Of a stretch of DNA of 64,000 nucleotides, positions 1-64,000 are shown piece after piece. Under the pieces are notes generated by a model. The model made no database searches. It was not told where the DNA came from and was given only the letters and a program-made list of their open reading frames with translations. Every line of letters begins with the position of its first letter. Position 1 is the stretch's first letter. Where the stretch lies: the NCBI RefSeq assembly GCF_900100335.1, contig NZ_FNFE01000001.1, forward strand, positions 1,178,001-1,242,000, in the 5' to 3' direction. Position numbers and translations under genes: made by a program. The stretch comes from Natronorubrum texcoconense. GTDB taxonomy: Archaea; Halobacteriota; Halobacteria; Halobacteriales; Natrialbaceae.

Positions 1-172
<172 letters not shown>

Positions 173-622
173 TTATACCTCGAATTCTGCGAGGGTACTC
201 GAGCTGCCATCGGATTCCCACGTAATAGTTACTTCTTCTACATCAGTTTCACTACCATCAAGATCGCCATCAATTTCGAGTGTGTTACCTGCACTGATCT
301 CTTCGTTGCCGTCCCAGTCACCTCCATCCAAGTCCTCAGATTCGTAGGAGGTACCATCAACAATCACAGTCAAGGTATTGTAATCTACTGAGTCACCACT
401 TGTGTGTTCAACAGCGACAATGTATCCATCCGAATCAGTATCGTAGTTGAAATTTGCATTCGGTGCTGAGTCTCCCATGTCGCCCATGTCCAACACGAAG
501 GCTGCGATCACGGCTGCGAGAATAACGGTTATCGCAACCATGAGGATGACCCCAATTACGGGTGAGACCGCTCGTTCGTCTTCGTTACCAATTAGCTTGT
601 TTCTGTATTTTGTCAGATCCAT
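173..622 (-). CDS. Type IV pilin (PilA-like), 149 aa
   Basis: The start is the ATG at 622 (MDLTKYRNKL), not the longer open frame, because the class III prepilin signal must sit close to the N terminus. A short charged leader precedes [17 protein letters not shown], a hydrophobic helix of ~25 residues follows, then [17 protein letters not shown] and an acidic beta-rich domain of ~95 residues ending in an ITWESDG strand. This is the usual size and plan of haloarchaeal adhesion pilins (DUF1628/archaeal pilin N-terminal family). It lies upstream of the paralogue at 1-166 on the same strand. The AT-rich stretch at about 775-850 could hold the promoter. Confidence 0.85.
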   Translation of the reverse strand: MDLTKYRNKLIGNEDERAVSPVIGVILMVAITVILAAVIAAFVLDMGDMGDSAPNANFNYDTDSDGYIVAVEHTSGDSVDYNTLTVIVDGTSYESEDLDGGDWDGNEEISAGNTLEIDGDLDGSETDVEEVTITWESDGSSSTLAEFEV

Positions 623-853
623 TGTTGGATTCTCGTTTGTCACGCACCCGCGAACGGTAAGAAAGCTTATCCCGGGAAGTGTGGTAGCCACCCGGTGACG
701 CTCGAGGGGGATTGGAAACCACAACACCTCGGCGTCGCCTTCTCGTCGTTTCCGGTGCTGATAGCATCCAGCTAATTCAGAGTATATATAATTAGTTGAT
801 AGTGAAGGTATTCATATCAGATGTTCTAAATTAGGCGCTTTCAATACTGATAA

Positions 854-1144
854 TCAGGTGGGTACAGAAACCCTACAGCACGGTCTTGAAGCCACACCGT
901 CTTGCGATATCAGATGTGAGACCGTAGACGGTACCATTTTGCCATCTCGAGGCAATCGCCAGCTATGGAGTGCGAGGAACCGTTGATCGACGAACGCGAC
1001 CTGGCGCGCACCTACGATGGCGGGGCATATAGCGATCCGTGGGCTGCCGTTCTCGTCAATCAGTCCCTCGAGTCGGAGATCGTCTTTCGGCATTGTGACT
1101 CCGGCAGAGTTCCCATCGAGCTGTCGCAGTTTGTTCAAGGCCAT
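854..1144 (-). CDS. AbrB/SpoVT-type DNA-binding protein, C-terminal half doubtful
   Basis: From the ATG at 1144 the product opens with MALNKLRQLDGNSAGVTMPK followed by DDLRLEGLIDENG. This is the swapped-hairpin AbrB DNA-binding segment typical of small haloarchaeal regulators (60-90 aa). After residue ~35 the sequence (SPRIAICPAIVG...) no longer looks like the usual acidic C-terminal tail, and codon use loses its GC-rich third positions. A frameshift or decay after the DNA-binding part is therefore possible. I trust the N-terminal assignment more than the stop at 854. Confidence 0.55.
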   Translation of the reverse strand: MALNKLRQLDGNSAGVTMPKDDLRLEGLIDENGSPRIAICPAIVGARQVAFVDQRFLALHSWRLPRDGKMVPSTVSHLISQDGVASRPCCRVSVPT

Positions 1145-1191
1145 ACGTCGGCTCGCAACCCGCCTTGGTATACAATGTGGTGAACCGATAG

Positions 1192-1922
<731 letters not shown>

Positions 1923-1926
1923 CGAA

Positions 1927-2451
1927 TTACTCTTCAACCGGTTCGAGTGTCGCTAGCGCTTCTATCGCCACTTCGACTGCGCTCATCTCATCAGCATTGT
2001 ATGCTTCGGCCCATTCCCTCTCGATATACCATTCCGATATCGGTTCGCCTGCTAGGTCGAGTGCTGTCGCTTCTAACCGCTCGGCCTCCAGTCCCATATT
2101 AACCGCTTCGGCAAAGGCACCGGTAGCGTAGCCGATCTCTTCCCCGATTTCTTCTTCAGTTGTCCCGAGCGGGTAGTATTCAAACGAGAGGATCCTTGAA
2201 TCTTGCAAGCCCTCCTCTTCGATCTCTAATTCAGCTATCTCAATGCCCTCGCCTTCGATGACAATCTCGAGCAGTGTGAGTATCTCCTCCTCAGTGAACT
2301 CGTCCTCGTGTTCTTCGGCACTTCCAATCGGAACACCTACTGCTGTTGCTAGGGCCACACCACTGGCCGCTAGTATGCTCCGCCGCCCACAATTGATCTT
2401 TTCTTCGTTGCCTCCTTCGTCTGTCTGATGATCAGACGCTTTCTGCGCCAT
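1927..2451 (-). CDS. Tat-exported haloarchaeal protein (DUF8159-like)
   Basis: The start is set at the ATG at 2451 (MAQKASDH), which gives 174 aa. A twin-arginine signal follows: CGRRSILAASGVALATAVG, then a probable cleavage site near GSAEE. The mature part is very acidic (EEHEDEFTEEE). It then carries a compact domain with the pattern YYPLGTTEEEIGEEIGYATG and EWYIEREWAEAYNADEMSA, which I associate with a conserved haloarchaeal exported family (DUF8159, from memory). Function is unknown. It converges on the nuclease-like gene, with 4 bp between the stops. Confidence 0.65.
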   Translation of the reverse strand: MAQKASDHQTDEGGNEEKINCGRRSILAASGVALATAVGVPIGSAEEHEDEFTEEEILTLLEIVIEGEGIEIAELEIEEEGLQDSRILSFEYYPLGTTEEEIGEEIGYATGAFAEAVNMGLEAERLEATALDLAGEPISEWYIEREWAEAYNADEMSAVEVAIEALATLEPVEE

Positions 2452-2575
2452 GGGGACATGTTCCACAACCAAGATGAAATAACCTAATCGCAGGTTGTGT
2501 TGACATTCGTTAAACTCACACAACAAGAGTGTAAGGAATACCTCTAACGAACAATAACAACGCAGAGACGGCTAA

Positions 2576-2866
2576 TCACATCTCTCCCTTTGTCTGAACG
2601 GCCACTCCAAACTCAGCATCGAAGGAAACCGCTCGAGTACTCAGCGTCTCGGTGATCTCCCGGCGCTGTTCGCGAGTGAGGTCGTCGCGCTCGAGGACGC
2701 GCGTGGCTGCGGCGACGAGCTGGTCGACGTCATTGCAGGCGAACGCGACCGCGTTGCTCCGGTTGCAGTCGTAGAACCGAGCGGCTTTCTGGATCGCGTC
2801 GAAACGCCATTCGTTCCCGTCGTCAGTCCGGATGCGAACCGATCCGGGCGTCTCTGAGTGAGACAT
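2576..2866 (-). CDS. Haloarchaeal DUF7692-type small protein
   Basis: A 96-residue protein starting at the ATG at 2866 (MSHSETPGSVRIRT). The order GSVRIRTDDGNEWRFDAIQK, ARFYDCNRSNAVAFACND and LTREQRREITETLSTRAVSF is the pattern of a small haloarchaeal family that I recall as DUF7692. Such genes are usually found near mobile or regulatory genes and may be ribbon-helix-helix-like regulators, but no function is established. A TATA-like TTTATAAA lies at 2933-2940, about 67 bp upstream, and a GAGGAG-type ribosome site lies in the leader. Confidence 0.65.
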   Translation of the reverse strand: MSHSETPGSVRIRTDDGNEWRFDAIQKAARFYDCNRSNAVAFACNDVDQLVAAATRVLERDDLTREQRREITETLSTRAVSFDAEFGVAVQTKGEM

Positions 2867-2932
2867 AGCCGTGAACACAACCCGCCTCTCCTCGTTTTTT
2901 CGGTTCACTCGAGCGGTCTTAGTTTATAAAGA

Positions 2933-2940
2933 GGGGGTGA
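2933..2940 (-). promoter_or_regulatory. TATA box for the DUF7692-type gene
   Basis: TTTATAAA stands alone in GC-rich surroundings, upstream of the gene starting at 2866. Transcription from about 25 bp downstream would give a leader of roughly 40 nt containing GAGGAG. It is palindromic, so it could serve either strand. Confidence 0.4.
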
Positions 2941-3093
2941 CACCCGCCGTGACCGGCGCGACGGCTGAGGCGATCTCGTGGACTATGGGCTGAATATGAA
3001 CACGGCCGGTACTCGTCTCGTGTTCCTATTGGGAAACCGTTCTTCACGACGTCCAACTGCAAGTGGTCCAGGGTTACCCGTCTACAACAGTGG

Positions 3094-3645
3094 TTAGAGC
3101 TGTGAGAAAGGATCAATATATACAAGAGAAATAGCAATCAACGCTACAAGAATTATTCCACCACCAACAGTTAAATATGCACTCAGATATGATCCTTGGT
3201 TGACAAACACATAAGCTGCCGAATCTAAAACAGTGATAGACAGAAGGCCAAATGTCAATAGACCAATTATATAATTAATTGAATCTTGTCTGTCAGAGCG
3301 TTCATCCTCGCGGTTTTGCTGCTGTTCTTGCATTTGTCGCTGATGAGCAACCAAGAAGCCTCTTTCAGTCAGACCTATATGTGTGCCTCTTATCCTTGCC
3401 GATTTTGTAGTCCCTATGACACCTTCCTTTCCGGGGCGACTGACATCTGCTTTGAGACCCACTTGAACACGACCAATTAATCCAGTCTGTGATAGAAATG
3501 CTAAACATCGTTTTACAGCTTCTGGATCCATATCGACAGTAGCAACGACAGGATGGTTCATGTCAATATCTACGTCAGCCTCCCACACCAGATCCTCCGA
3601 ATAAATTTCTTCAAGTACTTTACCCCAATCTGGTTCACTCTTCAT
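3094..3645 (-). CDS. Winged-helix, coiled-coil, two-TM membrane protein
   Basis: The start is set at the ATG at 3645 (MKSEPDWGKV), which lies inside the end of the upstream gene (11 bp overlap) and implies coupled translation; 183 aa. Residues ~5-100 look like a winged helix: helix, PEAVKRCLAFLSQTGLIG, and a final strand-helix LTERGFLVAHQRQ. A Gln/Arg/Glu-rich coiled-coil linker follows at ~103-120. Two TM helices end the protein (about 122-143 and 150-172). The gene is AT-rich compared with its surroundings, suggesting recent acquisition. It is probably the partner of the membrane-anchored nuclease-fold protein at 3635-4180. Confidence 0.65.
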   Translation of the reverse strand: MKSEPDWGKVLEEIYSEDLVWEADVDIDMNHPVVATVDMDPEAVKRCLAFLSQTGLIGRVQVGLKADVSRPGKEGVIGTTKSARIRGTHIGLTERGFLVAHQRQMQEQQQNREDERSDRQDSINYIIGLLTFGLLSITVLDSAAYVFVNQGSYLSAYLTVGGGIILVALIAISLVYIDPFSQL

Positions 3646-4180
3646 GAGCTGTCTCTTGATTTTCCGGCCCAAATAGCAATTTGAACGGGAGAGCAACGAT
3701 GAACCACGCTATTCTCAGGGGCAGGATCACAAATAGCTCGACCAATCCTTTCAAAAGAGATCCGTTCGGCGTATATCTACTGAGGACTCTCTCAGCACCT
3801 TCGTCAATAATGAGATCGGCGAGTTCCTCTCCATTGAGGACTGTAACTTCTTCCCGTTTTTCCTGCTTTCGCGCCCCATCGGTGAATTCGGTCGTTGTCA
3901 CTACCACGATTTCGTCGATATCGTCTCCCCAACGGAGATCGAGGACTCGATTCACGTCCGACTTATCTACTTTGTAACCTTCTCGGTAGAGTGGCTGTAT
4001 CAGCTCAGTTGTCGATGAACGAAGAAATCCCCCTCCTTTGACTGCTTTGAACGTCGCACGACGACCATCAGCATCTTCGATATCGTATCCCTGGTGCTCC
4101 CACAGATCGCTCACAAAATCACTGAATTCGTTAGTATCTATTTCGAATAGCTCTTCTCGAATCTCGTCACGCTTTTCCAT
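3635..4180 (-). CDS. Mrr-like restriction-endonuclease-fold protein lacking catalytic Lys, C-terminal TM
   Basis: A 181-residue protein. Residues ~18-125 follow the Mrr/type IV restriction endonuclease core: FSDFVSDLWEHQGYDIE, then LIQPLYREGYKVDKSDV, the strand DEIVVVTTTEFTDGA and a closing VTVLNGEELADLI. Active relatives carry a GxDVxA-type Asp and a QxK triplet. Here the triplet reads Q62-P63-L64 and the Asp strand is replaced by RATFKAVKGGG, so cleavage activity is unlikely. Residues ~143-170 are a membrane anchor. It overlaps the next gene by 11 bp. A nucleic-acid-sensing or scaffolding role at the membrane is possible. Confidence 0.6.
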   Translation of the reverse strand: MEKRDEIREELFEIDTNEFSDFVSDLWEHQGYDIEDADGRRATFKAVKGGGFLRSSTTELIQPLYREGYKVDKSDVNRVLDLRWGDDIDEIVVVTTTEFTDGARKQEKREEVTVLNGEELADLIIDEGAERVLSRYTPNGSLLKGLVELFVILPLRIAWFIVALPFKLLFGPENQETAHEE

Positions 4181-4497
4181 TACGGTAATTGCCTCGCATA
4201 ATTACAACTTGAACTTTTTGGGAGATGTGAATTTGATAGAGATACGCTCTACGCGTGTTTGAATAGAAGCTATCTCTAAGAAGACGTCGGTGGTGGACCG
4301 ACGTCGGAGCTCCCCATCCGCTGGTGGTGTGTCAATCGGACGGGCCGGTCAGAGATCAGGCGTCGGTGGCTATCGACGTTGGAACGATCTCGACCGGTGA
4401 CGATGGGTTACGGATGTCTCACGTCGAATGGAACCTGTCGGCAACGACAGTACTCCTCCCCCCGTCGGGTGGACCATTCGAGCAGCGCGGATTAAGC
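4181..4497. other. Intergenic, 317 bp, with a hairpin
   Basis: I see no credible gene here. The part next to 4180 is AT-rich and probably holds the promoter of the Mrr-like gene. The remainder is GC-rich and contains the inverted repeat listed at 4283-4305. Confidence 0.5.
4283..4305. repeat. Perfect 9-bp inverted repeat (GACGTCGGT / ACCGACGTC)
   Basis: Two 9-bp arms separated by the 5-bp loop GGTGG. It lies at the junction between the AT-rich island and GC-rich sequence, between two minus-strand genes. It could be a terminator-like hairpin for the gene ending at 4498 or an operator for the gene starting at 4180; no T tract follows it. Confidence 0.5.
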
Positions 4498-4803
4498 CTA
4501 TTGGCCGTCAGTGGACTCTTTGGAGAGGTTTTCGCTGGAATTACTGATACGCTCGTTCACAGACTCGAGTTGCTCCTCGAGGTCTGCGATCCGGCACTCC
4601 TGAGCGGGCAGCATCGAAATGAGGTGTGTAGTCGTTGGATCGGTGTGATTCTGAATCCCACCAGCATCCGCGAAGTTCCGTGCTTGGACGAATAGTCGCT
4701 CGAAGTGATCTTGGTACTCGAACCGAAGTGCTCTGTGGTACGGTGACCACTCGTTTTCGAATTCACGGAGCGTATCGCGATAGGTTGGTTTTGTCTTGCC
4801 CAT
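4498..4803 (-). CDS. Small haloarchaeal protein of unknown function (DUF8156-like)
   Basis: A 101-residue protein from the ATG at 4803 (MGKTKPTYRDTLREFENEW). It is helical and charged. It contains SPYHRALRFEYQDHFERLF, a middle TTTHLISMLPAQ, and a C-terminal coiled coil (ECRIADLEEQLESVNERIS). I associate this layout with a conserved haloarchaeal family (DUF8156, from memory) often found near restriction or mobile genes. The longer open frame upstream of 4803 is not supported. Confidence 0.6.
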   Translation of the reverse strand: MGKTKPTYRDTLREFENEWSPYHRALRFEYQDHFERLFVQARNFADAGGIQNHTDPTTTHLISMLPAQECRIADLEEQLESVNERISNSSENLSKESTDGQ

Positions 4804-5052
4804 GTACCCCAAAGCGATCGAACAACAGATAAGCAACGGAGGGCGGTTTCCGGAATTCCGATACGGTCTCTCATTTGGAGATGCGTCATCGTATACACGA
4901 GTATTCGCAACTCGTGTGCATATTCGGGAAACCGGATTTGTCGACGTACAATACCAGGGAGTGGGAATCAAAGCAGCTTTTCTCGAGATTCATTCCCCCC
5001 ACTCTAAAAGAATTAAGTAGTATAACATCTCTTAATATTAAAGGATAGAAGT

Positions 5053-5790
5053 ATGCCTATTCCAAACCGCGGAGTTCCACAAGAGTATGCCACTGTAACG
5101 TTGATTCAGTATCCGAATTCAAATAGCCACGCTACTGGGTTCTTTTACACCGACCAAGATGAAAATCAATATCTGATTACAAACAAACATGTGGTAGATC
5201 CCGAGGATGAAGATCCAGAGGAAATCCGAATTCTATTGCGCGATACTCCGAACATTTCCAACCTACATTATGAAGACATCGAATTAGTAGATGGTAGTGG
5301 TGAGAGGAACTGGCTCTCCCACCCTACCGATTCAGATGTAGATATAGCTGCTATTCCCCTAGATGTAGATCTTCAACAATATGGGAATATGGCGTTTAGC
5401 CAAGATGTGTTTATGCCTGATGACGTACAGATTGGGGCAGGGGAGCAGGCGATGATCATAGGCCATCCATTTAAAGGGAACCGTCCATATTTTCCTGTTG
5501 CCCGAAGCGCACTGATTGCCAGTCCATATGGAGTACCATTTGAAGGGATGAAATGTTTCGCTACCGATGCTAACATGCATTCAGGTACCAGCGGAAGTCC
5601 GGTTTTAACCATACCTTCAGCGATTCAGGAAACAGAGGGTGGAATTTCGATGTTTGCTGGAGAGAGGACATACTTATTAGGTGTTCATTCAGCAACTTTA
5701 CATTCTGATCATGATCCCGAAGAAGGACCTCTGAATCTAAATCTATCATGGTATGCTGAATTGATAGAAGATATCGTGAATTCTTCTTAA
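5053..5790 (+). CDS. Stand-alone trypsin-like serine protease
   Basis: A 245-residue protein with a chymotrypsin-fold triad: His46 in LITNKHVVDP, Asp97 in DSDVDIAAIPL and Ser180 in HSGTSGSPVL. It has no signal peptide, TM segment or PDZ domain, so it should be cytosolic and unlike DegP/HtrA. Cytosolic trypsin-like peptidases with this compact layout are often found in accessory or defence islands, sometimes as effector modules; a defence role here is inference. Base composition is clearly AT-richer than the core genome. The AT-rich run at about 5005-5045 supplies a plausible promoter. Confidence 0.75.
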   Translation: MPIPNRGVPQEYATVTLIQYPNSNSHATGFFYTDQDENQYLITNKHVVDPEDEDPEEIRILLRDTPNISNLHYEDIELVDGSGERNWLSHPTDSDVDIAAIPLDVDLQQYGNMAFSQDVFMPDDVQIGAGEQAMIIGHPFKGNRPYFPVARSALIASPYGVPFEGMKCFATDANMHSGTSGSPVLTIPSAIQETEGGISMFAGERTYLLGVHSATLHSDHDPEEGPLNLNLSWYAELIEDIVNSS

Positions 5791-6106
5791 GCACTCCGTC
5801 TACACCGTGATTTGAGTCGTCCATTGATTATCTCTGAACCCTTGTTTCAGATGCTTCAACAGGAGATCTGCGTGCGGAGGTGGGGGTGGGGCGTTGTAAT
5901 TTTTTGGCTCAGTCCCCTTGGGGACACCCGCCAAGGGGGTTTTCGCGAGAAGCGTGAAACGACCCCGCAGGCGTTGCGGTGCGATCGCGGTGCCGACCCC
6001 GCCCTCGAGAGTCCGAATACAATCGAATTTGTGAAAAACAGCCGCTACTGAAGTTCTGGTTGTATAAACGAAGGGAAGGGGTAGCGTTGCCACTACTCGA
6101 GCCGGT
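5791..6106. other. Intergenic, 316 bp, with short inverted repeats
   Basis: No credible gene. The stretch around 5920-5950 contains GTCCCC-TT-GGGGAC and then CCAAGGGGG, so a CCCCTTGG-type motif occurs in both orientations. Composition changes from AT-rich island to GC-rich core within this interval, so it may mark the island boundary. Confidence 0.4.
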
Positions 6107-6355
6107 TCACCGATCGGCGACAGCGCTGACGAATCCGGTTTCGCTCCCGCCGCTGGGAGTCTTCCAGGTCAGCTCGGCACCGCGAAGAACCGTCGGATCG
6201 TTCCCCGACTTCGACCACTGCTCGAGGGCGTCCGCAGTGACCGCCTCGAGGGTCTCGAATCGATCGGCCTTCGGTCGCGAGGGAATCCACTCTCTTGGCT
6301 GCTTTGTCGCGAAACGTGGGACCACGGTCGCAGCAAAGCTGCTCCCTGCTCCCAT
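6107..6355 (-). CDS. Hypothetical protein, 82 aa
   Basis: From the ATG at 6355 (MGAGSSFAATVV) the frame has the GC-rich third positions of a real haloarchaeal gene, and a GGAGG ribosome site lies 5-6 bp upstream. It contains the segment REWIPSRPKADRFETLEAV and ends in GGSETGFVSAVADR. I recognise no domain. It sits immediately downstream of tRNA-Pro on the same strand. Its start codon lies within one arm of an inverted repeat whose other arm overlaps the tRNA end. Confidence 0.5.
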   Translation of the reverse strand: MGAGSSFAATVVPRFATKQPREWIPSRPKADRFETLEAVTADALEQWSKSGNDPTVLRGAELTWKTPSGGSETGFVSAVADR

Positions 6356-6417
6356 TTTCCCTCCTCACATCACAGCGGTCGCCCCGCTCCCTCGTTCGTT
6401 GCGTCGTGAAAATGGGA
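6350..6417. repeat. Inverted repeat abutting the tRNA-Pro 3' end, with internal hairpin
   Basis: TCCCATTTTC (6350-6359) and GAAAATGGGA (6408-6417) form a perfect 10-bp pair around a 48-bp loop. The second arm includes the last five bases of tRNA-Pro. Inside the loop AGCGG and CCGCT form a smaller stem. The layout resembles the nested hairpin directly after tRNA-Gly at 36111-36174. Confidence 0.7.
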
Positions 6418-6483
6418 CCGCCGAGAATTGAACTCGGGTCCTACGGACCCCATCCGCAGAGGATACCACTACCCCACGGTCCC
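6413..6483 (-). tRNA. tRNA-Pro (anticodon GGG)
   Basis: A 71-nt cloverleaf on the minus strand. The acceptor stem GGGACCG pairs with CGGTCCC, with discriminator A. The D arm is GGGGTAGTGGTATCC. The anticodon stem TGCGG pairs with CCGTA (one G-T) around the loop ATGGGGT, giving anticodon GGG. The variable loop is GGAC, and the T arm is CCGAG-TTCAATT-CTCGG. CCA is not encoded and I see no intron. It reads Pro codons CCC and CCU. Confidence 0.93.
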
Positions 6484-6582
6484 GCATTTTGGTGGAGGTC
6501 CGTCTGCTGTTTAAGCGTGTCGTTTCGGGTCGACTGCCGGTCCGGAAACTATCTCGGCAGCCGGTCTCGAGCACCAGACAAT

Positions 6583-7503
6583 TCAAACCAGTACGCGCTC
6601 GAGCGACACCACAACTCCGCGGTCCGCATCGGCATCCCCGACGAACTCCCCGAGACACACGGCGGCCTCGTTCGGCGTGTAACAGGCGACGAGATCACCC
6701 GCCGTGACACCAGTATCGACTTCGAGCACGCCCGGTGCGTACACGGGCGCGCCGTTGGCCACCTCTCGAGCCGCGTTCTCCGCGATCGTGATCGACGGGA
6801 GATCCTCGAGAATCCGTTCGGCCGGGTCGACCACGTCGAAGAGTGGGCCGGGATCGTCGTCCTCGACCCAGAAGGCGAGCGCATCCAAGAAGTCGGACGT
6901 GCTGTGAAGATCGCTGTCGTCGAACGGGGTCGTAGCCGATCGACGCAGGTGGCCCATGTGGCCGCCCGTCCCGAGCGCGAGACCCAAGTCGTGACAGAGC
7001 TTGCGGACGTAGGTCCCGCTCTCGCAGCGAATCCGCAGGAGAACCTGCCGATCGTCGGTCTCGAGCACCTCGAGATCGTATATCTCGCGGACGCGCAGGC
7101 GCCGCGACACCGCGCTCTTGCGCGGCGGCTTCTGGTAGATCGGGCCCTCGAACTCGGCGACGACCGATTCGACGTCCGCCGGCACCGGGGCGTGACACTC
7201 GAGGACGGCGATGTACTCCTTCGATCCCTCGAGGAAGACCTGTGCCAGTCGGGTCGCTTCACCGAGCATGAGCGGGAGACAGCCGGTCACCTTGGGATCG
7301 AGCGTCCCGGCGTGGGCGGCTTGTTCGAGCGTCGCGTCCGCACCGCGTTCGGCGAGCGTCTCGGCGACCGAGTCGCGCAACCAGCCGCTCACCTGGTGTG
7401 AGGAGGGGCCGGGTGGCTTGTCGAGATTGACGACGCCGAACGTGAGGAGTTCTACGGGCGAGCGATCGCCGGGCGGGCCGCGGAGACGAGGTCGATCAGC
7501 CAT
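6583..7503 (-). CDS. truB: tRNA/rRNA pseudouridine synthase (TruB/Cbf5 family)
   Basis: A 306-residue protein of the TruB/Cbf5 family, which converts uridine to pseudouridine in tRNA and, with H/ACA guide RNPs, in rRNA. The catalytic Asp69 lies in HAGTLDPKVTGCL. The conserved YQKPPRKSAVSRRLRVR and SGTYVRKLCHDLG segments follow, and a C-terminal PUA domain covers about residues 225-300. The length fits archaeal Cbf5. It ends the line DUF106, cmk, truB, with only 3 bp between it and cmk, and this is its usual archaeal neighbourhood. Confidence 0.93.
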   Translation of the reverse strand: MADRPRLRGPPGDRSPVELLTFGVVNLDKPPGPSSHQVSGWLRDSVAETLAERGADATLEQAAHAGTLDPKVTGCLPLMLGEATRLAQVFLEGSKEYIAVLECHAPVPADVESVVAEFEGPIYQKPPRKSAVSRRLRVREIYDLEVLETDDRQVLLRIRCESGTYVRKLCHDLGLALGTGGHMGHLRRSATTPFDDSDLHSTSDFLDALAFWVEDDDPGPLFDVVDPAERILEDLPSITIAENAAREVANGAPVYAPGVLEVDTGVTAGDLVACYTPNEAAVCLGEFVGDADADRGVVVSLERVLV

Positions 7504-7506
7504 GGA

Positions 7507-8082
7507 TCAGAACTCGTACTCGATCGGGATCGGTGCCTGTCCCTCGTCGCCCGCAGCCTCGTACTCCCCGACGGCGGTGACGAGCATGTCGAGCACTGCG
7601 TCGGGCTCCCAACGGGCCGTGTTCACCGAGAGATCGTAGATCGTCAGATCCTGGATATCGATGCCGTAGTACTCCTGATAGCGCTTGGCCTCGCTGGCCT
7701 CGCGTGCCTGCGTCTCCTCCGTCGCACGGACGGGGTCTTTCTCCTCCCGCTCGGCGATCCGCTCGCCGCGAACCCGTGCCGGTGCGTCGAGCCAGAACCG
7801 GAAGTCGGCCTGCTCGCCGGCCAGCCAGCCCGCGAGCCGGGACTCGAGGACTAGATCGTCCTCCTCGACGGCGATTTCGCGGAGCCGACGGTCCAGATCG
7901 CGGTCGATCTGGGCGTTCTCCTCGGCGAGTTTGTTGAACTCGAGGGGGGTGTAGCCGCGTTCGTCGGCCAACTCCCGAAAGATGTCGCCGCCGCTGACGT
8001 GATCGAGATCGAACGCGTCGGCGAGCAACGCCGCGGTCGTGCTCTTCCCGCTCCCTGGCGGGCCGGAGACGGTGAGTAACAT
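7507..8082 (-). CDS. cmk: Cytidylate kinase (archaeal type)
   Basis: A 191-residue enzyme that phosphorylates CMP/dCMP using ATP. The start is the ATG at 8082 ([10 protein letters not shown]), because the P-loop GPPGSGKST must lie at the N terminus; the longer frame is unsupported. The sequence continues [11 protein letters not shown] (NMP-binding), LESRLAGW and a lid region rich in charge ([13 protein letters not shown]), then the archaeal-type [14 protein letters not shown] segment. It is followed 3 bp later by truB, consistent with an operon. Confidence 0.95.
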
Positions 8083-8211
8083 AGTCGAACTGCGCGGTGA
8101 CTGGTAAAATGGGTTTTGAATCGCTCGACAGAGCACGAACGTATCCCCGAACGAACGAGGAGTCACCGAACCGAAGAAAGCCGGGCTGTCTGAATCGTCT
8201 TTTCGAGGGCT

Positions 8212-9156
8212 TCAGGCCCCGGACGGCGTCATATCGATGTTCAGCGCCTTGCGCAACAGCTGCGTAAAGCCCATCGAGCACAGGAAGTACCAGACAATCC
8301 AGGCCGGCATCGGGCCGAGCAAGCCGGCGTTCCAACTCGTCTCGCCGATCAATGGCATGACGACGGTGCCGTCGATACCGACGCCGTGGATCTTCCAGTA
8401 CATCCAGAGGAACAGCGGAATGGTAAAGAGCATGATCCAGACCATCGGTCGTAGCTGCTCTTTGAACATGCCGAGGTTTTCCGCCATGGCCTCCATCTGC
8501 TCTTCGCGGACCTTCTCGAGTTCCTCGTCGAGACGCTCGATTTCGGCCTCGCTCGCGCCGCGCTCTTCGGCCTCTTTTTTGGCCTCGCGGGCGTCTTTCT
8601 GTTTCTCCTGCATCGCCTTCATCCGCTCCTGGTATTTCCCCATTATCTCGGGGTTCATGAGGTTCGCCTGCAGGAGCGTCGAGTACAGTCCCGTCAACAG
8701 CGCCACCGAGAGAATTACGCCGTAGAACGGGAGCGCGGCGTCGAGTGGTCCCAACGCCATGTCGAGGGTTCCACCGACCGTATCCCGAACGGACTCGATC
8801 CAGTAGCCGAACATCAACAGGAGCGAGCCCACGCCGGCCAGTTTGTCCCACTGTGACCACGACGATTCCTCGGCGTCGATATCGACGTCGGTGTCGTAGC
8901 TCTTGGTGTCACCGTCGCCGTCGAGCGCCTGATCGTAGGCCTCGCGATCGGTGATCTCGAACCCTTCGTCGCCGTCGACTAATACTCCTTTTTCGATCAG
9001 TCGGCCCCATTGTCCGCTGGTAAGCTCCTCGCGGACGTCGGCCCACTCGACCTCGCCCCCGTTTCGATCGGCCGCCTCGCGAATGGCCTCGAGGGCGTCC
9101 GTCATCGAAGAATCCTCGCGGACGAGGTCGTTGATCTTCTCCGCTGTACGCGTCAT
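8212..9156 (-). CDS. DUF106/EMC3-like Oxa1-superfamily membrane insertase
   Basis: A 314-residue membrane protein of the archaeal DUF106 family, which belongs with YidC/Oxa1/EMC3/TMCO1. An N-terminal cytosolic region of ~95 residues comes first. TM helices follow at about 107-125, 143-163, 235-252 and 275-300. A long charged coiled coil (RMKAMQEKQKDAREAKKEAE...) lies between TM2 and TM3, the diagnostic cytosolic hairpin of this family. The likely job is insertion of short or tail-anchored membrane proteins alongside SecY. It sits in the conserved secY-adk-DUF106-cmk-truB order, here interrupted. Confidence 0.9.
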   Translation of the reverse strand: MTRTAEKINDLVREDSSMTDALEAIREAADRNGGEVEWADVREELTSGQWGRLIEKGVLVDGDEGFEITDREAYDQALDGDGDTKSYDTDVDIDAEESSWSQWDKLAGVGSLLLMFGYWIESVRDTVGGTLDMALGPLDAALPFYGVILSVALLTGLYSTLLQANLMNPEIMGKYQERMKAMQEKQKDAREAKKEAEERGASEAEIERLDEELEKVREEQMEAMAENLGMFKEQLRPMVWIMLFTIPLFLWMYWKIHGVGIDGTVVMPLIGETSWNAGLLGPMPAWIVWYFLCSMGFTQLLRKALNIDMTPSGA

Positions 9157-9396
9157 CTGTGTTGGGCTAGGGTACGTTCGGTATACAAGTGTTTATCTTC
9201 GGCCGGCACTCGAGCGAGCCGTCCGGACTCCCGTCCCACCCCACAGCTAGTTCTTGTTACAGTTTTTCGCACGGATCCGAAATAGTGGCCTCGAGGGCGT
9301 TACTCGCCGAAAATACCGCCTATGAACGAATATAAACGATTCAGAAGTATTTGATCTACCGACATTACTATTATCCATATTATCAAGATAGCGTTC

Positions 9397-10917
9397 ATGA
9401 GTATTCCGTTCGGGCGTGGGACAATTACACCGTCACGAAGAGGGCAATCGACGGTGCTGGGGATCGTCCTGTTGATCGGGATGGTCGCGGCGGGCAGTAT
9501 CGGTATTCTTCTCGTCGCTGGTGATTCGATCAGCGAGATCGAGCACGAGTCCGAACAGGAACGGATCGAAAGCGCGTTCGTCGAATTGAGCCAACAGATG
9601 GCGTCGTCGTCGTCGAATAGTGACGTTCCCCGTACGATGGACATGGATATTGGAGACAGTGGTGCCGTCGTGATGAGTGATACTGGGAGTCTTCGGATTC
9701 AAGGCGGTGACGTAGACAAGGAGATTCCAATTGGGGCAATCGAGTATACTAGCGATGACGGTACCAAAATCGCGTATCAAGCGGGTGGTGTCTTCCGTGA
9801 AACGGGCGCCGAAACTCGAGTCGTTTCTGCACCACCAGTTCAGTACGATGCGGATTCTGAGACGCTCTCGTTCCCGATCATCAAGACACGGGGTGAGACA
9901 GAACTCAACTCCGGAGATCTCACTGTCACACACCACAACACCGATCCACTCCAAGACGCAAGCCTTGTTGAGAACGACTCTGTAACGATAGAAGTCCGAA
10001 GTGACTATTACCGTGGTTGGGAGGATTATTTCGAGCAGCAGGGAGGTGCGACGACTGTTCAGGATGTCGATCCCGAGAATCGAACAGTTCGGGCTGTGTT
10101 CGGCTACGACGAGATCGAAAATGCGTTCGACTCGGGTGTCTCGTACAATTCCGATGACTTCCACGATGGCCACGATCATTTCGATGATCCCGAGTCGTCT
10201 GTACCGTTCCCACCGTTGGACTCGACGATTAACCCGATGATTGCCGATGCGAAGGACGGTGGAACCGAAAAGATGGAAATCGACCAAAACCTATCAGAGG
10301 AGGGCCATGAAGAGACCTTATCAGAGGGGACGTACTTCATCGAGGAAATTCAAAATGACGACGAACTTTCGTTCGACATCTCTGAAGGAAATGCAACACT
10401 GATCGTCGAAGGCGATATCGTCGTCGGCGATGCAGGGCATATACGAGTAGATGATTGGAGTGAGGGGAACTCTCTGAAAATCTATTCGGGCGGCGATCAG
10501 TTGAACGTCGGCGGTGAGATCTGTGTGGACGACTGTCGTAAAGTCGGTGCCCAGTACATCCAGATCTACGGAACCTCCGAGATGAGAGTGGATTCCGGTC
10601 CCGGTGGCAACCAAGGTGGAACCATTGAGGGATTACTGTACGTTGCAGCTGATGAGCACATGGGTTGGTGGGACGGTGACGAACCGAACGGCAGATGTGG
10701 TTCCGAGCATCAGGTGATTATGCAAGCCGGCGACGAGGATTTCTACGGATCGATAGTTGCGTACTCCATCTGTGCCCATTCTAACGGCATGGAGTTCGAG
10801 TACGATGAAGACCTCAAAGACGCAGAGATAGACATCTATCCGGAGAGCTATCCACTCCCACCGCAGATCACCTACCTAAACGTTGCCGAACACATAGTCG
10901 ACGTCGAAGGAAACTGA
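9397..10917 (+). CDS. DUF7289-type pilin-like surface protein
   Basis: A 506-residue protein with an N-terminal pilin-type signal: basic leader, RRGQSTVLGIVLLIGMVAAG, then a large extracellular acidic domain. This is the plan of a haloarchaeal family related to type IV pilins (I recall DUF7289). A cysteine pair (ICVDDCRK) and a second Cys region (GRCGSEHQ, YSICAHS) suggest structure in the beta-rich C-terminal half. The gene is AT-richer than adk and DUF106, lies on the opposite strand and separates two normally adjacent housekeeping genes, all signs of insertion. Function is unknown beyond probable surface location. Confidence 0.75.
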   Translation: MSIPFGRGTITPSRRGQSTVLGIVLLIGMVAAGSIGILLVAGDSISEIEHESEQERIESAFVELSQQMASSSSNSDVPRTMDMDIGDSGAVVMSDTGSLRIQGGDVDKEIPIGAIEYTSDDGTKIAYQAGGVFRETGAETRVVSAPPVQYDADSETLSFPIIKTRGETELNSGDLTVTHHNTDPLQDASLVENDSVTIEVRSDYYRGWEDYFEQQGGATTVQDVDPENRTVRAVFGYDEIENAFDSGVSYNSDDFHDGHDHFDDPESSVPFPPLDSTINPMIADAKDGGTEKMEIDQNLSEEGHEETLSEGTYFIEEIQNDDELSFDISEGNATLIVEGDIVVGDAGHIRVDDWSEGNSLKIYSGGDQLNVGGEICVDDCRKVGAQYIQIYGTSEMRVDSGPGGNQGGTIEGLLYVAADEHMGWWDGDEPNGRCGSEHQVIMQAGDEDFYGSIVAYSICAHSNGMEFEYDEDLKDAEIDIYPESYPLPPQITYLNVAEHIVDVEGN

Positions 10918-10942
10918 AAACCGCGATACTCCGAAAACCGGC

Positions 10943-11578
10943 TCAGGCCGCGTCTTCGATCGTCGCCTTCACTTCTTCCCAGACTTCGTCGGGTGCCTGT
11001 TCACCGTTGACGCGCTCGAGCGCCCCCTCATCCTCGTAAAATTCGATAACCGGCTCGGTGTTCTCACGGAACACGCGGAGTCGTTCTTTGACCGTCTCCT
11101 CGGTGTCGTCGTCGCGCTGCTCGAGTCGAGCCTCCACGTCGGGATCCTCCGGCGGGTTGTACTCGATGTGGTAGATGTCACCAGTTTCGGGATCCATCCG
11201 ACGACCGGTGAGTCGGTGGACGAGTTCGTCCTCGCCGACGTCGAGGTAGAGAACGACGTCCAGATCGGTCATCCCCTCGAGTTCTTCGGCCTGCTCGATG
11301 TTTCGCGGGTAGCCGTCGAGGACGAAGCCGTCGGCCTGCGAGAGGGCCTCGTCGACGATGGCGTTGACCACGTCGTCGGGAACGAGCTCGCCCTGGTCCA
11401 TGTACTCTCGTGGCGTGTCGTACTCGGTGTCCATCTCCGAGATGTCCATGTCCTTGTTCGCCCGAAGCGCGTCACCGGTGGTGATGTGCTCGACGTCGAA
11501 CTCTTCGGTGATCTTTGCACTCTGGGTCCCCTTGCCTGCCCCGGGCGCCCCCAGGATCAGAATTCGTGGCTGTGCCAT
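10943..11578 (-). CDS. adk: Adenylate kinase
   Basis: A 211-residue enzyme interconverting ATP + AMP and 2 ADP. The start is the ATG at 11578 ([10 protein letters not shown]); the P-loop [11 protein letters not shown] follows at residues ~10-20. Also present are the AMP-binding TTGDALR, the [12 protein letters not shown] segment, the LID with [20 protein letters not shown], and [17 protein letters not shown]. This is the bacterial-like AK family used by haloarchaea. A TATA-like element about 25 bp upstream implies a leaderless transcript divergent from the gene at 11638. Confidence 0.96.
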
Positions 11579-11600
11579 ACTCGCTCGTTCACCGGCGTCA

Positions 11601-11615
11601 CATAAAGGCTTAAAG
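11601..11615. promoter_or_regulatory. Divergent leaderless promoters for adk and the 11638 gene
   Basis: Only 59 bp separate the two divergent start codons. On the minus strand a CTTTATG element lies ~25 bp before the adk ATG. On the plus strand GCTTAAAG (11608-11615) lies ~25 bp before the ATG at 11638. The spacing fits haloarchaeal leaderless transcription for both. Confidence 0.45.
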
Positions 11616-11637
11616 AAACGCGCACATCTACTGCGGT

Positions 11638-12105
11638 ATGACGCGTTTCGAGGCAACCGATCCGGCGGAGCGACGAGCGTTGTACGTCGACGCCATCACG
11701 GCGCATCGACGTCGAGGGAGCGAGTTTTTGACCCTCGAGGTCGACGGTGAGGTGTTCGAGAGCGACGGTGACGATGGAACCTTCGAGGACGGCGGCGGGG
11801 ACGAAAACGACGACGGCACCGACGACCAACTCGATCCGGAACTCGGTCTCCCCTGGATTCAGTTCGGCGACGGAACGATCAATGTCGATTGCACCGATAC
11901 GGAACTCGAGACGCTCAAAACCGTCCTCGGAGAGTTTCCGGCGTTCAAGATCGACGAGATCCACCGGCCGGACGACGCCGAAGGCGTCAACGTCCGGATC
12001 AGCGCGAAAGCGGACCCCAACCGGATCGCTCAGTGTCTCGACGCGATCTTCCAGCGAGTCTACGAACTCCCGGACGACGTTCGTATCTGGGTCGTCGAGA
12101 TCTGA
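11638..12105 (+). CDS. Conserved haloarchaeal protein, unknown function
   Basis: A 155-residue protein beginning [20 protein letters not shown]. An N-terminal helix and a strand ([11 protein letters not shown]) are followed by a Gly/Asp-rich linker (about 42-65). A second domain of ~85 residues contains [39 protein letters not shown] and a closing [10 protein letters not shown]. It looks like a well-conserved haloarchaeal core protein, but I cannot name its function. No TM or signal segment is seen. It probably has a leaderless transcript divergent from adk. Confidence 0.7.
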
Positions 12106-12153
12106 CTCGGCGGCCGCTGTGAGAGCGTCTCGAGATCCGAGGCGATCCGCCAG

Positions 12154-12450
12154 CTACTCGATCGAGAGCGTTCCGTCGCCGGCGCCCTCCCCGTCTTCGC
12201 CTTCGTCCCACTCGAGTTCGAACTCGAGACCGAGTTCGCCCGGTCCGTCGGGCGCCGAGCTCGACGTCTCTCGTTCGGCTTTGATCTCGAACGTCGGCTG
12301 AGCAGGCGGATTCATCGTTACCGACTCGCCGCCTGCCTCGAGCGAGATTGACTCGCCGTTCTCTAGGCTGTCCGCGACGGTTCGGAGGTAGTCGGCGATC
12401 TCGGCGCGCTCCATTCGCTGCTCGAACTTGAAGAGGACCTCTTCTGGCAT
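12154..12450 (-). CDS. Amphi-Trp domain protein
   Basis: A 98-residue protein with the amphi-Trp domain signature: EVLFKFEQRMERAEIADYLR, TVADSLENGESISLEAGGES, then a strand and an acidic FELEWDEGED tail. This small domain is common in haloarchaea, where it is thought to be a stand-alone beta-barrel of unknown role. The family's typical tryptophan-containing amphipathic strand is represented by LEFELEWDE. It is encoded alone, convergent with the 11638 gene. Confidence 0.85.
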   Translation of the reverse strand: MPEEVLFKFEQRMERAEIADYLRTVADSLENGESISLEAGGESVTMNPPAQPTFEIKAERETSSSAPDGPGELGLEFELEWDEGEDGEGAGDGTLSIE

Positions 12451-12875
12451 ATGTAACCGTACGTGATCAACGCTATAGAACGTTCCGCAGACTGTCGTCC
12501 CAGACGCGGCCCGTTTTCGTCTCGATCACGACACCACGGAAGCGCGCGCGAGCGAATTACCACGTGGTACGACGGGGATTGATGTGACGTTGCGGTTTCT
12601 CCCTCGCTTGCGATCCGAACACGTTCGCTTTCGGGCGAACATTCTCCGGATAGGTGTCCGATCGAAGACACGAATTCCGCCCCACAGCGATAGAAAAAAG
12701 GTCTCTCCCCCAAAGCGGATGTTGAGGGACTGAGAAATAGTGGCAAGGGTCACCGCGTCGGAACAGCAATATCCGCGGTAGCAGTGGACGACGAGACCGA
12801 TTCGATCGGGTCGTTTCCAAATAGATAAGTGCCCCCGGCCATCATCGTCCGACATATAAGCGGTATACAAACGAG
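12451..12875. other. Intergenic, 425 bp, upstream of the oxidase genes
   Basis: No convincing gene; open frames here have poor codon use. Near the right end, ATATAAG (about 12854-12860) lies ~20 bp before the GTG start of coxB and is a plausible TATA box for a leaderless oxidase transcript. Confidence 0.4.
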
Positions 12876-13928
12876 GTGAATACAATCTTCAGCGCACTTA
12901 CGACTCCGATGCAGGTGCAGACGCGCGTAGACGTGTTCGAGAGCATCTTTCAGGTGTTTCTCGCACTCGGAACGCTCGTCGGTGTTGTCGTCGTCGCGTA
13001 CACCTTGTACAACGCGTACAAGTATCGCGACACTGACGACGCGAAAGCCGACGATTCGCTGCCCACGCTCGGGGAGTTACCGACAGGCGGAGAGGGTGGA
13101 AAGAAACTGTTCCTATCGTTCGGTATCAGCGCGATTATCGTTATCTCGCTGGTTATCTGGACGTACGGAATGCTGTTGTACGTCGAGGACCCGGAAGACG
13201 ACTTCGAGGAGGAACCGATCGATATCGAGGTCGTCGGCAACGGCTTCGCTTGGCACTTCGAGTACGAAAATGGTGCCCAGGAGAGCGGAACGATGACCGT
13301 TCCCGCTGATCATCCGGTCGCAATTCAGGTGACTGCCGGCGACGTCTGGCATACGTTCGGGATCACGGATCTCCGCGTGAAAGCGGACGCGATCCCTGGT
13401 GAACACGACGAAACGTGGTTCATCGCCGAGGACGCCGGTGCGGAACACGAAATCGAGTGCTTCGAACTCTGCGGTGACCAGCACACGCAGATGGACGGGA
13501 CCGTCCAGGTCCTCGAGCAAGACGAGTTCGATCAGTGGCTCGACGAGCGGTTCCACCTCGATATCAGCTTCGAAGACCCTGAGGGCGAGCCGATCAACGA
13601 CACCGGTCCGCTCACGCTCGAACTCGTCCACCAGGAGAACGACGAGTTCGATGAGGACCTCGCCTACTCCTACACCGAGGAGGACTTCGATAACGACACG
13701 ATCTCCATCGAGGACATCGAACAGGGTGGCGAGTACGATCTGGTCATCGAGTTCGAAGAGGAGGAGTTCGAGACGATCGAGGACGAACTCTCCATTACCA
13801 GTCCGTCGAGCGAGACCTACACGCTCGGTGAGGAAGACGAAGACGAGGAGGACGATGACAACGACGAGGACGAAGAGAACGACGAAGAAGCGGACGATGA
13901 CGACGAAAATGGAGGTGACGACGAATGA
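12876..13928 (+). CDS. coxB: Cytochrome c oxidase subunit II with acidic C-terminal extension
   Basis: A 350-residue subunit carrying the CuA centre that receives electrons from a copper or haem protein. It has two TM helices (about 25-45 and 80-102) followed by an extracellular cupredoxin domain. CuA ligands are visible: His159 (VWHTFG), then C195, C199, H203 and M206 in ECFELCGDQHTQM. Beyond the normal end (~residue 220) a beta-rich segment of ~85 residues and a ~33-residue run of almost only D, E and N extend the protein. Start chosen: GTG at 12876, with an ATG alternative at 12909. It overlaps coxA by 4 bp. Confidence 0.93.
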   Translation: MNTIFSALTTPMQVQTRVDVFESIFQVFLALGTLVGVVVVAYTLYNAYKYRDTDDAKADDSLPTLGELPTGGEGGKKLFLSFGISAIIVISLVIWTYGMLLYVEDPEDDFEEEPIDIEVVGNGFAWHFEYENGAQESGTMTVPADHPVAIQVTAGDVWHTFGITDLRVKADAIPGEHDETWFIAEDAGAEHEIECFELCGDQHTQMDGTVQVLEQDEFDQWLDERFHLDISFEDPEGEPINDTGPLTLELVHQENDEFDEDLAYSYTEEDFDNDTISIEDIEQGGEYDLVIEFEEEEFETIEDELSITSPSSETYTLGEEDEDEEDDDNDEDEENDEEADDDDENGGDDE

Positions 13929-16402
13929 GTGACCTTCCGCCAATGACGTCCGTCAAGCGCTGGCTCGTTACGACGAACCACAAGGACGTCGGGATCCTGT
14001 ATCTTGCAACGTCGCTGTTCTTCCTTCTGCTCGGCGGCGTGCTCGCACTGATATTCCGTGCCCACCTCTGGGAAGCCGGTGGTACGGGGCTGCTGACGGG
14101 GAACGAATTCAACCAGGCCGTCTCCGCTCACGGGCTGTTGATGGTCTTCTGGTTCCTGTCCCCGATTGCGTCCGGATTCGCGAACTACTTCGTGCCGCTG
14201 CAGATCGGTGCGAAGGACCTCGCGTTCCCGCGACTGAACGCCCTGAGCTACTGGTTCTACCTGTTCTCGGGCCTTCTCATCATCATCTCGTTCTTCCAGC
14301 AAGGAACGTTCGCAGGCGGCTGGACGATGTACGCACCACTGAACGTGCCGACGTACACCCCTGCGATGGAGGCGACGACTGGCAGTAACGCGACAGTTCT
14401 CGCACTGATGCTGTTCGTCTTCTCGATCACGCTCGGGACGGTGAACTTCCTCACGACGATTCACCGTTCGCGCGCAGAGGGCCTCGGCCTCTGGAACATG
14501 CCGATGTTCACGTGGTCGTGGCTGCTGACCGTCTGGATGATGCTGTTCGCGTTCGCCGCGCTGCTCGCCGCACTGCTGTTGCTGTCGATCGACCGGCTGT
14601 TCCTCACACAGTACTTCGCGACCGATCAGGGTTCGGGCCTGCTGTGGGCGCACCTGTTCTGGTTCTTCGGCCACCCGGAGGTGTACATCGTCTTCTTCCC
14701 CGCGCTGGGGATCATGTTCGAGACGTTCCAGACCTTCTGTGGTCGGCGACTCGTCGGTCGGAAGTGGGTCATCATCTCGATGGTGCTCGTGGCTGTCCAG
14801 TCCTTCCTGGTCTGGATGCACCACATGTTCCTGACGACCATCAACCTCGAGATCAAGACGCTGATGATGGCGACGACCATCGGGATCTCGCTGCCGTTCG
14901 ACCTGATGGTCTTCGCGCTGATCTACACGATGGTCAAGGGACGCGTTCGATTCACGACGCCGTTCCTGTTCAGCCTCGGGGCGCTCGTGTTGTTCATCCT
15001 CGGCGGCATCACCGGGGTCTTCCTCGGCGCCGTCGTACTGGACTACGAGTTCCGCGGCACCTACTGGGTTGTCGCACACTTCCACTACGTGATGGTCTCC
15101 GGCGTGACGGCGCTGATCGCCGGGCTCTACTACTGGTGGCCGAAGCTCTCTGGAAAGATGTACTCCGAGACGCTCGGCAAGCTCAACTTCGCGGTCTACT
15201 TCATCGGGTTCAACCTGCTGTACTTCCCGATGTTCCTCGCCTGGGAGACGCCGCGGCGCGTCTTCAACTTCAGTGAGGGCATGGAGATCTACCATCAGAT
15301 GGCGACCGTCGGGGCGTTCGTCCTCGGCGCGTCGTTCCTGATCATGTTCTACACGTTCGCGAAGAGCTGGGTTTCGGGTCCGGACGCACCTGACAACCCG
15401 TGGGAGTTCTCCCGCACCGCCGAGTGGGCGATCCCCTCGCCCCCGCCGCTCGAGAACTGGAGCGGCCGGCCGAGCTACGCCAGCGGCCGACTCGAGTTCG
15501 TCGACGACTCGAAGGCGGCTACCGACGGCGGCGTCGCCACCGGCCACGGTGAAGCGACCGCAGTCGACGCAGATCACGAAGAAGAACACGCCGACCACGC
15601 CAGCATCTGGCCGCTCGGCATCGGGTTCGGGACCTTCGTATTCTTCCTCGGCCTGACCGGCATGACGCCGTACATGATCGATTTCGCCTCGGAGCGCGGA
15701 CTCGAGGGCGTCAGCCACGCGGTCGAAGAGCCGGACATCATGTACCCGATCATCACGGTGGTCGGACTGGTGATCCTCGCGTACACGCTGTTCAAGTTCG
15801 GCGTCGAGGAGTTCAACGCCCCCGAGATGGCCATCGCCGAGCGCTGGCCGTTCGAGGGTGTCGGCAACACGAAACTCGGCGTCTGGATCTTCCTGGCGTC
15901 CGACGTTGTCGTCTTCGGTGCCGCGATCGGCGCGTTCATCTTCATGCGCCTGCACATGGGCTGGGGTAACTGGGAGACGATTCCGTTCGCCTCCTGGCCC
16001 GGCCTGCTCAACACCTACGTGTTGCTCACCTCGAGTTTCACGGTCATCATGGCGCTCGTCTTCGCAGAGCGTCAGAACAAGAAGGGGCTGCTCGGCGCCA
16101 TGGGCGCGACGCTCCTCCTTGGGCTGACGTTCATGGCCGTCAAGGCCTACGAGTACAACTACAAGTTCGCGATCGGCGAGTACTGGTGGACCAGCATCGA
16201 GCACTCCATCTACTTCGTCACGACGGGGTTGCACGCCCTGCACGTGATCCTCGGATTGCTCATCGCCATCTTCATGATCTACCGGATCATCAGCGTCGAC
16301 GCCTACCTCGAGGACCACCGGCCGGTCGAGTTCTTCGGACTCTACTGGCACTTCGTCGACATCGTGTGGGTCTTCCTGTTCCCGCTGTTCTACCTGATGT
16401 AG
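13925..16402 (+). CDS. coxAC: Cytochrome c oxidase subunit I-III fusion
   Basis: An 825-residue fusion. Residues 1-~500 are subunit I: haem a ligands H69 (SAHGLLMVFW) and H387, haem a3 ligand H385 (AHFHYV), CuB ligands H250, H299 and H300 (GHPEVY, WMHHMF), and the cross-linked Tyr254. HPEVY marks an A-type proton-pumping oxidase. A hydrophilic linker (~490-550, rich in His, Asp and Glu) leads to a subunit III domain (~555-825) ending SIEHSIYFVTTGLHALHVIL and FGLYWHFVDIVWVFLFPL. Such CoxA-CoxC fusions are known in haloarchaea. Reduces O2 to water and pumps protons. Confidence 0.95.
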   Translation: MSDLPPMTSVKRWLVTTNHKDVGILYLATSLFFLLLGGVLALIFRAHLWEAGGTGLLTGNEFNQAVSAHGLLMVFWFLSPIASGFANYFVPLQIGAKDLAFPRLNALSYWFYLFSGLLIIISFFQQGTFAGGWTMYAPLNVPTYTPAMEATTGSNATVLALMLFVFSITLGTVNFLTTIHRSRAEGLGLWNMPMFTWSWLLTVWMMLFAFAALLAALLLLSIDRLFLTQYFATDQGSGLLWAHLFWFFGHPEVYIVFFPALGIMFETFQTFCGRRLVGRKWVIISMVLVAVQSFLVWMHHMFLTTINLEIKTLMMATTIGISLPFDLMVFALIYTMVKGRVRFTTPFLFSLGALVLFILGGITGVFLGAVVLDYEFRGTYWVVAHFHYVMVSGVTALIAGLYYWWPKLSGKMYSETLGKLNFAVYFIGFNLLYFPMFLAWETPRRVFNFSEGMEIYHQMATVGAFVLGASFLIMFYTFAKSWVSGPDAPDNPWEFSRTAEWAIPSPPPLENWSGRPSYASGRLEFVDDSKAATDGGVATGHGEATAVDADHEEEHADHASIWPLGIGFGTFVFFLGLTGMTPYMIDFASERGLEGVSHAVEEPDIMYPIITVVGLVILAYTLFKFGVEEFNAPEMAIAERWPFEGVGNTKLGVWIFLASDVVVFGAAIGAFIFMRLHMGWGNWETIPFASWPGLLNTYVLLTSSFTVIMALVFAERQNKKGLLGAMGATLLLGLTFMAVKAYEYNYKFAIGEYWWTSIEHSIYFVTTGLHALHVILGLLIAIFMIYRIISVDAYLEDHRPVEFFGLYWHFVDIVWVFLFPLFYLM

Positions 16403-16433
16403 CGGCCATCCGCTACACGGAATTCGAGCGCCG

Positions 16434-16440
16434 TTTTTTT
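16434..16440 (+). terminator. T-tract terminator after coxAC
   Basis: A run of seven T after GC-rich GAGCGCCG lies 32 bp past the coxAC stop. Archaeal RNA polymerase stops at such T tracts. The rest of the gap to 16764 shows no gene or further structure that I can support. Confidence 0.45.
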
Positions 16441-16764
16441 GGAACCGCAGTTGGCCTCGAGCGATAGCCAATCGCCACGACGAGTCGGATCCGCCTGGAA
16501 ACCGCTGCCCCACGAACAGTCCCGGTCAGCTACCCACCGTAGCTACGCTACGAGTCGCTCACGCGTCGCCGAGTGGCGATCTCCGCATCGTCTGAACTAC
16601 CTGTGACTCAGCCGGGAGCATGGCGACCGATCACGGATCGTACGCTCGCCTATCGGAGCGGCTGTTAGGACACACGACGTTCGGAAAAGTCGCTGAGAAC
16701 CCATCTCCTGTCCCCAAGAAACGGTGGGCCGAGCCGCGTGCGCGGCCGAGATGTTCCCGTCATT

Positions 16765-18468
16765 TCAGTGCTCGGTCTCTCGAGAGACCGAGCGCGCTGC
16801 AAGCAGTGTGACGGCAGCGACGAGCACCACGATGACCGAGACTCCAGCGGCGAATAGTTGGCTGTACGGTGCCGTCGTCTTCGATTCCGTTTCGGTCGCG
16901 CCGTCCGCGGAACCGGTATCGATCGCCTCTCGAGTGTCGACGAGTGCGTCGGTAGCAGCCTTGGCGTCGACGATGCCGTGCCCGTAGCGCGTGTCCATCG
17001 TGTCCGCGTCCGCGCCGTCGGGTTTCCAGGTCGTCCCGTAGAGTGCCGTCGAGATCTCCTCGGCCGTCGCATCGGGTTCGGCCGACAACATCAGCGCGAT
17101 CGTTCCCGAGACGTGTGGGGTCGCCATCGAGGTGCCCGGCATGGGCTGATAGCCGCCGCCGGGGACCGCGCTGAAGACGGCGACACCGTGTGCCACCACG
17201 TCGGGGACGACGTACGACGACGGCCACGACGCTTGCTCGTGAGTCCAGTCGCTTCGATCGATCGTTTCGCCGCCGGAGAAGGAAGCGACGGTCCCGTCCG
17301 CGTGAACGGCGCCGACGCTGATGGCCTCGTAGACGTTTCCGGGCGAGTTTGAGGTCTCCTCGCCGTCGTTGCCGATCGCTGCGACGACGACGGCACCGCT
17401 ATCGACGGCGTTTTGCACCGGATCGATCAGTGCGCTCTGTGTGCCCGTCGACCCGAGACTCATACTGATCACGTCCGCGTCCTCCTCGAGCGCCCACTCC
17501 ATGCCGGCGATGATCTGTGCGAACGAACCGCTAGTCTCGTGTAGGACGAGTCCGTGGAGCAACTCCGCGTCCGGTGCGACGCCGATCTGCGCCCCGCTCG
17601 CGGCGTTGCCTGCGACCGTCCCGCTGACGTGCGTGCCGTGAGTGCCGGAGTCGTGCGGCGTCGACCCCTCGACGCGCTCGCCCGCCGCGTCGAACTCCGC
17701 CCAGCCGCCCGGGTACGTCGGATCCGACGGATCTTCCGTGTGGAGATCGATCGAGGGATGATCGGCGTCGACGCCGGTGTCGAGAACGGCAACCCTGACG
17801 CCGTCACCGCGGGTGTCGTACGAGTCCCAGACCGCCGGCGCGTTCAGTTGTGCGATACCCGGTGTCGTCAACCGAGTCGTAGCACTGGTTTCGTCGCCAT
17901 CGACCGGCATCTCTGCCGTACTATTCGTCCCGTCGACCGTCGGCTCCTCGGGAACGGAGAGCTCGAAGTTTTCGTGGACCGCTTCGACGGGGTCGGCGGC
18001 CGCGAGGAGCTCGAGCGTCTCGAGGTCGATCCGGTCGGCGTCGACCTCGAGGAGGACGGCGTTGGTCAGCCAGAACTCCGATTCGACGCTGACGCCGGGC
18101 GTGTCGGCGACGTGCTCGAGAAGCGACTCCTGTGTCTCCGCGGCGTGGTCCTCGAGGAGTCGTTCGGCCTCCGTCTCGGTCGCGTCCGCGGGGATGGTCG
18201 CTTCCTCGAGTCGAAGCACGACCTCGATCGTTCCGGTAGCCGATTCGATGGAGTCCTCGACGTCGGTGTGGATCGTGCCGTTCGCGGAGCCGGCCGTCGT
18301 TTGACCCTGAACCATCCCTGTTCCGCCGTCGGCAGCGGTGGTCGGTTCGAATCCACTGGACGCAGCGAGCGCGGGCGTGAGCAGCGCCGTCGTCACCAAC
18401 AGACAGACGAGTGTAACGGTGAGAAGACGAACGGCCCCGGCAGTCGGAGCCGCACGGTGTGCCGCCAT
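16765..18468 (-). CDS. Secreted, membrane-anchored subtilisin-like protease (S8)
   Basis: A 567-residue protein with a Sec-type signal (about 13-36, ending PALAA) and an inhibitor-like prodomain (~80-175). The subtilase domain follows, with Asp230 (VAVLDTGVD), His277 (HGTHVSGT), oxyanion Asn367 (AAIGNDGE) and Ser447 (PGTSMATPH). A C-terminal TM helix (~540-560) follows a Thr/Ser-rich linker, so the enzyme is probably tethered outside the cell. The signal lacks a twin-arginine motif, unlike typical halolysins. It lies convergent to coxAC. Confidence 0.93.
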   Translation of the reverse strand: MAAHRAAPTAGAVRLLTVTLVCLLVTTALLTPALAASSGFEPTTAADGGTGMVQGQTTAGSANGTIHTDVEDSIESATGTIEVVLRLEEATIPADATETEAERLLEDHAAETQESLLEHVADTPGVSVESEFWLTNAVLLEVDADRIDLETLELLAAADPVEAVHENFELSVPEEPTVDGTNSTAEMPVDGDETSATTRLTTPGIAQLNAPAVWDSYDTRGDGVRVAVLDTGVDADHPSIDLHTEDPSDPTYPGGWAEFDAAGERVEGSTPHDSGTHGTHVSGTVAGNAASGAQIGVAPDAELLHGLVLHETSGSFAQIIAGMEWALEEDADVISMSLGSTGTQSALIDPVQNAVDSGAVVVAAIGNDGEETSNSPGNVYEAISVGAVHADGTVASFSGGETIDRSDWTHEQASWPSSYVVPDVVAHGVAVFSAVPGGGYQPMPGTSMATPHVSGTIALMLSAEPDATAEEISTALYGTTWKPDGADADTMDTRYGHGIVDAKAATDALVDTREAIDTGSADGATETESKTTAPYSQLFAAGVSVIVVLVAAVTLLAARSVSRETEH

Positions 18469-18525
18469 GATACGCCAACTGGGTAGTCATGGGATAAAGA
18501 TATTCTGGAGACTGAACTGGTCCGT

Positions 18526-18723
18526 TCAGCCGGCCCGGACGAGCGCGTAGACGGAGGGAAACACGAAGGAGGCCGGAGAGACGGTGACGGCCGCTTTGAG
18601 GTGGGACGTGAAGAGTTCGTACTCCTCACCGCCACGCTCGTCCTCGAACGCCGCTCGTTCGTCCGCGGTGAGTTTGTCGAAGTGGGTGATACAGAGGTGA
18701 TCGTGGCTTGGTGGGTCCGACAC
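18526..18723 (-). CDS. Hypothetical small protein, 65 aa
   Basis: The frame starts at a GTG at 18723 and has strongly haloarchaeal codon use. It contains HDHLCITHFDKLTADERAAF, an acidic helix (EDERGGEEYELF) and a hydrophobic end (ASFVFPSVYALVRAG). I recognise no family. It lies between the membrane protein at 18781-20184 and the subtilase, all on one strand, so it may belong to the same transcript. Confidence 0.5.
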   Translation of the reverse strand: MSDPPSHDHLCITHFDKLTADERAAFEDERGGEEYELFTSHLKAAVTVSPASFVFPSVYALVRAG

Positions 18724-18780
18724 TGTGTATTTCGGTGTCCGATCGCTGCGACTGGCGACCGTCTGTCGGACCGGGACGGT

Positions 18781-20184
18781 TCAGCCAGGTACGTAGACCG
18801 GTTCCATAGCGGGCGCCGAGACGAGATACAGACTCACTATGGTAAAAAGAATCATGACGACGATGAAGGGGTACTGGCTCCGGATCGCTTGCAGCTTCTC
18901 AGGGAACAGTTCGAACGAGACGGTGTGAGAGATCCAGACGGCGAGGAGATGGCCGACGAGGATTCCGGCGATCTCGACGTAGCCGAACCACGACGTCAGC
19001 ACGTACTGGGTCGGGTTCTCGGGCGGATTCAGCGGGGCGACCATCGTATCGACGAGCGACGGCCACAGCGAGATCGAGAACCCGATGTAGTGGGCGAAGT
19101 GATAGCCGGCCGCGATGGCGAGCAGCGGCGGTGCGAACCGGAGGGCGAGATACCGCTGCGAGAGGTGCGTCCCAGCACGCTCGCGCGTCCTGGCGGCGGC
19201 GAGCCAGTACACCGTCCAGAAGAGGGCAAAGCCGGCCAGCAACAGCCCCAGATAGACGATCTGGGGTGGGATCCCGAGAGCAACGAACAGTTCGACGGTT
19301 CGAACGCCCGGTACGGTGACGATGAAGCCGCTGTAAATCAGCTCCCAGACGAGCACGAGGACGAACGCGACCAGCGAGACGTCGGTGACCACGTCGTCGT
19401 CGCTGAGCCTCGAGCCGGGATAGCGAACCTCGAGCCCGTCGTCGGTTCGCTGGATGGGTGCGACCGCCCCGTAGAGTCGGAACCAGACGGAGATCGGATC
19501 TCCCCTCCGGAACCACGTCTCGGGGGAGAAGACGACGGCACAGCCGATCGTGAGCGCGGAGTACGCGAGAACCACGGCGACGAGCGCGCGCGCCGAACTG
19601 CTCAACGGCACGAGTAACTCGAGCCAGATGAGCGCGAGGAGCGTGCCCACGGCGGGCCAGGAGTCGAGCCACGCGGGGTAGGTGGCGTAGCCGTTCGGGA
19701 GGGAGACGGCGATCCGACGCCAGGGGTTGAGCGCGTGCCACGGACTGCCGATCGTGTACGCGACGATCGTCAACAGCGCACGGCCACCGACGAACGTCAA
19801 CAGGACGGCGGCGCTGAAGTTGCCGAGCTGGGGGCCGACGAGGCCGACGACGACGATGAACACCAGCGCAGCGATGCCGAGCGTTCCGAGCAACAGCGAG
19901 CCCGCCGTCTGAAGACGTGTCGTAGGGAACGCAACCGTATCGTCGTGGAAGCTGGCGATGACGTCGCGATCGGTTACCAACATCGTCATCAGCGCCGACG
20001 CGCCGACGACGCCGCCACCCGTCGCGAGATACAGCCACGTCGGGACCGTCGTCTCGCCGCTTTGCTCCGAGAGTCCGACGGCGACGTTGCTCGCTGCGAC
20101 GATGCCAGCGCCGACGGCGAGCGCGACGAGCACGAACGCGCCCGCGAGTCCGGCCCGTCGGAGGAGTACCCAACGTCTACCCAT
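18781..20184 (-). CDS. Polytopic membrane protein next to cytochrome oxidase genes
   Basis: A 467-residue protein with about 10-12 predicted TM helices and short loops. Notable segments are GSPWHALNPWRRI, WFRRGDPISVWFRLYGAVAP and a conserved-looking GYHFAHYIGFSISLWPSL. I know no function. Similar proteins occur beside oxidase genes in haloarchaea, so an assembly or metal-handling role is conceivable, but the sequence does not prove it. The His residues in its TM segments could bind haem or metal. It is divergent from the CoxD-like gene. Confidence 0.7.
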   Translation of the reverse strand: MGRRWVLLRRAGLAGAFVLVALAVGAGIVAASNVAVGLSEQSGETTVPTWLYLATGGGVVGASALMTMLVTDRDVIASFHDDTVAFPTTRLQTAGSLLLGTLGIAALVFIVVVGLVGPQLGNFSAAVLLTFVGGRALLTIVAYTIGSPWHALNPWRRIAVSLPNGYATYPAWLDSWPAVGTLLALIWLELLVPLSSSARALVAVVLAYSALTIGCAVVFSPETWFRRGDPISVWFRLYGAVAPIQRTDDGLEVRYPGSRLSDDDVVTDVSLVAFVLVLVWELIYSGFIVTVPGVRTVELFVALGIPPQIVYLGLLLAGFALFWTVYWLAAARTRERAGTHLSQRYLALRFAPPLLAIAAGYHFAHYIGFSISLWPSLVDTMVAPLNPPENPTQYVLTSWFGYVEIAGILVGHLLAVWISHTVSFELFPEKLQAIRSQYPFIVVMILFTIVSLYLVSAPAMEPVYVPG

Positions 20185-20320
20185 TGCTCGAGCGTTAGCC
20201 CGTGGTTCTATTTACGTGTCGTTTCGGACGACGAGCCTACCGAAGATGTTCGCCAAAAGCACGCGTTGCGGAGCGGGACGGCCCGTCGGCGAACGGCCGT
20301 GACCGATCGTATGAGGAAGG

Positions 20321-20326
20321 TATAAG
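20321..20326 (+). promoter_or_regulatory. TATA box of the CoxD-like gene
   Basis: TATAAG lies 26-31 bp before the ATG at 20352, the spacing of a haloarchaeal leaderless promoter. Confidence 0.5.
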
Positions 20327-20351
20327 TGGCCGTCATCCGGATTGTACACCA

Positions 20352-20618
20352 ATGGCTGACGTTCGGACATACACTCTCATATACGTCGTACTGTTAGCGC
20401 TCGGAACGGGCAAGTTCCTGTTCTTCGAGCTCGACCAGATATTCTCGGAGCAGATGGCGATTATCGGGACGATTATCCTCGCGGTCGTCAAGTCGCTGTT
20501 GATCGCCGGCTACTACCAGCACCTCCGAGACGAACCGCGCTCGATCACCTACATGATGCTCGTTGCCGTGTTCATGGTGTTCCTGCTGACGGTCGCAGCG
20601 GGCTACTCCATCCAGTAA
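20352..20618 (+). CDS. Cytochrome oxidase subunit IV (CoxD-like)
   Basis: An 88-residue membrane protein starting MADVRTYTLIYVVLLALGTG. It has three TM helices (about 6-24, 34-52 and 65-85). The intervening YYQHLRDEPRSITY is typical of the prokaryotic COX4 family, which stabilises the catalytic core. It is separated from coxB and coxAC by the subtilase and the polytopic gene, but clearly belongs to the same oxidase. Confidence 0.88.
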   Translation: MADVRTYTLIYVVLLALGTGKFLFFELDQIFSEQMAIIGTIILAVVKSLLIAGYYQHLRDEPRSITYMMLVAVFMVFLLTVAAGYSIQ

Positions 20619-21204
20619 CGGTCACGAACTCGCCGTTCTTTCCGAGCGACGTCATCCACTCGTCTCTTCTCTCACGTCCGACTTGCGAAGAGCGGTTCGT
20701 CACGCTCCGCTCGACAGTTACCGAAAGCGTTGGTCCGACGTCTCGAGTCGATCAGCGCGCGCTTGATCCGGGCTGTTACCGACCGCTATCGAACGGACCG
20801 CGTAGACGGCCGACTGCGGCCGAATTTTCTGTGTCCTCGTTCGAGTTGTGCTCGAGTGGTGGGTCGCAGTAGCCGCTGAGCACTCGCTGCCGGCCGGCCA
20901 CCGTTGATCAGAGGCGAACGATGAGTGACGAGCGACCGGTGACCGCACGAACGCGGGGAGCGCGGAGAACGATTCGATACGTGACTCGAGCCGGCTCGAT
21001 TCGGCGTTGACGCGTCCGACGCGCTCGTCGTCTCCGAAGGTCTCGCGATAGGGACTGCTTCGCTCTTGCGTACTGTGTGCGACAACACGAGCGCGGGCCA
21101 TGCGCTTGCGAGCGGCGTTCGTCGTCGAGACGCGTCGCTGTCACTGGTGTGAGAAGCGAACGGGAGAACCGCAAAGAAAAACCGTGGATCGAGACGTGCG
21201 CCGG
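20619..21204. other. Intergenic, 586 bp, downstream of coxD and secY
   Basis: Two convergent transcripts end here. I find no frame with convincing codon use. On the minus strand TTTTTCTTT lies around 21174-21182, about 25 bp past the secY stop, and is a candidate terminator of the ribosomal operon. The remainder holds nothing I can support. Confidence 0.4.
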
Positions 21205-22665
21205 TTATTCGCGGCCGAACATCTGGCGCATCATCGGGTGCATCTCCATCATCTGCTCCTCGGCGATCTCCTCGTACAGCTTGTACGTGATGGAGACTGC
21301 CAGCAGCAGCCCGGTTCCCGTCACACCACCAACCGTTCCGAGCATGTTCGCCCAGACGGCCAGCAGGCCGACGAGTGCACCGCCAATGACGGTCACTTGC
21401 GGGATGTATCGCTCCATGACCTTCTCGATGACGCCGACGTTCTGTCGGAAGCCGGGGATCTGCATCCCGGAGTTCTGGATCTGGCGCGCGGTCGCCTCGG
21501 GACCCATGTTGGTGGTCTCGACCCAGAAGATGGCGAAGATCGCCCCGCCGATGACCATGAACGTCAGGTCGACGGAGATACGGATCAACACCATCCACGC
21601 GTCCTGCGTGACGGCACCGGTCCACCACATCCAGTCCTGTGGCGAGTAGATCGGCGCGGTGTAGTAGAAGAACCCGCTGACGGGTTCTTCACCGGAGTAG
21701 TTACCCAGCCACGCGGGCATCCCGGCCCACTGACTGTTCAGGATCTGGCCCATGAACTGAATGTTCGCCTGCAGCGCGCGAACGAGGATCATCGGCAGGA
21801 CGCTCGCATAGATGAGCTTCACCGGGAAGCGTCCGCGAGCACCCTTGACGCGGGCGTGACTGAGCGGGATCTCGACCCGCACGGACTCCGCGTAGACGAC
21901 GATACTGAAGATCAGCAGCGTCGTCAGTAAGGCGACGATCTGGCCCTCGCCGAGCAAGAGCGTGTAGAGTCCGTCGCCGGAGACGAGCGAACCGGTCTCG
22001 ATCTGACCGGTGAGGATCCGGTACCAGTCGTAGAAGAACCCGTCGGCGCTGGGCTGGATGAACCCGGTGACGAGTCGCTGGCTCACGCTGGCGATGATGA
22101 ACAGCCCGATCCCGCTGCCGATCCCCCACTTACTGACGACCTCGTCCATGTACAGGATGAGGATCCCGCCAATGAAGATCTGGGTGAACATCAGCACCTG
22201 GATTTCGGTCTGTCCGAACTCGAGACCGCCGAGAGCCAGTGACTGCTGGGCTGGCAGGAAGCCGCCGGCGAACACCATCGGGAGCGCAGTCAGCGCCGTC
22301 ATGATGATGACGAGCAGTTTCTGCAGCCCCTGGTAGAGCACCTGGTCCCGCGGATCGTCCGTGTCGAGACCGAGCAGGTTGGCACCACCGAGCAGCTGTA
22401 AGACGATGCTGGCGGTGACGATCGGTCCGATACCGACCTGCATCAGCGACCCCATCTCGCCGGCGAGCACCGAACGGAACTCGCCGAAGATGTCGGTCGC
22501 CTCTCCGCCCTGCAACCCGAGCAAGGCGATGTTCGTCAGGAAGAAGTACAACACGAGGATCCCCGCAGTCCACGCCAGCTTGCGCTTGAAGGGAACGTGT
22601 CCCTCCGGACGGCGGACTGCAGGCATCCGCGTCAAGACCGGTTCAGCGGCTTCCTTCCATCCCAT
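21205..22665 (-). CDS. secY: Preprotein translocase subunit SecY
   Basis: A 486-residue channel subunit with ten TM segments. The plug and first helix (WTAGILVLYFFLTNIALLG), QVGIGPIVTASIVLQLLGG (TM2), and the cytosolic loop VRVEIPLSHARVKGARGRFP are recognisable. The last carries the conserved basic residues that contact the ribosome. The C-terminal tail is Met-rich (EEQMMEMHPMMRQMFG). It is the last gene of the ribosomal operon and starts 3 bp after the uL15 stop. In most archaea adk follows directly; here ~9.6 kb intervene. Confidence 0.97.
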   Translation of the reverse strand: MGWKEAAEPVLTRMPAVRRPEGHVPFKRKLAWTAGILVLYFFLTNIALLGLQGGEATDIFGEFRSVLAGEMGSLMQVGIGPIVTASIVLQLLGGANLLGLDTDDPRDQVLYQGLQKLLVIIMTALTALPMVFAGGFLPAQQSLALGGLEFGQTEIQVLMFTQIFIGGILILYMDEVVSKWGIGSGIGLFIIASVSQRLVTGFIQPSADGFFYDWYRILTGQIETGSLVSGDGLYTLLLGEGQIVALLTTLLIFSIVVYAESVRVEIPLSHARVKGARGRFPVKLIYASVLPMILVRALQANIQFMGQILNSQWAGMPAWLGNYSGEEPVSGFFYYTAPIYSPQDWMWWTGAVTQDAWMVLIRISVDLTFMVIGGAIFAIFWVETTNMGPEATARQIQNSGMQIPGFRQNVGVIEKVMERYIPQVTVIGGALVGLLAVWANMLGTVGGVTGTGLLLAVSITYKLYEEIAEEQMMEMHPMMRQMFGRE

Positions 22666-22668
22666 ATG

Positions 22669-23172
22669 TTAGTCCTCGTTCTGTTCGTCGTCGGCTTCTT
22701 CGGCCTCAGCTTCGGCTTCCGCGGCCTGCTGTGCTCGTTCCGTGAGCACGGCCTCGCCGCCGGCAGCTTCGAGTTTCTCCTCGGCGGATTCGGAGAAATC
22801 GTCTGCCGTAATCTCGAGGGAGTTTCGAACCTGTCCCGAGCCGAGAACCTTCACCTTGTCGACCTCGTGTCCGTCTTCGACGACGTCGCGAGCGTCGATC
22901 GCGTAGCCGTCGTCGGTTTCATCTGCGAGATCGTCGGCGACGTACAGGATCGCGTCCTCGTCGAGTTTCTGGACGTCGATCTCCGCGACCTCGTCGCGGA
23001 TGTTCTGCGGTCGCTTGAAGCCGTGTTTGCCCTTCGGTTCGTAGTTGTGGAACTCGTGTTTGCTACGTCCAGCACGGCCGCGGCCACCGCGATGGCCCGC
23101 ACCGCGTCGGTTCTTGTGGGTGCCGCCGCTGTGGGTGCGCGATCCGCGCTGGCGTCGTTTTTTACTCGTCAT
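22669..23172 (-). CDS. rpl15: Ribosomal protein uL15
   Basis: A 167-residue large-subunit protein. The basic, Gly-rich N terminus (SKKRRQRGSRTHSGGTHKN) threads into rRNA. The globular part contains YEPKGKHGFKRPQNIRDEVA and KVLGSGQVRNSLEITADDF. A very acidic haloarchaeal C-terminal tail (AEAEAEEADDEQNED) extends it. Neighbours are uL30, 2 bp upstream, and SecY downstream. Confidence 0.97.
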   Translation of the reverse strand: MTSKKRRQRGSRTHSGGTHKNRRGAGHRGGRGRAGRSKHEFHNYEPKGKHGFKRPQNIRDEVAEIDVQKLDEDAILYVADDLADETDDGYAIDARDVVEDGHEVDKVKVLGSGQVRNSLEITADDFSESAEEKLEAAGGEAVLTERAQQAAEAEAEAEEADDEQNED

Positions 23173-23174
23173 GG

Positions 23175-23642
23175 TTATCGCATCGATTCTAGCAGGTCGT
23201 TAATCTGCGCTGTTGTATGCTTTCCGAGTTGGCCGCCTTCGACAGTCGGCTTCTTGATGCCGTCGTGGCCGCCTCGTGGTGGGTGCAGTCGAAGCGTCGG
23301 CGACAGACCCTGCTCGCGCAGCGTCGTCTCCTCTGCGAGCAGTGCCTCGGCGAGTCCACCGAAGTCGTCGAAGTCGGTGTGCTCACCGAGCCACTCCTCG
23401 TCGACGTCTGCCTGTTTGCCCTCGAGGGGCTCCGCTCGCTTCGCGAGCAGCGTCTCGAGGACGTCGGCATCCGGTTCGCCGACAGCGACGTAATCGTTGA
23501 CCTTCGAGATCATGCCCTGATAGGCGTCGGTCTCGGGGACGAGCGTGCAGTGGTTGACGCTGTGAATGTTGAGCATCTCCAGGGTGTCCTGGATATCGCC
23601 CTTACGATTTACCTCACCGCGGACCTGAACGATCGCTTTCAT
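23175..23642 (-). CDS. rpl30: Ribosomal protein uL30
   Basis: A 155-residue archaeal-length uL30. It begins [20 protein letters not shown] and continues [20 protein letters not shown]. The archaeal C-terminal extension ends THYK-free, with [16 protein letters not shown]. Its start overlaps the uS5 stop by 4 bp, so the two are translationally coupled. Confidence 0.97.
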
Positions 23643-24292
23643 TGGTCAGCCACCTCGGCTTCGTCCTGTCGACCCCGCTGCTGGGGCTGGCGCGACTGCG
23701 ATGCGTTCTCGAGTGCGTTGAACGTCGCCTTCGCGAGGTTGACGGTCGTTCGGGTGTTGCCGTGACTCTTAGTCCAGGCGTTTTCGATGCCGGCCAGTTC
23801 GAGGACGTGACGGACGGTGTCGCTCGCGGCCAGTCCGAGCCCTTCGGGCGCGGGAATGACTTCGACCTCGACGGAGCCGGCTTTGCCGGTCGTCCGACGG
23901 GTCAGCGAGTGTGGCCGATCCGAACGGTCCTCCCAGGAACCGGAGCCGCGTGGCACCTGGATGATGTTCAGCTTCGCGATACCGATCGCCTTCTGGATGG
24001 CGGAGCCGACCTGATCGTCTCGGCCTTCCGCGTAGCCGACGTAGCCGTCGCGGTTACCGACCGCGACGACACACCGGAACTTCACGCGGCGTCCGGAGTC
24101 GGTCATCCGCTGGACCATGTTGATGTCCAGCACTTCGTCGTCCAGTCCGGGGAGGAGCTGGTCGACGATCTCGGGCTCCTTCAGCGGGAGTCCCGAGGCG
24201 AGGGCGGTCGCCATATCGTCGATCTCGCCCTCTTGGACCTTCCGACCGAGACGGGTGACGGGTTCCCATCCGCTGTCGTTGTAGTTGCTCAT
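23639..24292 (-). CDS. rps5: Ribosomal protein uS5
   Basis: A 217-residue small-subunit protein important for decoding accuracy. The double-stranded RNA-binding part reads [20 protein letters not shown]. The C-terminal domain contains [20 protein letters not shown] and [14 protein letters not shown]. It overlaps uL18 and uL30 by 4 bp each. Confidence 0.97.
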
Positions 24293-24837
24293 TCGAGAAT
24301 CGCCTCTCGTACTTCGTCGAAGTGATCTGGGAGATCCGCTGCGTCGAACTCCCCGCTGTACAGCGGCTCGTCGAGCTGTTCGGCGTACTCGGCGATGTGT
24401 TCGCCGCGGGTACGCGACCAGTCTGCGAGCACGCTATCGTTGTGCGGAATCTCGAGACCGGCGTCGATGGCCCCTTCCTGCACTGCGAACACCTTGTTCC
24501 CGGGCGTGGCCGTGTTGAGACCGATGTCGAGGACCGCTTCCTCGAGACCGGCGTCGACGGCTCGTTTGCCGGCCAGCAGTCCGGTCAGATACGCCGCGGA
24601 GATGTTGCTTGTCGGGGCTTCCCAGCCGTACTCCTCTAGGTCGCTGGAGTGTGCGCTTGCGAGCGTCTCGTCTCCCTGAGGTCCGGGAGTGATCAGCTGC
24701 GCCGTAGTGTGCTTGTTGCTCTTGCGAGCGACGAGGCGGGGCTTTCCCGATTTCAGCAGGCGCAACCTCTGGTGGTAGTCCGTCCGGACCTCACGGCGAC
24801 GCCGCATCGGTACCTTATATCGTGGTCCTGTCGCCAT
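24289..24837 (-). CDS. rpl18: Ribosomal protein uL18
   Basis: A 182-residue 5S-rRNA-binding protein. The N terminus [20 protein letters not shown] and [20 protein letters not shown] is the conserved RNA-binding part. The middle contains [20 protein letters not shown] and the archaeal C-terminal extension is acidic. The start overlaps the eL19 stop by 1 bp. Confidence 0.97.
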
Positions 24838-25286
24838 TATTGGTCACCGTAGGTTTCGTCGATGTAGTTCAACAGGTACTGGACGCTCCGGAACTCCCCA
24901 CCGCCAGCCTTCTTGTAGAGCTGTCGGTACTGCGTGGGCGTCAGCTCGCCCGAATCGCGGAGTTCACGCAGCTTCCGTCGCTGTGCGCGAATCTTGTTCT
25001 GCCACTCTTCTTTCTCGTTCTGGCGTGCGCCCTTCTTGCCGCGGCGCTTGCCCGGGCCTTTCTGGTGTCCGTACGCGCGCTTCTTGTTGCGCTCACGGGC
25101 ACGGCCTCGAGAGTTGCCGGAGGCGTCGTCGGCCTGAATGCGACCTTCGTCGACGAGGTCGCGGATCTCGTCGCGGGTGATCGCTTCGGCGATCTCCGAC
25201 TGGGCGTCGGGATCGAGCCAGACGCGGTTCTGACCGACGTCCAAGACGTCGGCTGCGAGTCGCTTCTGTGCGGAGAGATCAGTCAT
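24837..25286 (-). CDS. rpl19e: Ribosomal protein eL19
   Basis: A 149-residue protein: [20 protein letters not shown], then a long basic helix region ([20 protein letters not shown]) and [20 protein letters not shown]. It overlaps eL32 by 8 bp and abuts uL18. The archaeal/eukaryotic family has no bacterial counterpart. Confidence 0.97.
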
Positions 25287-26019
25287 TTGATTCCACCTCG
25301 ACTTCTTCGTAGGTCGGGTTCAGGACGCGAACGCCCTGTTCCTCTGCTTCCTCTTCGATCCGTTCGCGCTTGCGCGCGCCGACCGAGGAGGCGATGCGGA
25401 CCGCTTCGCGAGAGCCGTCGACACCCTCGAGGTCGTTCGTGTTCTCGACGTAGACCTCGTCGAAGCCACTGGGGTGTTTCCCTCGCACGGCTTCGGGGGT
25501 GCGGTAGCCGGCCTGGACCTTGGGGCCCTTGCCTTTGACACCGCGGCGTTGTTTCGACAGCTGCCCGCGCGGGCGGCGCCAGGACTCCGGCGTCCGCTTT
25601 TTCTTGTGGTAGTCCTGTCGGTTGAACTGCGGCTTTCCTTCGCTCTGCCGGCGACCGAGGAGTCGCTCCTCGTCGTCGGAGAGTTCGGGCGTCTTCTCGG
25701 TCAGCCCGCGGGGCTGCAGTTCGGTTTCGACGTCGTCTGCCACGTCGGCCTCCTCGTCGGCGCCTTCGTCTTCGATCTCGGCGTCGGTCTCTTCTGAGAC
25801 CTCGAGGTCGCCGACGTCGGCTTTGATACGGGCCGCGAGTGCGTTCCCGATACCTTCGGCTTCGGCCAGGTCGTCCTGGTCTGCCTCTTTGACGTCCTCG
25901 ATGGAGTCGAATCCGGCGTCGCGCAGGGCCTCTGCCTTGCTCGCACCGACGCCGCTGATGTCTTCGAGCTCCTGGGGCTCGTCTTCGGCCGAGTTGTCTT
26001 CGGGTTCTTCGTCTGCCAT
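25279..26019 (-). CDS. rpl32e: Ribosomal protein eL32 with N-terminal helix-hairpin-helix domain
   Basis: A 246-residue form, about twice the usual archaeal length. Residues ~15-70 carry a helix-hairpin-helix pair ([20 protein letters not shown] and [20 protein letters not shown]). An acidic spacer (~75-105) leads to the true eL32 domain from ~115: [40 protein letters not shown]. Extended haloarchaeal eL32 proteins are known. The ATG at 26019 has a strong GGAGGTG ribosome site at 26028-26034, which falls in the expected last codons of uL6. Confidence 0.96.
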
Positions 26020-26022
26020 CTA

Positions 26023-26067
26023 TCAGGCACCTCCTTTGACGGGTTTCTCGGTGATGTAGACCCCGTC
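26023..26067 (-). pseudogene. rpl6: Orphaned uL6 C-terminal codons after an in-frame amber stop
   Basis: Reading on from the uL6 TAG (26068-26070) in the same frame gives DGVYITEKPVKGGA and then TGA at 26023-26025. This matches the usual archaeal uL6 ending. The expected codon at the TAG is CAG (Gln), a single C-to-T difference. The codons also overlap the eL32 ribosome site. Confidence 0.8.
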
Positions 26068-26556
26068 CTAGAAGACGCGGGTGTCCTTGTCGTTGACGCG
26101 TGTCAACTGTTCGATGTCTGCCGCCGTCTGGCCGACGTCCTCCTTGTTCGGACCGGAGAGGACGAGCCGTTCGTCGTCGACGGAGACGTCGGTCTCACCG
26201 TGGATAGTCGTACGTCGCGGTGCCTTTTCGCCGAGGAAGTTCTCGATGACGACGTCGTCACCCTCCACGCGGACCTGCATCGGGAAGTGAGAGTAGAAGA
26301 CTTCCATCTTGTACTCCCAGCCCTCGGTCACGCCGTGGAAGGCGTTGCGGATGTGGCTCTCGAAGGTGCCAACGGTCGCGTTCGTTTTCGCGTCCTCGTT
26401 GTCGCTTTCGATCGCTACAGTGTCGTCTTCGAGTTCGACGGACACGTCGGGGTACCAGAGACGTCGCGTGACGTTGCCCTCTGGACCGTCGACGGTCACG
26501 TCGAGGTGGTCGATCTCGACGGATACGTTTTCGGGAATTTCCAGTTCGACTCGCAT
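26068..26556 (-). CDS. rpl6: Ribosomal protein uL6, C-terminally truncated by 15 residues
   Basis: A 162-residue protein beginning MRVELEIPENVSVEIDHLDV, with the two repeated uL6 domains (ending of the first: SHIRNAFHGVTEGWEYKMEV; second: RVEGDDVVIENFLGEKAPRR). It stops after KDTRVF at a TAG. Homologues continue for about 15 more residues, and those codons are intact here downstream of the TAG. The tail is a short strand and loop that contacts rRNA in archaeal structures, so loss may be tolerated. Sequencing error, a recent nonsense mutation or readthrough are the alternatives. Confidence 0.92.
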   Translation of the reverse strand: MRVELEIPENVSVEIDHLDVTVDGPEGNVTRRLWYPDVSVELEDDTVAIESDNEDAKTNATVGTFESHIRNAFHGVTEGWEYKMEVFYSHFPMQVRVEGDDVVIENFLGEKAPRRTTIHGETDVSVDDERLVLSGPNKEDVGQTAADIEQLTRVNDKDTRVF

Positions 26557-26558
26557 GG

Positions 26559-26951
26559 TTAGTAGACGTATGCGATCACCTGGCCGCCGATCCCCTGCTC
26601 ACGAGCCTCGTAATGGCTCATGATACCGCTGCTCGTCGTCACGACGAGCGCACCGAAATCTCGAGCGGGGAGATAGCGCTTCTCCCACTTCTCGAAGTCC
26701 TCGGCACCTGCGGCGTAGCGGGGCTTGACGGGGCCACACTGGTTGATCGCTCCTTTCAATTCGACCTCGAACTGACCGGCTTTACCGTCGTCGACGTACT
26801 CGAAGCCGTCGATGTACCCGCGGTCGTAGAAGACCTCGAGCACGCTGCCGATCTCGTTCGAGGCGGGCGTTACCTCGTGGGACAGATGTCCCACACTCTC
26901 GGCGTTGTCGATTCCCGAGAGCGCGTTACTGAGTGGATCGTTTCCGGTCAT
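26559..26951 (-). CDS. rps8: Ribosomal protein uS8
   Basis: A 130-residue small-subunit assembly protein. The start is the ATG at 26951 ([20 protein letters not shown]); the longer frame reads into uS14. It contains [20 protein letters not shown] and ends [19 protein letters not shown] plus [12 protein letters not shown], as in archaeal uS8. The stop lies 2 bp before the uL6 start. Confidence 0.97.
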
Positions 26952-26952
26952 G

Positions 26953-27141
26953 TTATCGATACTTCTTGAATCCCATATCACGAGCGATTTCGCGGAAACA
27001 CTGGCGACAGAGGTTGATGTCGTACTTGCCGACGAGCCCCTGTTTACGGCCACAGCGCTGGCAGGCCGCTTCCTGCCCCGTGCGCTTTGCGGCGTGTTCG
27101 CCCGTTTGCTCGCGTTCTACGTCAGTTTCAGTTTCACTCAT
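26953..27141 (-). CDS. rps14: Ribosomal protein uS14 (zinc-binding)
   Basis: A 62-residue protein. The zinc site is complete: [20 protein letters not shown] followed by RQCF (CxxC-x14-CxxC). It ends [11 protein letters not shown]. The haloarchaeal N terminus is longer and more charged than in methanogens. It overlaps uL5 by 8 bp. Confidence 0.97.
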
Positions 27142-27673
27142 CGTCTGCCTCCTCGACGTTCACGTCGAAGTTCGCCTCGAGGAACGCGATGGCGTCCTCG
27201 GGGGTGAGTCGGTGGTTCGACGGAATCGACCGGTTGGCCTTGTCGCGCTTGGCCACGCGGTAGCCCGGTCGGACCAGATTGACCGTCACGTCCATGCCGT
27301 AGATACCGACGTTCGGGTCGTACTCCTGGCTCGGGAACTCCGTGTGTTCCTCGACACCGAAGCTGAAGTTGCCGGTGTCGTCGAACTGCTTCGCGGAGAG
27401 CTCCGAGAGCGGCAGGGACGTCTCGAGGAAGTCGTAGGCGTCCTCGCCGCGGAGGGTGACCTTCGTGCCGATCGGGTCGCCCTGGCGGATACCGAAGTCG
27501 GGTTCGGTCTTTTTCGCCTGGGTACGAACGCTCTGCTGGTTCGTGACCGCCTCGATGATGTCTTCGGCTTTCCCGAGTTCGCGGCCACCGCGGCCGACGC
27601 CCATGTGGACGACGACTTTCTCGACGCGGGGTTCGCGCATCTCGTGGAACTCGCCGGCTTCAGCCTCGCTCAT
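27134..27673 (-). CDS. rpl5: Ribosomal protein uL5
   Basis: A 179-residue 5S-rRNA-binding protein. It contains [40 protein letters not shown] and [20 protein letters not shown], all uL5 hallmarks. The C terminus is acidic (VNVEEADDE). It overlaps eS4 upstream by 4 bp and uS14 downstream by 8 bp. Confidence 0.97.
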
Positions 27674-28371
27674 TCGTCATCACCCGTGAAGTTCTCGTCG
27701 ATGACGACGACGTACTCCTGAATCGTTTCGAAGCCGCCGTCCTCGGTGTCGACACCGATCGTGTTCGGGCCGCTGCCCGGCGTAATATCGATCGCGTCGA
27801 TCTCGCCGATCTTGCCGCCGTGGTTGCCACGGACGGCCGTCACGAGCGCACCCTCTTCGAACGGGAAGTGGGCGACGATGGACTTGTCCTCGTTGTCGAC
27901 GACGATCGAGTCATCCGAGTTGTACTCGGCCTCGTCGTCGACGATGACGTTCGTGCCATCGTGGAGGGTCAGCTGCGTCTGTCCACCGGGAACCTGCTGT
28001 TTGCCCTCGATCTTTCCGAGGCGGCTTCCGGCGGCGTCCTCGTCGATTTCGGTCAGCGCGAGCCGACCGCCTTCGTCGGGGAAGACGCGGTAGTACTCCT
28101 CTCGGCCGGGGAACGCAACGATGTCGAACATGCCGATCGGGCGCTGTTCGTCGTTGATCGGTTCCCCGTTGACGAGGATCGCATCCTCGGAGAGGGCGTA
28201 TCGTGCTTCTTTCTTGGAGTCGACGTAGCCGAGTACGTCCCGCAGCAAGACGACGAGCGGCACGCCGTCCTCCCCGTGCGGTCCAGCGCCGGCTTTGACC
28301 GTGAAGGTCTCAGTCTTGCGCTCGACCGGCCAGGACTTCGGTACTGACAGTCGTTTCTGGTGTTTCGTCAT
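27670..28371 (-). CDS. rps4e: Ribosomal protein eS4
   Basis: A 233-residue protein with an S4-type RNA-binding part ([20 protein letters not shown]), the central KOW-containing region and the C-terminal [20 protein letters not shown] segment. It starts [20 protein letters not shown]. It overlaps uL24 and uL5 by 4 bp each. Confidence 0.97.
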
Positions 28372-28724
28372 TCGCTATCACCTTCGAGGCGTGCTTCACG
28401 ACGCTCGTCCTCGAGATTGAGGTCCGTGAGACGGACGTTCGAGGGGGCGAGTGGCCGCGGCACTTCTTCGCCGTCTGCCGTCTCGACCGTCACGCCCTCG
28501 ACGTGTATCTTGCCGTCCTCGAGGATCGCGCGGAGGACTTCGCCGGATTCGCCGGCGTCGTCGCCGCGCATGACCTCGACCGTGTCCCCCGCGTTGACGC
28601 GGGTTCGACGGGTGCCGTACTCCTCGCGGAGGTCGTCGGACAGCGTCGCGTGGAGCTGCGATCCTCGCTTGTGCAGCGGTGCACGCGCAGTTTCGTTTCG
28701 CTGTTTGGTTGGTTGTTCGCTCAT
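28368..28724 (-). CDS. rpl24: Ribosomal protein uL24
   Basis: A 118-residue protein. The KOW motif region reads [20 protein letters not shown], preceded by [19 protein letters not shown] and followed by [20 protein letters not shown]. It lies 4 bp after the uL14 stop. Confidence 0.97.
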
Positions 28725-28728
28725 AGTT

Positions 28729-29130
28729 CTATACGATCATCGTTGCGGTAGAGGCGATCGCTCCGAAGCGCTCTGCGACTTCGCGGGCGATCGGGCCCTT
28801 GATCTCCGTACCGCGGGGCTCTTCGTTCTCGTCGATGATGACGGCCGCGTTGTCCTCGAACTTCAGGCGCGTGCCGTCGGGCCGGCGGATCGATTGCCGC
28901 TGGCGGACGACGACGGCCTCGAGGACCTGACGGCGCATCTCGGGGGTACCCTTGGTGACCGAGACGGTCACTTTGTCACCGATTCCCGCCTTCGGCTGGC
29001 GGTTCTTGGTGCCGTGGTAGCCCGCGACGCTGATGACTTTGAGTTCGCGTGCGCCGGTGTTGTCGGCACACGTGACCAGCGACCCCTTCTTGAGTCCCTG
29101 CGTGACGTCGGCTTTCATCGCCTCCATCAC
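28729..29130 (-). CDS. rpl14: Ribosomal protein uL14
   Basis: A 133-residue protein with [40 protein letters not shown] and [20 protein letters not shown]. Two adjacent ATGs (29130 and 29127) are possible starts; the second matches homologues that begin [11 protein letters not shown]. The start overlaps the uS17 stop. Confidence 0.97.
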
Positions 29131-29573
29131 TCATCACCCTCATCAGTTTCGTCGCTCTCGGCGCTGAGGTCTTCGGCCGAGAGCTGTGGGTCCGGCTCCG
29201 CTTCGCCGGTGAGTTCAGCGACGTCCTCTGCCGTCGCTTCTTCGGTTACTTCGACGACCACGTGCGATTTCGTCTTCGACAGTGGTCGGGTCTCTGCGAT
29301 CTTGACCGTGTCACCGACCGAGAGTGGCTCGAGCACGCCCGGCACGTGTGCCGGAACGCGCGAGCGACGTTTCATTTGACGGTCGTACTTCGGAACCGTC
29401 ACGTCGTACTCTCGCTCGACGACTACGGTCTTATCCATGTCCGTCGAGACGACCTGCCCTTCGAGGATCTGTCCTCGAACGGGAAGCTCGCCGTAGAACG
29501 GACACGTCTCGTAGTCGTATTCCTCCGGGTTTTCGGGTTCCGGAGGGGTTTCAACGTCTAGTCCTATTGCCAT
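29127..29573 (-). CDS. rps17: Ribosomal protein uS17
   Basis: A 148-residue haloarchaeal uS17. The OB-fold core contains [40 protein letters not shown] and [17 protein letters not shown] Glu/Asp-rich C-terminal extension of ~35 residues is added. The start overlaps the Rnp1 stop by 10 bp. Confidence 0.96.
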
Positions 29574-30010
29574 GGTGAGTCACCATTCGTTTCCGTGCGT
29601 CGGGCGGGTCGTGAGAGCAGCCGCGATCCATCGACCGTAACGTAGGCTACGCCCTCGCCGGCGTGCCCGCTGGCACGAGCACAGCCGGCGGCATCGCCGC
29701 CGGCTCCGTCCGACTCGTCCGATTCTTCGGACGGGTCGGGTTGAGTATCGGCCAGTTTGGACGCAGTCCCCGAGGACTTCTCGTCCCCGGCGGCTTCATC
29801 TGTGATCGCGAACTCGAACGTCGAGCCCGACTTCGGCACCATCAACACCTGAGACTCGCCATTGTCCCGAACTTCTATCGAAAGGGTGTTCGTCGTCTCG
29901 ATGACGACGCGTCCCTCGAGGCCAACCCGCGAGGCGTCGTCGCTCTCGACGACGCGGACGGGAAGCCCGTTGAGTTCGTGTCGGGGGAGAGTCTCGGGTG
30001 TCAGTGCCAT
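29564..30010 (-). CDS. rnp1: Ribonuclease P protein component 1 (Rnp1/Pop4-like)
   Basis: A 148-residue protein homologous to eukaryotic Pop4/Rpp29, part of the RNase P holoenzyme that trims tRNA 5' ends. It begins MALTPETLPRHELNGLPVRV and contains LEGRVVIETTNTLSIEVRD and MVPKSGSTFEFAI, the Sm-like barrel. Between ~80 and ~125 a low-complexity acidic insert (PDPSEESDESDGAGGDAAG) separates the barrel from the closing VAYVTVDGSRLLSRPARR. Its place between uL29 and uS17 is the usual archaeal one. Confidence 0.93.
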   Translation of the reverse strand: MALTPETLPRHELNGLPVRVVESDDASRVGLEGRVVIETTNTLSIEVRDNGESQVLMVPKSGSTFEFAITDEAAGDEKSSGTASKLADTQPDPSEESDESDGAGGDAAGCARASGHAGEGVAYVTVDGSRLLSRPARRTETNGDSPWQ

Positions 30011-30017
30011 TGTTATA

Positions 30018-30230
30018 TTACTCGTCGTCCAGGTCGCCTTCTTCTCGCTGGATCGTCTTGACCCGAGCGATCGTCCGGCTCAGTTCGCCGATGCGGCCCG
30101 GGTTCTCCGGGGCACCACCGGCGGCGAGGACGGACTTCTGGTTCAGCAGCTCCGTCTCGAGTTCCTCGAGTTCCTCTGCGCGTTCCGCAGGGGTCATGTC
30201 GCGAACCTCTGCGACGTGGAGGATCGCCAT
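30018..30230 (-). CDS. rpl29: Ribosomal protein uL29
   Basis: A 70-residue two-helix protein near the exit tunnel, a docking site for SRP. It begins [20 protein letters not shown] and has the loop [20 protein letters not shown]. The start overlaps the uS3 stop by 1 bp. Confidence 0.96.
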
Positions 30231-31201
30231 CAGGCGTCACCTCCCTCGTCTGCGTCGTCCGCGTCCTCGGCAGCCGCTTCGTCGGCGTCGGCGTCCTCCT
30301 CGTCCATCTCCGCGACGAGTTCCTCGGCCTCGGCTTCGACGTCTTCCTCGAGTTCGTCGAGATCGTCCTCGATCGGGGACTCGTCGGGGATGTCGACTTC
30401 TTCTTCGTCGGTCTCGACTTCCGCTTCGATGACCTCCTCGACGTCCTCTTCCTCGAGTTCTGGCTCGGGCTCGACGGCATCCTCGGCAGGGGCTTCGGCG
30501 CCGTCGTCGGCGGCCTCGGCCTCCTCGGGTTCGCCCTCGAGCAGCTCCTCCACACCTGCGGCCTTGTTGGCCTCGACGGCGTCGGGAACGACCTCTGCGG
30601 GGTCCATATCTTCGTGGACACCGAAGTCGTCGGGCAGTTCGGCTCCCGGCGGGATGATCTTGACGTCGACCCCGATGGTACCGAGTTTCATCACTGCGAC
30701 GCCCTGGCCGTGGTCGACGACCTCTTCGGCGGGTTCGCCGTTGTGCTTGATGTAGCCGCGGTTGAACTTCTCGACGCGCGAGCGGGCACCGGTGACCTTT
30801 CCGGAGAGGACGATCTCGGCGCCGAGCGCGCCGGCGTCCATGATGCGGTCGATCGTCGTGTGACCGGCCTTCCGGAAGTACCAGCCACGCTCGAGTGCGT
30901 TGGCCAGTCGGTCCGCGACGATCCGTGCGTTGAGGTCGGGTTCGTCGACCTCTTGGACGTCGATCTGTGGGTCCTCGAGGTTGAACTTCTCCTCGAGCGC
31001 CGTCGTGACCTTCCGGATGTTCTCGCCACCTTTGCCGATGACCATCCCGGGCTTTTCGGCCTTGAGGACGATCTGGGTTCCCATCGGCGTCTTGGCGACG
31101 TCCATGCCACCGTAGCCTGCGCGGCCGAGCTCTTCCTGGAAGAACTCGTCGATCTGGGACCGCTGAAGGCCGTTTTCGATGAATTGATGTTCGTCAGCCA
31201 T
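30230..31201 (-). CDS. rps3: Ribosomal protein uS3 with long acidic C-terminal tail
   Basis: A 323-residue protein at the mRNA entry site. The KH domain carries [20 protein letters not shown]. The second domain has [40 protein letters not shown] and [20 protein letters not shown]. From residue ~215 to the end (~105 residues) it is almost only Glu, Asp and Ala, a haloarchaeal extension with no counterpart in non-halophiles. It is coupled to uL22 and uL29 by 1-bp overlaps. Confidence 0.96.
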
Positions 31202-31680
31202 TAGTTATCGTCCTCCGTTTCTTCGTCGACTTCTTCGACGACGATCTCGACGTCGACCTCCGGCGTGTTCCAGGCCGAGGCACGCCCCATCGCGCGGGGC
31301 TTGCGACCGACCGATTCGCCGACCTTGTGGGCGGCGATGTGGACGATCTCCATCGATTCGCCGTCGAAGCCCTGGTGGTCAGCGTTCGCCGCGACGTTCT
31401 CGAGCAGGTCGAGGAACTCGCCCGAGACCTTCTCGGGGTACTTTCCTGCGTCCCAGCCGTCGATGTCGGAGCGGTGACCCGCACCGGTGTTGTGGGACTT
31501 GAACGGAACGGACTGCTCTTCGTCGATGACGTCCTGAAGGAACGCCTGCGCGTTCGCGACGGTTCGGCCCTTCAGTTCGCGAGCGACCTCCTTGCTGTGC
31601 TTGTGGCTCATGTGACGCTCCCGAAGCATCGCTTTCGCGGTCTTGTCCGGGTCGGCGTCGACTGAGTAGTTGATTCCCAT
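31201..31680 (-). CDS. rpl22: Ribosomal protein uL22
   Basis: A 159-residue protein lining the exit tunnel. It begins [20 protein letters not shown] and contains [40 protein letters not shown] and the tunnel loop [20 protein letters not shown]. The end is acidic. Confidence 0.96.
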
Positions 31681-31687
31681 GCGATGA

Positions 31688-32110
31688 TCACTTCAGTGGG
31701 ACGAACTTCGAGGAGCGAGTCGCACCGATCCCTGCCTGTCCGTGTTCGACGGAGTTGCGGGTCAGCTGGAACTCGCCGAGATAGTGTCCGATCATCTCGG
31801 GCTCGACGCGGACGCGCTCGAACGACTGTCCGTTGTAGACCTCGAAGGTCAGGCCAACGAACTCCGGCAGGATCGGCATATCCCGCAGGTGCGTTCGGAT
31901 CGGCGCGTTCGCCGTCTCCTCTTCTTCTTTCTCGCGGGCCTTCTCGAGCAGCTTCTGCTTCTCGACGGAGAGGCCGCGTTCGATACTTCGCCGCTTTCGA
32001 GCGGGCAGCAGTTCTGCGACTTCGTCGATGTCCAGATCCTGCAACTCCTCGAGCGTGTGACCGCGGTAGGTGAACTCACCTTCGCGGCCGGTTCGGTACT
32101 CCTGACTCAT
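31688..32110 (-). CDS. rps19: Ribosomal protein uS19
   Basis: A 140-residue archaeal uS19. It has [60 protein letters not shown] and the basic end [20 protein letters not shown]. It overlaps uL2 by 4 bp. Confidence 0.97.
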
Positions 32111-32829
32111 TTGTTTCCACCTCGGCCGGTACGGCGCGAGGAAATGTCACCAACTTTCCGTCCCGGCGGGGCATCCCGCGAGACGGACTTGGGTTTGCCC
32201 GGGTGCTGTCGGCCACCGCCACCGAACGGGTGGTCGACGGCGTTCATCGCGACACCACGGACGCGGGGGTATTTCGTCCCCCGTGCCTTCATCTTGTGAT
32301 ACTTGTTCCCGGCCTTGACGAACGGCTTCTCCGTTCGACCGCCGCCGGCGACGACGCCGACGGTGGCACGGCACTGCGGATCGAGGCGCTTGACCTCGCC
32401 GCTGGGAAGCTGGACGACCGCAGCGTTGCGGTCGTGGGTGATCAGGTCCGCGTTGACGCCGGAGGCCCGGGCGAATCGACCGCCGTCGCCCTGGTTCGCC
32501 TCGACGTTACAGACCGGAATCCCTTCGGGGATCTCCGCGAGCGGGAGCGTGTTACCCGGCTTGATCTCCGCGGAGACGCCGACCTGAATCTCCTCGCCGA
32601 CGGCGATGCCTTCGGGGGCGAGGATGAGCCGCTGGTCGCCGTCGTCGAACTCGACGGCGGCGATCGGCGCGGATCGCGCCGGGTCGTGTTCGATATCCAC
32701 GACCGTTCCGCGGACGAGGTCGTCGTCCTCCTGCTTCTTGTGGTCGAGTTTCGCCTTGTAGCGGTGTGACGGGGCACGGAACGTCGGGCCACCGCGACCG
32801 CGTCGTTGTCCCTGAATACGTCGTCCCAT
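32107..32829 (-). CDS. rpl2: Ribosomal protein uL2
   Basis: A 240-residue protein of the peptidyl-transferase region. It begins [20 protein letters not shown]. It contains [20 protein letters not shown] and the highly conserved [20 protein letters not shown], including the histidine close to the active centre. The stop overlaps uS19 by 4 bp. Confidence 0.98.
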
Positions 32830-32831
32830 CT

Positions 32832-33086
32832 TCAGAACACCCCGATTCGCGAGGCGACTTCCTGTGCGTCGTCGTCCTCGGAGAGTTTGATGATCGCTTT
32901 CTTTTTGCCTTTCATCGTCACTTGCGTGTTGATGTTGTCGACCGAGACGTCGAAGCGCTCCTCGACGACCGAGCTAATCTCGGGTTTCGTGGCGTCGGGG
33001 TTGCAAACGAACTGGAGCTTGTTCTCGAAGTCCATGTCGTTCATCGCCTTCTCCGTCACGAGGGGGTGCTCGATGATCGAACTCAT
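32832..33086 (-). CDS. rpl23: Ribosomal protein uL23
   Basis: An 84-residue exit-tunnel protein that docks SRP and SecY. It begins MSSIIEHPLVTEKAMNDMDF and contains KLQFVCNPDATKPEISSVVE. The archaeal form lacks the long bacterial loop. It overlaps uL4 by 4 bp. Confidence 0.97.
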   Translation of the reverse strand: MSSIIEHPLVTEKAMNDMDFENKLQFVCNPDATKPEISSVVEERFDVSVDNINTQVTMKGKKKAIIKLSEDDDAQEVASRIGVF

Positions 33087-33835
33087 CGGTCTGCCACCTC
33101 CTCGAGTGCGCTCTCGGTCCAGACGGTCAGTCGACCCGGCTGTGCGCCGGGTGCGAGCTCTTCGGCGTTGACCTCCGCGGCCGTCGTCACGTCGGCACCG
33201 GCGAGGTTCCGAGCCGCTCGGGACGGGCCGGACTCGCTGGAGGTGACGAACAGGATCGACGTCGGCGTCTTGTACTTCCGGCCACGGGCTTTCCCCTGTC
33301 CGGATCGGACGCTGCGACCCTCGTCGGCGCGTTCGATGTCGTCCGCGAGACCGGCGGCCTCGAGGAACGAGACGACTTCCTTCGTCTTCTGGAGGTCTTC
33401 GAACTCGTCGCTCACGACGACCGGAATCTCCGCGTCGTCGTCGAACTGGTGGCCGCGCTCGGCGACCAGGTCGGCGTCCGTCGTCGCCGCGATGGCGCTG
33501 CGGACGGCGAGTTTCTTCGCTTTCGTGTTGATCGAGTCGGACTGGTCCTTTTCGGCCTTCGGTGGGTGGGATTTCCGTCCTTTGATCGCCTGAGGAACGC
33601 GTCGCGCGCGTCCGTCCTGGCGTGGCACGTGAGCCATCCCGCGACCGCTACCGAACGACTCCGCAGGCGTGCGCATGCCCGCGAACTCGTCGGCACCGTA
33701 GGCCTGTTTTCGGTTTGCCTGGGCGACGCGAACGGCGCGGGCGATCAGGTCCGGGCGGTAAGTGGTCTCGAAGACCGCCGGGAGCTCGATCGAGCCCGCG
33801 TCGTCGCCGTCCAGGTCTCGTACTGTTGCTTCCAT
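33083..33835 (-). CDS. rpl4: Ribosomal protein uL4
   Basis: A 250-residue protein. It begins MEATVRDLDGDDAGSIELPA. The tunnel loop GSGRGMAHVPRQDGRARRVP and KGRKSHPPKAEKDQSDSINT are conserved. The C-terminal domain has SILFVTSSESGPSRAARNLA and ends in SALEEVADR. It lies 3 bp after the uL3 stop. Confidence 0.97.
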   Translation of the reverse strand: MEATVRDLDGDDAGSIELPAVFETTYRPDLIARAVRVAQANRKQAYGADEFAGMRTPAESFGSGRGMAHVPRQDGRARRVPQAIKGRKSHPPKAEKDQSDSINTKAKKLAVRSAIAATTDADLVAERGHQFDDDAEIPVVVSDEFEDLQKTKEVVSFLEAAGLADDIERADEGRSVRSGQGKARGRKYKTPTSILFVTSSESGPSRAARNLAGADVTTAAEVNAEELAPGAQPGRLTVWTESALEEVADR

Positions 33836-33838
33836 GTG

Positions 33839-34858
33839 TTATCCCTGGTTAGATGCGGTGGAGACGTAGCGAACCTCGGGATCGAGGCGCGGCTGGTCTC
33901 CGGGTCGGATCGCCGGGCGGAAGCGCACGAGGCGCTTGTTCGGCCCGGGGAGCGAGCCCTTGATCAGCGCGTGCGGTCCGTCGACTTCGCCGTAGTTGAC
34001 GAAGCCGCCGTCGACCGTCGCGTCTGCGCCGTCGCCGATATCGACGAGGCGTTTGTTCAGTTCCGTCCGCTGGTGGTAGCCGGTCTGTCCCTGCTGGGGG
34101 ACCGTCGACCGAACGCGGGACGGGTTCCATGGACCGAGGTTCCCGATGCGGCGGCGCCATCCCTGCCGGGCGTGCTTGCCCTTTCGTTTCTGGACGCCCC
34201 ATCGCTTGACGGGACCCTGGGTACCCTTTCCTTTCGTGACACCGCTCGCGTCGACGTACTCGCCCGCGCGGAACACGTCGTTCATGACGTGTTCGCCGCC
34301 GTCTGCGACGGTCTCGAGGGCGAAGTCGACGCGCTCCTCAACGGAGCCGCCGCCGACTCGCGTCTCCATCACGTCCGGTTTCTTCTTCGGCATCGAGGGA
34401 ATGCTCCCTGGAACCGTATGCGTGATGACGCGAACGTCGTCGACGCGTCCTTCTTCGAGGTAGCCCCGAAGCTCGTCTTCGGCGGCGTCGGCGTCGTAGT
34501 CATCACCGGGGACGTCGAGGACGCGATCGAGTTCGGAAACGAACTCGTCGGTCCAGACCTCGGTGACCGGCTTCATGCCGTATGGCGTTGCTTCGTACGC
34601 TCGTAGTGCGACCGCGCGCATCGGCGGCGTCTCCACGATCGTCACGGGGACGGTCTGTTCCATCCCCTCGGTCGGCGAGTTCGCTTTATCGTCGACCATA
34701 ACGACGTGGGTCATGCCGGCCTTGTAGCCCGCGAATCCCTGGAGCGTTGGCTGTCCGTCGTCGTCCGGCCACGAACTGAAGCGTGGGACCTCGCTGGTCG
34801 CACGCTGTCGTGGGCCGAACCCGAGTGAGCCTTTGCGTGGTGAATTTGCTTGTGGCAT
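33839..34858 (-). CDS. rpl3: Ribosomal protein uL3
   Basis: A 339-residue archaeal uL3. It contains MPQANSPRKGSLGFGPRQRA, TLQGFAGYKAGMTHVVMVDD, VTKGKGTQGPVKRWGVQKRK and RRIGNLGPWNPSRVRSTVPQ. A central acidic insert (DDYDADAAEDELRGYLEEG) is typical of halophiles. It follows the SPOUT methyltransferase by 4 bp. Confidence 0.98.
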   Translation of the reverse strand: MPQANSPRKGSLGFGPRQRATSEVPRFSSWPDDDGQPTLQGFAGYKAGMTHVVMVDDKANSPTEGMEQTVPVTIVETPPMRAVALRAYEATPYGMKPVTEVWTDEFVSELDRVLDVPGDDYDADAAEDELRGYLEEGRVDDVRVITHTVPGSIPSMPKKKPDVMETRVGGGSVEERVDFALETVADGGEHVMNDVFRAGEYVDASGVTKGKGTQGPVKRWGVQKRKGKHARQGWRRRIGNLGPWNPSRVRSTVPQQGQTGYHQRTELNKRLVDIGDGADATVDGGFVNYGEVDGPHALIKGSLPGPNKRLVRFRPAIRPGDQPRLDPEVRYVSTASNQG

Positions 34859-34862
34859 TCTA

Positions 34863-35735
34863 TCACTCTCTCAGTGAGAGGGGAGCGAGGCTTGCGAACA
34901 GAGCCTCCTCCGTTCGCACAACCTCGCTTCCCTGGTCCGGAACCGTATTTAGCCAGAGGTCGAACCCCGGATCGGCAGTGGGTTCGACTCCGTCGACCGC
35001 GTCGCCCGTTCCATCCGCAGGGGTGACGGCGGAAGCCTCGATGTCGAGGATGTCCGGCAGCCCTCGTTCGGGCGCCCCGAACGCGACGGTCATCCCGTCT
35101 CGTTCGACGCGTCCGGCCAGCGTCTCGAGCCGCCCGACGGTGAGCTTCTCACCGAATCGGGAGGCTGCGATACAGACGCCGGCGTCCTCACGGCCGAGTG
35201 CTGCGGAGAGGTCCGTCCGCTCGACCGACAATCCCGGAAGGGGATCGTCGACGAGTTTCGCCCGGACCGGTCGTCGCGAAGAGATCCTGACGGTCACGCG
35301 CTCCCCCTCCTCGACCTCCATTTTCGGAGGAACGTTGAGGGAGATCGGGTGTTGCAAGCCGCAATTGACCCGGACGCGCCCTTCAGGTCCGACCTCGGTC
35401 ACGATTCCTTGTCTTGACGACCCCGAACCGTCAGATTCGGAGCCGGTCTGTGACATGGCGCGGAGCGGCGGCAAGATGCCCACATACTCCAGTTCGTCCC
35501 GCATCCCCCATGCCTCGTTGCGGAGGTATGGCGGCGTTGCGGCGTACCGCAAGACGGTGTGTACGAACCCGCCGTCGAATCGCCCGGTTTCGCCATCCCG
35601 GTCGGGATAGACGATCAGGCGATCGGCCCGGAAGATCGTCGCCGCGCGGGCGACGTATCCGAGTTTGCGAGTTGCCTCGCGTTTGTCCTCGGCTTCACGG
35701 GTGAGCGACGACGGGACGAGTATGCTGACGGTCAT
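34863..35735 (-). CDS. SPOUT-family RNA methyltransferase (putative RNA uridine N3-methyltransferase)
   Basis: A 290-residue protein and the first gene of the ribosomal operon. The alpha/beta knot fold is indicated by MTVSILVPSSLTREAEDKRE at the N terminus and by the late segment GMTVAFGAPERGLPDILDIE followed by FDLWLNTVPDQGSEVVRTEE. These form the trefoil knot that binds S-adenosylmethionine. Residues ~110-165 form an inserted OB-like beta domain (QGIVTEVGPEGRVRVNCGLQ). This COG2106 family stands just upstream of uL3 in many archaea and is thought to modify rRNA; the exact target is not shown. Confidence 0.88.
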   Translation of the reverse strand: MTVSILVPSSLTREAEDKREATRKLGYVARAATIFRADRLIVYPDRDGETGRFDGGFVHTVLRYAATPPYLRNEAWGMRDELEYVGILPPLRAMSQTGSESDGSGSSRQGIVTEVGPEGRVRVNCGLQHPISLNVPPKMEVEEGERVTVRISSRRPVRAKLVDDPLPGLSVERTDLSAALGREDAGVCIAASRFGEKLTVGRLETLAGRVERDGMTVAFGAPERGLPDILDIEASAVTPADGTGDAVDGVEPTADPGFDLWLNTVPDQGSEVVRTEEALFASLAPLSLRE

Positions 35736-36040
35736 GCCGAAACGCTTCGGCGCCGCGTCACTAGACTGTAGCGATGTGTTGCCGGTAATGTCTTAAAAGG
35801 GTAGCGGATTCGATCCCGGCTGTGAACGGCTCACACCCACGAATTCGTGTGTTACAGCCACACACTCTGTAAAAGTGATAACTACGTGACCGATTTGGGG
35901 AAAATGGGTTCGTTGGGACGGGTGTGAGGACTCGAGAACCGATAGCGGGCGGTCAGATAGCGACATGTTCCGACATGGCGATGCCGCTCCGATTCGCAAC
36001 CCTTATACATCCCTCCGGGAGTAGAATAGAGTGCAGCAGG
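35736..36040. other. Divergent control region, ribosomal operon and tRNA-Gly
   Basis: This 305-bp gap holds the start signals of two divergent transcripts. Near the operon side lies the minus-strand TATA element listed at 35791-35800. On the plus side CTTATACAT (about 36002-36010) lies ~32 bp before tRNA-Gly. No gene is visible. Confidence 0.5.
35791..35800 (-). promoter_or_regulatory. TATA box of the S10/spc ribosomal operon
   Basis: On the minus strand CCTTTTAAGA lies ~56-65 bp before the ATG at 35735. Initiation ~25 bp downstream would give a leader of roughly 30-35 nt without an obvious Shine-Dalgarno site. Confidence 0.5.
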
Positions 36041-36111
36041 GCGCTGGTAGTGTAGTGGTATCACGTGACCTTGCCATGGTCACAACCTGGGTTCAAATCC
36101 CAGCCAGCGCA
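36041..36111 (+). tRNA. tRNA-Gly (anticodon GCC)
   Basis: A 71-nt cloverleaf. The acceptor stem GCGCTGG pairs with CCAGCGC, with discriminator A at 36111. The D arm is GTGTAGTGGTATCAC. The anticodon stem TGACC pairs with GGTCA around TTGCCAT, giving anticodon GCC. The T arm is CTGGG-TTCAAAT-CCCAG. CCA is not encoded. Copies of its last ~20 bases recur downstream at 36233, 36380 and 36509. Confidence 0.95.
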
Positions 36112-36174
36112 TTTCTCCGAACACAACACCACGAGCGTTGCGTAGCAACGCGAGTATTCCGTGTTCGGAGAAAT
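36111..36174. repeat. Nested hairpin directly after tRNA-Gly
   Basis: The outer arms form a perfect 14-bp inverted repeat: ATTTCTCCGAACAC (36111-36124) and GTGTTCGGAGAAAT (36161-36174). The first arm begins on the tRNA discriminator base. Inside it GCGTTGC-GTA-GCAACGC (36135-36151) forms a second stem. Together they could fold into a long cruciform or RNA trailer structure. Confidence 0.8.
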
Positions 36175-36528
36175 CGTTCTTGGATTTGAACGAGACCAGT
36201 CGCGCGCAGCGGAGCGAGCACGTCTGGGCGTTGTTCAAATCCCGGCCAGCGCACTTCTGCGGCGAACAACTCCGACGAGCACACGCTACGCGGTGCTCGT
36301 CACTCGTGAGCCGTGAAGTCGCTCTGGGTTTGAATCAGACTGAGGTTCTGCGAGCGTAGCGAGCAGGTTCTCAGGCGTTGTTCAAATCCCAGCCAGCACA
36401 TTTTGACGGCGATCAGTTCCGATCGAGCACCGCGTACGCACGCTCGGTATCGGGAGCCGTGAAGTCGTCAGATCAGTCGCACGCAGCGTACGAGCCTGTC
36501 TGGCCGTTGTTCAAATCCCAGCCAGCAC
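36112..36528 (+). repeat. Array of three degenerate units, each ending in the tRNA-Gly 3' tail
   Basis: The tRNA tail GTTCAAATCCCAGCCAGCGC (36091-36110) recurs as GTTCAAATCCCGGCCAGCGC (36233-36252), GTTCAAATCCCAGCCAGCAC (36380-36399) and GTTCAAATCCCAGCCAGCAC (36509-36528). Unit lengths are about 142, 147 and 129 bp. Each unit begins with a hairpin: 36111-36174; GACGAGCAC/GTGCTCGTC at 36274-36301; CGAGC/GCTCG near 36434-36456. Each then has a CGCAGCG/GCGAGC-rich part before the tail. Units 2 and 3 share GAGCCGTGAAGTCG. The repeated tails resemble successive attachment sites, but no integrase gene is nearby. Confidence 0.85.
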
Positions 36529-36956
36529 GCGTATCTAGTGATTACTCGTGGATCCGGCAACTATCCTCGAGCCCGGACTCTCCCTCGAGGGCCACAACCG
36601 AGAATCAACCCGGCCATCGAGGCGGTGAGCAACCGATTACGTCGGAACTCGTGAAGAGCGATAGCGCATCGCCGTGTCGGAGCGTCATCTCGCTGGGAAC
36701 CGCCATCTGCCCGCAAATAGGCTCGAAGGCGTCGTTTACGAACGGAAACGACGAGTCTACGCTCGGTAACACGTGATTGTACTGACGGGACGACAGAGAT
36801 ATCCGTCTCGGTGACCATCAATAAAAGAATACTATCCGACTGATCGAACAGTTCTCGCAGGGTTTGGGTCAAAATCAGTAACTAATGCTGCCTGCGATTG
36901 GCTTTTATACCGTGGCTTGCTACGGGTCAATGGACAATTGAACTCGTGATTTAGCA
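36529..36956. other. Intergenic, 428 bp, upstream of the HalOD1 gene
   Basis: No credible gene. TTTTATACC around 36903-36911 lies about 46-54 bp before the ATG at 36957 and is a plausible TATA box, giving a leader of ~25 nt. Confidence 0.4.
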
Positions 36957-37310
36957 ATGCAAACTGAACTCCCTACCCCCGACGACGCGAACGACCTCCA
37001 GTACGACCAGACCAACGATCGCTACGTCTTTCACCACGATTTCGACAGCACCGCGACGATCACCACGACGATCGTCCACGCCATCGCATCGATCGCGGAC
37101 ACCGACGTCTCCCAAGGCGAGTTCTCCCTCTACGACAGCGTCGATCCGGACGCGCTCGATCGCATCTTCAGCAAGAAGGCCGACGGCACCGAACGCTCCG
37201 GCGGTCACATCGCCTTCACCGCGCTCGAGCACGAGGTGTACGTCTACGCGAACGGCGACGTCATCGTCTACCCGCCGACGGAGACGAGCCGTCCCGGCCA
37301 GCCCAACTGA
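36957..37310 (+). CDS. HalOD1 output-domain protein
   Basis: A 117-residue protein consisting of the HalOD1 domain, a haloarchaeal output module of unknown biochemistry that is often linked to response-regulator receivers. Here it stands alone. The order YVFHHDFDSTATITTTIVHA, IASIADTDVSQGEFSLYDSV, DPDALDRIF and a C-terminal GHIAFTALEHEVYVYANGDV is characteristic. It has no receiver, so it probably acts in trans. Confidence 0.88.
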   Translation: MQTELPTPDDANDLQYDQTNDRYVFHHDFDSTATITTTIVHAIASIADTDVSQGEFSLYDSVDPDALDRIFSKKADGTERSGGHIAFTALEHEVYVYANGDVIVYPPTETSRPGQPN

Positions 37311-37511
37311 ACCTGGCACCTGTCCGTCCCCGTCGCTCTCTACTCCCCGTTTTTCGACGCTCGAGAGCCGTCGCTTCGGCGCTCCGCGAGCTATCGAACC
37401 GCCGGGGCCACTGCCGCGTGAGAGCGCCGGAGCTGAAATTCGTCGCGGAGGTCGACGACTCGAAATCCGCATGGAACGGGTTTAGGAGCCTTCGCGTCGT
37501 CAGCAAACTCG

Positions 37512-37826
37512 ATGACGGTAATCGCACTCCTGAGCGTCGCACCGGTGGTCGAAGATAGTATGTCCGGCGAGATCGCGAAGGCCGTCGACGCGCTCGAGGC
37601 GTACGACGTCGAGTACGAGACGAATCCGATGGGGACGGTGATCGAGACGGACGATATCGGCGAACTGTTCGCGGCCGCGCAGGCGGCCCACGAAGCGGTC
37701 GACCACGATCGCGTCAGCACCGTGTTGAAGATCGACGACAAACGGAACCGAGACACGAACGCGGCGGCGAAAGTCGAGGCCGTCGAGGAGCACCTCGGCC
37801 GGGCAGCGAGAAACAAAGACGAGTAG
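37512..37826 (+). CDS. MTH1187/YkoF-type thiamine-binding family protein
   Basis: A 104-residue single ferredoxin-like domain. It begins MTVIALLSVAPVVEDSMSGE, has YDVEYETNPMGTVIETDD in the middle, and ends in RVSTVLKIDDKRNRDTNAAA. These are the signature strands of the MTH1187 (DUF77) family, whose members bind thiamine or a related pyrimidine. No transporter gene lies beside it, so its substrate remains inferred. Confidence 0.85.
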   Translation: MTVIALLSVAPVVEDSMSGEIAKAVDALEAYDVEYETNPMGTVIETDDIGELFAAAQAAHEAVDHDRVSTVLKIDDKRNRDTNAAAKVEAVEEHLGRAARNKDE

Positions 37827-37918
37827 GGGAGTACGCGTGGGAGGAATCTCGCGTTTGAGCGCGGCGACAAACGCTCGATCCAGGCGGCGAGCAGCGCCGT
37901 GGAGACGAGTGACCGACT

Positions 37919-38362
37919 TCAGGCGGGGACGACTTTTACCGGTCGATCGGTGTCGAGGATGACGGACTGGGCGACGCTGCCGAACAGTACTTTCCCGACC
38001 GGCGACTGTCGGCGAGCGCCGACGACGAGTTCGTCGACGTCGAACTTGTCGGCGACGTCGACGATGGCCGCGGCGGGGTTGCCGGTTGCCGCGTGAATGG
38101 TGGTGTCGACATCGGCTTCAGCCAGTTCGTCGACGGCCAGCGAGAGCGTCTCGATCAGCTCATCGAGCTCGTCGACCGAGAGATCGGAGCGAATCTTCCC
38201 GATCTCCACGTCCTCGTCGCTGTCGGCGAACTCGAGTTCCTTCCTGACGTGCAGCAGTTCGACGGCGACGTCGTCGGCTGCGTTCGGGAGATCGAGAACG
38301 GCCTCGATCTGCGCGCTCACTCGGTCTGGTTGTTCGTCGACCGGGACGAGTACTGTGTACAT
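37919..38362 (-). CDS. Universal stress protein (UspA family)
   Basis: A 147-residue single UspA domain from the ATG at 38362 (MYTVLVPVDEQPDRVSAQIE). It shows the first strand VLVPVDE and a late ELVVGARRQSPVGKVLFGSV followed by AQSVILDTDRPVKVV. The G-x2-G-x9-G(S/T)-type ATP loop is only partly kept (GARRQSPVGKVLFGS). It is probably a nucleotide-responsive stress protein. Confidence 0.9.
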   Translation of the reverse strand: MYTVLVPVDEQPDRVSAQIEAVLDLPNAADDVAVELLHVRKELEFADSDEDVEIGKIRSDLSVDELDELIETLSLAVDELAEADVDTTIHAATGNPAAAIVDVADKFDVDELVVGARRQSPVGKVLFGSVAQSVILDTDRPVKVVPA

Positions 38363-38552
38363 GGTCGAAAGAACAGTCCAATCACATATCAAACCACCCA
38401 TTGAAACACGTGCGTGGGAAAACCGGCACACGCCGGGCCCGCAGTCGCTCGTAACGACCCAATCTGCGCCGCCGTCGACTTGCTCTGCGAACGAACGGTC
38501 GAGAACGAAGTCGATCGGCTCGAGTCCGGTACTCGAGTTTCCTCGGACGCTG

Positions 38553-38930
38553 TTAGTCCAGGTGCTCGACGAACTCGACGACGTAGCCGCTCGGGTCGTA
38601 AACGAAAGCCGCCCGGACGTCGATGTGGTCCATCGTGACGGGTTCGATCTCGACGTCACAGTCGGTCTCCTCGACGACGTGTTCGTACGTCGCGTCGGTG
38701 TCGTCGACCTCGAGTGCGACGTGGTCGATCCCGGTCGGTTCCGGTACGGCGTCGCCGCCGGGATCGTACTTGAACTGGAGTTCGGCTCCGTCTTCGGTCC
38801 CGATGTAGACGTTTTCGACGCCGTCGTCGGCGGTGAAGCTCCAGACGCGCTCGAGGTCGAGGACGTCGGTGTAGAACTCGAGAGTCGCGTCGATATCGTC
38901 GGTCCAGAGTGCCGTGTGGATGACCTCCAT
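38553..38930 (-). CDS. VOC-family protein (glyoxalase/dioxygenase fold)
   Basis: A 125-residue protein with two beta-alpha-beta-beta-beta modules: EVIHTALWTDDIDATLEFYT, then GIDHVALEVDDTDATYEHVV and a closing FVYDPSGYVVEFVEHL. Potential metal ligands are H5, E or Q in the first module (ELQFKY), H69 and a late Glu (VVEFVE), as in lactoylglutathione-lyase-like enzymes. The substrate cannot be inferred. Confidence 0.85.
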   Translation of the reverse strand: MEVIHTALWTDDIDATLEFYTDVLDLERVWSFTADDGVENVYIGTEDGAELQFKYDPGGDAVPEPTGIDHVALEVDDTDATYEHVVEETDCDVEIEPVTMDHIDVRAAFVYDPSGYVVEFVEHLD

Positions 38931-39051
38931 ACCGGCGCTTTCGGATCTGCGACCATAATAGTTGTTCCTCGGAAGCGGAGGCAGTGGTGGATGTGGTGAG
39001 CATTCCTCGAGCCGTTCGCGGGAGTCGGATACCGCCAGAATCGACCGATGC

Positions 39052-39474
39052 TCACCGAACGACGGTCACGGGGACGGGCGACCGCCTGACGACGGTTTCG
39101 GCGATGCTCCCGAGCAGGATTCGGGTTGGACCGGATCGTCCGTGGCTCCCCATGACGACGTGATCGACGCCGTGTTCGTCGACGTACTCATTGATCGCCC
39201 TCGCTGGGACGCCCTCTATCAGCGCCGTTTCGATTTCGACGTCGTGTTCACGGCTCGTCTCACGGGCGCGCTCGAGTAACTCCTCACCTCGCGCCTCCAC
39301 CTGTTCTATGAGTTCCGGCGTGTACGCGTACCCCTCGTCGTACAGGTGATACTGACGCGGGTTGAGTACGTGGACGACGGTCAGTTGCTCCTCGGGATAT
39401 TCGCGGAGCGCGTACTCGAGAGCCTTCGTCGACGGGGGCGAGTCATCGAACGGGACGAGGATGTGGCGTGCCAT
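39052..39474 (-). CDS. Universal stress protein (UspA family)
   Basis: A 140-residue UspA protein from the ATG at 39474 (MARHILVPFDDSPPSTKALE). It keeps the complete ATP-binding loop VVMGSHGRSGPTRILLGSIA followed by ETVVRRSPVPVTVV. It is a second stress protein close to that at 37919-38362, but differs in sequence and keeps the nucleotide site better. Confidence 0.93.
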   Translation of the reverse strand: MARHILVPFDDSPPSTKALEYALREYPEEQLTVVHVLNPRQYHLYDEGYAYTPELIEQVEARGEELLERARETSREHDVEIETALIEGVPARAINEYVDEHGVDHVVMGSHGRSGPTRILLGSIAETVVRRSPVPVTVVR

Positions 39475-39716
39475 GATACCAATACGCATTGTACGAGCAA
39501 ATCGTCATCGGTCGAGTTGTGGAGACCGTACCGAATGCCGTAACGACGAAGCGTGTCAACGGGTGCTCGAGCGCGTGACGGACGGTCGAACGGCTGGTAG
39601 CGAACGGACCGAACACCTGAGAGGGCGAGTCGGTCGCGAATCGATGCCGAGGACGCCGCTCGATCGGCCAAATTACGTGAAAAAGTGGTATGTGTTATCG
39701 TGACGAACTACTACGT

Positions 39717-39857
39717 ATGAACTCCGAATGCCCCGACTGCGGATGGTTCGGCGACGCGAACGAACTGAACTGGATGATCGTCGAGGGAAACACCGGTGTC
39801 GGTGGCGAACGCGTCTGTCCCGACTGCCGGAGTTCGAGCGTGCTTCTGTTAGCGTGA
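39717..39857 (+). CDS. Tiny zinc-ribbon protein, 46 aa
   Basis: A short gene read directly from sequence. It starts ATG at 39717, MNSECPDCGWFGDANELNWM, and ends GERVCPDCRSSSVLLLA with TGA at 39855. Two CPDC knuckles 28 residues apart (CxxC...CxxC) form a zinc ribbon. Single-domain zinc proteins of this size are abundant in haloarchaea and mostly uncharacterised. It is convergent with the MFS gene, 4 bp between stops. Confidence 0.75.
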   Translation: MNSECPDCGWFGDANELNWMIVEGNTGVGGERVCPDCRSSSVLLLA

Positions 39858-39861
39858 GCGC

Positions 39862-41067
39862 CTACGAGTTTCGACGGTAGAGCACGATCAGGAGACCGAG
39901 GGCGACGAGCGAGGAGAGCGCGAGCAGCGACCACGCCGCACCGTAGCCGATACTGTCGACGAGGTAGCCAAACGCCGGTGGCGCGAACAGCGCGCCCGAG
40001 TTGAGCGCGAGTTGGCCGCCCGCCGTCGCGCTCGCGATGCCGTCGGAGGAGACGAGCGAGCCGATACAGGAGTAGTAGATGCCGGTGAATCCGAGGATAA
40101 CGAAGCCGAGCAGCGAGAAGAGGACGAGCGCGACGACCGGCGAGTCGACGACCGTGACGGCGACGAAGAGGACGACCGACGCGCCCGCTTGCGCGATGAG
40201 AATTGCAAGCGTCGAGGTCGTGAGCGATCCCGAGAGTCGATCCGCGAGCCAGCCGAAGGCGATTCGGCCGGTGCTGCCGGCGACCTGTGCCGCGGCGAGA
40301 GTTATCCCCGCGAAGACGACGCCGGCCCCGACGACCTCGTCGACGTAGAGGATGGTGTAGCCGGTCGTCGTGAACAGTCCGGCGCCGAGGAAGAAGCCGG
40401 CGACGGTGAGAATCGCGTACTCGACGTTCGCGAGGTGGCCGCGGATCCCGCCGTCGTCATCGGTCTCGCTCGGCCCACCTTCGTCGTACGCGATCCAGAA
40501 TCCGACGGCGACGAGCAGGGCAATCGCGCCGGCGAGGATGAACCCGGCTTCCCAGCCGAATCGCGTCGCCCCGAACCAGGGGATGACGAGGGCGCTGATA
40601 CCGCTCCCTGCCGTCACGCCGACCTGTTTGATCCCCATCGAGAAGTTGAGTCGCTCCTGCGGGATCGCGTTGAAGACGGCCGTGTTCGTTCCTGGCATCG
40701 CCGTGGCGTAGAAGGCACCGAGCACGAAGACACAGACGAGCAGTACGGGATAGGAAGGTGCCATCGTAAGAACTACTGCAGCGACGCCGAGTCCGAGCAG
40801 TCCGACCGACAGGACGAGCGCCTCGCCGTACCGATCGATGATCGAACCGACCGGAAGCAAACAGAGCGTATACCCCGTCATGAGCGCCGTCATCATCACG
40901 CCGATGTACGTCGCCGACACGCCGTACTCGTTCCGGACGAACGGCGTCACCGCGTAGATCGAGTAAAAACAGATGCTCGCGGTGACCTGCCAGCCGAGGA
41001 TGAGCGCGGTGTATCCTTTCCAGCCGCGGGCACGCACGTTGGAACTCACGTCAGTGAGTCCGCTCAC
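39862..41067 (-). CDS. MFS transporter
   Basis: A 401-residue protein with 12 TM helices in two halves around a charged loop (~200-215, GGPSETDDDGGIRGH). The motif between TM2 and TM3 reads GSIIDRYGEALVL, an MFS motif A variant; the second half has GWLADRLSGSLTT. It starts with GTG at 41067. It resembles oxalate/formate-type or monocarboxylate antiporter-like MFS members, but the substrate is undetermined. Confidence 0.88.
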   Translation of the reverse strand: MSGLTDVSSNVRARGWKGYTALILGWQVTASICFYSIYAVTPFVRNEYGVSATYIGVMMTALMTGYTLCLLPVGSIIDRYGEALVLSVGLLGLGVAAVVLTMAPSYPVLLVCVFVLGAFYATAMPGTNTAVFNAIPQERLNFSMGIKQVGVTAGSGISALVIPWFGATRFGWEAGFILAGAIALLVAVGFWIAYDEGGPSETDDDGGIRGHLANVEYAILTVAGFFLGAGLFTTTGYTILYVDEVVGAGVVFAGITLAAAQVAGSTGRIAFGWLADRLSGSLTTSTLAILIAQAGASVVLFVAVTVVDSPVVALVLFSLLGFVILGFTGIYYSCIGSLVSSDGIASATAGGQLALNSGALFAPPAFGYLVDSIGYGAAWSLLALSSLVALGLLIVLYRRNS

Positions 41068-41349
41068 TGTCGATCACTCCATCCGCCGGGCCGAGCGGTC
41101 CCGTTTGAATCGGGGTGGTCGGAGACGATAGCGGCTCGAGCGTGCGCTCTCGAACCGTCGCCGTCGTCCGAAACGAGGGCGGCGTACATACAGACATGCA
41201 CTGAGACCGAACTATAAAACACGTTCACTCCCGGAATCGAGCTGTCAGTCGAGCACGACGATCGAAGCTGGACCGATGAGCACGGACCGGTCGGTGGCGG
41301 CGAGAGCCGAGAACGGAACGCTCAACAGGCCCGCGGAGGTAGCGGTCGT

Positions 41350-41559
41350 ATGGAGCGTACGACCCTGACGGTCGACGGAATGGCGTGCGACGGCTGCGAA
41401 GCAACCGTGACGGACGCCCTCGAGTCGCTCGAGGGCGTCGTTTCTGCGACGGCCGATCACGAGACGGCGGCGGTACGGATCGAATACGACGAGGGATCGG
41501 TCGACGAAGCGACGTTCGGATCGACGATCGAAAACGCCGGCTACACGGTCCCGTCCTGA
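41350..41559 (+). CDS. Heavy-metal-associated (HMA) copper chaperone-like protein
   Basis: A 69-residue protein with the CopZ/HMA ferredoxin-like fold. It reads MERTTLTVDGMACDGCEATV, giving the metal-binding GMxCxxC site (C13, C16), then ALESLEGVVSATADHETAAV and a final ENAGYTV. It probably carries Cu(I). No P-type ATPase is adjacent in this window. Confidence 0.93.
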   Translation: MERTTLTVDGMACDGCEATVTDALESLEGVVSATADHETAAVRIEYDEGSVDEATFGSTIENAGYTVPS

Positions 41560-41724
41560 GCGCGGCTCGTCCGAATACGGTCCGACCGGGTCGGTTTTGC
41601 CTGCAGCTCGAACGCTGTCCGTAGTACAGCACGCTGCAATCGCTGCTGTTCGTAGCGAGCAAGCGACTGTGGACGAGTCGAACGAATCAAAAACGGGTCC
41701 ACCGTCGAAACGGTCGGCCGCGCG

Positions 41725-43893
41725 TTACTTCTGGCGGTCGTTGATTCCGGACGTGATCGTCGTGAGTCGGCTGAGCGGCGTCTCCTCGCCGACGGCCGCC
41801 TGCGTGAGGTAGAGGAAGCCGACGACGGCGAGCGCACCGACCTGAACGATGAACTCGGGGAAGACCATCAACGTGACGCCGAGCGCGAAGAACACCCCGC
41901 GAAGGGCGAGCGCTGGCGCTCGATTGAGATCGAACTGGTAGTTCAGTCCGTGGATGATCGCGAGCGCGCCGAGCAGGATGAGGAAGCTCGTCAGAAGCAC
42001 CCCGCCGCCGAACTCACCGCCGTGGTCGACGATTTCGGGGTGATAGAGGAACGAGAACGGTAGGATGAACAGCGGCGCGGAGATCTTCACCGCCTCGAAA
42101 CAGGTCCGCCAGAAGTTCGAGCCGGCGATCCCCGTCGCCACCGCGACACAGGTCGCGATCGGCGGGGTGAGCCCCGCCAGAATCGCCGCGTAGAACACGA
42201 AGAAGTGCGCGGCGAAGTCGGGCAGCAGGAAGTCGTGGACGAACGTCGGGGCGATCAGCAGCGCGACGACGGTGTAGGCGGCCGTCGTCGGCATTCCGAG
42301 TCCGAGGATGATACAGATGATCATCGCCATGATGGCGCCGAGGACCAGCACGCCGCCGGAGAGGTCCATCAGGGCGAGCGAGATCGCACCGGGGACGCCG
42401 GTCGCCTCGAAGAGGTCGACGACGCCGTTAATCGCGGCCAGAATGATCGCGACTGGCGCGAGGACGACGACACCTTCGCGAAGCCCGTCGATCGTCTGTT
42501 TGATCGTATCGACGAACTGCCAGAAGATGAGTCGGATGCTGGACGTGTCGTAGGCCGTCTTCGAGGTCGGAATCGCGATGCCGAGCGCCGCCATCGAGAG
42601 GACGGTGTAGAACGCGGAGGTCTGGACCGTCCACTGGGCGATCCCGAGCAGGTAGATGAGGATCAACAGCGGAATACCGAACTTGATCCCTTCGAGCGCG
42701 AGCTCGAGCTGGCTGAGTTTCACGTCGAAGTGTCCCTTCATCTCCGGGTTTTCGATCTGCGGTGCCGCCACGTAGTGGACGGCGACGACGATCGAGATCA
42801 TGAGGATCGCCGCGGGGATCAACCCGGCGACGAGCACGTCGACGTACGAGACGCCGGTGATGAGCGAGGCCATAACGAACGCGCCGGCTCCCATCACCGG
42901 CGGCAGAACCTGACCGGACGTCGACGCGACGGACTCGATCCCGCCGGCTGTCGCCGGTTTGACGCCGTTTTTCTTCATCATCGGGATCGTGAACGAGCCG
43001 GTCATCCCCGCGTTTGCGGTCTGACTCCCGTTCACGGAACCGATGACGGCGCTCGCCAGCACCGCCGTCTGTGCGACGCCGGAGCTGATGTACTTCGCCG
43101 AACGAACGGCCGCACGGAGAATCAGGTCGAACGCACCGTAGGCCTTCAACATCCCCGCATAGAGCAGGAACAACGCGATCCAGGCGGCGGTCAGCTGGGT
43201 CAGGAATCCGAAGAACCCGTCGACGGTGATGACGAGGATTCGGAACGTTCGGTCGAGCGAGAGTCCGCCGTGACCGAGCGTTCCGGGAACGAAATTCCCG
43301 TACAGTCCGTACGCGATTCCGGCGATAACCACCGCGAGGAACGTCATTCCGAACGAACGCCACGTGAGGTACAGCATCACGAGCGTAAAGGACGCGGCGA
43401 TAACCGTCTCGGGTTGCGTGATGTATCCGCGATCGATGAGCGACCTGAAGTTCGTGTAGAGATAGACACAGGTCACGAGCGTAATCGCCGCACACGTGAG
43501 CAAGGCCGCCGTGTCGAGTACGTTGTCGCGTGCGAAGAGCCGCTTGACGTCTTTTGTGATGAAGTCTGTACCCCCGTCGACGTTTTGAATCAGTTCGTAG
43601 AGGATGTACAGCAACAGAATCCCACCGAGGAATCCGATCCCGAACAACCCTCGTGGTGCCCCGGACGTCGACATGTGCATGATGTAGATCCAGAAGGGGA
43701 TCGTCAGCAGAACGAAAAGCGAGTGGAGCGTCGTATATCGCTTGATGTTCTCGCTCGAGAGTCGCTTTCGTACGTTCTCCATGATCGGGCGCTCCCCGAG
43801 TTCTGGGTCTACGTATCTTTGGTGCCCGTCGTCGGTTGCCGGTGATGCAGATTCGTCCGGATCACCAGCGTTAGTTGTATTGTCGTCTACCAT
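41725..43893 (-). CDS. TRAP transporter fused permease (TAXI type)
   Basis: A 722-residue membrane protein combining the small (DctQ-like) and large (DctM-like) permease subunits, as in TAXI-type TRAP systems. The N-terminal ~230 residues give several TM helices. The DctM part contains AVIGSVNGSQTANAGMTGSF, GGIESVASTSGQVLPPVMGA, ILGLGMPTTAAYTVVALLIA and GLTPPIATCVAVATGIAGSN. The partner binding protein is encoded just upstream (43962-45014) on the same strand. Import is driven by an ion gradient, probably of a carboxylate or glutamate-like solute. Confidence 0.93.
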   Translation of the reverse strand: MVDDNTTNAGDPDESASPATDDGHQRYVDPELGERPIMENVRKRLSSENIKRYTTLHSLFVLLTIPFWIYIMHMSTSGAPRGLFGIGFLGGILLLYILYELIQNVDGGTDFITKDVKRLFARDNVLDTAALLTCAAITLVTCVYLYTNFRSLIDRGYITQPETVIAASFTLVMLYLTWRSFGMTFLAVVIAGIAYGLYGNFVPGTLGHGGLSLDRTFRILVITVDGFFGFLTQLTAAWIALFLLYAGMLKAYGAFDLILRAAVRSAKYISSGVAQTAVLASAVIGSVNGSQTANAGMTGSFTIPMMKKNGVKPATAGGIESVASTSGQVLPPVMGAGAFVMASLITGVSYVDVLVAGLIPAAILMISIVVAVHYVAAPQIENPEMKGHFDVKLSQLELALEGIKFGIPLLILIYLLGIAQWTVQTSAFYTVLSMAALGIAIPTSKTAYDTSSIRLIFWQFVDTIKQTIDGLREGVVVLAPVAIILAAINGVVDLFEATGVPGAISLALMDLSGGVLVLGAIMAMIICIILGLGMPTTAAYTVVALLIAPTFVHDFLLPDFAAHFFVFYAAILAGLTPPIATCVAVATGIAGSNFWRTCFEAVKISAPLFILPFSFLYHPEIVDHGGEFGGGVLLTSFLILLGALAIIHGLNYQFDLNRAPALALRGVFFALGVTLMVFPEFIVQVGALAVVGFLYLTQAAVGEETPLSRLTTITSGINDRQK

Positions 43894-43961
43894 CGTTTGC
43901 TGGCCTCTCGTTGGTCAAAATGATCCACTGGTCCAAGTAAAATTCGGTACTTGTTAGCCGA

Positions 43962-45014
43962 TTAGTCGTCGGCTTCGCCTTCTTCCCAGTCGTCGTCCCA
44001 GACGTCGTGTTCCTGCATGAACTCGGCGACGCCGGGGTGAACCTCGAGGTCGGGCATGATCGCCTCGGTGAACACTTCGGGATCGTCGTAATCGAGCGTC
44101 GTGTTGTCCGCCTCGCGCATCGTATCGTGGTGTTCGTGGGCGATACGAGCCAGCTCGTAGGTTGCCTCGGCGGAGACGTCCGATCCGAACGCCCACTGGC
44201 CGTCGAGGACCCAGCTCGTCACTTCGTCGACGCCGAGTTCCTCGGTGACGTCCTGTTCGAACCCGTACGGCTCGAAGGAGTCGACACGTGCACCCTCGTG
44301 GTCCTCGAGCGTCTGCTCGAACTCGTCGTCCGTCTCGATGGTGTACAGCGAGCCGTCGCTTCGGACGTCGACTTCCTGACACCAGCCGGCGAGTTCGACC
44401 CGGTTCGATCCGTAGAGGACGAGCGCGTCGACGCGGCCCTCTTCGACGGCGCCGGGAATGTCGTCCGTGTTCTCCTCGTTGACGTCGTTCGCGTCGAGGA
44501 TACCGTCGTCTTCGAGCAGCTCCGTCGTGATCAGGTTCGTCCCGAAGCCGGGCTCGATCGGGTAGATCGTGTAACCGCCGTCACGGAGATCGGCCGTCGA
44601 TTCGATTCCGGAGCCGTCGAGTGCGACCCAGAACATCTCGAGGCTGGTGAACACGAATCCCTGCATCGGGAGCTCGTCGACGGGCTGTTCTTCGAACGGT
44701 CCCGTACTTTCGATCGCGTTCGCCAGGGAGTTGTTGTCGACGCTGATCGTGCTGAAGTCGCCAGCGTCGAACTCGTGGAGGTTCGCCGTCCATCCCTCGG
44801 AGGTCTGTACGTTTACGTCGACTTCCTCGCTGTGTTCGTCCGCGGCGCGTGCGAGCGCCTGTCCCGCTGCCTGCGATGCACTCCCGCTCGACGTCCCCGC
44901 AATCGTAATCGTGTGTTCAGCGCCGTCACCGAGACAGCCCGCAAGACCGACGACCCCAGCCGCAGCAGTTGCCTTCAGTACGTCTCGTCGTGACCCCTTC
45001 GCCTTTCGATCCAT
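43962..45014 (-). CDS. TAXI-family TRAP solute-binding lipoprotein
   Basis: A 350-residue binding protein. The Tat signal GSRRDVLKATAAAGVVGLAG ends in a lipobox with Cys27, so it is anchored outside the cell. It continues TITIAGTSSGSASQAAGQAL and STISVDNNSLANAIESTGPF, features of the TAXI family. The C-terminal end is acidic. It precedes the fused permease by 68 bp in one transcript. The very AT-rich 45015-45160 region upstream likely contains its promoter. Confidence 0.92.
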   Translation of the reverse strand: MDRKAKGSRRDVLKATAAAGVVGLAGCLGDGAEHTITIAGTSSGSASQAAGQALARAADEHSEEVDVNVQTSEGWTANLHEFDAGDFSTISVDNNSLANAIESTGPFEEQPVDELPMQGFVFTSLEMFWVALDGSGIESTADLRDGGYTIYPIEPGFGTNLITTELLEDDGILDANDVNEENTDDIPGAVEEGRVDALVLYGSNRVELAGWCQEVDVRSDGSLYTIETDDEFEQTLEDHEGARVDSFEPYGFEQDVTEELGVDEVTSWVLDGQWAFGSDVSAEATYELARIAHEHHDTMREADNTTLDYDDPEVFTEAIMPDLEVHPGVAEFMQEHDVWDDDWEEGEADD

Positions 45015-45282
45015 ATGTGAACGTGTTTCTTGGTAGGTTTAATCATGTATAACTGTTTTGGTCCAAGAAAGTGATTTTTTATGAAACGTATTTGCTACCC
45101 ATCACAACTAATGAAAGATAATTCGTAAAGAGATATTTTTCCAAAACCTTACAATCGATCTACCCACTACGAAAAAGTGAAACGACGGTTCCGTGCGCAG
45201 GACGATACGGAACCGACGTCTGCGAGCGTCCCGACGCATGCGAAACTGCAAGAGGTTTCAGGACGGACGCAGAAGCAGTTCT

Positions 45283-46215
45283 ATGGAAAGTCTCAATCGG
45301 ATGGCGATCGAGTTGGTCGACGAGGCCCTCGAGTACGCCGAGGAGCTGAATATCGGCGGCTACGACCTCGAGAACGAGGCGAGCGTCCTCGACTTCGGTC
45401 TCGAGTTCGACGGCGGGATCGAGGCCGGACTGTTGCTGACGGAGATCCAGACGGCGGGGATGGCGACGCCGAGTCACCGACTCGGCGAGATCGGTGGGGC
45501 ACCGATCCCGTTCGTCGAACTCTCGACGGATCAGCCGGCCCTCTCGCTGCTCTGCTCGCAGAAGGCCGGCTGGGAAGTGATGACGGAGGACTTCGAGGGG
45601 CTTGGCAGCGGCCCCGCCCGAGCGCTCGTCGCCGAGGAGGAGGAGTTCCACCGCGTCGGCTACACGGACGCCTTCGATCTGACGGCGCTGGCCGTCGAAA
45701 CAGATCAGGATCCGACCGAAGCCGCGGCCGAACACGTCGCGGACCTCGCGGAGGTCGAGACGAGCGGCGTCTTCTTGCTTGCCTATCCGACCGCAAGCCT
45801 GGTCGGGAGCGTCACGAACGCCGCCCGGACGGCCGAATTGGCGACGTTCCGCCTCTCCGAACTGGGCTACGACCCGCTGGATATCGTCTCGGCGACGGGC
45901 CGAGCGCCGGTGGCCCCCGTCGCCGCGGACGAGCGGACGGCGATCGCCCGGACGAACGACGCTATCGCCTACGGTGGGACGGCCCACCTCACGGTTCGCG
46001 AGGATGCCGACGTCTTCGAGGACGTCCCGTCGACGGCTGCCGAGGGCCACGGTCGGCCGTTCGGCGAAATCTTCGACGATCTCGAGTGGGACTTTGCGGA
46101 AGTCCCCGCGGACCTCTTCGCGCCCGCGAAGGTGACGATCGACGTGCTCGGCGGGCCGACGTACGTCCACGGTGAGACGGACGAAGCGCTGCTCGTCGAG
46201 TCGTTCGATCTGTAG
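45283..46215 (+). CDS. mch: Methenyltetrahydromethanopterin cyclohydrolase
   Basis: A 310-residue enzyme that interconverts methenyl- and formyl-H4MPT (in haloarchaea probably the folate equivalent). The start is the ATG at 45283 (MESLNRMAIELVDEALEYAE); the upstream frame is unsupported. Recognisable segments are AGLLLTEIQTAGMATPSHRL, SGPARALVAEEEEFHRVGYT and TGRAPVAPVAADERTAIART. Haloarchaea keep this C1 enzyme although they are not methanogens. It stands alone, followed closely by a hypothetical gene. Confidence 0.94.
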   Translation: MESLNRMAIELVDEALEYAEELNIGGYDLENEASVLDFGLEFDGGIEAGLLLTEIQTAGMATPSHRLGEIGGAPIPFVELSTDQPALSLLCSQKAGWEVMTEDFEGLGSGPARALVAEEEEFHRVGYTDAFDLTALAVETDQDPTEAAAEHVADLAEVETSGVFLLAYPTASLVGSVTNAARTAELATFRLSELGYDPLDIVSATGRAPVAPVAADERTAIARTNDAIAYGGTAHLTVREDADVFEDVPSTAAEGHGRPFGEIFDDLEWDFAEVPADLFAPAKVTIDVLGGPTYVHGETDEALLVESFDL

Positions 46216-46217
46216 CC

Positions 46218-46727
46218 GTGCAGTTCAAACCGGTTCCCGAACCGCCCGACGACTTCGAGACTCTCGAGGCCATCCTCGAGGCGGTTCCCACGGAAGCCGG
46301 CGTCGTCGACGACTGCTGTCGGCATCTCCTCGAGGAGACCCGTCTCGACGCACGAAACGAGGCCGAGGCGTGGCTCGTCTTTCTGCGGGCGCTCGAACTC
46401 GTGACCGAGGAGCCAGCGGGGTATCGTCGGTGCTCGAGCGCGAAGGGCGTAAGTGACGACACAGCGCTCGATTCAGATCGCCTCCAGCAGGCGTTTCGCG
46501 ACCGTGTCTACGGAGCGAATTCGGTGCTCGAGAGACTCGAACGAGCCGAGACGCCGCGCTCCACCGAGGATGTCGTTGCTGAGCTCCGTCAGCAGTCGAC
46601 CGTTTTCGACGGTCGGAGCGACACCCGTCGAAATCGCTTCGACGATGGCGTTCGCGTTCACCGACTGCTCGAGTGGGCCACGCTGTTAGGGCTCGGAGAA
46701 CGAACCGACGACGGCCAGTACAGGTAG
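46218..46727 (+). CDS. Conserved haloarchaeal protein of unknown function
   Basis: A 169-residue protein starting at the GTG at 46218, 2 bp after the mch stop, so probably co-transcribed. It is mainly helical. It contains PDDFETLEAILEAVPTEAGV, RNEAEAWLVFLRALELVTEE, and HRLLEWATLLGLGERTDDGQ near the end. The last part resembles a winged-helix tail. I do not recognise a characterised family. Confidence 0.65.
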   Translation: MQFKPVPEPPDDFETLEAILEAVPTEAGVVDDCCRHLLEETRLDARNEAEAWLVFLRALELVTEEPAGYRRCSSAKGVSDDTALDSDRLQQAFRDRVYGANSVLERLERAETPRSTEDVVAELRQQSTVFDGRSDTRRNRFDDGVRVHRLLEWATLLGLGERTDDGQYR

Positions 46728-46897
46728 TCGTCACTGCGGAGAGACGAAGGCTCGCCTGCCATCCACCGGTTTCGTGAACGGAATCGACGTGGCGACCAAT
46801 TCGTTCGGTAGCCCATCGATGAATCATTTCTAGCGGTAGTTTACGCTCGAGCGCGGGTACCAAAAAGAATTTTACAGTTGCTTTCCCGCGTTATCCT

Positions 46898-47125
46898 ATG
46901 CTTCCAAATATTGTATTACAACAAGGTGGTGCCGCTATCGGCTTCCTCTTCTTTATCGTTTTCACCGTCATCTTTCTCGCGATGGTCGTGTGGGTGTACA
47001 CCGATGCGGAGCAAAACAGCGACCACCCCGCGTTTCTCTGGGCGATCGTCGTCTTCCTCGCGCCGCTGTTGGGACTCGTCCTGTACTTTCTGCTCGGACG
47101 GAACGCCCGCAACAGTGGCTTTTAG
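46898..47125 (+). CDS. Small membrane protein with PLDc N-terminal-like helices
   Basis: A 75-residue protein with two TM helices (about 13-35 and 48-68) joined by VYTDAEQNSDHP. The layout matches the phospholipase-D-nuclease N-terminal domain family (cardiolipin-synthase N-terminal type) found as stand-alone proteins in haloarchaea. A TTTTAC element about 28 bp before the ATG suggests a leaderless mRNA. Confidence 0.75.
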   Translation: MLPNIVLQQGGAAIGFLFFIVFTVIFLAMVVWVYTDAEQNSDHPAFLWAIVVFLAPLLGLVLYFLLGRNARNSGF

Positions 47126-47220
47126 CACCAGTATCACGGTCTCGCGAACCGACTACCGGTCCGTTGGCACTCGAGGATCAATCGGCCGATTTTACCCGCT
47201 CGCGCTCGAGGTCGTACTCG

Positions 47221-47616
47221 ATGACCGACCGCGCGCTCAACTTTCGAGCAATCGTCGATTCGATACGCAACGATGCGGAGTCGAGCGACGAATCGACCAT
47301 GATCGTCAACGCGACCGGAACCGATCCGGTCGACGTCTGTCAGGCGGTGTATCGGCGCCTCGAGGAGCACACCGACCACGCCGACTGCGAGTTCTACATG
47401 AGTCTCAACACGCGTCGCGAGATGGAACGCGGGCTCGTGAAACGCGGCCCCGAGGCAGCCTCGCTTGACTTTCTCGAGCGACAGATCCGAACCGACGTCT
47501 CGATGCCCGACGAGACGGTGCTGTTCATGGAACCCGACGCAGTTACGCTCGGCGGCACGATCACCGGCTCGTCGCCGATCGGGGTGGGAACGATCTCGAG
47601 CGCGGAAACCGAGTGA
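47221..47616 (+). CDS. Conserved haloarchaeal protein of unknown function
   Basis: A 131-residue protein from the ATG at 47221 (MTDRALNFRAIVDSIRNDAE). It contains STMIVNATGTDPVDVCQAVY, EFYMSLNTRREMERGLVKRG, and a C-terminal strand-rich end VLFMEPDAVTLGGTITGSSP. It has haloarchaeal codon use and no TM or signal. The fold may be alpha/beta; I cannot assign a role. It converges on the GTPase gene. Confidence 0.65.
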   Translation: MTDRALNFRAIVDSIRNDAESSDESTMIVNATGTDPVDVCQAVYRRLEEHTDHADCEFYMSLNTRREMERGLVKRGPEAASLDFLERQIRTDVSMPDETVLFMEPDAVTLGGTITGSSPIGVGTISSAETE

Positions 47617-47629
47617 AAACGAGAATCAG

Positions 47630-49234
47630 TCAGTCCATCGAGTGGACCTCGGTCACCGTTCCGACGCCCTTGCTCCGGCCCTCGCGGAAGACGAACTTCT
47701 GGCCCTCTTCGACGAGATACGGGCGGAACTTGAATCGAACCGTGGTTTCACCGGTGTCTCCCGGCAGGAGGCGGCCGTCCTCGGGGTGGAAGGCGGCGGC
47801 CTCGCCGATCGTCTCGAGGTGGACGACGGGCTCGTAGCCGTCGCCGATCCGGGTTGGATGGTTGAGCACCATCACTTCGGCTTCGAACTCCCGGACCGGT
47901 TTTGGATCGGCCTCGCGAGGCAGGAGGACCATCCCGCGCTCGATGGCGCTCTCCTTGACGCCTTTCAGCGCGATGCCGACGATACGGCCGGCCTGGGCTT
48001 TGTCGACGCGGTGGTAGTGCATCTCGATCGAGCGGACCTCGACCTCCTGGAACCGGCCGTCGGGCATCGGTCCGAGCAGCAGTTCGTCGCCCGCCTCGAC
48101 CTCGCCGGACATCACCGTCCCCGAGGCGACCGCGCCGACGCCGGTCACCGAGTAGCTCCGATCGACGTACATCCGGAACTCGCCGGTGTCCTGGGAGGTC
48201 TTCGGCAGTCGGTGGAACAGTTCGTCCAGCGTCTCGAGTCCCCCCATCGTGATCGCGCTCGTTTCGACGATCGGGACGACGCGGTCGCCGATCTCGTCGA
48301 TCGCGGCGTCGACGCCGTGGCGGGCGACCCGCAGCGGCGACTTCTCGACCTCGCGGAGGAGGCGTTCGACCTCGCGTTCGACCTCCTCGACGCGCTCGTC
48401 GTCGACGGCGTCGGTCTTGGTGATCGCGACGATGGTCGGGAGTTCCGTCGCGAGCAAGACGCCGAGGTGTTCGCGCGTGGTGCGGGTCGGGCCGTCGTCC
48501 GCGGCGACGACCAGCAGGCCGTAGTCCAGTTTCTGCCCGACGAGTCCCCGGATCGTCGTCCGAAGCCACGGCTCGTGGCCGACGGTGTCGACGAAGGAGA
48601 CGAGTCGGTCGGCTTCTTCGACGACGGCTGCTCGATCCGCCTTGCGGTTCGGGTTCCCGACCCGTACCGGGCCGCCATCGTCGTCGAAGCCGTAGACGGC
48701 GTAGGAGAGATCCGCGGAGAGTCCGCGCTCGACCTCGTGGGGCTGGACGTCGAGATAGGCGCGCGTCGCACCGTCGCCGTCGTCCGGCTTGCCGGTCACG
48801 AGCGAGCCGACTAGCGTACTCTTCCCGTGGTCGACGTGGCCCGCGGTGCCGACGACGACGTGTTCGTCGTCCGTCTCGAGGACGCCGCCTTCCCGAACCA
48901 TTGCGACCCCCACGAGTCCTCCATTGACGCCCCACGTCTGGACGTCGTCGATGTGTGCGTCGGCCTCTTCGGCCAGCAAGGAGAGAACGTCCATCGTCTC
49001 GGAGAACGTATCGGGATCGATGCCGGCGAGTCCGCCGTCGTCCGTCACCCCGACGACGTACGTCGCCTCGCCGTCCCCGGAGAGAATTCGGTGACGGAGT
49101 TGCGCGGCCAAACTCTCTCGGCGCCCACCCTCGAGGTGAACGTCACGTGACAGTCGTTCCTTGAACTCGACGTTGCCACCGTCCTGTTCACCACGGTCCA
49201 GGGCTCGCTCGAGGAGAGCCCGGTCACGGCTCAT
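47630..49234 (-). CDS. GTPBP1-like translational GTPase (EF-Tu/EF-1A relative)
   Basis: A 534-residue protein from the ATG at 49234 (MSRDRALLERALDRGEQDGG). Residues 1-~120 form an extra N-terminal domain ending in DDVQTWGVNGG. The G domain follows: G1 GTAGHVDHGKST (129-140), G3 DTVGHE and G4 TKTD. Two beta barrels follow, with MSGEVEAGDELLLGPMPDGR and a C-terminal RFKFRPYLVEEGQKFVFREG. It belongs to the GTPBP1/GTPBP2 group, linked in eukaryotes to ribosome rescue and RNA turnover. It is not the main elongation factor. The archaeal role is undetermined. Confidence 0.9.
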   Translation of the reverse strand: MSRDRALLERALDRGEQDGGNVEFKERLSRDVHLEGGRRESLAAQLRHRILSGDGEATYVVGVTDDGGLAGIDPDTFSETMDVLSLLAEEADAHIDDVQTWGVNGGLVGVAMVREGGVLETDDEHVVVGTAGHVDHGKSTLVGSLVTGKPDDGDGATRAYLDVQPHEVERGLSADLSYAVYGFDDDGGPVRVGNPNRKADRAAVVEEADRLVSFVDTVGHEPWLRTTIRGLVGQKLDYGLLVVAADDGPTRTTREHLGVLLATELPTIVAITKTDAVDDERVEEVEREVERLLREVEKSPLRVARHGVDAAIDEIGDRVVPIVETSAITMGGLETLDELFHRLPKTSQDTGEFRMYVDRSYSVTGVGAVASGTVMSGEVEAGDELLLGPMPDGRFQEVEVRSIEMHYHRVDKAQAGRIVGIALKGVKESAIERGMVLLPREADPKPVREFEAEVMVLNHPTRIGDGYEPVVHLETIGEAAAFHPEDGRLLPGDTGETTVRFKFRPYLVEEGQKFVFREGRSKGVGTVTEVHSMD

Positions 49235-49355
49235 GTAGACCGGTAGCTGCTCACATGGCAAAAACCTTCCCGTGGGTTGTTAACATAGTGCATGACTGTG
49301 TCGAATAATAAAACCCTCGCAGAAGGTCCAACGGCTTCGATTCTTCGGCTGGACG

Positions 49356-49832
49356 TCACTCCTCGACGTGAATGTAGCCGAGCATTCGGCGCGGGTGCGG
49401 CTCGCAGAGGTACTCGTGCATGTTGGTGTTCGCCTCGAACTCGAGGGTCGCCGTGTCGCCGCGACTGCGCACGTCGGACGTTCGGAGGCCCCTGATCACC
49501 TGGTTGTCCTCGTTTCTGATCGCGAGGTTGTGGTTGACGCCGTCACCGTTCTCCCAGGTCAATTCGTACTCGTTGCCGTCGAACAGGAGCAGCGTCGGAT
49601 TTCGAATGCCGTCGATGAGATCCGGTTCGGCGCCTTCCCAGCCACCGGTGTACCCCATCAGCCGAATCTCGTCGACGTCTTCCCAGTCGTCCGGATCGAG
49701 CGGCTGTTGCCACTCGTCGCTATCGTCGCTCTCATCGTCACTGCTGCCGGTACAGCCGGCTACTCCTGTCGCGAACGCGGCTCCGGATAGCGCGAGCGCT
49801 CGACGGCGGCTCACGAAACTACGGTCAGTCAT
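49356..49832 (-). CDS. Secreted cupredoxin-domain lipoprotein (halocyanin-like)
   Basis: A 158-residue protein from the ATG at 49832. The Tat-like signal SRRRALALSGAAFATGVAGC carries a lipobox at Cys27. An acidic linker leads to a plastocyanin-type domain. Type I copper ligands are all visible: His101 (NHNLAI), then C143, H146 and M150 in YLCEPHPRRMLG. It may carry electrons at the outer membrane face, conceivably to the CuA of the oxidase encoded at 12.9 kb. That link is inference. Confidence 0.85.
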   Translation of the reverse strand: MTDRSFVSRRRALALSGAAFATGVAGCTGSSDDESDDSDEWQQPLDPDDWEDVDEIRLMGYTGGWEGAEPDLIDGIRNPTLLLFDGNEYELTWENGDGVNHNLAIRNEDNQVIRGLRTSDVRSRGDTATLEFEANTNMHEYLCEPHPRRMLGYIHVEE

Positions 49833-49970
49833 AATCGTGCAGTAGAACGTTACCGTCTTAAATCCTGATGTGAACGCACTGGCCGTTGACGTCATCGAGG
49901 AGGTCACCGTGATCGCGCCACTGGATCGTTCCAGCCCCGGTTTCAAGTCGATCCGGATCGTACGACCGGT

Positions 49971-50150
49971 ATGAGCGTCAGTGGTCTCTGTCAGATCTGC
50001 GAGTCACGGCCGGCCCAGGAGCGGTGTGCGAACTGCGGCACGCTCGCGTGCGACGTTCACTTCGAGGATCCGAAGGAACTGTGCGTCCAGTGTGCTACAC
50101 AGGCGGATCCGAGTCGCCAGTCGGACGACGTCGACATCCACCGGTTCTGA
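49971..50150 (+). CDS. HIT-type zinc-finger small protein, 59 aa
   Basis: A short gene read directly: MSVSGLCQICESRPAQERCA, then NCGTLACDVHFEDPKELCVQ and C41, ending HRF with TGA at 50148. The spacing C7-x2-C10...C19-x2-C22...C27...H30...C38-x2-C41 matches the interleaved zf-HIT (C-x2-C, C/H) pattern. Such tiny zinc proteins may mediate protein contacts. It is followed 6 bp later by the 50157 gene, so it is probably co-transcribed with it. Confidence 0.75.
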   Translation: MSVSGLCQICESRPAQERCANCGTLACDVHFEDPKELCVQCATQADPSRQSDDVDIHRF

Positions 50151-50156
50151 TTCTTC

Positions 50157-50435
50157 GTGACCTCCTTCCGCGATCTGCTCGGCGAGTCGCTGGCCGTCGG
50201 CGAACAGTTCTGCCTTCGTCTCGAGGAGCGGGACGGAACGCTCGTCGCCGACCACCCCCACGACTCGAGTCCGATGGATATCGCCGTCGTCGAGGGTCTG
50301 GAGCTGCTCGAGGAGCGACCGCCGTCCGAACCGGTTTTAGTCGAACTGCTGGGAAAGCGAGTCGGTAGTCGAATCGCCGGTCGCGTCGTCGGGGTCGACT
50401 GTAACGATTCGCCAAGCGAAGACGACGGGAACTAG
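50157..50435 (+). CDS. Conserved haloarchaeal DUF7513-like protein
   Basis: A 92-residue protein starting at the GTG at 50157, MTSFRDLLGESLAVGEQFCL. It has a beta-rich body (LRLEERDGTLVADHPHDSS, MDIAVVEGLELLEERPPSEP) and an acidic tail. I associate it with a small haloarchaeal DUF family (DUF7513, from memory). No function is known. Its end overlaps the convergent pyrF stop by 4 bp. Confidence 0.6.
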   Translation: MTSFRDLLGESLAVGEQFCLRLEERDGTLVADHPHDSSPMDIAVVEGLELLEERPPSEPVLVELLGKRVGSRIAGRVVGVDCNDSPSEDDGN

Positions 50436-51232
50436 TCGCGGTATTCGTTGAGCCGCTTTTGCAGCCGCTTTGCGGCCTGCCCGCTCGCGCTCGCGAACCG
50501 CTCGCCATCGTGTTCTCCCGCAAAAATGATTCCCCGCGAGGAGTTGACCAGCCCGACGCCGTTCGCGAGGCCGTACTCGACGGCCGCCTCGGCGTCGCCA
50601 CCCTGTGCCCCGACGCCGGGGACGAGGAAGGGGAGGTCTGGTACCTGCTCGCGGAGTTCCTCGAGTTCGTCGGGCGTCGTCGCGCCGACGACGAGGCCCA
50701 CGTTGTCGTTTTCGTTCCAGAGGTCGGCCAGCGCGGCCACGCGCTCGTAGAGCGGTTCGCCGGTCTCGAGTTCGAGATCCTGGAGGTCCGCGCCGCCGGG
50801 GTTCGAGGTCCGACAGAGGATGAATACGCCGGACTCCTCGTCCGCCAGGAACGGTTGCAGGGAGTCCCGCCCCATGTAGGGGTTGACCGTAATCGCGTCC
50901 GCGGTGTCGAGCAACTGGGCGTACTGGCGGGTGGTGTTGCCGATATCGGCCCGTTTCGCGTCGAGGAGAACAGGTACCCCTTTTCCGTGCGCGTACGCGA
51001 TAGTCTCTTCTAGCGCGCGCCAGCCGTCGGGATCCTCGTAGAACGCGGCGTTGGGTTTGTAGACTGCGGCGTGTTCGTGAGTCGCGTCGATGATCCGGCG
51101 GTTGAACGCCCAGCGGGGCAGGTCGTGCTCCCGTAGGTGGTCCGGGATCCGCGATAGATCGGGGTCGAGACCGACGCTGACGACGCTGTCGACCGTCCGA
51201 ATGCGGTCGTGCAGGCGATCGAAGAAGTTCAT
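50432..51232 (-). CDS. pyrF: Orotidine 5'-phosphate decarboxylase
   Basis: A 266-residue enzyme making UMP from OMP. The active-site segment VLLDAKRADIGNTTRQYAQL holds the Asp-Lys-Asp catalytic residues. Preceding it are VSVGLDPDLSRIPDHLREHD and YKPNAAFYEDPDG. Late segments are LVVGATTPDELEEL and FLVPGVGAQGGD (phosphate binding). Length and motifs place it in the longer pyrF type 2 (~270 aa) rather than the short archaeal form. Confidence 0.95.
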   Translation of the reverse strand: MNFFDRLHDRIRTVDSVVSVGLDPDLSRIPDHLREHDLPRWAFNRRIIDATHEHAAVYKPNAAFYEDPDGWRALEETIAYAHGKGVPVLLDAKRADIGNTTRQYAQLLDTADAITVNPYMGRDSLQPFLADEESGVFILCRTSNPGGADLQDLELETGEPLYERVAALADLWNENDNVGLVVGATTPDELEELREQVPDLPFLVPGVGAQGGDAEAAVEYGLANGVGLVNSSRGIIFAGEHDGERFASASGQAAKRLQKRLNEYRD

Positions 51233-51481
51233 ACCTCCGAGTGGTTCTGCGGCGGTCGAAAAGGTTGCTATCCGTATTGGTGCTTCGTAGGGTACACGTT
51301 CGGCCAGAGTTGCTTGCTAACAGGAAACAAACGATGCCGCTGAGACGGTCTAATCGAACGGATTGCGGTGGTATTCGCGTGAGAACGGCACGCTTCGTTC
51401 GCGTTTTTGCGCGTCGGTGCCGACCGACCTCCAAATACTTTAGACGTCAGGTACTTCGGTACTATAATCGTCCGCTACAGT

Positions 51482-51763
51482 ATGGCTATTCGAACCAACG
51501 AGAAATCTAACTCGCGTCTCGGTCGGCTTCGAGATCGGATCCGGTCGACGCTGTTCGCCGAACGGGACGCGTCGGGCGAGGACGCCGTCGACAAGTCGGC
51601 AGCCGAACAGCGGCCGACGAACCCGGACGCCCCCGGAAACCTCTTTCACTGTTCGACCTGTGGAAACGTCTACATCGACTCCGAGAAGAGTAGCTGTACC
51701 GCGTGCGAAGAGGACGTCGAGCAAGTGTCCTCGACGCTCGACTCCTCGCCCGTTCGTCACTGA
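51482..51763 (+). CDS. Small zinc-ribbon protein, 93 aa
   Basis: The start is the ATG at 51482 (MAIRTNEKSNSRLGRLRDRI), which gives a basic N terminus. A C-terminal zinc ribbon reads FHCSTCGNVYIDSEKSSCTA followed by CEEDVEQV (CxxC...CxxC). No other domain is seen. Similar haloarchaeal proteins exist without known role. An AT-richer stretch at 51435-51475 upstream may be its promoter. Confidence 0.75.
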   Translation: MAIRTNEKSNSRLGRLRDRIRSTLFAERDASGEDAVDKSAAEQRPTNPDAPGNLFHCSTCGNVYIDSEKSSCTACEEDVEQVSSTLDSSPVRH

Positions 51764-51871
51764 CGCCGATCCGAGTGAGCCGCACGACTGTCCGACTCGA
51801 GCGACGACCCGTCTGATTCGAGCATCCCTCCTTCCCCTCGAGCGTCCCGTCCGATTGGACCTCGAGTAGGC

Positions 51872-52291
51872 TTACGCTTCGAGTACTTCGATCAGGTTCT
51901 CTTCCGGATCGTGGAGAAACACGATCGACGTCCCGCTGGCCGTCGTCCGCGGCTCGCTGATCGTCGAGACGTCGTTGGGAAGGCCCGCGTAGAAGGTTTC
52001 GAGGTCGTCGACCGCGAGACCGACGTGCGTCGCACCGGGCTGGTTGAGCCCGGCCGCGGGCGAGCCGGGCGCTTCGGGCTCGTACTCGATCAGTTCGATT
52101 CGGATCCCGTCTGCCTCGAGGTGGGCGAACTCGCCGCGGGCGCCGTCGACGCCGACGGCGTCCGAGAACGCCTCGCCGTCGACGCTGAACCGATCGGCGA
52201 CCTCGAGGCCGAGCACGTCCCGATAGAACGGCAGCGTTTGCTCGAGGTCGTCGACGGTGATCCCGACGTGGTGTGCGCTGAGAGACGGCAT
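51872..52291 (-). CDS. VOC-family protein (methylmalonyl-CoA epimerase-like)
   Basis: A 139-residue protein from the ATG at 52291 (MPSLSAHHVGITVDDLEQTL). It has the paired modules of the glyoxalase fold: HHVGITVDDLEQTLPFYRDV, RIELIEYEPE, ATHVGLAVDDLETFYAGLPN and FLHDPEENLIEVLEA. Metal ligands would be H8, E78, H102 and E136 or nearby. It looks epimerase- or lyase-like; the substrate is not determined. Confidence 0.85.
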   Translation of the reverse strand: MPSLSAHHVGITVDDLEQTLPFYRDVLGLEVADRFSVDGEAFSDAVGVDGARGEFAHLEADGIRIELIEYEPEAPGSPAAGLNQPGATHVGLAVDDLETFYAGLPNDVSTISEPRTTASGTSIVFLHDPEENLIEVLEA

Positions 52292-52367
52292 TAGCTGGTC
52301 CGTACCGGCCCGTCGAAAAAACGGTTCCGGCTGGCCGGTGGAGTCCCGTCCCGTCCGAGACTGGTGC

Positions 52368-54236
52368 TCACGGTTCGCCGACGTCGAGTGTCCAGTCGCC
52401 ATCGGCCTCGACGTCGATCCAGGAGACGCCGCTCGCGCCGGCCGATCTCGAGGCGTCGAACTCGCCGCGCTGGTTGACGAGCTGTTCCCAGCCGCCGTCG
52501 GCACCGTAGCCGTCGACGACGAACGCCCCGTCGCCGTCGTGAGTCACGGAGAGGGTGAGACCGTCGTCGGCCCACAGCGGCCCGACGAATCCGGAGCCCG
52601 ATCCGGACGCCTCGACCGGTGGCTCCTCGAGGTCGTCGCCGTGGACGGCAGGCTGCTCCAGGTCGATCGACCACGGGCCGTCCGCGTCGACGGCGAGCCG
52701 GTACGTTCCGCCCCCGACGGGCGCCATCGACTCGCCGTCGGTGACTCCGGCCGTGGTACTGAGCCGTTCGTTGGGGAGGTCGCCATCGACCGGTAGCAGC
52801 TCCACGGCGAACGATCCATCGCCGTCGTGAGTGAACTGTGCCGTGACGATTCCCTCGTCGAGATCGAACGCGTCGGATTCGTCCGTTCCGTCTCCGTCGA
52901 ACGAGTGGGATCTCCCCGCCTCGAGGATCGTTCCGTCCGGTTTCCCGCCGCTTTCGTCTCCAGTTCCGCGGTCGATATCGTCCATCCCGTCGACGATATC
53001 GGAGGGCGTGATCACGTCGAGACCACGGTTTTCGATGTGATCGAGCAGGTGTTCGAAATCCTCGAGCGACATACTGTTGCTCCCGGCCTCTCCCTCGACG
53101 ATTCGGGGGATCCGAATCACGGTGAGCTGGCGGTACTGATCGCAGAGGTTGATGTGTCGTCGAACGCCGTTGTGGAGCGCGGGCCCCCAGATCACCGGGG
53201 TCATATGGATCCCGGTTGGCGGCGCGCCGGTCGTACAGCTTCCGAACAGGAAGCCGGATTCGTGGTACTCCCGAACGATCTCGTGGGTTTCCGGCGTCAT
53301 GCGACGCCAGTCCGGGGCGAAGAAGTGCCGCGAACCGTCCTCGAAGCCACGATCCGCGAGCGAATCCCGGGTGCTCTCGACGACCGTTCGCTGTCGCTCC
53401 GCGGGCTGCTCGGTGAGGTCGCTCTCTCCCCGCGGATACGAACAGACGTCCCAGCCGCGGTCCCGAAGCTCGTGTAACTCGTCGGTCCCCATCCGGCCCT
53501 GTCCGCCGATGCGCCCGGGATCGACCGGAACCGCGGCGGCCCAGCCCCGTTCCTCGAGCAGTTCGGCTGCGATCTCGTAGTGAGAGTCGTGTCCGCCGTA
53601 GCACGCGAGAATCGCTTTTCCGTTGTCGACCGCCTCGGTTCGTCGGAGGTCGTCGACCAGCATCCGGGTCGGGCCGTCGTCGGGTCCGACCGCGATCACG
53701 TTCAATCGGGTGACGTTCGACAGCTCCGGCTCCCCTTCTGGCTTGTGTTCGTAGCCGCAGTCGAGCCGAAACCAGCCGTCGTAGCCGTCGGGAACCGCTC
53801 GAACGGTGTTCAGCCGTTCGTCGCGGGTCGGGGCGATAAACTCCACGACGATCTGCGTCGCGGATTCCGGTTTGACCGCGAGCGAGGTGTCCCACCCCTC
53901 GAGGTCGAGTCCGTCGGAGAGGCCGATGGTTATCCCGGCGGTCCGCTCGTCGCTCTCGACGACGGCCGCTTGCGAGCCGGTTCGCGCTTCGTCCGGAGCG
54001 GCCTCGAGACGACCGTTTCGAACACCCCACCGGTCGAGGTCCTCGAAGTCGTCGATGACCTCGCCGGATTGGATCGCGGGCCACGTCGAACCGGCGCCGT
54101 CCGTGCCATTCCCGCCGTCCTCCTCGGATTCGTCGTCAGTTCCGTCGCCGGAGAGGAAACCGAGACAGCCGGCCAGTGCGGTCGACCCGACAGCGACCGT
54201 CGCCAGTGCGTGACGTCGGGAGAGATCGTGATCCAT
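52368..54236 (-). CDS. Polysaccharide-deacetylase-like Tat lipoprotein with divergent active site
   Basis: A 622-residue exported protein. The signal LSRRHALATVAVGSTALAGC carries a lipobox at Cys24, followed by an acidic, Gly-rich linker. Residues ~58-200 look like a carbohydrate-binding jelly roll (DDFEDLDRWGVRNGRLEAAP). Residues ~205-425 follow the NodB barrel. The usual TFDDG motif is replaced by ACYGGHDSHYE (211-221), and the usual HxxxH metal motif by GWDVCSYPRGESDL (261-274). The enzyme may therefore lack normal deacetylase chemistry. Two beta-rich repeats with Asp/Gly/Trp end the protein. It probably acts on surface glycan. Confidence 0.82.
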   Translation of the reverse strand: MDHDLSRRHALATVAVGSTALAGCLGFLSGDGTDDESEEDGGNGTDGAGSTWPAIQSGEVIDDFEDLDRWGVRNGRLEAAPDEARTGSQAAVVESDERTAGITIGLSDGLDLEGWDTSLAVKPESATQIVVEFIAPTRDERLNTVRAVPDGYDGWFRLDCGYEHKPEGEPELSNVTRLNVIAVGPDDGPTRMLVDDLRRTEAVDNGKAILACYGGHDSHYEIAAELLEERGWAAAVPVDPGRIGGQGRMGTDELHELRDRGWDVCSYPRGESDLTEQPAERQRTVVESTRDSLADRGFEDGSRHFFAPDWRRMTPETHEIVREYHESGFLFGSCTTGAPPTGIHMTPVIWGPALHNGVRRHINLCDQYRQLTVIRIPRIVEGEAGSNSMSLEDFEHLLDHIENRGLDVITPSDIVDGMDDIDRGTGDESGGKPDGTILEAGRSHSFDGDGTDESDAFDLDEGIVTAQFTHDGDGSFAVELLPVDGDLPNERLSTTAGVTDGESMAPVGGGTYRLAVDADGPWSIDLEQPAVHGDDLEEPPVEASGSGSGFVGPLWADDGLTLSVTHDGDGAFVVDGYGADGGWEQLVNQRGEFDASRSAGASGVSWIDVEADGDWTLDVGEP

Positions 54237-54466
54237 GCACTGTTCCTACGAGCGGTTACCCTTGGTGATGGATCTGTTAAGCGAGGTTTCCTCGAGCGGG
54301 AGTTTACGAGCCCGCGTTCGCGCCGCGGTGAGGACGTTTATAGAGGTGTTAAACGCCCGTTCAGGCGGTCAGCGGGTCGCCGAACCGTCGGGAGAACGTC
54401 GCTCGCTCGCGTCTCTCGGTACGGCTGTGAAATCGAATACCCGACGGTGGGGCGCCAGTTTTACTC

Positions 54467-54477
54467 GATATTAATAA
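54467..54477 (+). promoter_or_regulatory. TATA box before the alkaline-phosphatase-superfamily gene
   Basis: GATATTAATAA is the only AT run in a GC-rich interval. It lies ~17-27 bp before the ATG at 54494 and ~80 bp before the ATG at 54557, so it supports a leaderless start at 54494 or a leader of ~60 nt. Confidence 0.5.
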
Positions 54478-54556
54478 TCACCCCTCGACGACGATGCTCG
54501 CGTATCTGATGGAACGGAACGCGGGGACCACGAACGCGCGGAGGGATCGCAATCGG

Positions 54557-56167
54557 ATGGACGCACTACTTATCGGGATCGATGCCGGCTGTCCGTCGGT
54601 GTTCGACCGGCTATCGGACGAGGGCGTGATACCGAATCTACAGTCGCTGCTCGATGCCGGCACCAGCGGCCCGCTCGAGTCCCAGATTCCGCCGTGGACG
54701 CCGAGCGCGTGGCCGTCGCTGTTCACCGGCGTCAACCCCGGGAAACACGGCGTGTTCGGGTTCACCGGGTTCGACGGCTACGATTTCCACGTCGTGAAAG
54801 GGAGCGACGTCCGCGAGCACCGACTGTGGACGCTGCTCGACCGACACGATCGCTCGAGCGTCGTCGTCAACGTCCCGGTCACGCACCCGCCGGACGAGAT
54901 CGACGGCGCGATCGTCCCCGGGTTCATCGGCCCGGAGGAACCGCCCTGTCACCCCGAGGGGATCCTCGACGACATCCGCGAGGAGATCGGGGCGTACCGC
55001 GTCTATCCCAGCTACTCGAGAGGCGACGAATCGCTGTCGGACGCCGAAAAGATGGACGAGTACTGCAGGCTCGTCGAGATGCGCGGCGAGGCGTTCCAGT
55101 ACCTGAGCGGGCGCTTCGAACCCGACTTCGGCTTCCTCCAGTTTCAGAAGACGGACACCGTCTTCCACGAGTTCGACGGCGACTGGGAGAAGGTCAAACG
55201 GGTCTACGCCGCCGCCGACGAGCAGATCGGGGCCGTGCTCGAGGCGTGTAACCCCCGCCAAGTGTTCGTCGCGAGCGATCACGGCATGGGGCGCTACGAG
55301 AAGCCCGAGTTCCGCGTCAACGCCTTCCTCGAGGACGCCGGCTACCTCGAGACGACGCTTGGCGGCAAGGGGATGCCCACGTGGAACGTGATGCGAGACG
55401 ATCTCCGAGACGGCGAACAGGCGGAGGAGTGGGAGCCGAACGCCGTGGAGCGACTCGCCGCGGCGATGGCGAGCGTCGGACTGACGGCGCACCGAATCGG
55501 TCTCGTGCTGGACCGACTCGGCCTCGCGGAGTTCGCGAAAGCGCACGCTCCGGACGGCGTCGTCCGAACCGGGAACGAGCAGGTCGACTTCCCGAACTCG
55601 AAAGCGTACGTCCGCGCGCGGACCGAACTCGGCGTTCGGCTGAACGTCGAGGGTCGCGAACCGAACGGGCAGGTGCCAGACGAGGAGTACGACGAGGTCA
55701 GGGCGGCGCTCATCCGGGACCTCGAGTCGGTGACCGCCCCCGACGGCGAACCCGTGTTCCAGACGGTCGCCCCTCGAGAGGAGTTCTTCGAGGGGCCGTA
55801 CACCGATCGAGCGGTCGATATCGTCACGATCCCGACCGACTTCCAGCACTTCCTCTCGGCGCAACCGGCCGACGAGTACTTCGCCGAGACGACGGAGCCC
55901 TGGAACCACAAACTTGACGGGATCTTCGTCGCCAGCGGGGAGGGGATCGACGCCTCGCAGGCGATCGAGGACGCCCATCTGTTCGACGTCGCGCCGACGA
56001 TCCTCTCCGCGCTCGACGTGCCCTACAGCGACCGAATGGACGGACGCGTACTCCCCGTCGTCGACGCGACCGAGCCGACGAGCTACCCGGAGTACGCAGC
56101 GTCGAAGCGAACGGCGATCGATTCGGCCGTCGAGGGACGGCTCGAGGACCTCGGCTACGTCGAGTAA
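54557..56167 (+). CDS. Alkaline-phosphatase-superfamily phosphodiesterase/phosphatase
   Basis: A 536-residue enzyme of the type I phosphodiesterase/nucleotide-pyrophosphatase group. Metal ligands visible are Asp9 (LLIGIDAGCPSVF) and SDHGMG. The catalytic Ser/Thr lies within PPWTPSAWPSLFTGVNPGKH. The start is the ATG at 54557, because homologues begin just before LLIGIDAG. The ATG at 54494 (adding 21 residues) is favoured by promoter spacing and cannot be excluded. No signal peptide, so it is cytosolic. It is followed by the carbamoyltransferase, suggesting a joint pathway, likely phosphorylated or nucleotide-linked surface sugar. Confidence 0.85.
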   Translation: MDALLIGIDAGCPSVFDRLSDEGVIPNLQSLLDAGTSGPLESQIPPWTPSAWPSLFTGVNPGKHGVFGFTGFDGYDFHVVKGSDVREHRLWTLLDRHDRSSVVVNVPVTHPPDEIDGAIVPGFIGPEEPPCHPEGILDDIREEIGAYRVYPSYSRGDESLSDAEKMDEYCRLVEMRGEAFQYLSGRFEPDFGFLQFQKTDTVFHEFDGDWEKVKRVYAAADEQIGAVLEACNPRQVFVASDHGMGRYEKPEFRVNAFLEDAGYLETTLGGKGMPTWNVMRDDLRDGEQAEEWEPNAVERLAAAMASVGLTAHRIGLVLDRLGLAEFAKAHAPDGVVRTGNEQVDFPNSKAYVRARTELGVRLNVEGREPNGQVPDEEYDEVRAALIRDLESVTAPDGEPVFQTVAPREEFFEGPYTDRAVDIVTIPTDFQHFLSAQPADEYFAETTEPWNHKLDGIFVASGEGIDASQAIEDAHLFDVAPTILSALDVPYSDRMDGRVLPVVDATEPTSYPEYAASKRTAIDSAVEGRLEDLGYVE

Positions 56168-56296
56168 CGTACCCATGATACCCGAACCAGTCCCCTGGCC
56201 TCCGACACCGAAAACGGCCTCTTGCGGTTCCACCCTCCCGATGAGACACCACTCACACAGCCGACCACACAGCCGATCACGCAGACGAACCAACAC

Positions 56297-58030
56297 ATGA
56301 GCTACACCCTGTCATTCAAGCCGGCGATCGACCTCTACGGCCAACACGATCCGAGCGCGGCGCTGTTCGAAGACGGCGAGCTCCGCTTTGCGATCGAAGA
56401 GGAGCGCCTGACGCGGGACAAACACGCGGTCGACACCTTCCCCGAGCGGGCGATCCGCGCCTGTCTCGACCACGAGGGGATCGAGCTCGCCGACCTCGAG
56501 AAGATCGTCCTTCCCTACGATCCGAAACTTCGACGGAAGATCCTTCCCCACTACCTGAAAAATACCGTCCAGCTGGAGGGAACGCTTCGGAAAGTCACGC
56601 ACCTCCGGAACGTTGCCAGAGACCAGTTCGTGGCACGGTTCCTGCCGACCCGAGCCGTCGAATCCCGGCTCCAGCGGATCGGAACGCCGGTGCCGCCGAT
56701 CGAGTGTCGCTCCCACCACGAGTGTCACGCCGTGAGCGCGTTCCACCCGTCGACGTTCGAGGAGGCGCTGGTGGTGACCATCGACGCGAAAGGGGAGTAC
56801 GATTCGACCGTGGTCTGGCACGCCACCCCCGACGGACTCTCGCGCGTGCGTACGTACGACCACCCCAACAGCTGGGGACTGTTCTACGCCGCGATCACGA
56901 ACTACCTCGGCTATCGGATGTTCAACGGTGAAGGGAAGGTGATGGGACTTGCCCCCTACGGCGAGGACAACCCCGAGATCGAGCGTCGGCTGCGGGAGAC
57001 GATCGATACCGGCGTCGACTACGACGTGACGGCGCTCACCGGTCGCTGGGGAACGGAACACGGCGTGGCCGCCCTCGAGGAGCTGTTCGGTCGACCGCGG
57101 TCGACCGACACCGACGAGTTCGACCAGTTCGAGAAAGACCTCGCACACACCGCACAGAAACTGCTCGAGGAGTCCGTCACGGAGATGGTCGGCACGTACG
57201 TCGACCGCGTCGGGACCGAAAACGTCGGCCTGGCCGGCGGCGTCGCCCTCAACTGCAAGCTGAACAAGGCGGTCAGGGAGCACCCGGCCGTCGACGAGGT
57301 GTTCGTCCAGCCCGTCGCTCACGACGCCGGTCTCGCACTCGGCGGCGGCTGGATCGATCGTCGCCCGGCCGACGTCGATCCGATGACGACCGTCTACTGG
57401 GGCCACGAGCACGCAACCGACGAGATCCGAGGGCTCCTCGAGACGAACAAAATCGAGTATACCGAACCGGACGACCTCGAACGGCGGATCGCCGAACGCA
57501 TCGCGGACGGTGCGCTCGTCGGCTGGTTCCAGGGTCGATCCGAGCTCGGCCCGCGGGCGCTCGGCAATCGGAGCATTCTCGCGGATCCGCGGACCGAAGC
57601 GTCCCGCGACCGGGTGAATCGGTTCGTCAAACACCGCGAGGAGTGGCGGCCGTTCGCGCCGTCGATGATCGAGTCGGCCGCCGACGAGTACCTCGAGAAC
57701 GCGACCACCAGCCCGTTCATGATCGACACGTTCGACGTGCGACCCGAACGACGGGACGATCTCCGAGCGGTGGTTCACCCGGCGGACGACACCACGCGAG
57801 CACAGACCGTCCGCAAGGACCAGAACCCGCGATACCACCGGTTGCTCCGCGAGTTCGAGGACGCGACCGGCGTGCCGGTCCTCCTCAACACCTCGTTCAA
57901 CGACCACGGCGAACCGATCGTCGACACGCCGACGGAGGCGCTGAAGGATTTCTTCGGGATGGGGCTCGACGTGCTCGTCCTCGGAGACTGTGTCGTGGAG
58001 AAATCCGGCTCGAGCGACGCGTCGCCGTGA
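56297..58030 (+). CDS. NodU/TobZ-type carbamoyltransferase
   Basis: A 577-residue enzyme that transfers carbamoyl from carbamoyl phosphate, via carbamoyl-AMP, to a hydroxyl of a sugar or metabolite. The start is the ATG at 56297 (MSYTLSFKPAIDLYGQHDPS). The N-terminal Kae1-like domain has CRSHHECHAVSAFHPS (metal-binding His) and MFNGEGKVMGLAPYG. GLAGGVALNCKLN contributes to ATP binding. The C-terminal YrdC-like domain has QGRSELGPRALGNRSIL and NTSFNDHGEPIVDTPTEAL. It lies ~130 bp after the phosphatase-superfamily gene, probably in one transcript. Confidence 0.93.
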   Translation: MSYTLSFKPAIDLYGQHDPSAALFEDGELRFAIEEERLTRDKHAVDTFPERAIRACLDHEGIELADLEKIVLPYDPKLRRKILPHYLKNTVQLEGTLRKVTHLRNVARDQFVARFLPTRAVESRLQRIGTPVPPIECRSHHECHAVSAFHPSTFEEALVVTIDAKGEYDSTVVWHATPDGLSRVRTYDHPNSWGLFYAAITNYLGYRMFNGEGKVMGLAPYGEDNPEIERRLRETIDTGVDYDVTALTGRWGTEHGVAALEELFGRPRSTDTDEFDQFEKDLAHTAQKLLEESVTEMVGTYVDRVGTENVGLAGGVALNCKLNKAVREHPAVDEVFVQPVAHDAGLALGGGWIDRRPADVDPMTTVYWGHEHATDEIRGLLETNKIEYTEPDDLERRIAERIADGALVGWFQGRSELGPRALGNRSILADPRTEASRDRVNRFVKHREEWRPFAPSMIESAADEYLENATTSPFMIDTFDVRPERRDDLRAVVHPADDTTRAQTVRKDQNPRYHRLLREFEDATGVPVLLNTSFNDHGEPIVDTPTEALKDFFGMGLDVLVLGDCVVEKSGSSDASP

Positions 58031-58132
58031 CGTAGCTCGATTCCGCGCGCGGTCTGCGTCAGCGCTCCCCACCGTCTCACGGCGCCCCGGTTGTGGAATA
58101 ACGTTATCCCGTCGCCGGTGATTGTTCGCCCT

Positions 58133-58501
58133 ATGACCCGTGTGGCGCTCATCGCTCACGACGAGAAGAAGCCGGAACTGATCGAATTCGCCCAGAGCCA
58201 CGAGGAACAGTTACGCGAGTACGAGCTGATCGGAACCGGAACGACGGGCAAGCGACTGATGGAGGCGACCGACCTCGAGGTCGAGCGCAAGGAGTCGGGA
58301 CCGCTCGGCGGCGACCTGATGATCGGCTCGGAGGTCGCCGAGGGACTCCTCGACGGGATCGTCTTCCTCCGGGATCCGCTTCGCGCCCAGCCCCACGAAC
58401 CCGACATCTCGGCGCTGTTGCGGATCTGCGACGTTCACGACACGGCGCTGGCGACCAACCTCGCCTCGGCGGAGTTTCTGATCGAAGGGCTCGCGGACTG
58501 A
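58133..58501 (+). CDS. mgsA: Methylglyoxal synthase
   Basis: A 122-residue enzyme converting dihydroxyacetone phosphate to methylglyoxal and phosphate. It begins [20 protein letters not shown]. The phosphate-binding GTGTTG and the catalytic Asp in [17 protein letters not shown] are intact. [19 protein letters not shown] and [11 protein letters not shown] complete the family pattern. It ends 3 bp before the convergent UspA stop. Confidence 0.95.
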
Positions 58502-58504
58502 CCG

Positions 58505-58954
58505 TTACTCGGCCGCGTCGCTCAGGAGGACGTCCGGCCGAACGATGAAGACGTCCGCGGGCGCTTCGTTGACGATATACTTCGACACCGTGCCGAGAAG
58601 TTTTTCCGAGACGTCGGATGCGCCAGTCGACCCGATCACGATCAGCCCGATGTCGTGGTCGTCGGCGTACTCCTCGATCGTCGTCCGGGGCACGCCCGAC
58701 GTAACCGTCTCCTCGGTCTCGACGCCGACCTCGGTCGATCGATCGACGACCGACTCGAGGACGTCCTCGCCCGTCTGCAACTCTTCCGTGATTTTTTCGT
58801 CGAAGCCTTTCCGTGTCGGTTCGTCTCGCGTTCGCTCTGCAACGTAGAGGACGTGCAACCCAGCGTCGTGCCGAGCCGCCATGTCGATGGCCCGCTCCGC
58901 GGCCAGGTCTGCGGTGTCGCTTCCGTCGGTGGGAAGGAGGATTCTGTCGTACAT
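58505..58954 (-). CDS. Universal stress protein (UspA family)
   Basis: A 149-residue UspA domain: MYDRILLPTDGSDTADLAAE, and an intact nucleotide loop LIVIGSTGASDVSEKLLGTV followed by SKYIVNEAPADVFIVRP. It is encoded beside the permease-UspA fusion (59106-61367) on the same strand. Confidence 0.94.
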   Translation of the reverse strand: MYDRILLPTDGSDTADLAAERAIDMAARHDAGLHVLYVAERTRDEPTRKGFDEKITEELQTGEDVLESVVDRSTEVGVETEETVTSGVPRTTIEEYADDHDIGLIVIGSTGASDVSEKLLGTVSKYIVNEAPADVFIVRPDVLLSDAAE

Positions 58955-59105
58955 GAATCGAAGCTACTCGCTTTTCTCGATCTGACCGGTTTTGACTTCT
59001 GCCAGAATACGACACGTCTCTCGGCCGCGAACGGGGAACGGCTCGGAAGGTTCGCGGGGTCGTACGCGATCCGCGTCGGGACGGCCCGAAACGGCGACTT
59101 CGCAG

Positions 59106-61367
59106 TCAGTCGGCGAGCCGTTCGACGAGCGCCTCACGCACTGATCGATTCGTTTTGTAGGGACCGCGAACCATGACCACGTTGCCGCCTGCCTGTTGCT
59201 GGACGTTCTCGGCGATCGAGCCGTACAGAATCTTCGAGAAGTCGCTCTTCTCGGAGACGCCGGCACAGACGGTGTCGTACGTTTCGACGTGGTCGACGAT
59301 TGCCGACTGTACCTCGTCGACGACGATCACCTCGGACTCGTAGGAACCGGCCTCGAGCCCGGCTTCCGCCGCAACGTCGTCGATCATCTGCTCACCGAGT
59401 TCGGCGGGATCGATATCGGGATCGTCCGACGGTTGCTGTGCGTTCAACAGCGTTGGCTTCGAGTCCGAGAGCTTCGCGAACTCGGCCGCGCGCCGGGCAG
59501 CAAACGGCGCGTGGGGACCGGGACCAGCCAGTGCAACGGACGACCCGATAAGGTCTTTCTCGAGATCGACGATCGAAACCTCACAGGGCGCTCGTTTCAG
59601 GACCGGGTCGATAGTCGACCCGAACACGAAATCCCGCTTCCGTCGCTTCCCTCGCCAGCCGAGCAGTACGTGATCGGCCGCTTCTTCTTCGACCACCGAG
59701 AGGATCGTCCGCCCGATATCGCGGCCGACGATCGCCCGCGTTCGCAGGTTGACGTTGAGGTCGACGGCGGCTTCGCGCGCGTTCTCGAGTAACTGTCGCT
59801 GCGCTTCGATCCGCTCTTCCTCGAACTGGACGTTCTGCTCGAGCGATGTCTGACTGGGGACCTGAATGACGTTTATCGCGACGATTTCTGGCTCGGCTTC
59901 CCCGGCGTGGGTGTGGGCGTTGACTGCGGCGAGACGCAACAGGTCCCGCTGGGTTTCGGGGTTGGCAACCGGAACGACGACCGTGTACCCTTCGCTCGGC
60001 TCGCCAGTCGACGCGGGTTCGCCAACGATCGCTTCCCCCATCAGACTCTCGTCGACGTCACGGTGGCGGACGTATCCGATGTACCACGCGACGCCGAGCG
60101 CGACGACACCGCAGCCGATGGCGATGACGACCGGATCCATCTGCGTGATGATCCCGAGCGAGAGGATGACACCAGCGATCGGGACCCAGGGATAGAGGAG
60201 GCTCGGAATTTCGAAATCCGGCTCGTAGGCGTCCGGGTTGGCCCGTCGAATCACGACGATGGAAACGTGAACGAGCGCGTAGGAGATCAGAAAGCTGAAA
60301 CTCGCGACTTCCGCCAGCAGTGCGATGATCTCTTCGACCTGAAGGCCGGCCGCGATTAGCATCGCGGTGATCGCACCGGTTGCCATAACCGCCCGGTGGG
60401 GCGTCCGGAACCGGCTGTGGGTCGCGTTCAGCCAGTCGTTCATCAAGTTGTCACGCCCCATCGCGAAGACGACCCGCGCAGCGGCAAGGATCGACGAGTT
60501 CGAACTCGAGATGGCCGCGATCACCGCCGCGGCGACGATCGCGACGACGCCCGCCGTCCCCATCGTTACGACCGCGACGTCCGAGACGGGGACGAGCGAG
60601 TCGCCGAGATCGGCGTAGGGAACGACGCCAGTGCTGACGATCATGACGACGACGTAGAGGAGCGTGACTGACACCACCGAGAGGATCATCGTCAGCGGGA
60701 TGTTTCGGCCCGGATTTTTCACTTCCTCCGCGACGGTCGCGATGATCTCGAAGCCGAGGAACGTGACGAAGACAAGCCCGGTCGTCGCGATGATCCCGCT
60801 CGGTCCCGTCGGGGCGAACGGCTCGAGGTTCGTGGTGTCGACGTAGAAGATCCCGATTGCGAGGAACACGAGAATAACCGCCGTCTCGCTGCCGATCATG
60901 ATGTTCTGGAACGCGCTCGACTCCTCGGTACCGTAGTAGTTGACGCCGACGAGGAAGGCGAGACCAAGGAGCCCCAAGAGGACCACGAAGCCACGTCCGT
61001 CGAGGAACGGAACGGGTTCGACGAGATACTGCCCGAAGCCGATCATGTAGAACGCGCTCGCGAACATCAACCCCGTCCACATTCCCCAACCGACGATGCT
61101 GCCGAAGAAACTCCCGAGCGCGCGGTTGACGTAGTGGTAACTCCCGCCGGCGATCGGCATCCCGGTGGCGAGTTCCGACAGCGAGATGGCCGCGAGTAAG
61201 GCGACGATTCCCGCGATCGCAAACGAGAGGGAACTCGCCGGGCCGGCACCTTCAGCCGCGATTCCGGGCAAGATGAAGATGCCCGCACCGATCATCGTTC
61301 CCCCGCCCATCGTCATCGCCTCGGTGAAGCCGAGATTTCGGGCGAGTTCGCCGTCCTCACCGCTCAC
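59106..61367 (-). CDS. APC-family amino acid permease fused to two UspA domains
   Basis: A 753-residue protein. Residues ~1-430 hold 12 TM helices of the APC superfamily, opening with NLGFTEAMTMGGGTMIGAGI (the first-helix GGG/GAG substrate site). Two cytosolic UspA-like domains follow, about 445-600 (YTVVVPVANPETQRD ... LLGWRGKRRKRDFVFGSTID) and 605-745. The GTG at 61367 is chosen because GGAGGGAGAG lies directly upstream; a GTG at 61403 is the alternative. The fused stress domains may gate transport by nucleotide binding. The substrate is undetermined. Confidence 0.9.
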   Translation of the reverse strand: MSGEDGELARNLGFTEAMTMGGGTMIGAGIFILPGIAAEGAGPASSLSFAIAGIVALLAAISLSELATGMPIAGGSYHYVNRALGSFFGSIVGWGMWTGLMFASAFYMIGFGQYLVEPVPFLDGRGFVVLLGLLGLAFLVGVNYYGTEESSAFQNIMIGSETAVILVFLAIGIFYVDTTNLEPFAPTGPSGIIATTGLVFVTFLGFEIIATVAEEVKNPGRNIPLTMILSVVSVTLLYVVVMIVSTGVVPYADLGDSLVPVSDVAVVTMGTAGVVAIVAAAVIAAISSSNSSILAAARVVFAMGRDNLMNDWLNATHSRFRTPHRAVMATGAITAMLIAAGLQVEEIIALLAEVASFSFLISYALVHVSIVVIRRANPDAYEPDFEIPSLLYPWVPIAGVILSLGIITQMDPVVIAIGCGVVALGVAWYIGYVRHRDVDESLMGEAIVGEPASTGEPSEGYTVVVPVANPETQRDLLRLAAVNAHTHAGEAEPEIVAINVIQVPSQTSLEQNVQFEEERIEAQRQLLENAREAAVDLNVNLRTRAIVGRDIGRTILSVVEEEAADHVLLGWRGKRRKRDFVFGSTIDPVLKRAPCEVSIVDLEKDLIGSSVALAGPGPHAPFAARRAAEFAKLSDSKPTLLNAQQPSDDPDIDPAELGEQMIDDVAAEAGLEAGSYESEVIVVDEVQSAIVDHVETYDTVCAGVSEKSDFSKILYGSIAENVQQQAGGNVVMVRGPYKTNRSVREALVERLAD

Positions 61368-61616
61368 AGTCTCTCCCTCCACTCCCCCGTTGGAGCGATG
61401 CACCAGATAGAGAATTTTTCATCGTAATTGGTACTAGAGCCACGGACAAAAAAAGTTGCCAGCCTTGCAACGAAAACGGAGAATGGACGCGGCTACCGAA
61501 AGACGGGGCTGGAATCACCGTTCGAGCCGACGCCTGGAAGAGAGACGTTCGATCCCGGTCAGTGGACAGCGGACGACATCGTTACGATTTTCACCGGCGT
61601 ATTGGTAGGGACGAGT

Positions 61617-61811
61617 ATGTTTGAATCGGTTGCGCTTCAGAGCGTCCTCCGTAACTTCAGTATATACGGAGTCGGCGTCGCACTGGCCGTCGTCGGCGCG
61701 TTGGGCCTCTCCGAAGCGATCGACCTGTCGACCCTGATCGCCGCTGTGTGTTTCGCCGCTGGCCTCCTCATAGTCGTCGCCGTTCACGAGTATCTCGGCG
61801 GTCCGATCTAA
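61617..61811 (+). CDS. Small membrane protein, 64 aa
   Basis: From the ATG at 61617 the product MFESVALQSVLRNFSIYGVG has two TM helices (about 16-32 and 38-57) and ends HEYLGGPI. The open frame continues upstream to 61428, but that part is hydrophilic with poor codon use, so the shorter start is preferred at moderate confidence. It overlaps the convergent antiporter stop by 4 bp. The family is unrecognised. Confidence 0.55.
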   Translation: MFESVALQSVLRNFSIYGVGVALAVVGALGLSEAIDLSTLIAAVCFAAGLLIVVAVHEYLGGPI

Positions 61812-63511
61812 GTCCGTTCGAATCGGGACGCGAACCCGTATCGCTCGAGGTTTCCGAGCACCTCGAGATGCTCGTTTTTGAGCGCGGTCGTCGCGTCCTC
61901 GTTTTCGATAACCTGCTCGACGTTGTCGAGCAGTTGATCCGACGCGAGAACGTTCGGTACGTTGACAAACGCCGCACCGGAATCGAGCAACTGAGTGGCG
62001 TCGCGAGACGATTCGGCTCTGAGTATCACGTCCGCGTCCGTTTCGAACTCGAGGAGGTGAGTCGAGAGCGGCATATGATCCACCGTCGAGACGACGAGTT
62101 CTGCGTCGGCTACGCGCGCTCGCTCCAGCGGATACGACGCCATCGCGTCACCGAAGACGTAGTTCTTGCAGTCGAGTTGCAGTTCGTCGTAGAGCACTGG
62201 GTCGTTCTCGACGACAACGTACGGGACCTCTAGCTTCTCGAGTCGGTTGACGAGCAGTCGACCTTGGCGACCGTATCCGACGACGACGACGTGCCCGTCG
62301 ATCTCTTCTTCGACTCGACTGTGTTCGTCGACGTAGCGGGTCTGTCGGCCTCTGAAGAGTCGTTCGACGATGGTGTGGTAGACGAGGTCTTCGTAGCGCT
62401 TGGCGACGACCGAGAGGATCATCGTTGCAGCCGCGGCCAGAATTATCGCGTCGAACAGTCCGTCGGAGATCGTCTGGAGCAGCCACGCCTGAATCGCAAT
62501 CACGAGCGAAAGCTCGCTCACCTGATTCAGGCTCGAACTCGCGAGGAACGCCGTTCTCGTGTCGTACCCTTCGTAGAGAAACGCAAGCGTGTGAACGAGC
62601 GGACTGACGAACAGGACGAGAGCGAGCAGCGACGCCGCAAGCACGAGCGCCTCGAAGGTTGGAATCTGAACCAGCGCACCGACGGTGATGAAGAAGATCG
62701 CCACGAAGAAGTCCCTGATCGACTCAATTCCGTTGCGGACGCCGAGCGCCTGCGCACCGTCGCTTCGAATCGCGATTCCTGCGGCGAACGCCCCGATGAC
62801 GATCGAAATGCCGACCGCTTCGGCGGCCGCGATGAACGCGATCAGAATCGAAATACTCCCCATCAGGATTAGCTCCTCGAACCCATCTGCCGCGCGGACT
62901 AACAGGGGGAATCCGTGGCGATACAACAGGAGGCCGGCGAGCAAAAACAGGACCCCGTATCCGATGTTCGACGTGATCAGTTGCGGATCGCTCAACGTCT
63001 CCGCGGAGATGACCAGAATCACGCCGATCGCAACCATATCGTCGAAAAAGTGGATCGAGGAGGCCAACCGCCCGTGAACGAGGTTGCTGCGAATCTCCCG
63101 TTCGAGGACGCCCGCTCCGACGATGGTCGAGCTCAGCGTCGCTGCGGCGGCGAAGTAGATCGCGTTCCGAAGTGGGTACTCGGCACCGAAGAACACGGCG
63201 AAACCGTATCCGACGACGGTCGCGATCGATCCGACAATGAGCAACTGCGTGAACGCCGCGACTTCGGCGTCCCGGAACACCGACTGGATGTCGTTGAAAT
63301 CGACCTGGATGCCGAAAACGAACACGAGAAAGGCGATCCCCCACTGGGCGAGTTCGATGAGATCGGGCTGATCGACGAACCCACTCGCACCCGTAATCAG
63401 ACCGGCGATGATGTAAAACGGGATCGGCGAGAACCCGAAGTGGTTCGCGACGAGCAATAGCGCCCCGGCCGTGACGAACATCACGGAGAGAGCGATGATG
63501 AGTTCAGACAT
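61808..63511 (-). CDS. KefB-type monovalent cation:proton antiporter with TrkA-N domain
   Basis: A 567-residue protein. Residues ~1-385 form a CPA2-type Na+/H+ exchanger domain of 12-13 TM helices. Typical segments are WGIAFLVFVFGIQVDFNDIQ, STIVGAGVLEREIRSNLVHG and IHFFDDMVAIGVILV (the helix with the paired acidic residues). Residues ~415-530 are a Rossmann TrkA-N domain beginning GHVVVVGYGRQGRLLVNRLE, which would bind NAD(H) to regulate transport. It lies 2 bp after another TrkA-N gene, so the two are coupled. Exports K+ or Na+ for ion and pH balance. Confidence 0.93.
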   Translation of the reverse strand: MSELIIALSVMFVTAGALLLVANHFGFSPIPFYIIAGLITGASGFVDQPDLIELAQWGIAFLVFVFGIQVDFNDIQSVFRDAEVAAFTQLLIVGSIATVVGYGFAVFFGAEYPLRNAIYFAAAATLSSTIVGAGVLEREIRSNLVHGRLASSIHFFDDMVAIGVILVISAETLSDPQLITSNIGYGVLFLLAGLLLYRHGFPLLVRAADGFEELILMGSISILIAFIAAAEAVGISIVIGAFAAGIAIRSDGAQALGVRNGIESIRDFFVAIFFITVGALVQIPTFEALVLAASLLALVLFVSPLVHTLAFLYEGYDTRTAFLASSSLNQVSELSLVIAIQAWLLQTISDGLFDAIILAAAATMILSVVAKRYEDLVYHTIVERLFRGRQTRYVDEHSRVEEEIDGHVVVVGYGRQGRLLVNRLEKLEVPYVVVENDPVLYDELQLDCKNYVFGDAMASYPLERARVADAELVVSTVDHMPLSTHLLEFETDADVILRAESSRDATQLLDSGAAFVNVPNVLASDQLLDNVEQVIENEDATTALKNEHLEVLGNLERYGFASRFERT

Positions 63512-63513
63512 CG

Positions 63514-64000
63514 TCAGTCGTCCCCCCCGAGCTTCCGCGGATCGAACTCGATATCGACGCCGGTCCGCTCGCTCTCGGCGCGCGATCGGCCGCGCCGTCT
63601 GATCCGCTCGATATCTTGCGAGATGATCTCCTCGAACGCCTCACGGTCGGTGAAGTACTGCTCGAGGTAATCGCTCAACTTCGACGCCGTCAGGTACGTG
63701 TTCATAATAACGTAGGTTGCACCGTTTCGGTAGAGACTGCGCGCATCGTGAATCCGCTCGGCTTCGGCGAAGACGATCGCGTCGTCGCCTACTTCGTCGA
63801 GCAACGCTTCGTTGACGTCAGTCTGGACGCTCGAGCTCAGGACGAACTTTGCGTTCTTCAATCCGGCGGCTTTCCGAACTTCACTGTGTCGGAAGTCGCC
63901 GAACACGTACTCGTATCGACCGTTCTCTTCGAGTTCCGCGATGTGGCTCGTCTTGCGGTCGACGACCACGACCTCGCCGTAGCGCTCCTCGAGCAACGGC
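63514..64000 (-). CDS. TrkA-N (RCK) domain protein, 5' end beyond window
   Basis: The visible part enters at LLEERYGEVVVVDRKTSHIA and ends FDPRKLGGDD, about 162 residues of a Rossmann NAD-binding domain. The middle of the fold (YEYVFGDFRHSEVRKAAGLK, AIVFAEAERIHDARSLYRNG) is present; the GxGxxG start must lie past 64000. It probably regulates the adjacent antiporter, either as a separate subunit or as the C-terminal part of another transporter. Confidence 0.85.
   Translation of the reverse strand, partial: PLLEERYGEVVVVDRKTSHIAELEENGRYEYVFGDFRHSEVRKAAGLKNAKFVLSSSVQTDVNEALLDEVGDDAIVFAEAERIHDARSLYRNGATYVIMNTYLTASKLSDYLEQYFTDREAFEEIISQDIERIRRRGRSRAESERTGVDIEFDPRKLGGDD

Follow-up and report, generated by a model that had tools for sequence, protein, structure and literature searches.

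The tRNA-Gly(GCC) gene of Natronorubrum texcoconense is followed by a tandem array of three short units, each of which closes with a copy of the last 21 nt of that tRNA (the tail). We call these units, which recur in nearly every haloarchaeal genus, an archaeal family of tRNA-linked repeats (TLRs) with a new antitail architecture, as they agree with the published definition of TLRs wherever it can be tested. With TLR-type units standing behind most tRNAs of an archaeal class, how they arose and spread and what they may do can be tested directly, and haloarchaea offer a tractable setting for this, with hundreds of natural variants, pairs of filled and empty sites and a motif shared across domains. 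The units also bear on how tRNA trailers, tRNA fragments and attachment sites are annotated in haloarchaeal genomes.

Anatomy of the array behind tRNA-Gly(GCC)

The host gene occupies positions 36041..36111 of the window, i.e., the whole stretch of 64,000 nucleotides that was analyzed (ARAGORN; 66.7 bits for the Rfam tRNA model). Like all elements of the array, it lies on the plus strand, and its final 21 nt (36091-36111) are the source of the tail copies. The three units described in the initial annotation are real: they measure 142, 147 and 129 bp, which are also the spacings of the tail copies, and out of 21 nt, these copies are mismatched to the source at 1, 1 and 2 positions. Reading away from the tRNA, a unit consists of a first hairpin (H1), an antitail whose sequence is in part the reverse complement of its own tRNA's tail, a core hairpin and the tail copy. 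Unit 1 (36112..36253) comprises an H1 hairpin (36111..36174) with two perfectly complementary 14-bp arms (36111-36124 and 36161-36174), the antitail CTTGGATTTGAAC (36179..36191), a core hairpin of the CCAGTCGCGCGCAGCGGAGCGAGCACGTCTGG type (36192..36232) and tail copy 1 (36233..36253; 1 mismatch). Unit 2 (36254..36400) has an H1 hairpin of type C (36254..36318; tested for covariation below), the antitail CTGGGTTTGAA (36324..36334), a core hairpin (36335..36379) with the tandem-GA tip CGAGCGTAGCGAG at 36351-36363, and tail copy 2 (36380..36400; 1 mismatch). Unit 3 (36401..36529) is degenerate; it ends in the distal and most divergent tail copy (36509..36529; 2 mismatches), and a search for an antitail within it yielded none that is recognizable. 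As initially annotated, the H1 arms vary in sequence from unit to unit and units 2 and 3 have a stretch, TCG(T/G)GAGCCGTGAAGTCG, in common.

Units 1 and 2 fold far more stably than their shuffled counterparts (z = -5.8 and -4.2, respectively), and unit 3 does not (z = -0.26). The H1 of the unit 1 type is also seen in other genera, the type C H1 of unit 2 in 13 further tRNA-Gly units, and other genomes have the CCAGTCGCGCGCAGCGGAGCGAGCACGTCTGG-type core of unit 1 after tRNA-Ser and tRNA-Arg. An Rfam search of the array region returned the tRNA and no other known family. Upstream of the gene, Rfam matches an L4-Archaeoglobi leader on the minus strand of the window (35287-35386; 74.5 bits with a gathering threshold of 34.5). 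This match falls within the open reading frame at 34863-35735, which adjoins a ribosomal protein operon, and it is also present at two other haloarchaeal tRNA-Gly loci (L118, L037).

Occurrence across the genome and the class

Own-tail copies were scored with at most 4 mismatches out of 21 and within 330 bp 3' of the tRNA. By this measure, 24 of 43 tRNA genes examined in this Natronorubrum genome have one downstream, each in the same sense as its tRNA, versus a single tRNA (1/43) with an upstream copy, which derives from the neighboring tandem tRNA-Asp array. When the same downstream stretches were compared with tails of unrelated tRNAs, no match had fewer than 4 mismatches. This control and the imbalance between downstream and upstream copies rule out a chance repeat. 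In a sample of 155 distinct tRNA loci, which is enriched for tRNA-Gly and for matches to the pattern described below, 106 carry at least one unit. The 150 distinct units at these loci have a median length of 134 bp and occur in arrays of one to four, with tail copies around 75-190 bp apart; over 20 nt, the tail is exact in 89 units and has at most one mismatch in 117. In several Natrialbaceae (L009, L020, L022, L028 and L036), the whole tRNA-Gly gene is tandemly duplicated together with promoter-like upstream DNA and the array. A genome of another family (G038) carries two near-identical tandem units behind tRNA-Gly (L128), which seem to stem from the recent duplication of an entire unit.

The initial annotation had proposed searching haloarchaeal genomes for tRNA 3' tails downstream of the intact tRNA. 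The antitail-core-tail pattern GATTTGAA-N18..48-GTTCAAATC is found in 204 of 242 genomes of the class Halobacteria, representing 69 of 74 genera, and the reversed control pattern has no matches in these 242 genomes. A wider pattern occurs in 52 of 53 Halobacteria versus eight of 242 genomes from other classes of the phylum, with control matches in four genomes among the latter; the pattern is thus rare outside Halobacteria within the phylum. Carriers include Natronococcus, Natrinema, Natrialba, Halobium and Halolamina. Out of 20 matches sampled from other families, 19 directly follow an intact tRNA and the twentieth follows an apparent tRNA-Val tail fragment. One core type is shared by units of Val, Arg, Met and Gly tRNAs and spans several families. 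This genome-wide and class-wide occurrence rules out an oddity of the single tRNA-Gly locus. It had been overlooked in the initial annotation, as had the antitails and the core hairpins.

Related hairpins also exist elsewhere. At L135 (position 493) and L147 (position 439), a tRNA-linked core type (GGAAGTCGCAGCC...GGAACGTCTTCC) lies beside GTGCTTTT-like sequence and away from any tRNA, so cores are not restricted to tRNAs. A second family of hairpin repeats, tandem GCGGTTCGGAGCGAACGAAGTGAGCGAGAACCGCGG... with the same nested tandem-GA grammar and not linked to tRNAs, is present on three contigs of one genome (G000; C2, C3 and C7) and was seen at L133, L134, L138 and L144. The genome has 93 occurrences of the tip motif CGARCGNAGYGAG versus 24 of its reversed control.

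Antitails and tandem-GA hairpins

None of 5000 permutations gives as good a fit as that of the antitails to their own tRNAs, and the antitail tracks the differences of its tRNA between species. Its pairing with the tail is strong at the T-loop and the first bases of the T-stem and fades in the acceptor part. The hairpin formed by antitail and tail may therefore mimic the acceptor/T-stem end of that very tRNA, the core taking the position of the T-loop.

H1 and core have a common grammar, in which a tandem GA/GA mismatch is flanked by short stems. Symmetric tandem-GA loops, whose purines all lie on the sense strand, number 168 in the 150 units versus two in shuffled sequences, and a motif search retrieved the tandem-GA motif in 115 of 150 units in sense, in one of 150 in antisense and in 1.35 after shuffling. 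The restriction of the GA mismatches to the sense strand rules out a symmetric DNA palindrome and points to a sense-strand molecule, either RNA or single-stranded DNA. Hairpin tips often read C-GNA-G.

The tail was initially noted to be conserved while the hairpins change by paired substitutions, and covariation bears this out. Six pairs in the 13 H1 hairpins of type C have changed on both sides, a level reached in none of 500 shuffles and in no slid version; the cores are of too variable length for a covariance model. Across all units, single mismatches in stems are almost equally often G-T (51) and A-C (50), versus 32 G-T and 2 A-C in haloarchaeal tRNA stems. Pairing is kept in the unit stems without the usual signature of RNA-level selection, and by the criterion of G-U tolerance, selection on RNA pairing is unsupported.

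Filled and empty sites

Comparison of the empty locus in close relatives, another check proposed in the initial annotation, revealed exact filled and empty sites in sister genomes. Seven Natronorubrum genomes are empty at tRNA-Leu(cag), with the order TAIL|TCCACTTCT, and two others, G000 and G003, are filled (TAIL|unit|TAIL|TCCACTTCT); in G005, a unit is followed by TCACTTCT. At tRNA-Glu(ttc), a unit is present in G001 and missing in its sister G004, with an identical flank after the last tail. These two genomes are 99% identical over the 1.2 kb flanking another tRNA. A further filled/empty pair occurs at tRNA-Val(gac) in G007 and G006. The presence or absence of a unit is thus bounded exactly by tails, in line with the early suggestion of a non-coding miniature element associated with tRNA tails.

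Units also change in content, and arrays turn over fast. At tRNA-Val(gac), G001 and G004 have H1 and antitail in common and differ in their cores, and at tRNA-Gly their arrays differ next to an identical tRNA and identical near-upstream DNA. Internal units have on average 0.33 tail mismatches, versus 1.03 for distal ones. On the genus tree, two tRNAs each require two or more changes, which may be either gains or losses. Exact loss through tail-tail recombination would give the same empty site.

Possible origin and mode of action

With middling confidence, we propose that the units are trailer cassettes that are co-transcribed with their tRNA, are cleaved by tRNase Z at their tRNA-like 3' end and vary in copy number by recombination between tails. 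The units would be transcribed as modular trailers, and tRNase Z would cut after the tRNA and after every tail, releasing free tRNA and short unit RNAs. Recombination between tails would alter the copy number, and cores could move between tRNA loci and genomes via the common T-loop sequence. We lean towards a tolerated, semi-selfish cassette. We count in favor of these trailer cassettes the sense-oriented copies of the own tail, the fit of the antitail to its own tRNA, the spread across Halobacteria, the position of 19 of the 20 sampled matches right after an intact tRNA, the filled and empty sites, the exchange of cores, the turnover of arrays at tRNA-Gly, the decay of distal tails, the sense-strand GA hairpins, the covariation of H1, and the tail copy and GA hairpin in common with E. 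coli TLRs. Two published observations likewise count in their favor, namely that the E. coli TLR RrB is transcribed (PMC8144298) and that tRNase Z of Haloferax volcanii cuts tRNA-like elements (PMC4326828). Against them count the lack of a G-U preference in the stems, antitails that are only partial in the acceptor part, and a genus tree that fits gain or loss. In addition, no clear signal of a terminator shift was seen behind the arrays, which also counts against co-transcribed trailers.

The main rival is a miniature mobile element acting at the DNA level, which we consider unlikely overall while taking it seriously, as stem mismatches without G-U preference leave room for a selfish element of this kind. 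Single-stranded hairpins of the sense strand would then be moved in trans by a REP or IS200/IS605-like transposase, or by another recombinase favoring tRNA 3' ends, and RNA would be uninvolved. Several features of the units suit such an element. Watson-Crick pairing is kept with G-T no more common than A-C, and the frequent C-GNA-G tips are very stable in DNA. Single-strand transposases recognize hairpins with strand-specific mismatches, and the mismatches in the units are indeed strand-specific. Exact filled and empty sites and the exchange of cores would also follow, and the tip motif is enriched away from tRNAs as well. Nonetheless, tail and antitail match each of many different tRNAs, which the fixed end of an element would not do, and no cognate transposase was identified. 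Moreover, elements of the IS200/IS605 type insert without target duplication (PMC3119063).

A by-product of mutation is a distinctly less probable origin. Here, the units would be generated where heavily transcribed tRNA 3' ends undergo slippage or fold-back template switching, and recombination would homogenize them, without function or mobility. The alternation of tail, antitail and tail with hairpins is what two fold-back switches might be expected to leave, and both the differences in presence among sister species and the decay of distal tails agree with it. On the other side, different tRNAs and different families share the same H1 and core types, a single strand conserves the tandem GA mismatches, and the pattern is largely limited to Halobacteria even though tRNA genes are universal. 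It is also partly shown that identical cores in unrelated lineages are inherited or transferred rather than remade.

The stack of attachment sites considered in the initial annotation, i.e., decayed ends of plasmids or viruses integrated at the tRNA, is disfavored and very improbable. Integration at tRNA 3' ends is common, and the 3' part of tRNA-Gly is present on three IMG/VR contigs (L093-L095), but this viral stretch begins at the anticodon arm and is around 44 bp long, and in L095 a Phage_integrase gene begins around 100 bp from it, whereas the tail copies are 21 nt long, start in the T-loop, enclose no genes at their short spacing and are accompanied by own-tail antitails behind most tRNAs. 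On these grounds (length, spacing, antitail and absence of genes), we reject it as largely refuted. Searches with the array gave no phage match and, among plasmids, only an N. bangense replicon (NZ_CP031306.1) that carries this tRNA-Gly array and one 32-bp match; the open reading frames listed for the flanks in the window include no integrase. The shared viral stretch lies at position 12914 in L093, 419 in L094 and 1009 in L095. In L093 and L094, unit-like hairpins follow the tRNA-Gly end, and proviruses may abut or carry such arrays.

Comparison with known elements

Several known elements resemble the units in part. Attachment sites of tRNA-integrating elements likewise duplicate a tRNA 3' end; unlike the units, they have a longer identity and enclose genes and an integrase, as in L095. 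The tRNA-like elements (t-elements) of H. volcanii are non-tRNA sequences with a tRNA-like end on which tRNase Z and RNase P act, similar to what is proposed for the units, but the one described precedes 5S rRNA and has no tandem copy of the tail of a neighboring tRNA (PMC4326828). Haloarchaeal palindrome-associated elements (PATEs), which derive from IS605-type elements and lack target duplication, small mobile repeats and bacterial REP/BIME are also short non-coding hairpin repeats (PMC3119063). In contrast to the units, they have no link to tRNA tails.

The closest counterparts are the TLRs of E. coli. The initial annotation knew of no named element with this design; this is not quite right, since the TLRs share the defining feature (PMC8144298), although the literature searched gave no relevant report of such repeats in archaea. 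TLRs, first described in E. coli in 1978, are repeats whose 3' end is identical over 18-19 bp to that of the tRNA or rRNA upstream, and no function is known for them except for the rRNA-linked RrA, RrB and RrF (PMC8144298). E. coli has 22 such units at ten loci, and the 3' end of the RrB transcript maps 3 nt past the repeat (PMC8144298). Like the haloarchaeal units, the E. coli TLRs (tyrTV with RttR, argVZQ, lysV; RrA/RrB/RrF) are tandem units of around 110-180 bp behind a tRNA or rRNA. In terms of the TLR definition, the haloarchaeal units directly follow a tRNA gene in the same sense, copy its 3' end (identically over 20 nt in 89 of 150 units) and number one to four per locus, within the one to five of the definition. 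RtT RNA (Rfam RF00391) has the same position and general plan. Its Rfam model matches all four tyrTV units and none of the haloarchaeal units tested, and so detects no sequence homology between the two sets.

The two sets also differ in detail. The haloarchaeal tail copy of 21 nt begins one step earlier in the T-loop and has no CCA, compared to 18-19 bp in E. coli. Hairpin loops are mostly GNA triloops in haloarchaea and tetraloops in E. coli TLRs, and the haloarchaeal antitail is regular and longer. In E. coli K-12, a tail copy follows each of tyrT, tyrV, argV, argZ, argQ and lysV. An antitail is significant at tyrV (4/2000) and argV (19/2000) and not at the other four of these six loci. All six spacers contain a sense-strand GA-mismatch hairpin, versus 0.09 expected. 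The scale is also different, with haloarchaeal units behind most tRNAs and in nearly every genus as opposed to the few loci of E. coli. Common descent, transfer or convergence may underlie the likeness. A bolder and rather doubtful proposal is that E. coli TLRs and haloarchaeal units make up one cross-domain class of structured cassettes exploiting tRNA 3' ends, in which the mimicry of the host tRNA end by tail and antitail would let tRNA 3' processing tolerate and release them, and the tandem-GA hairpin would be a shared functional motif.
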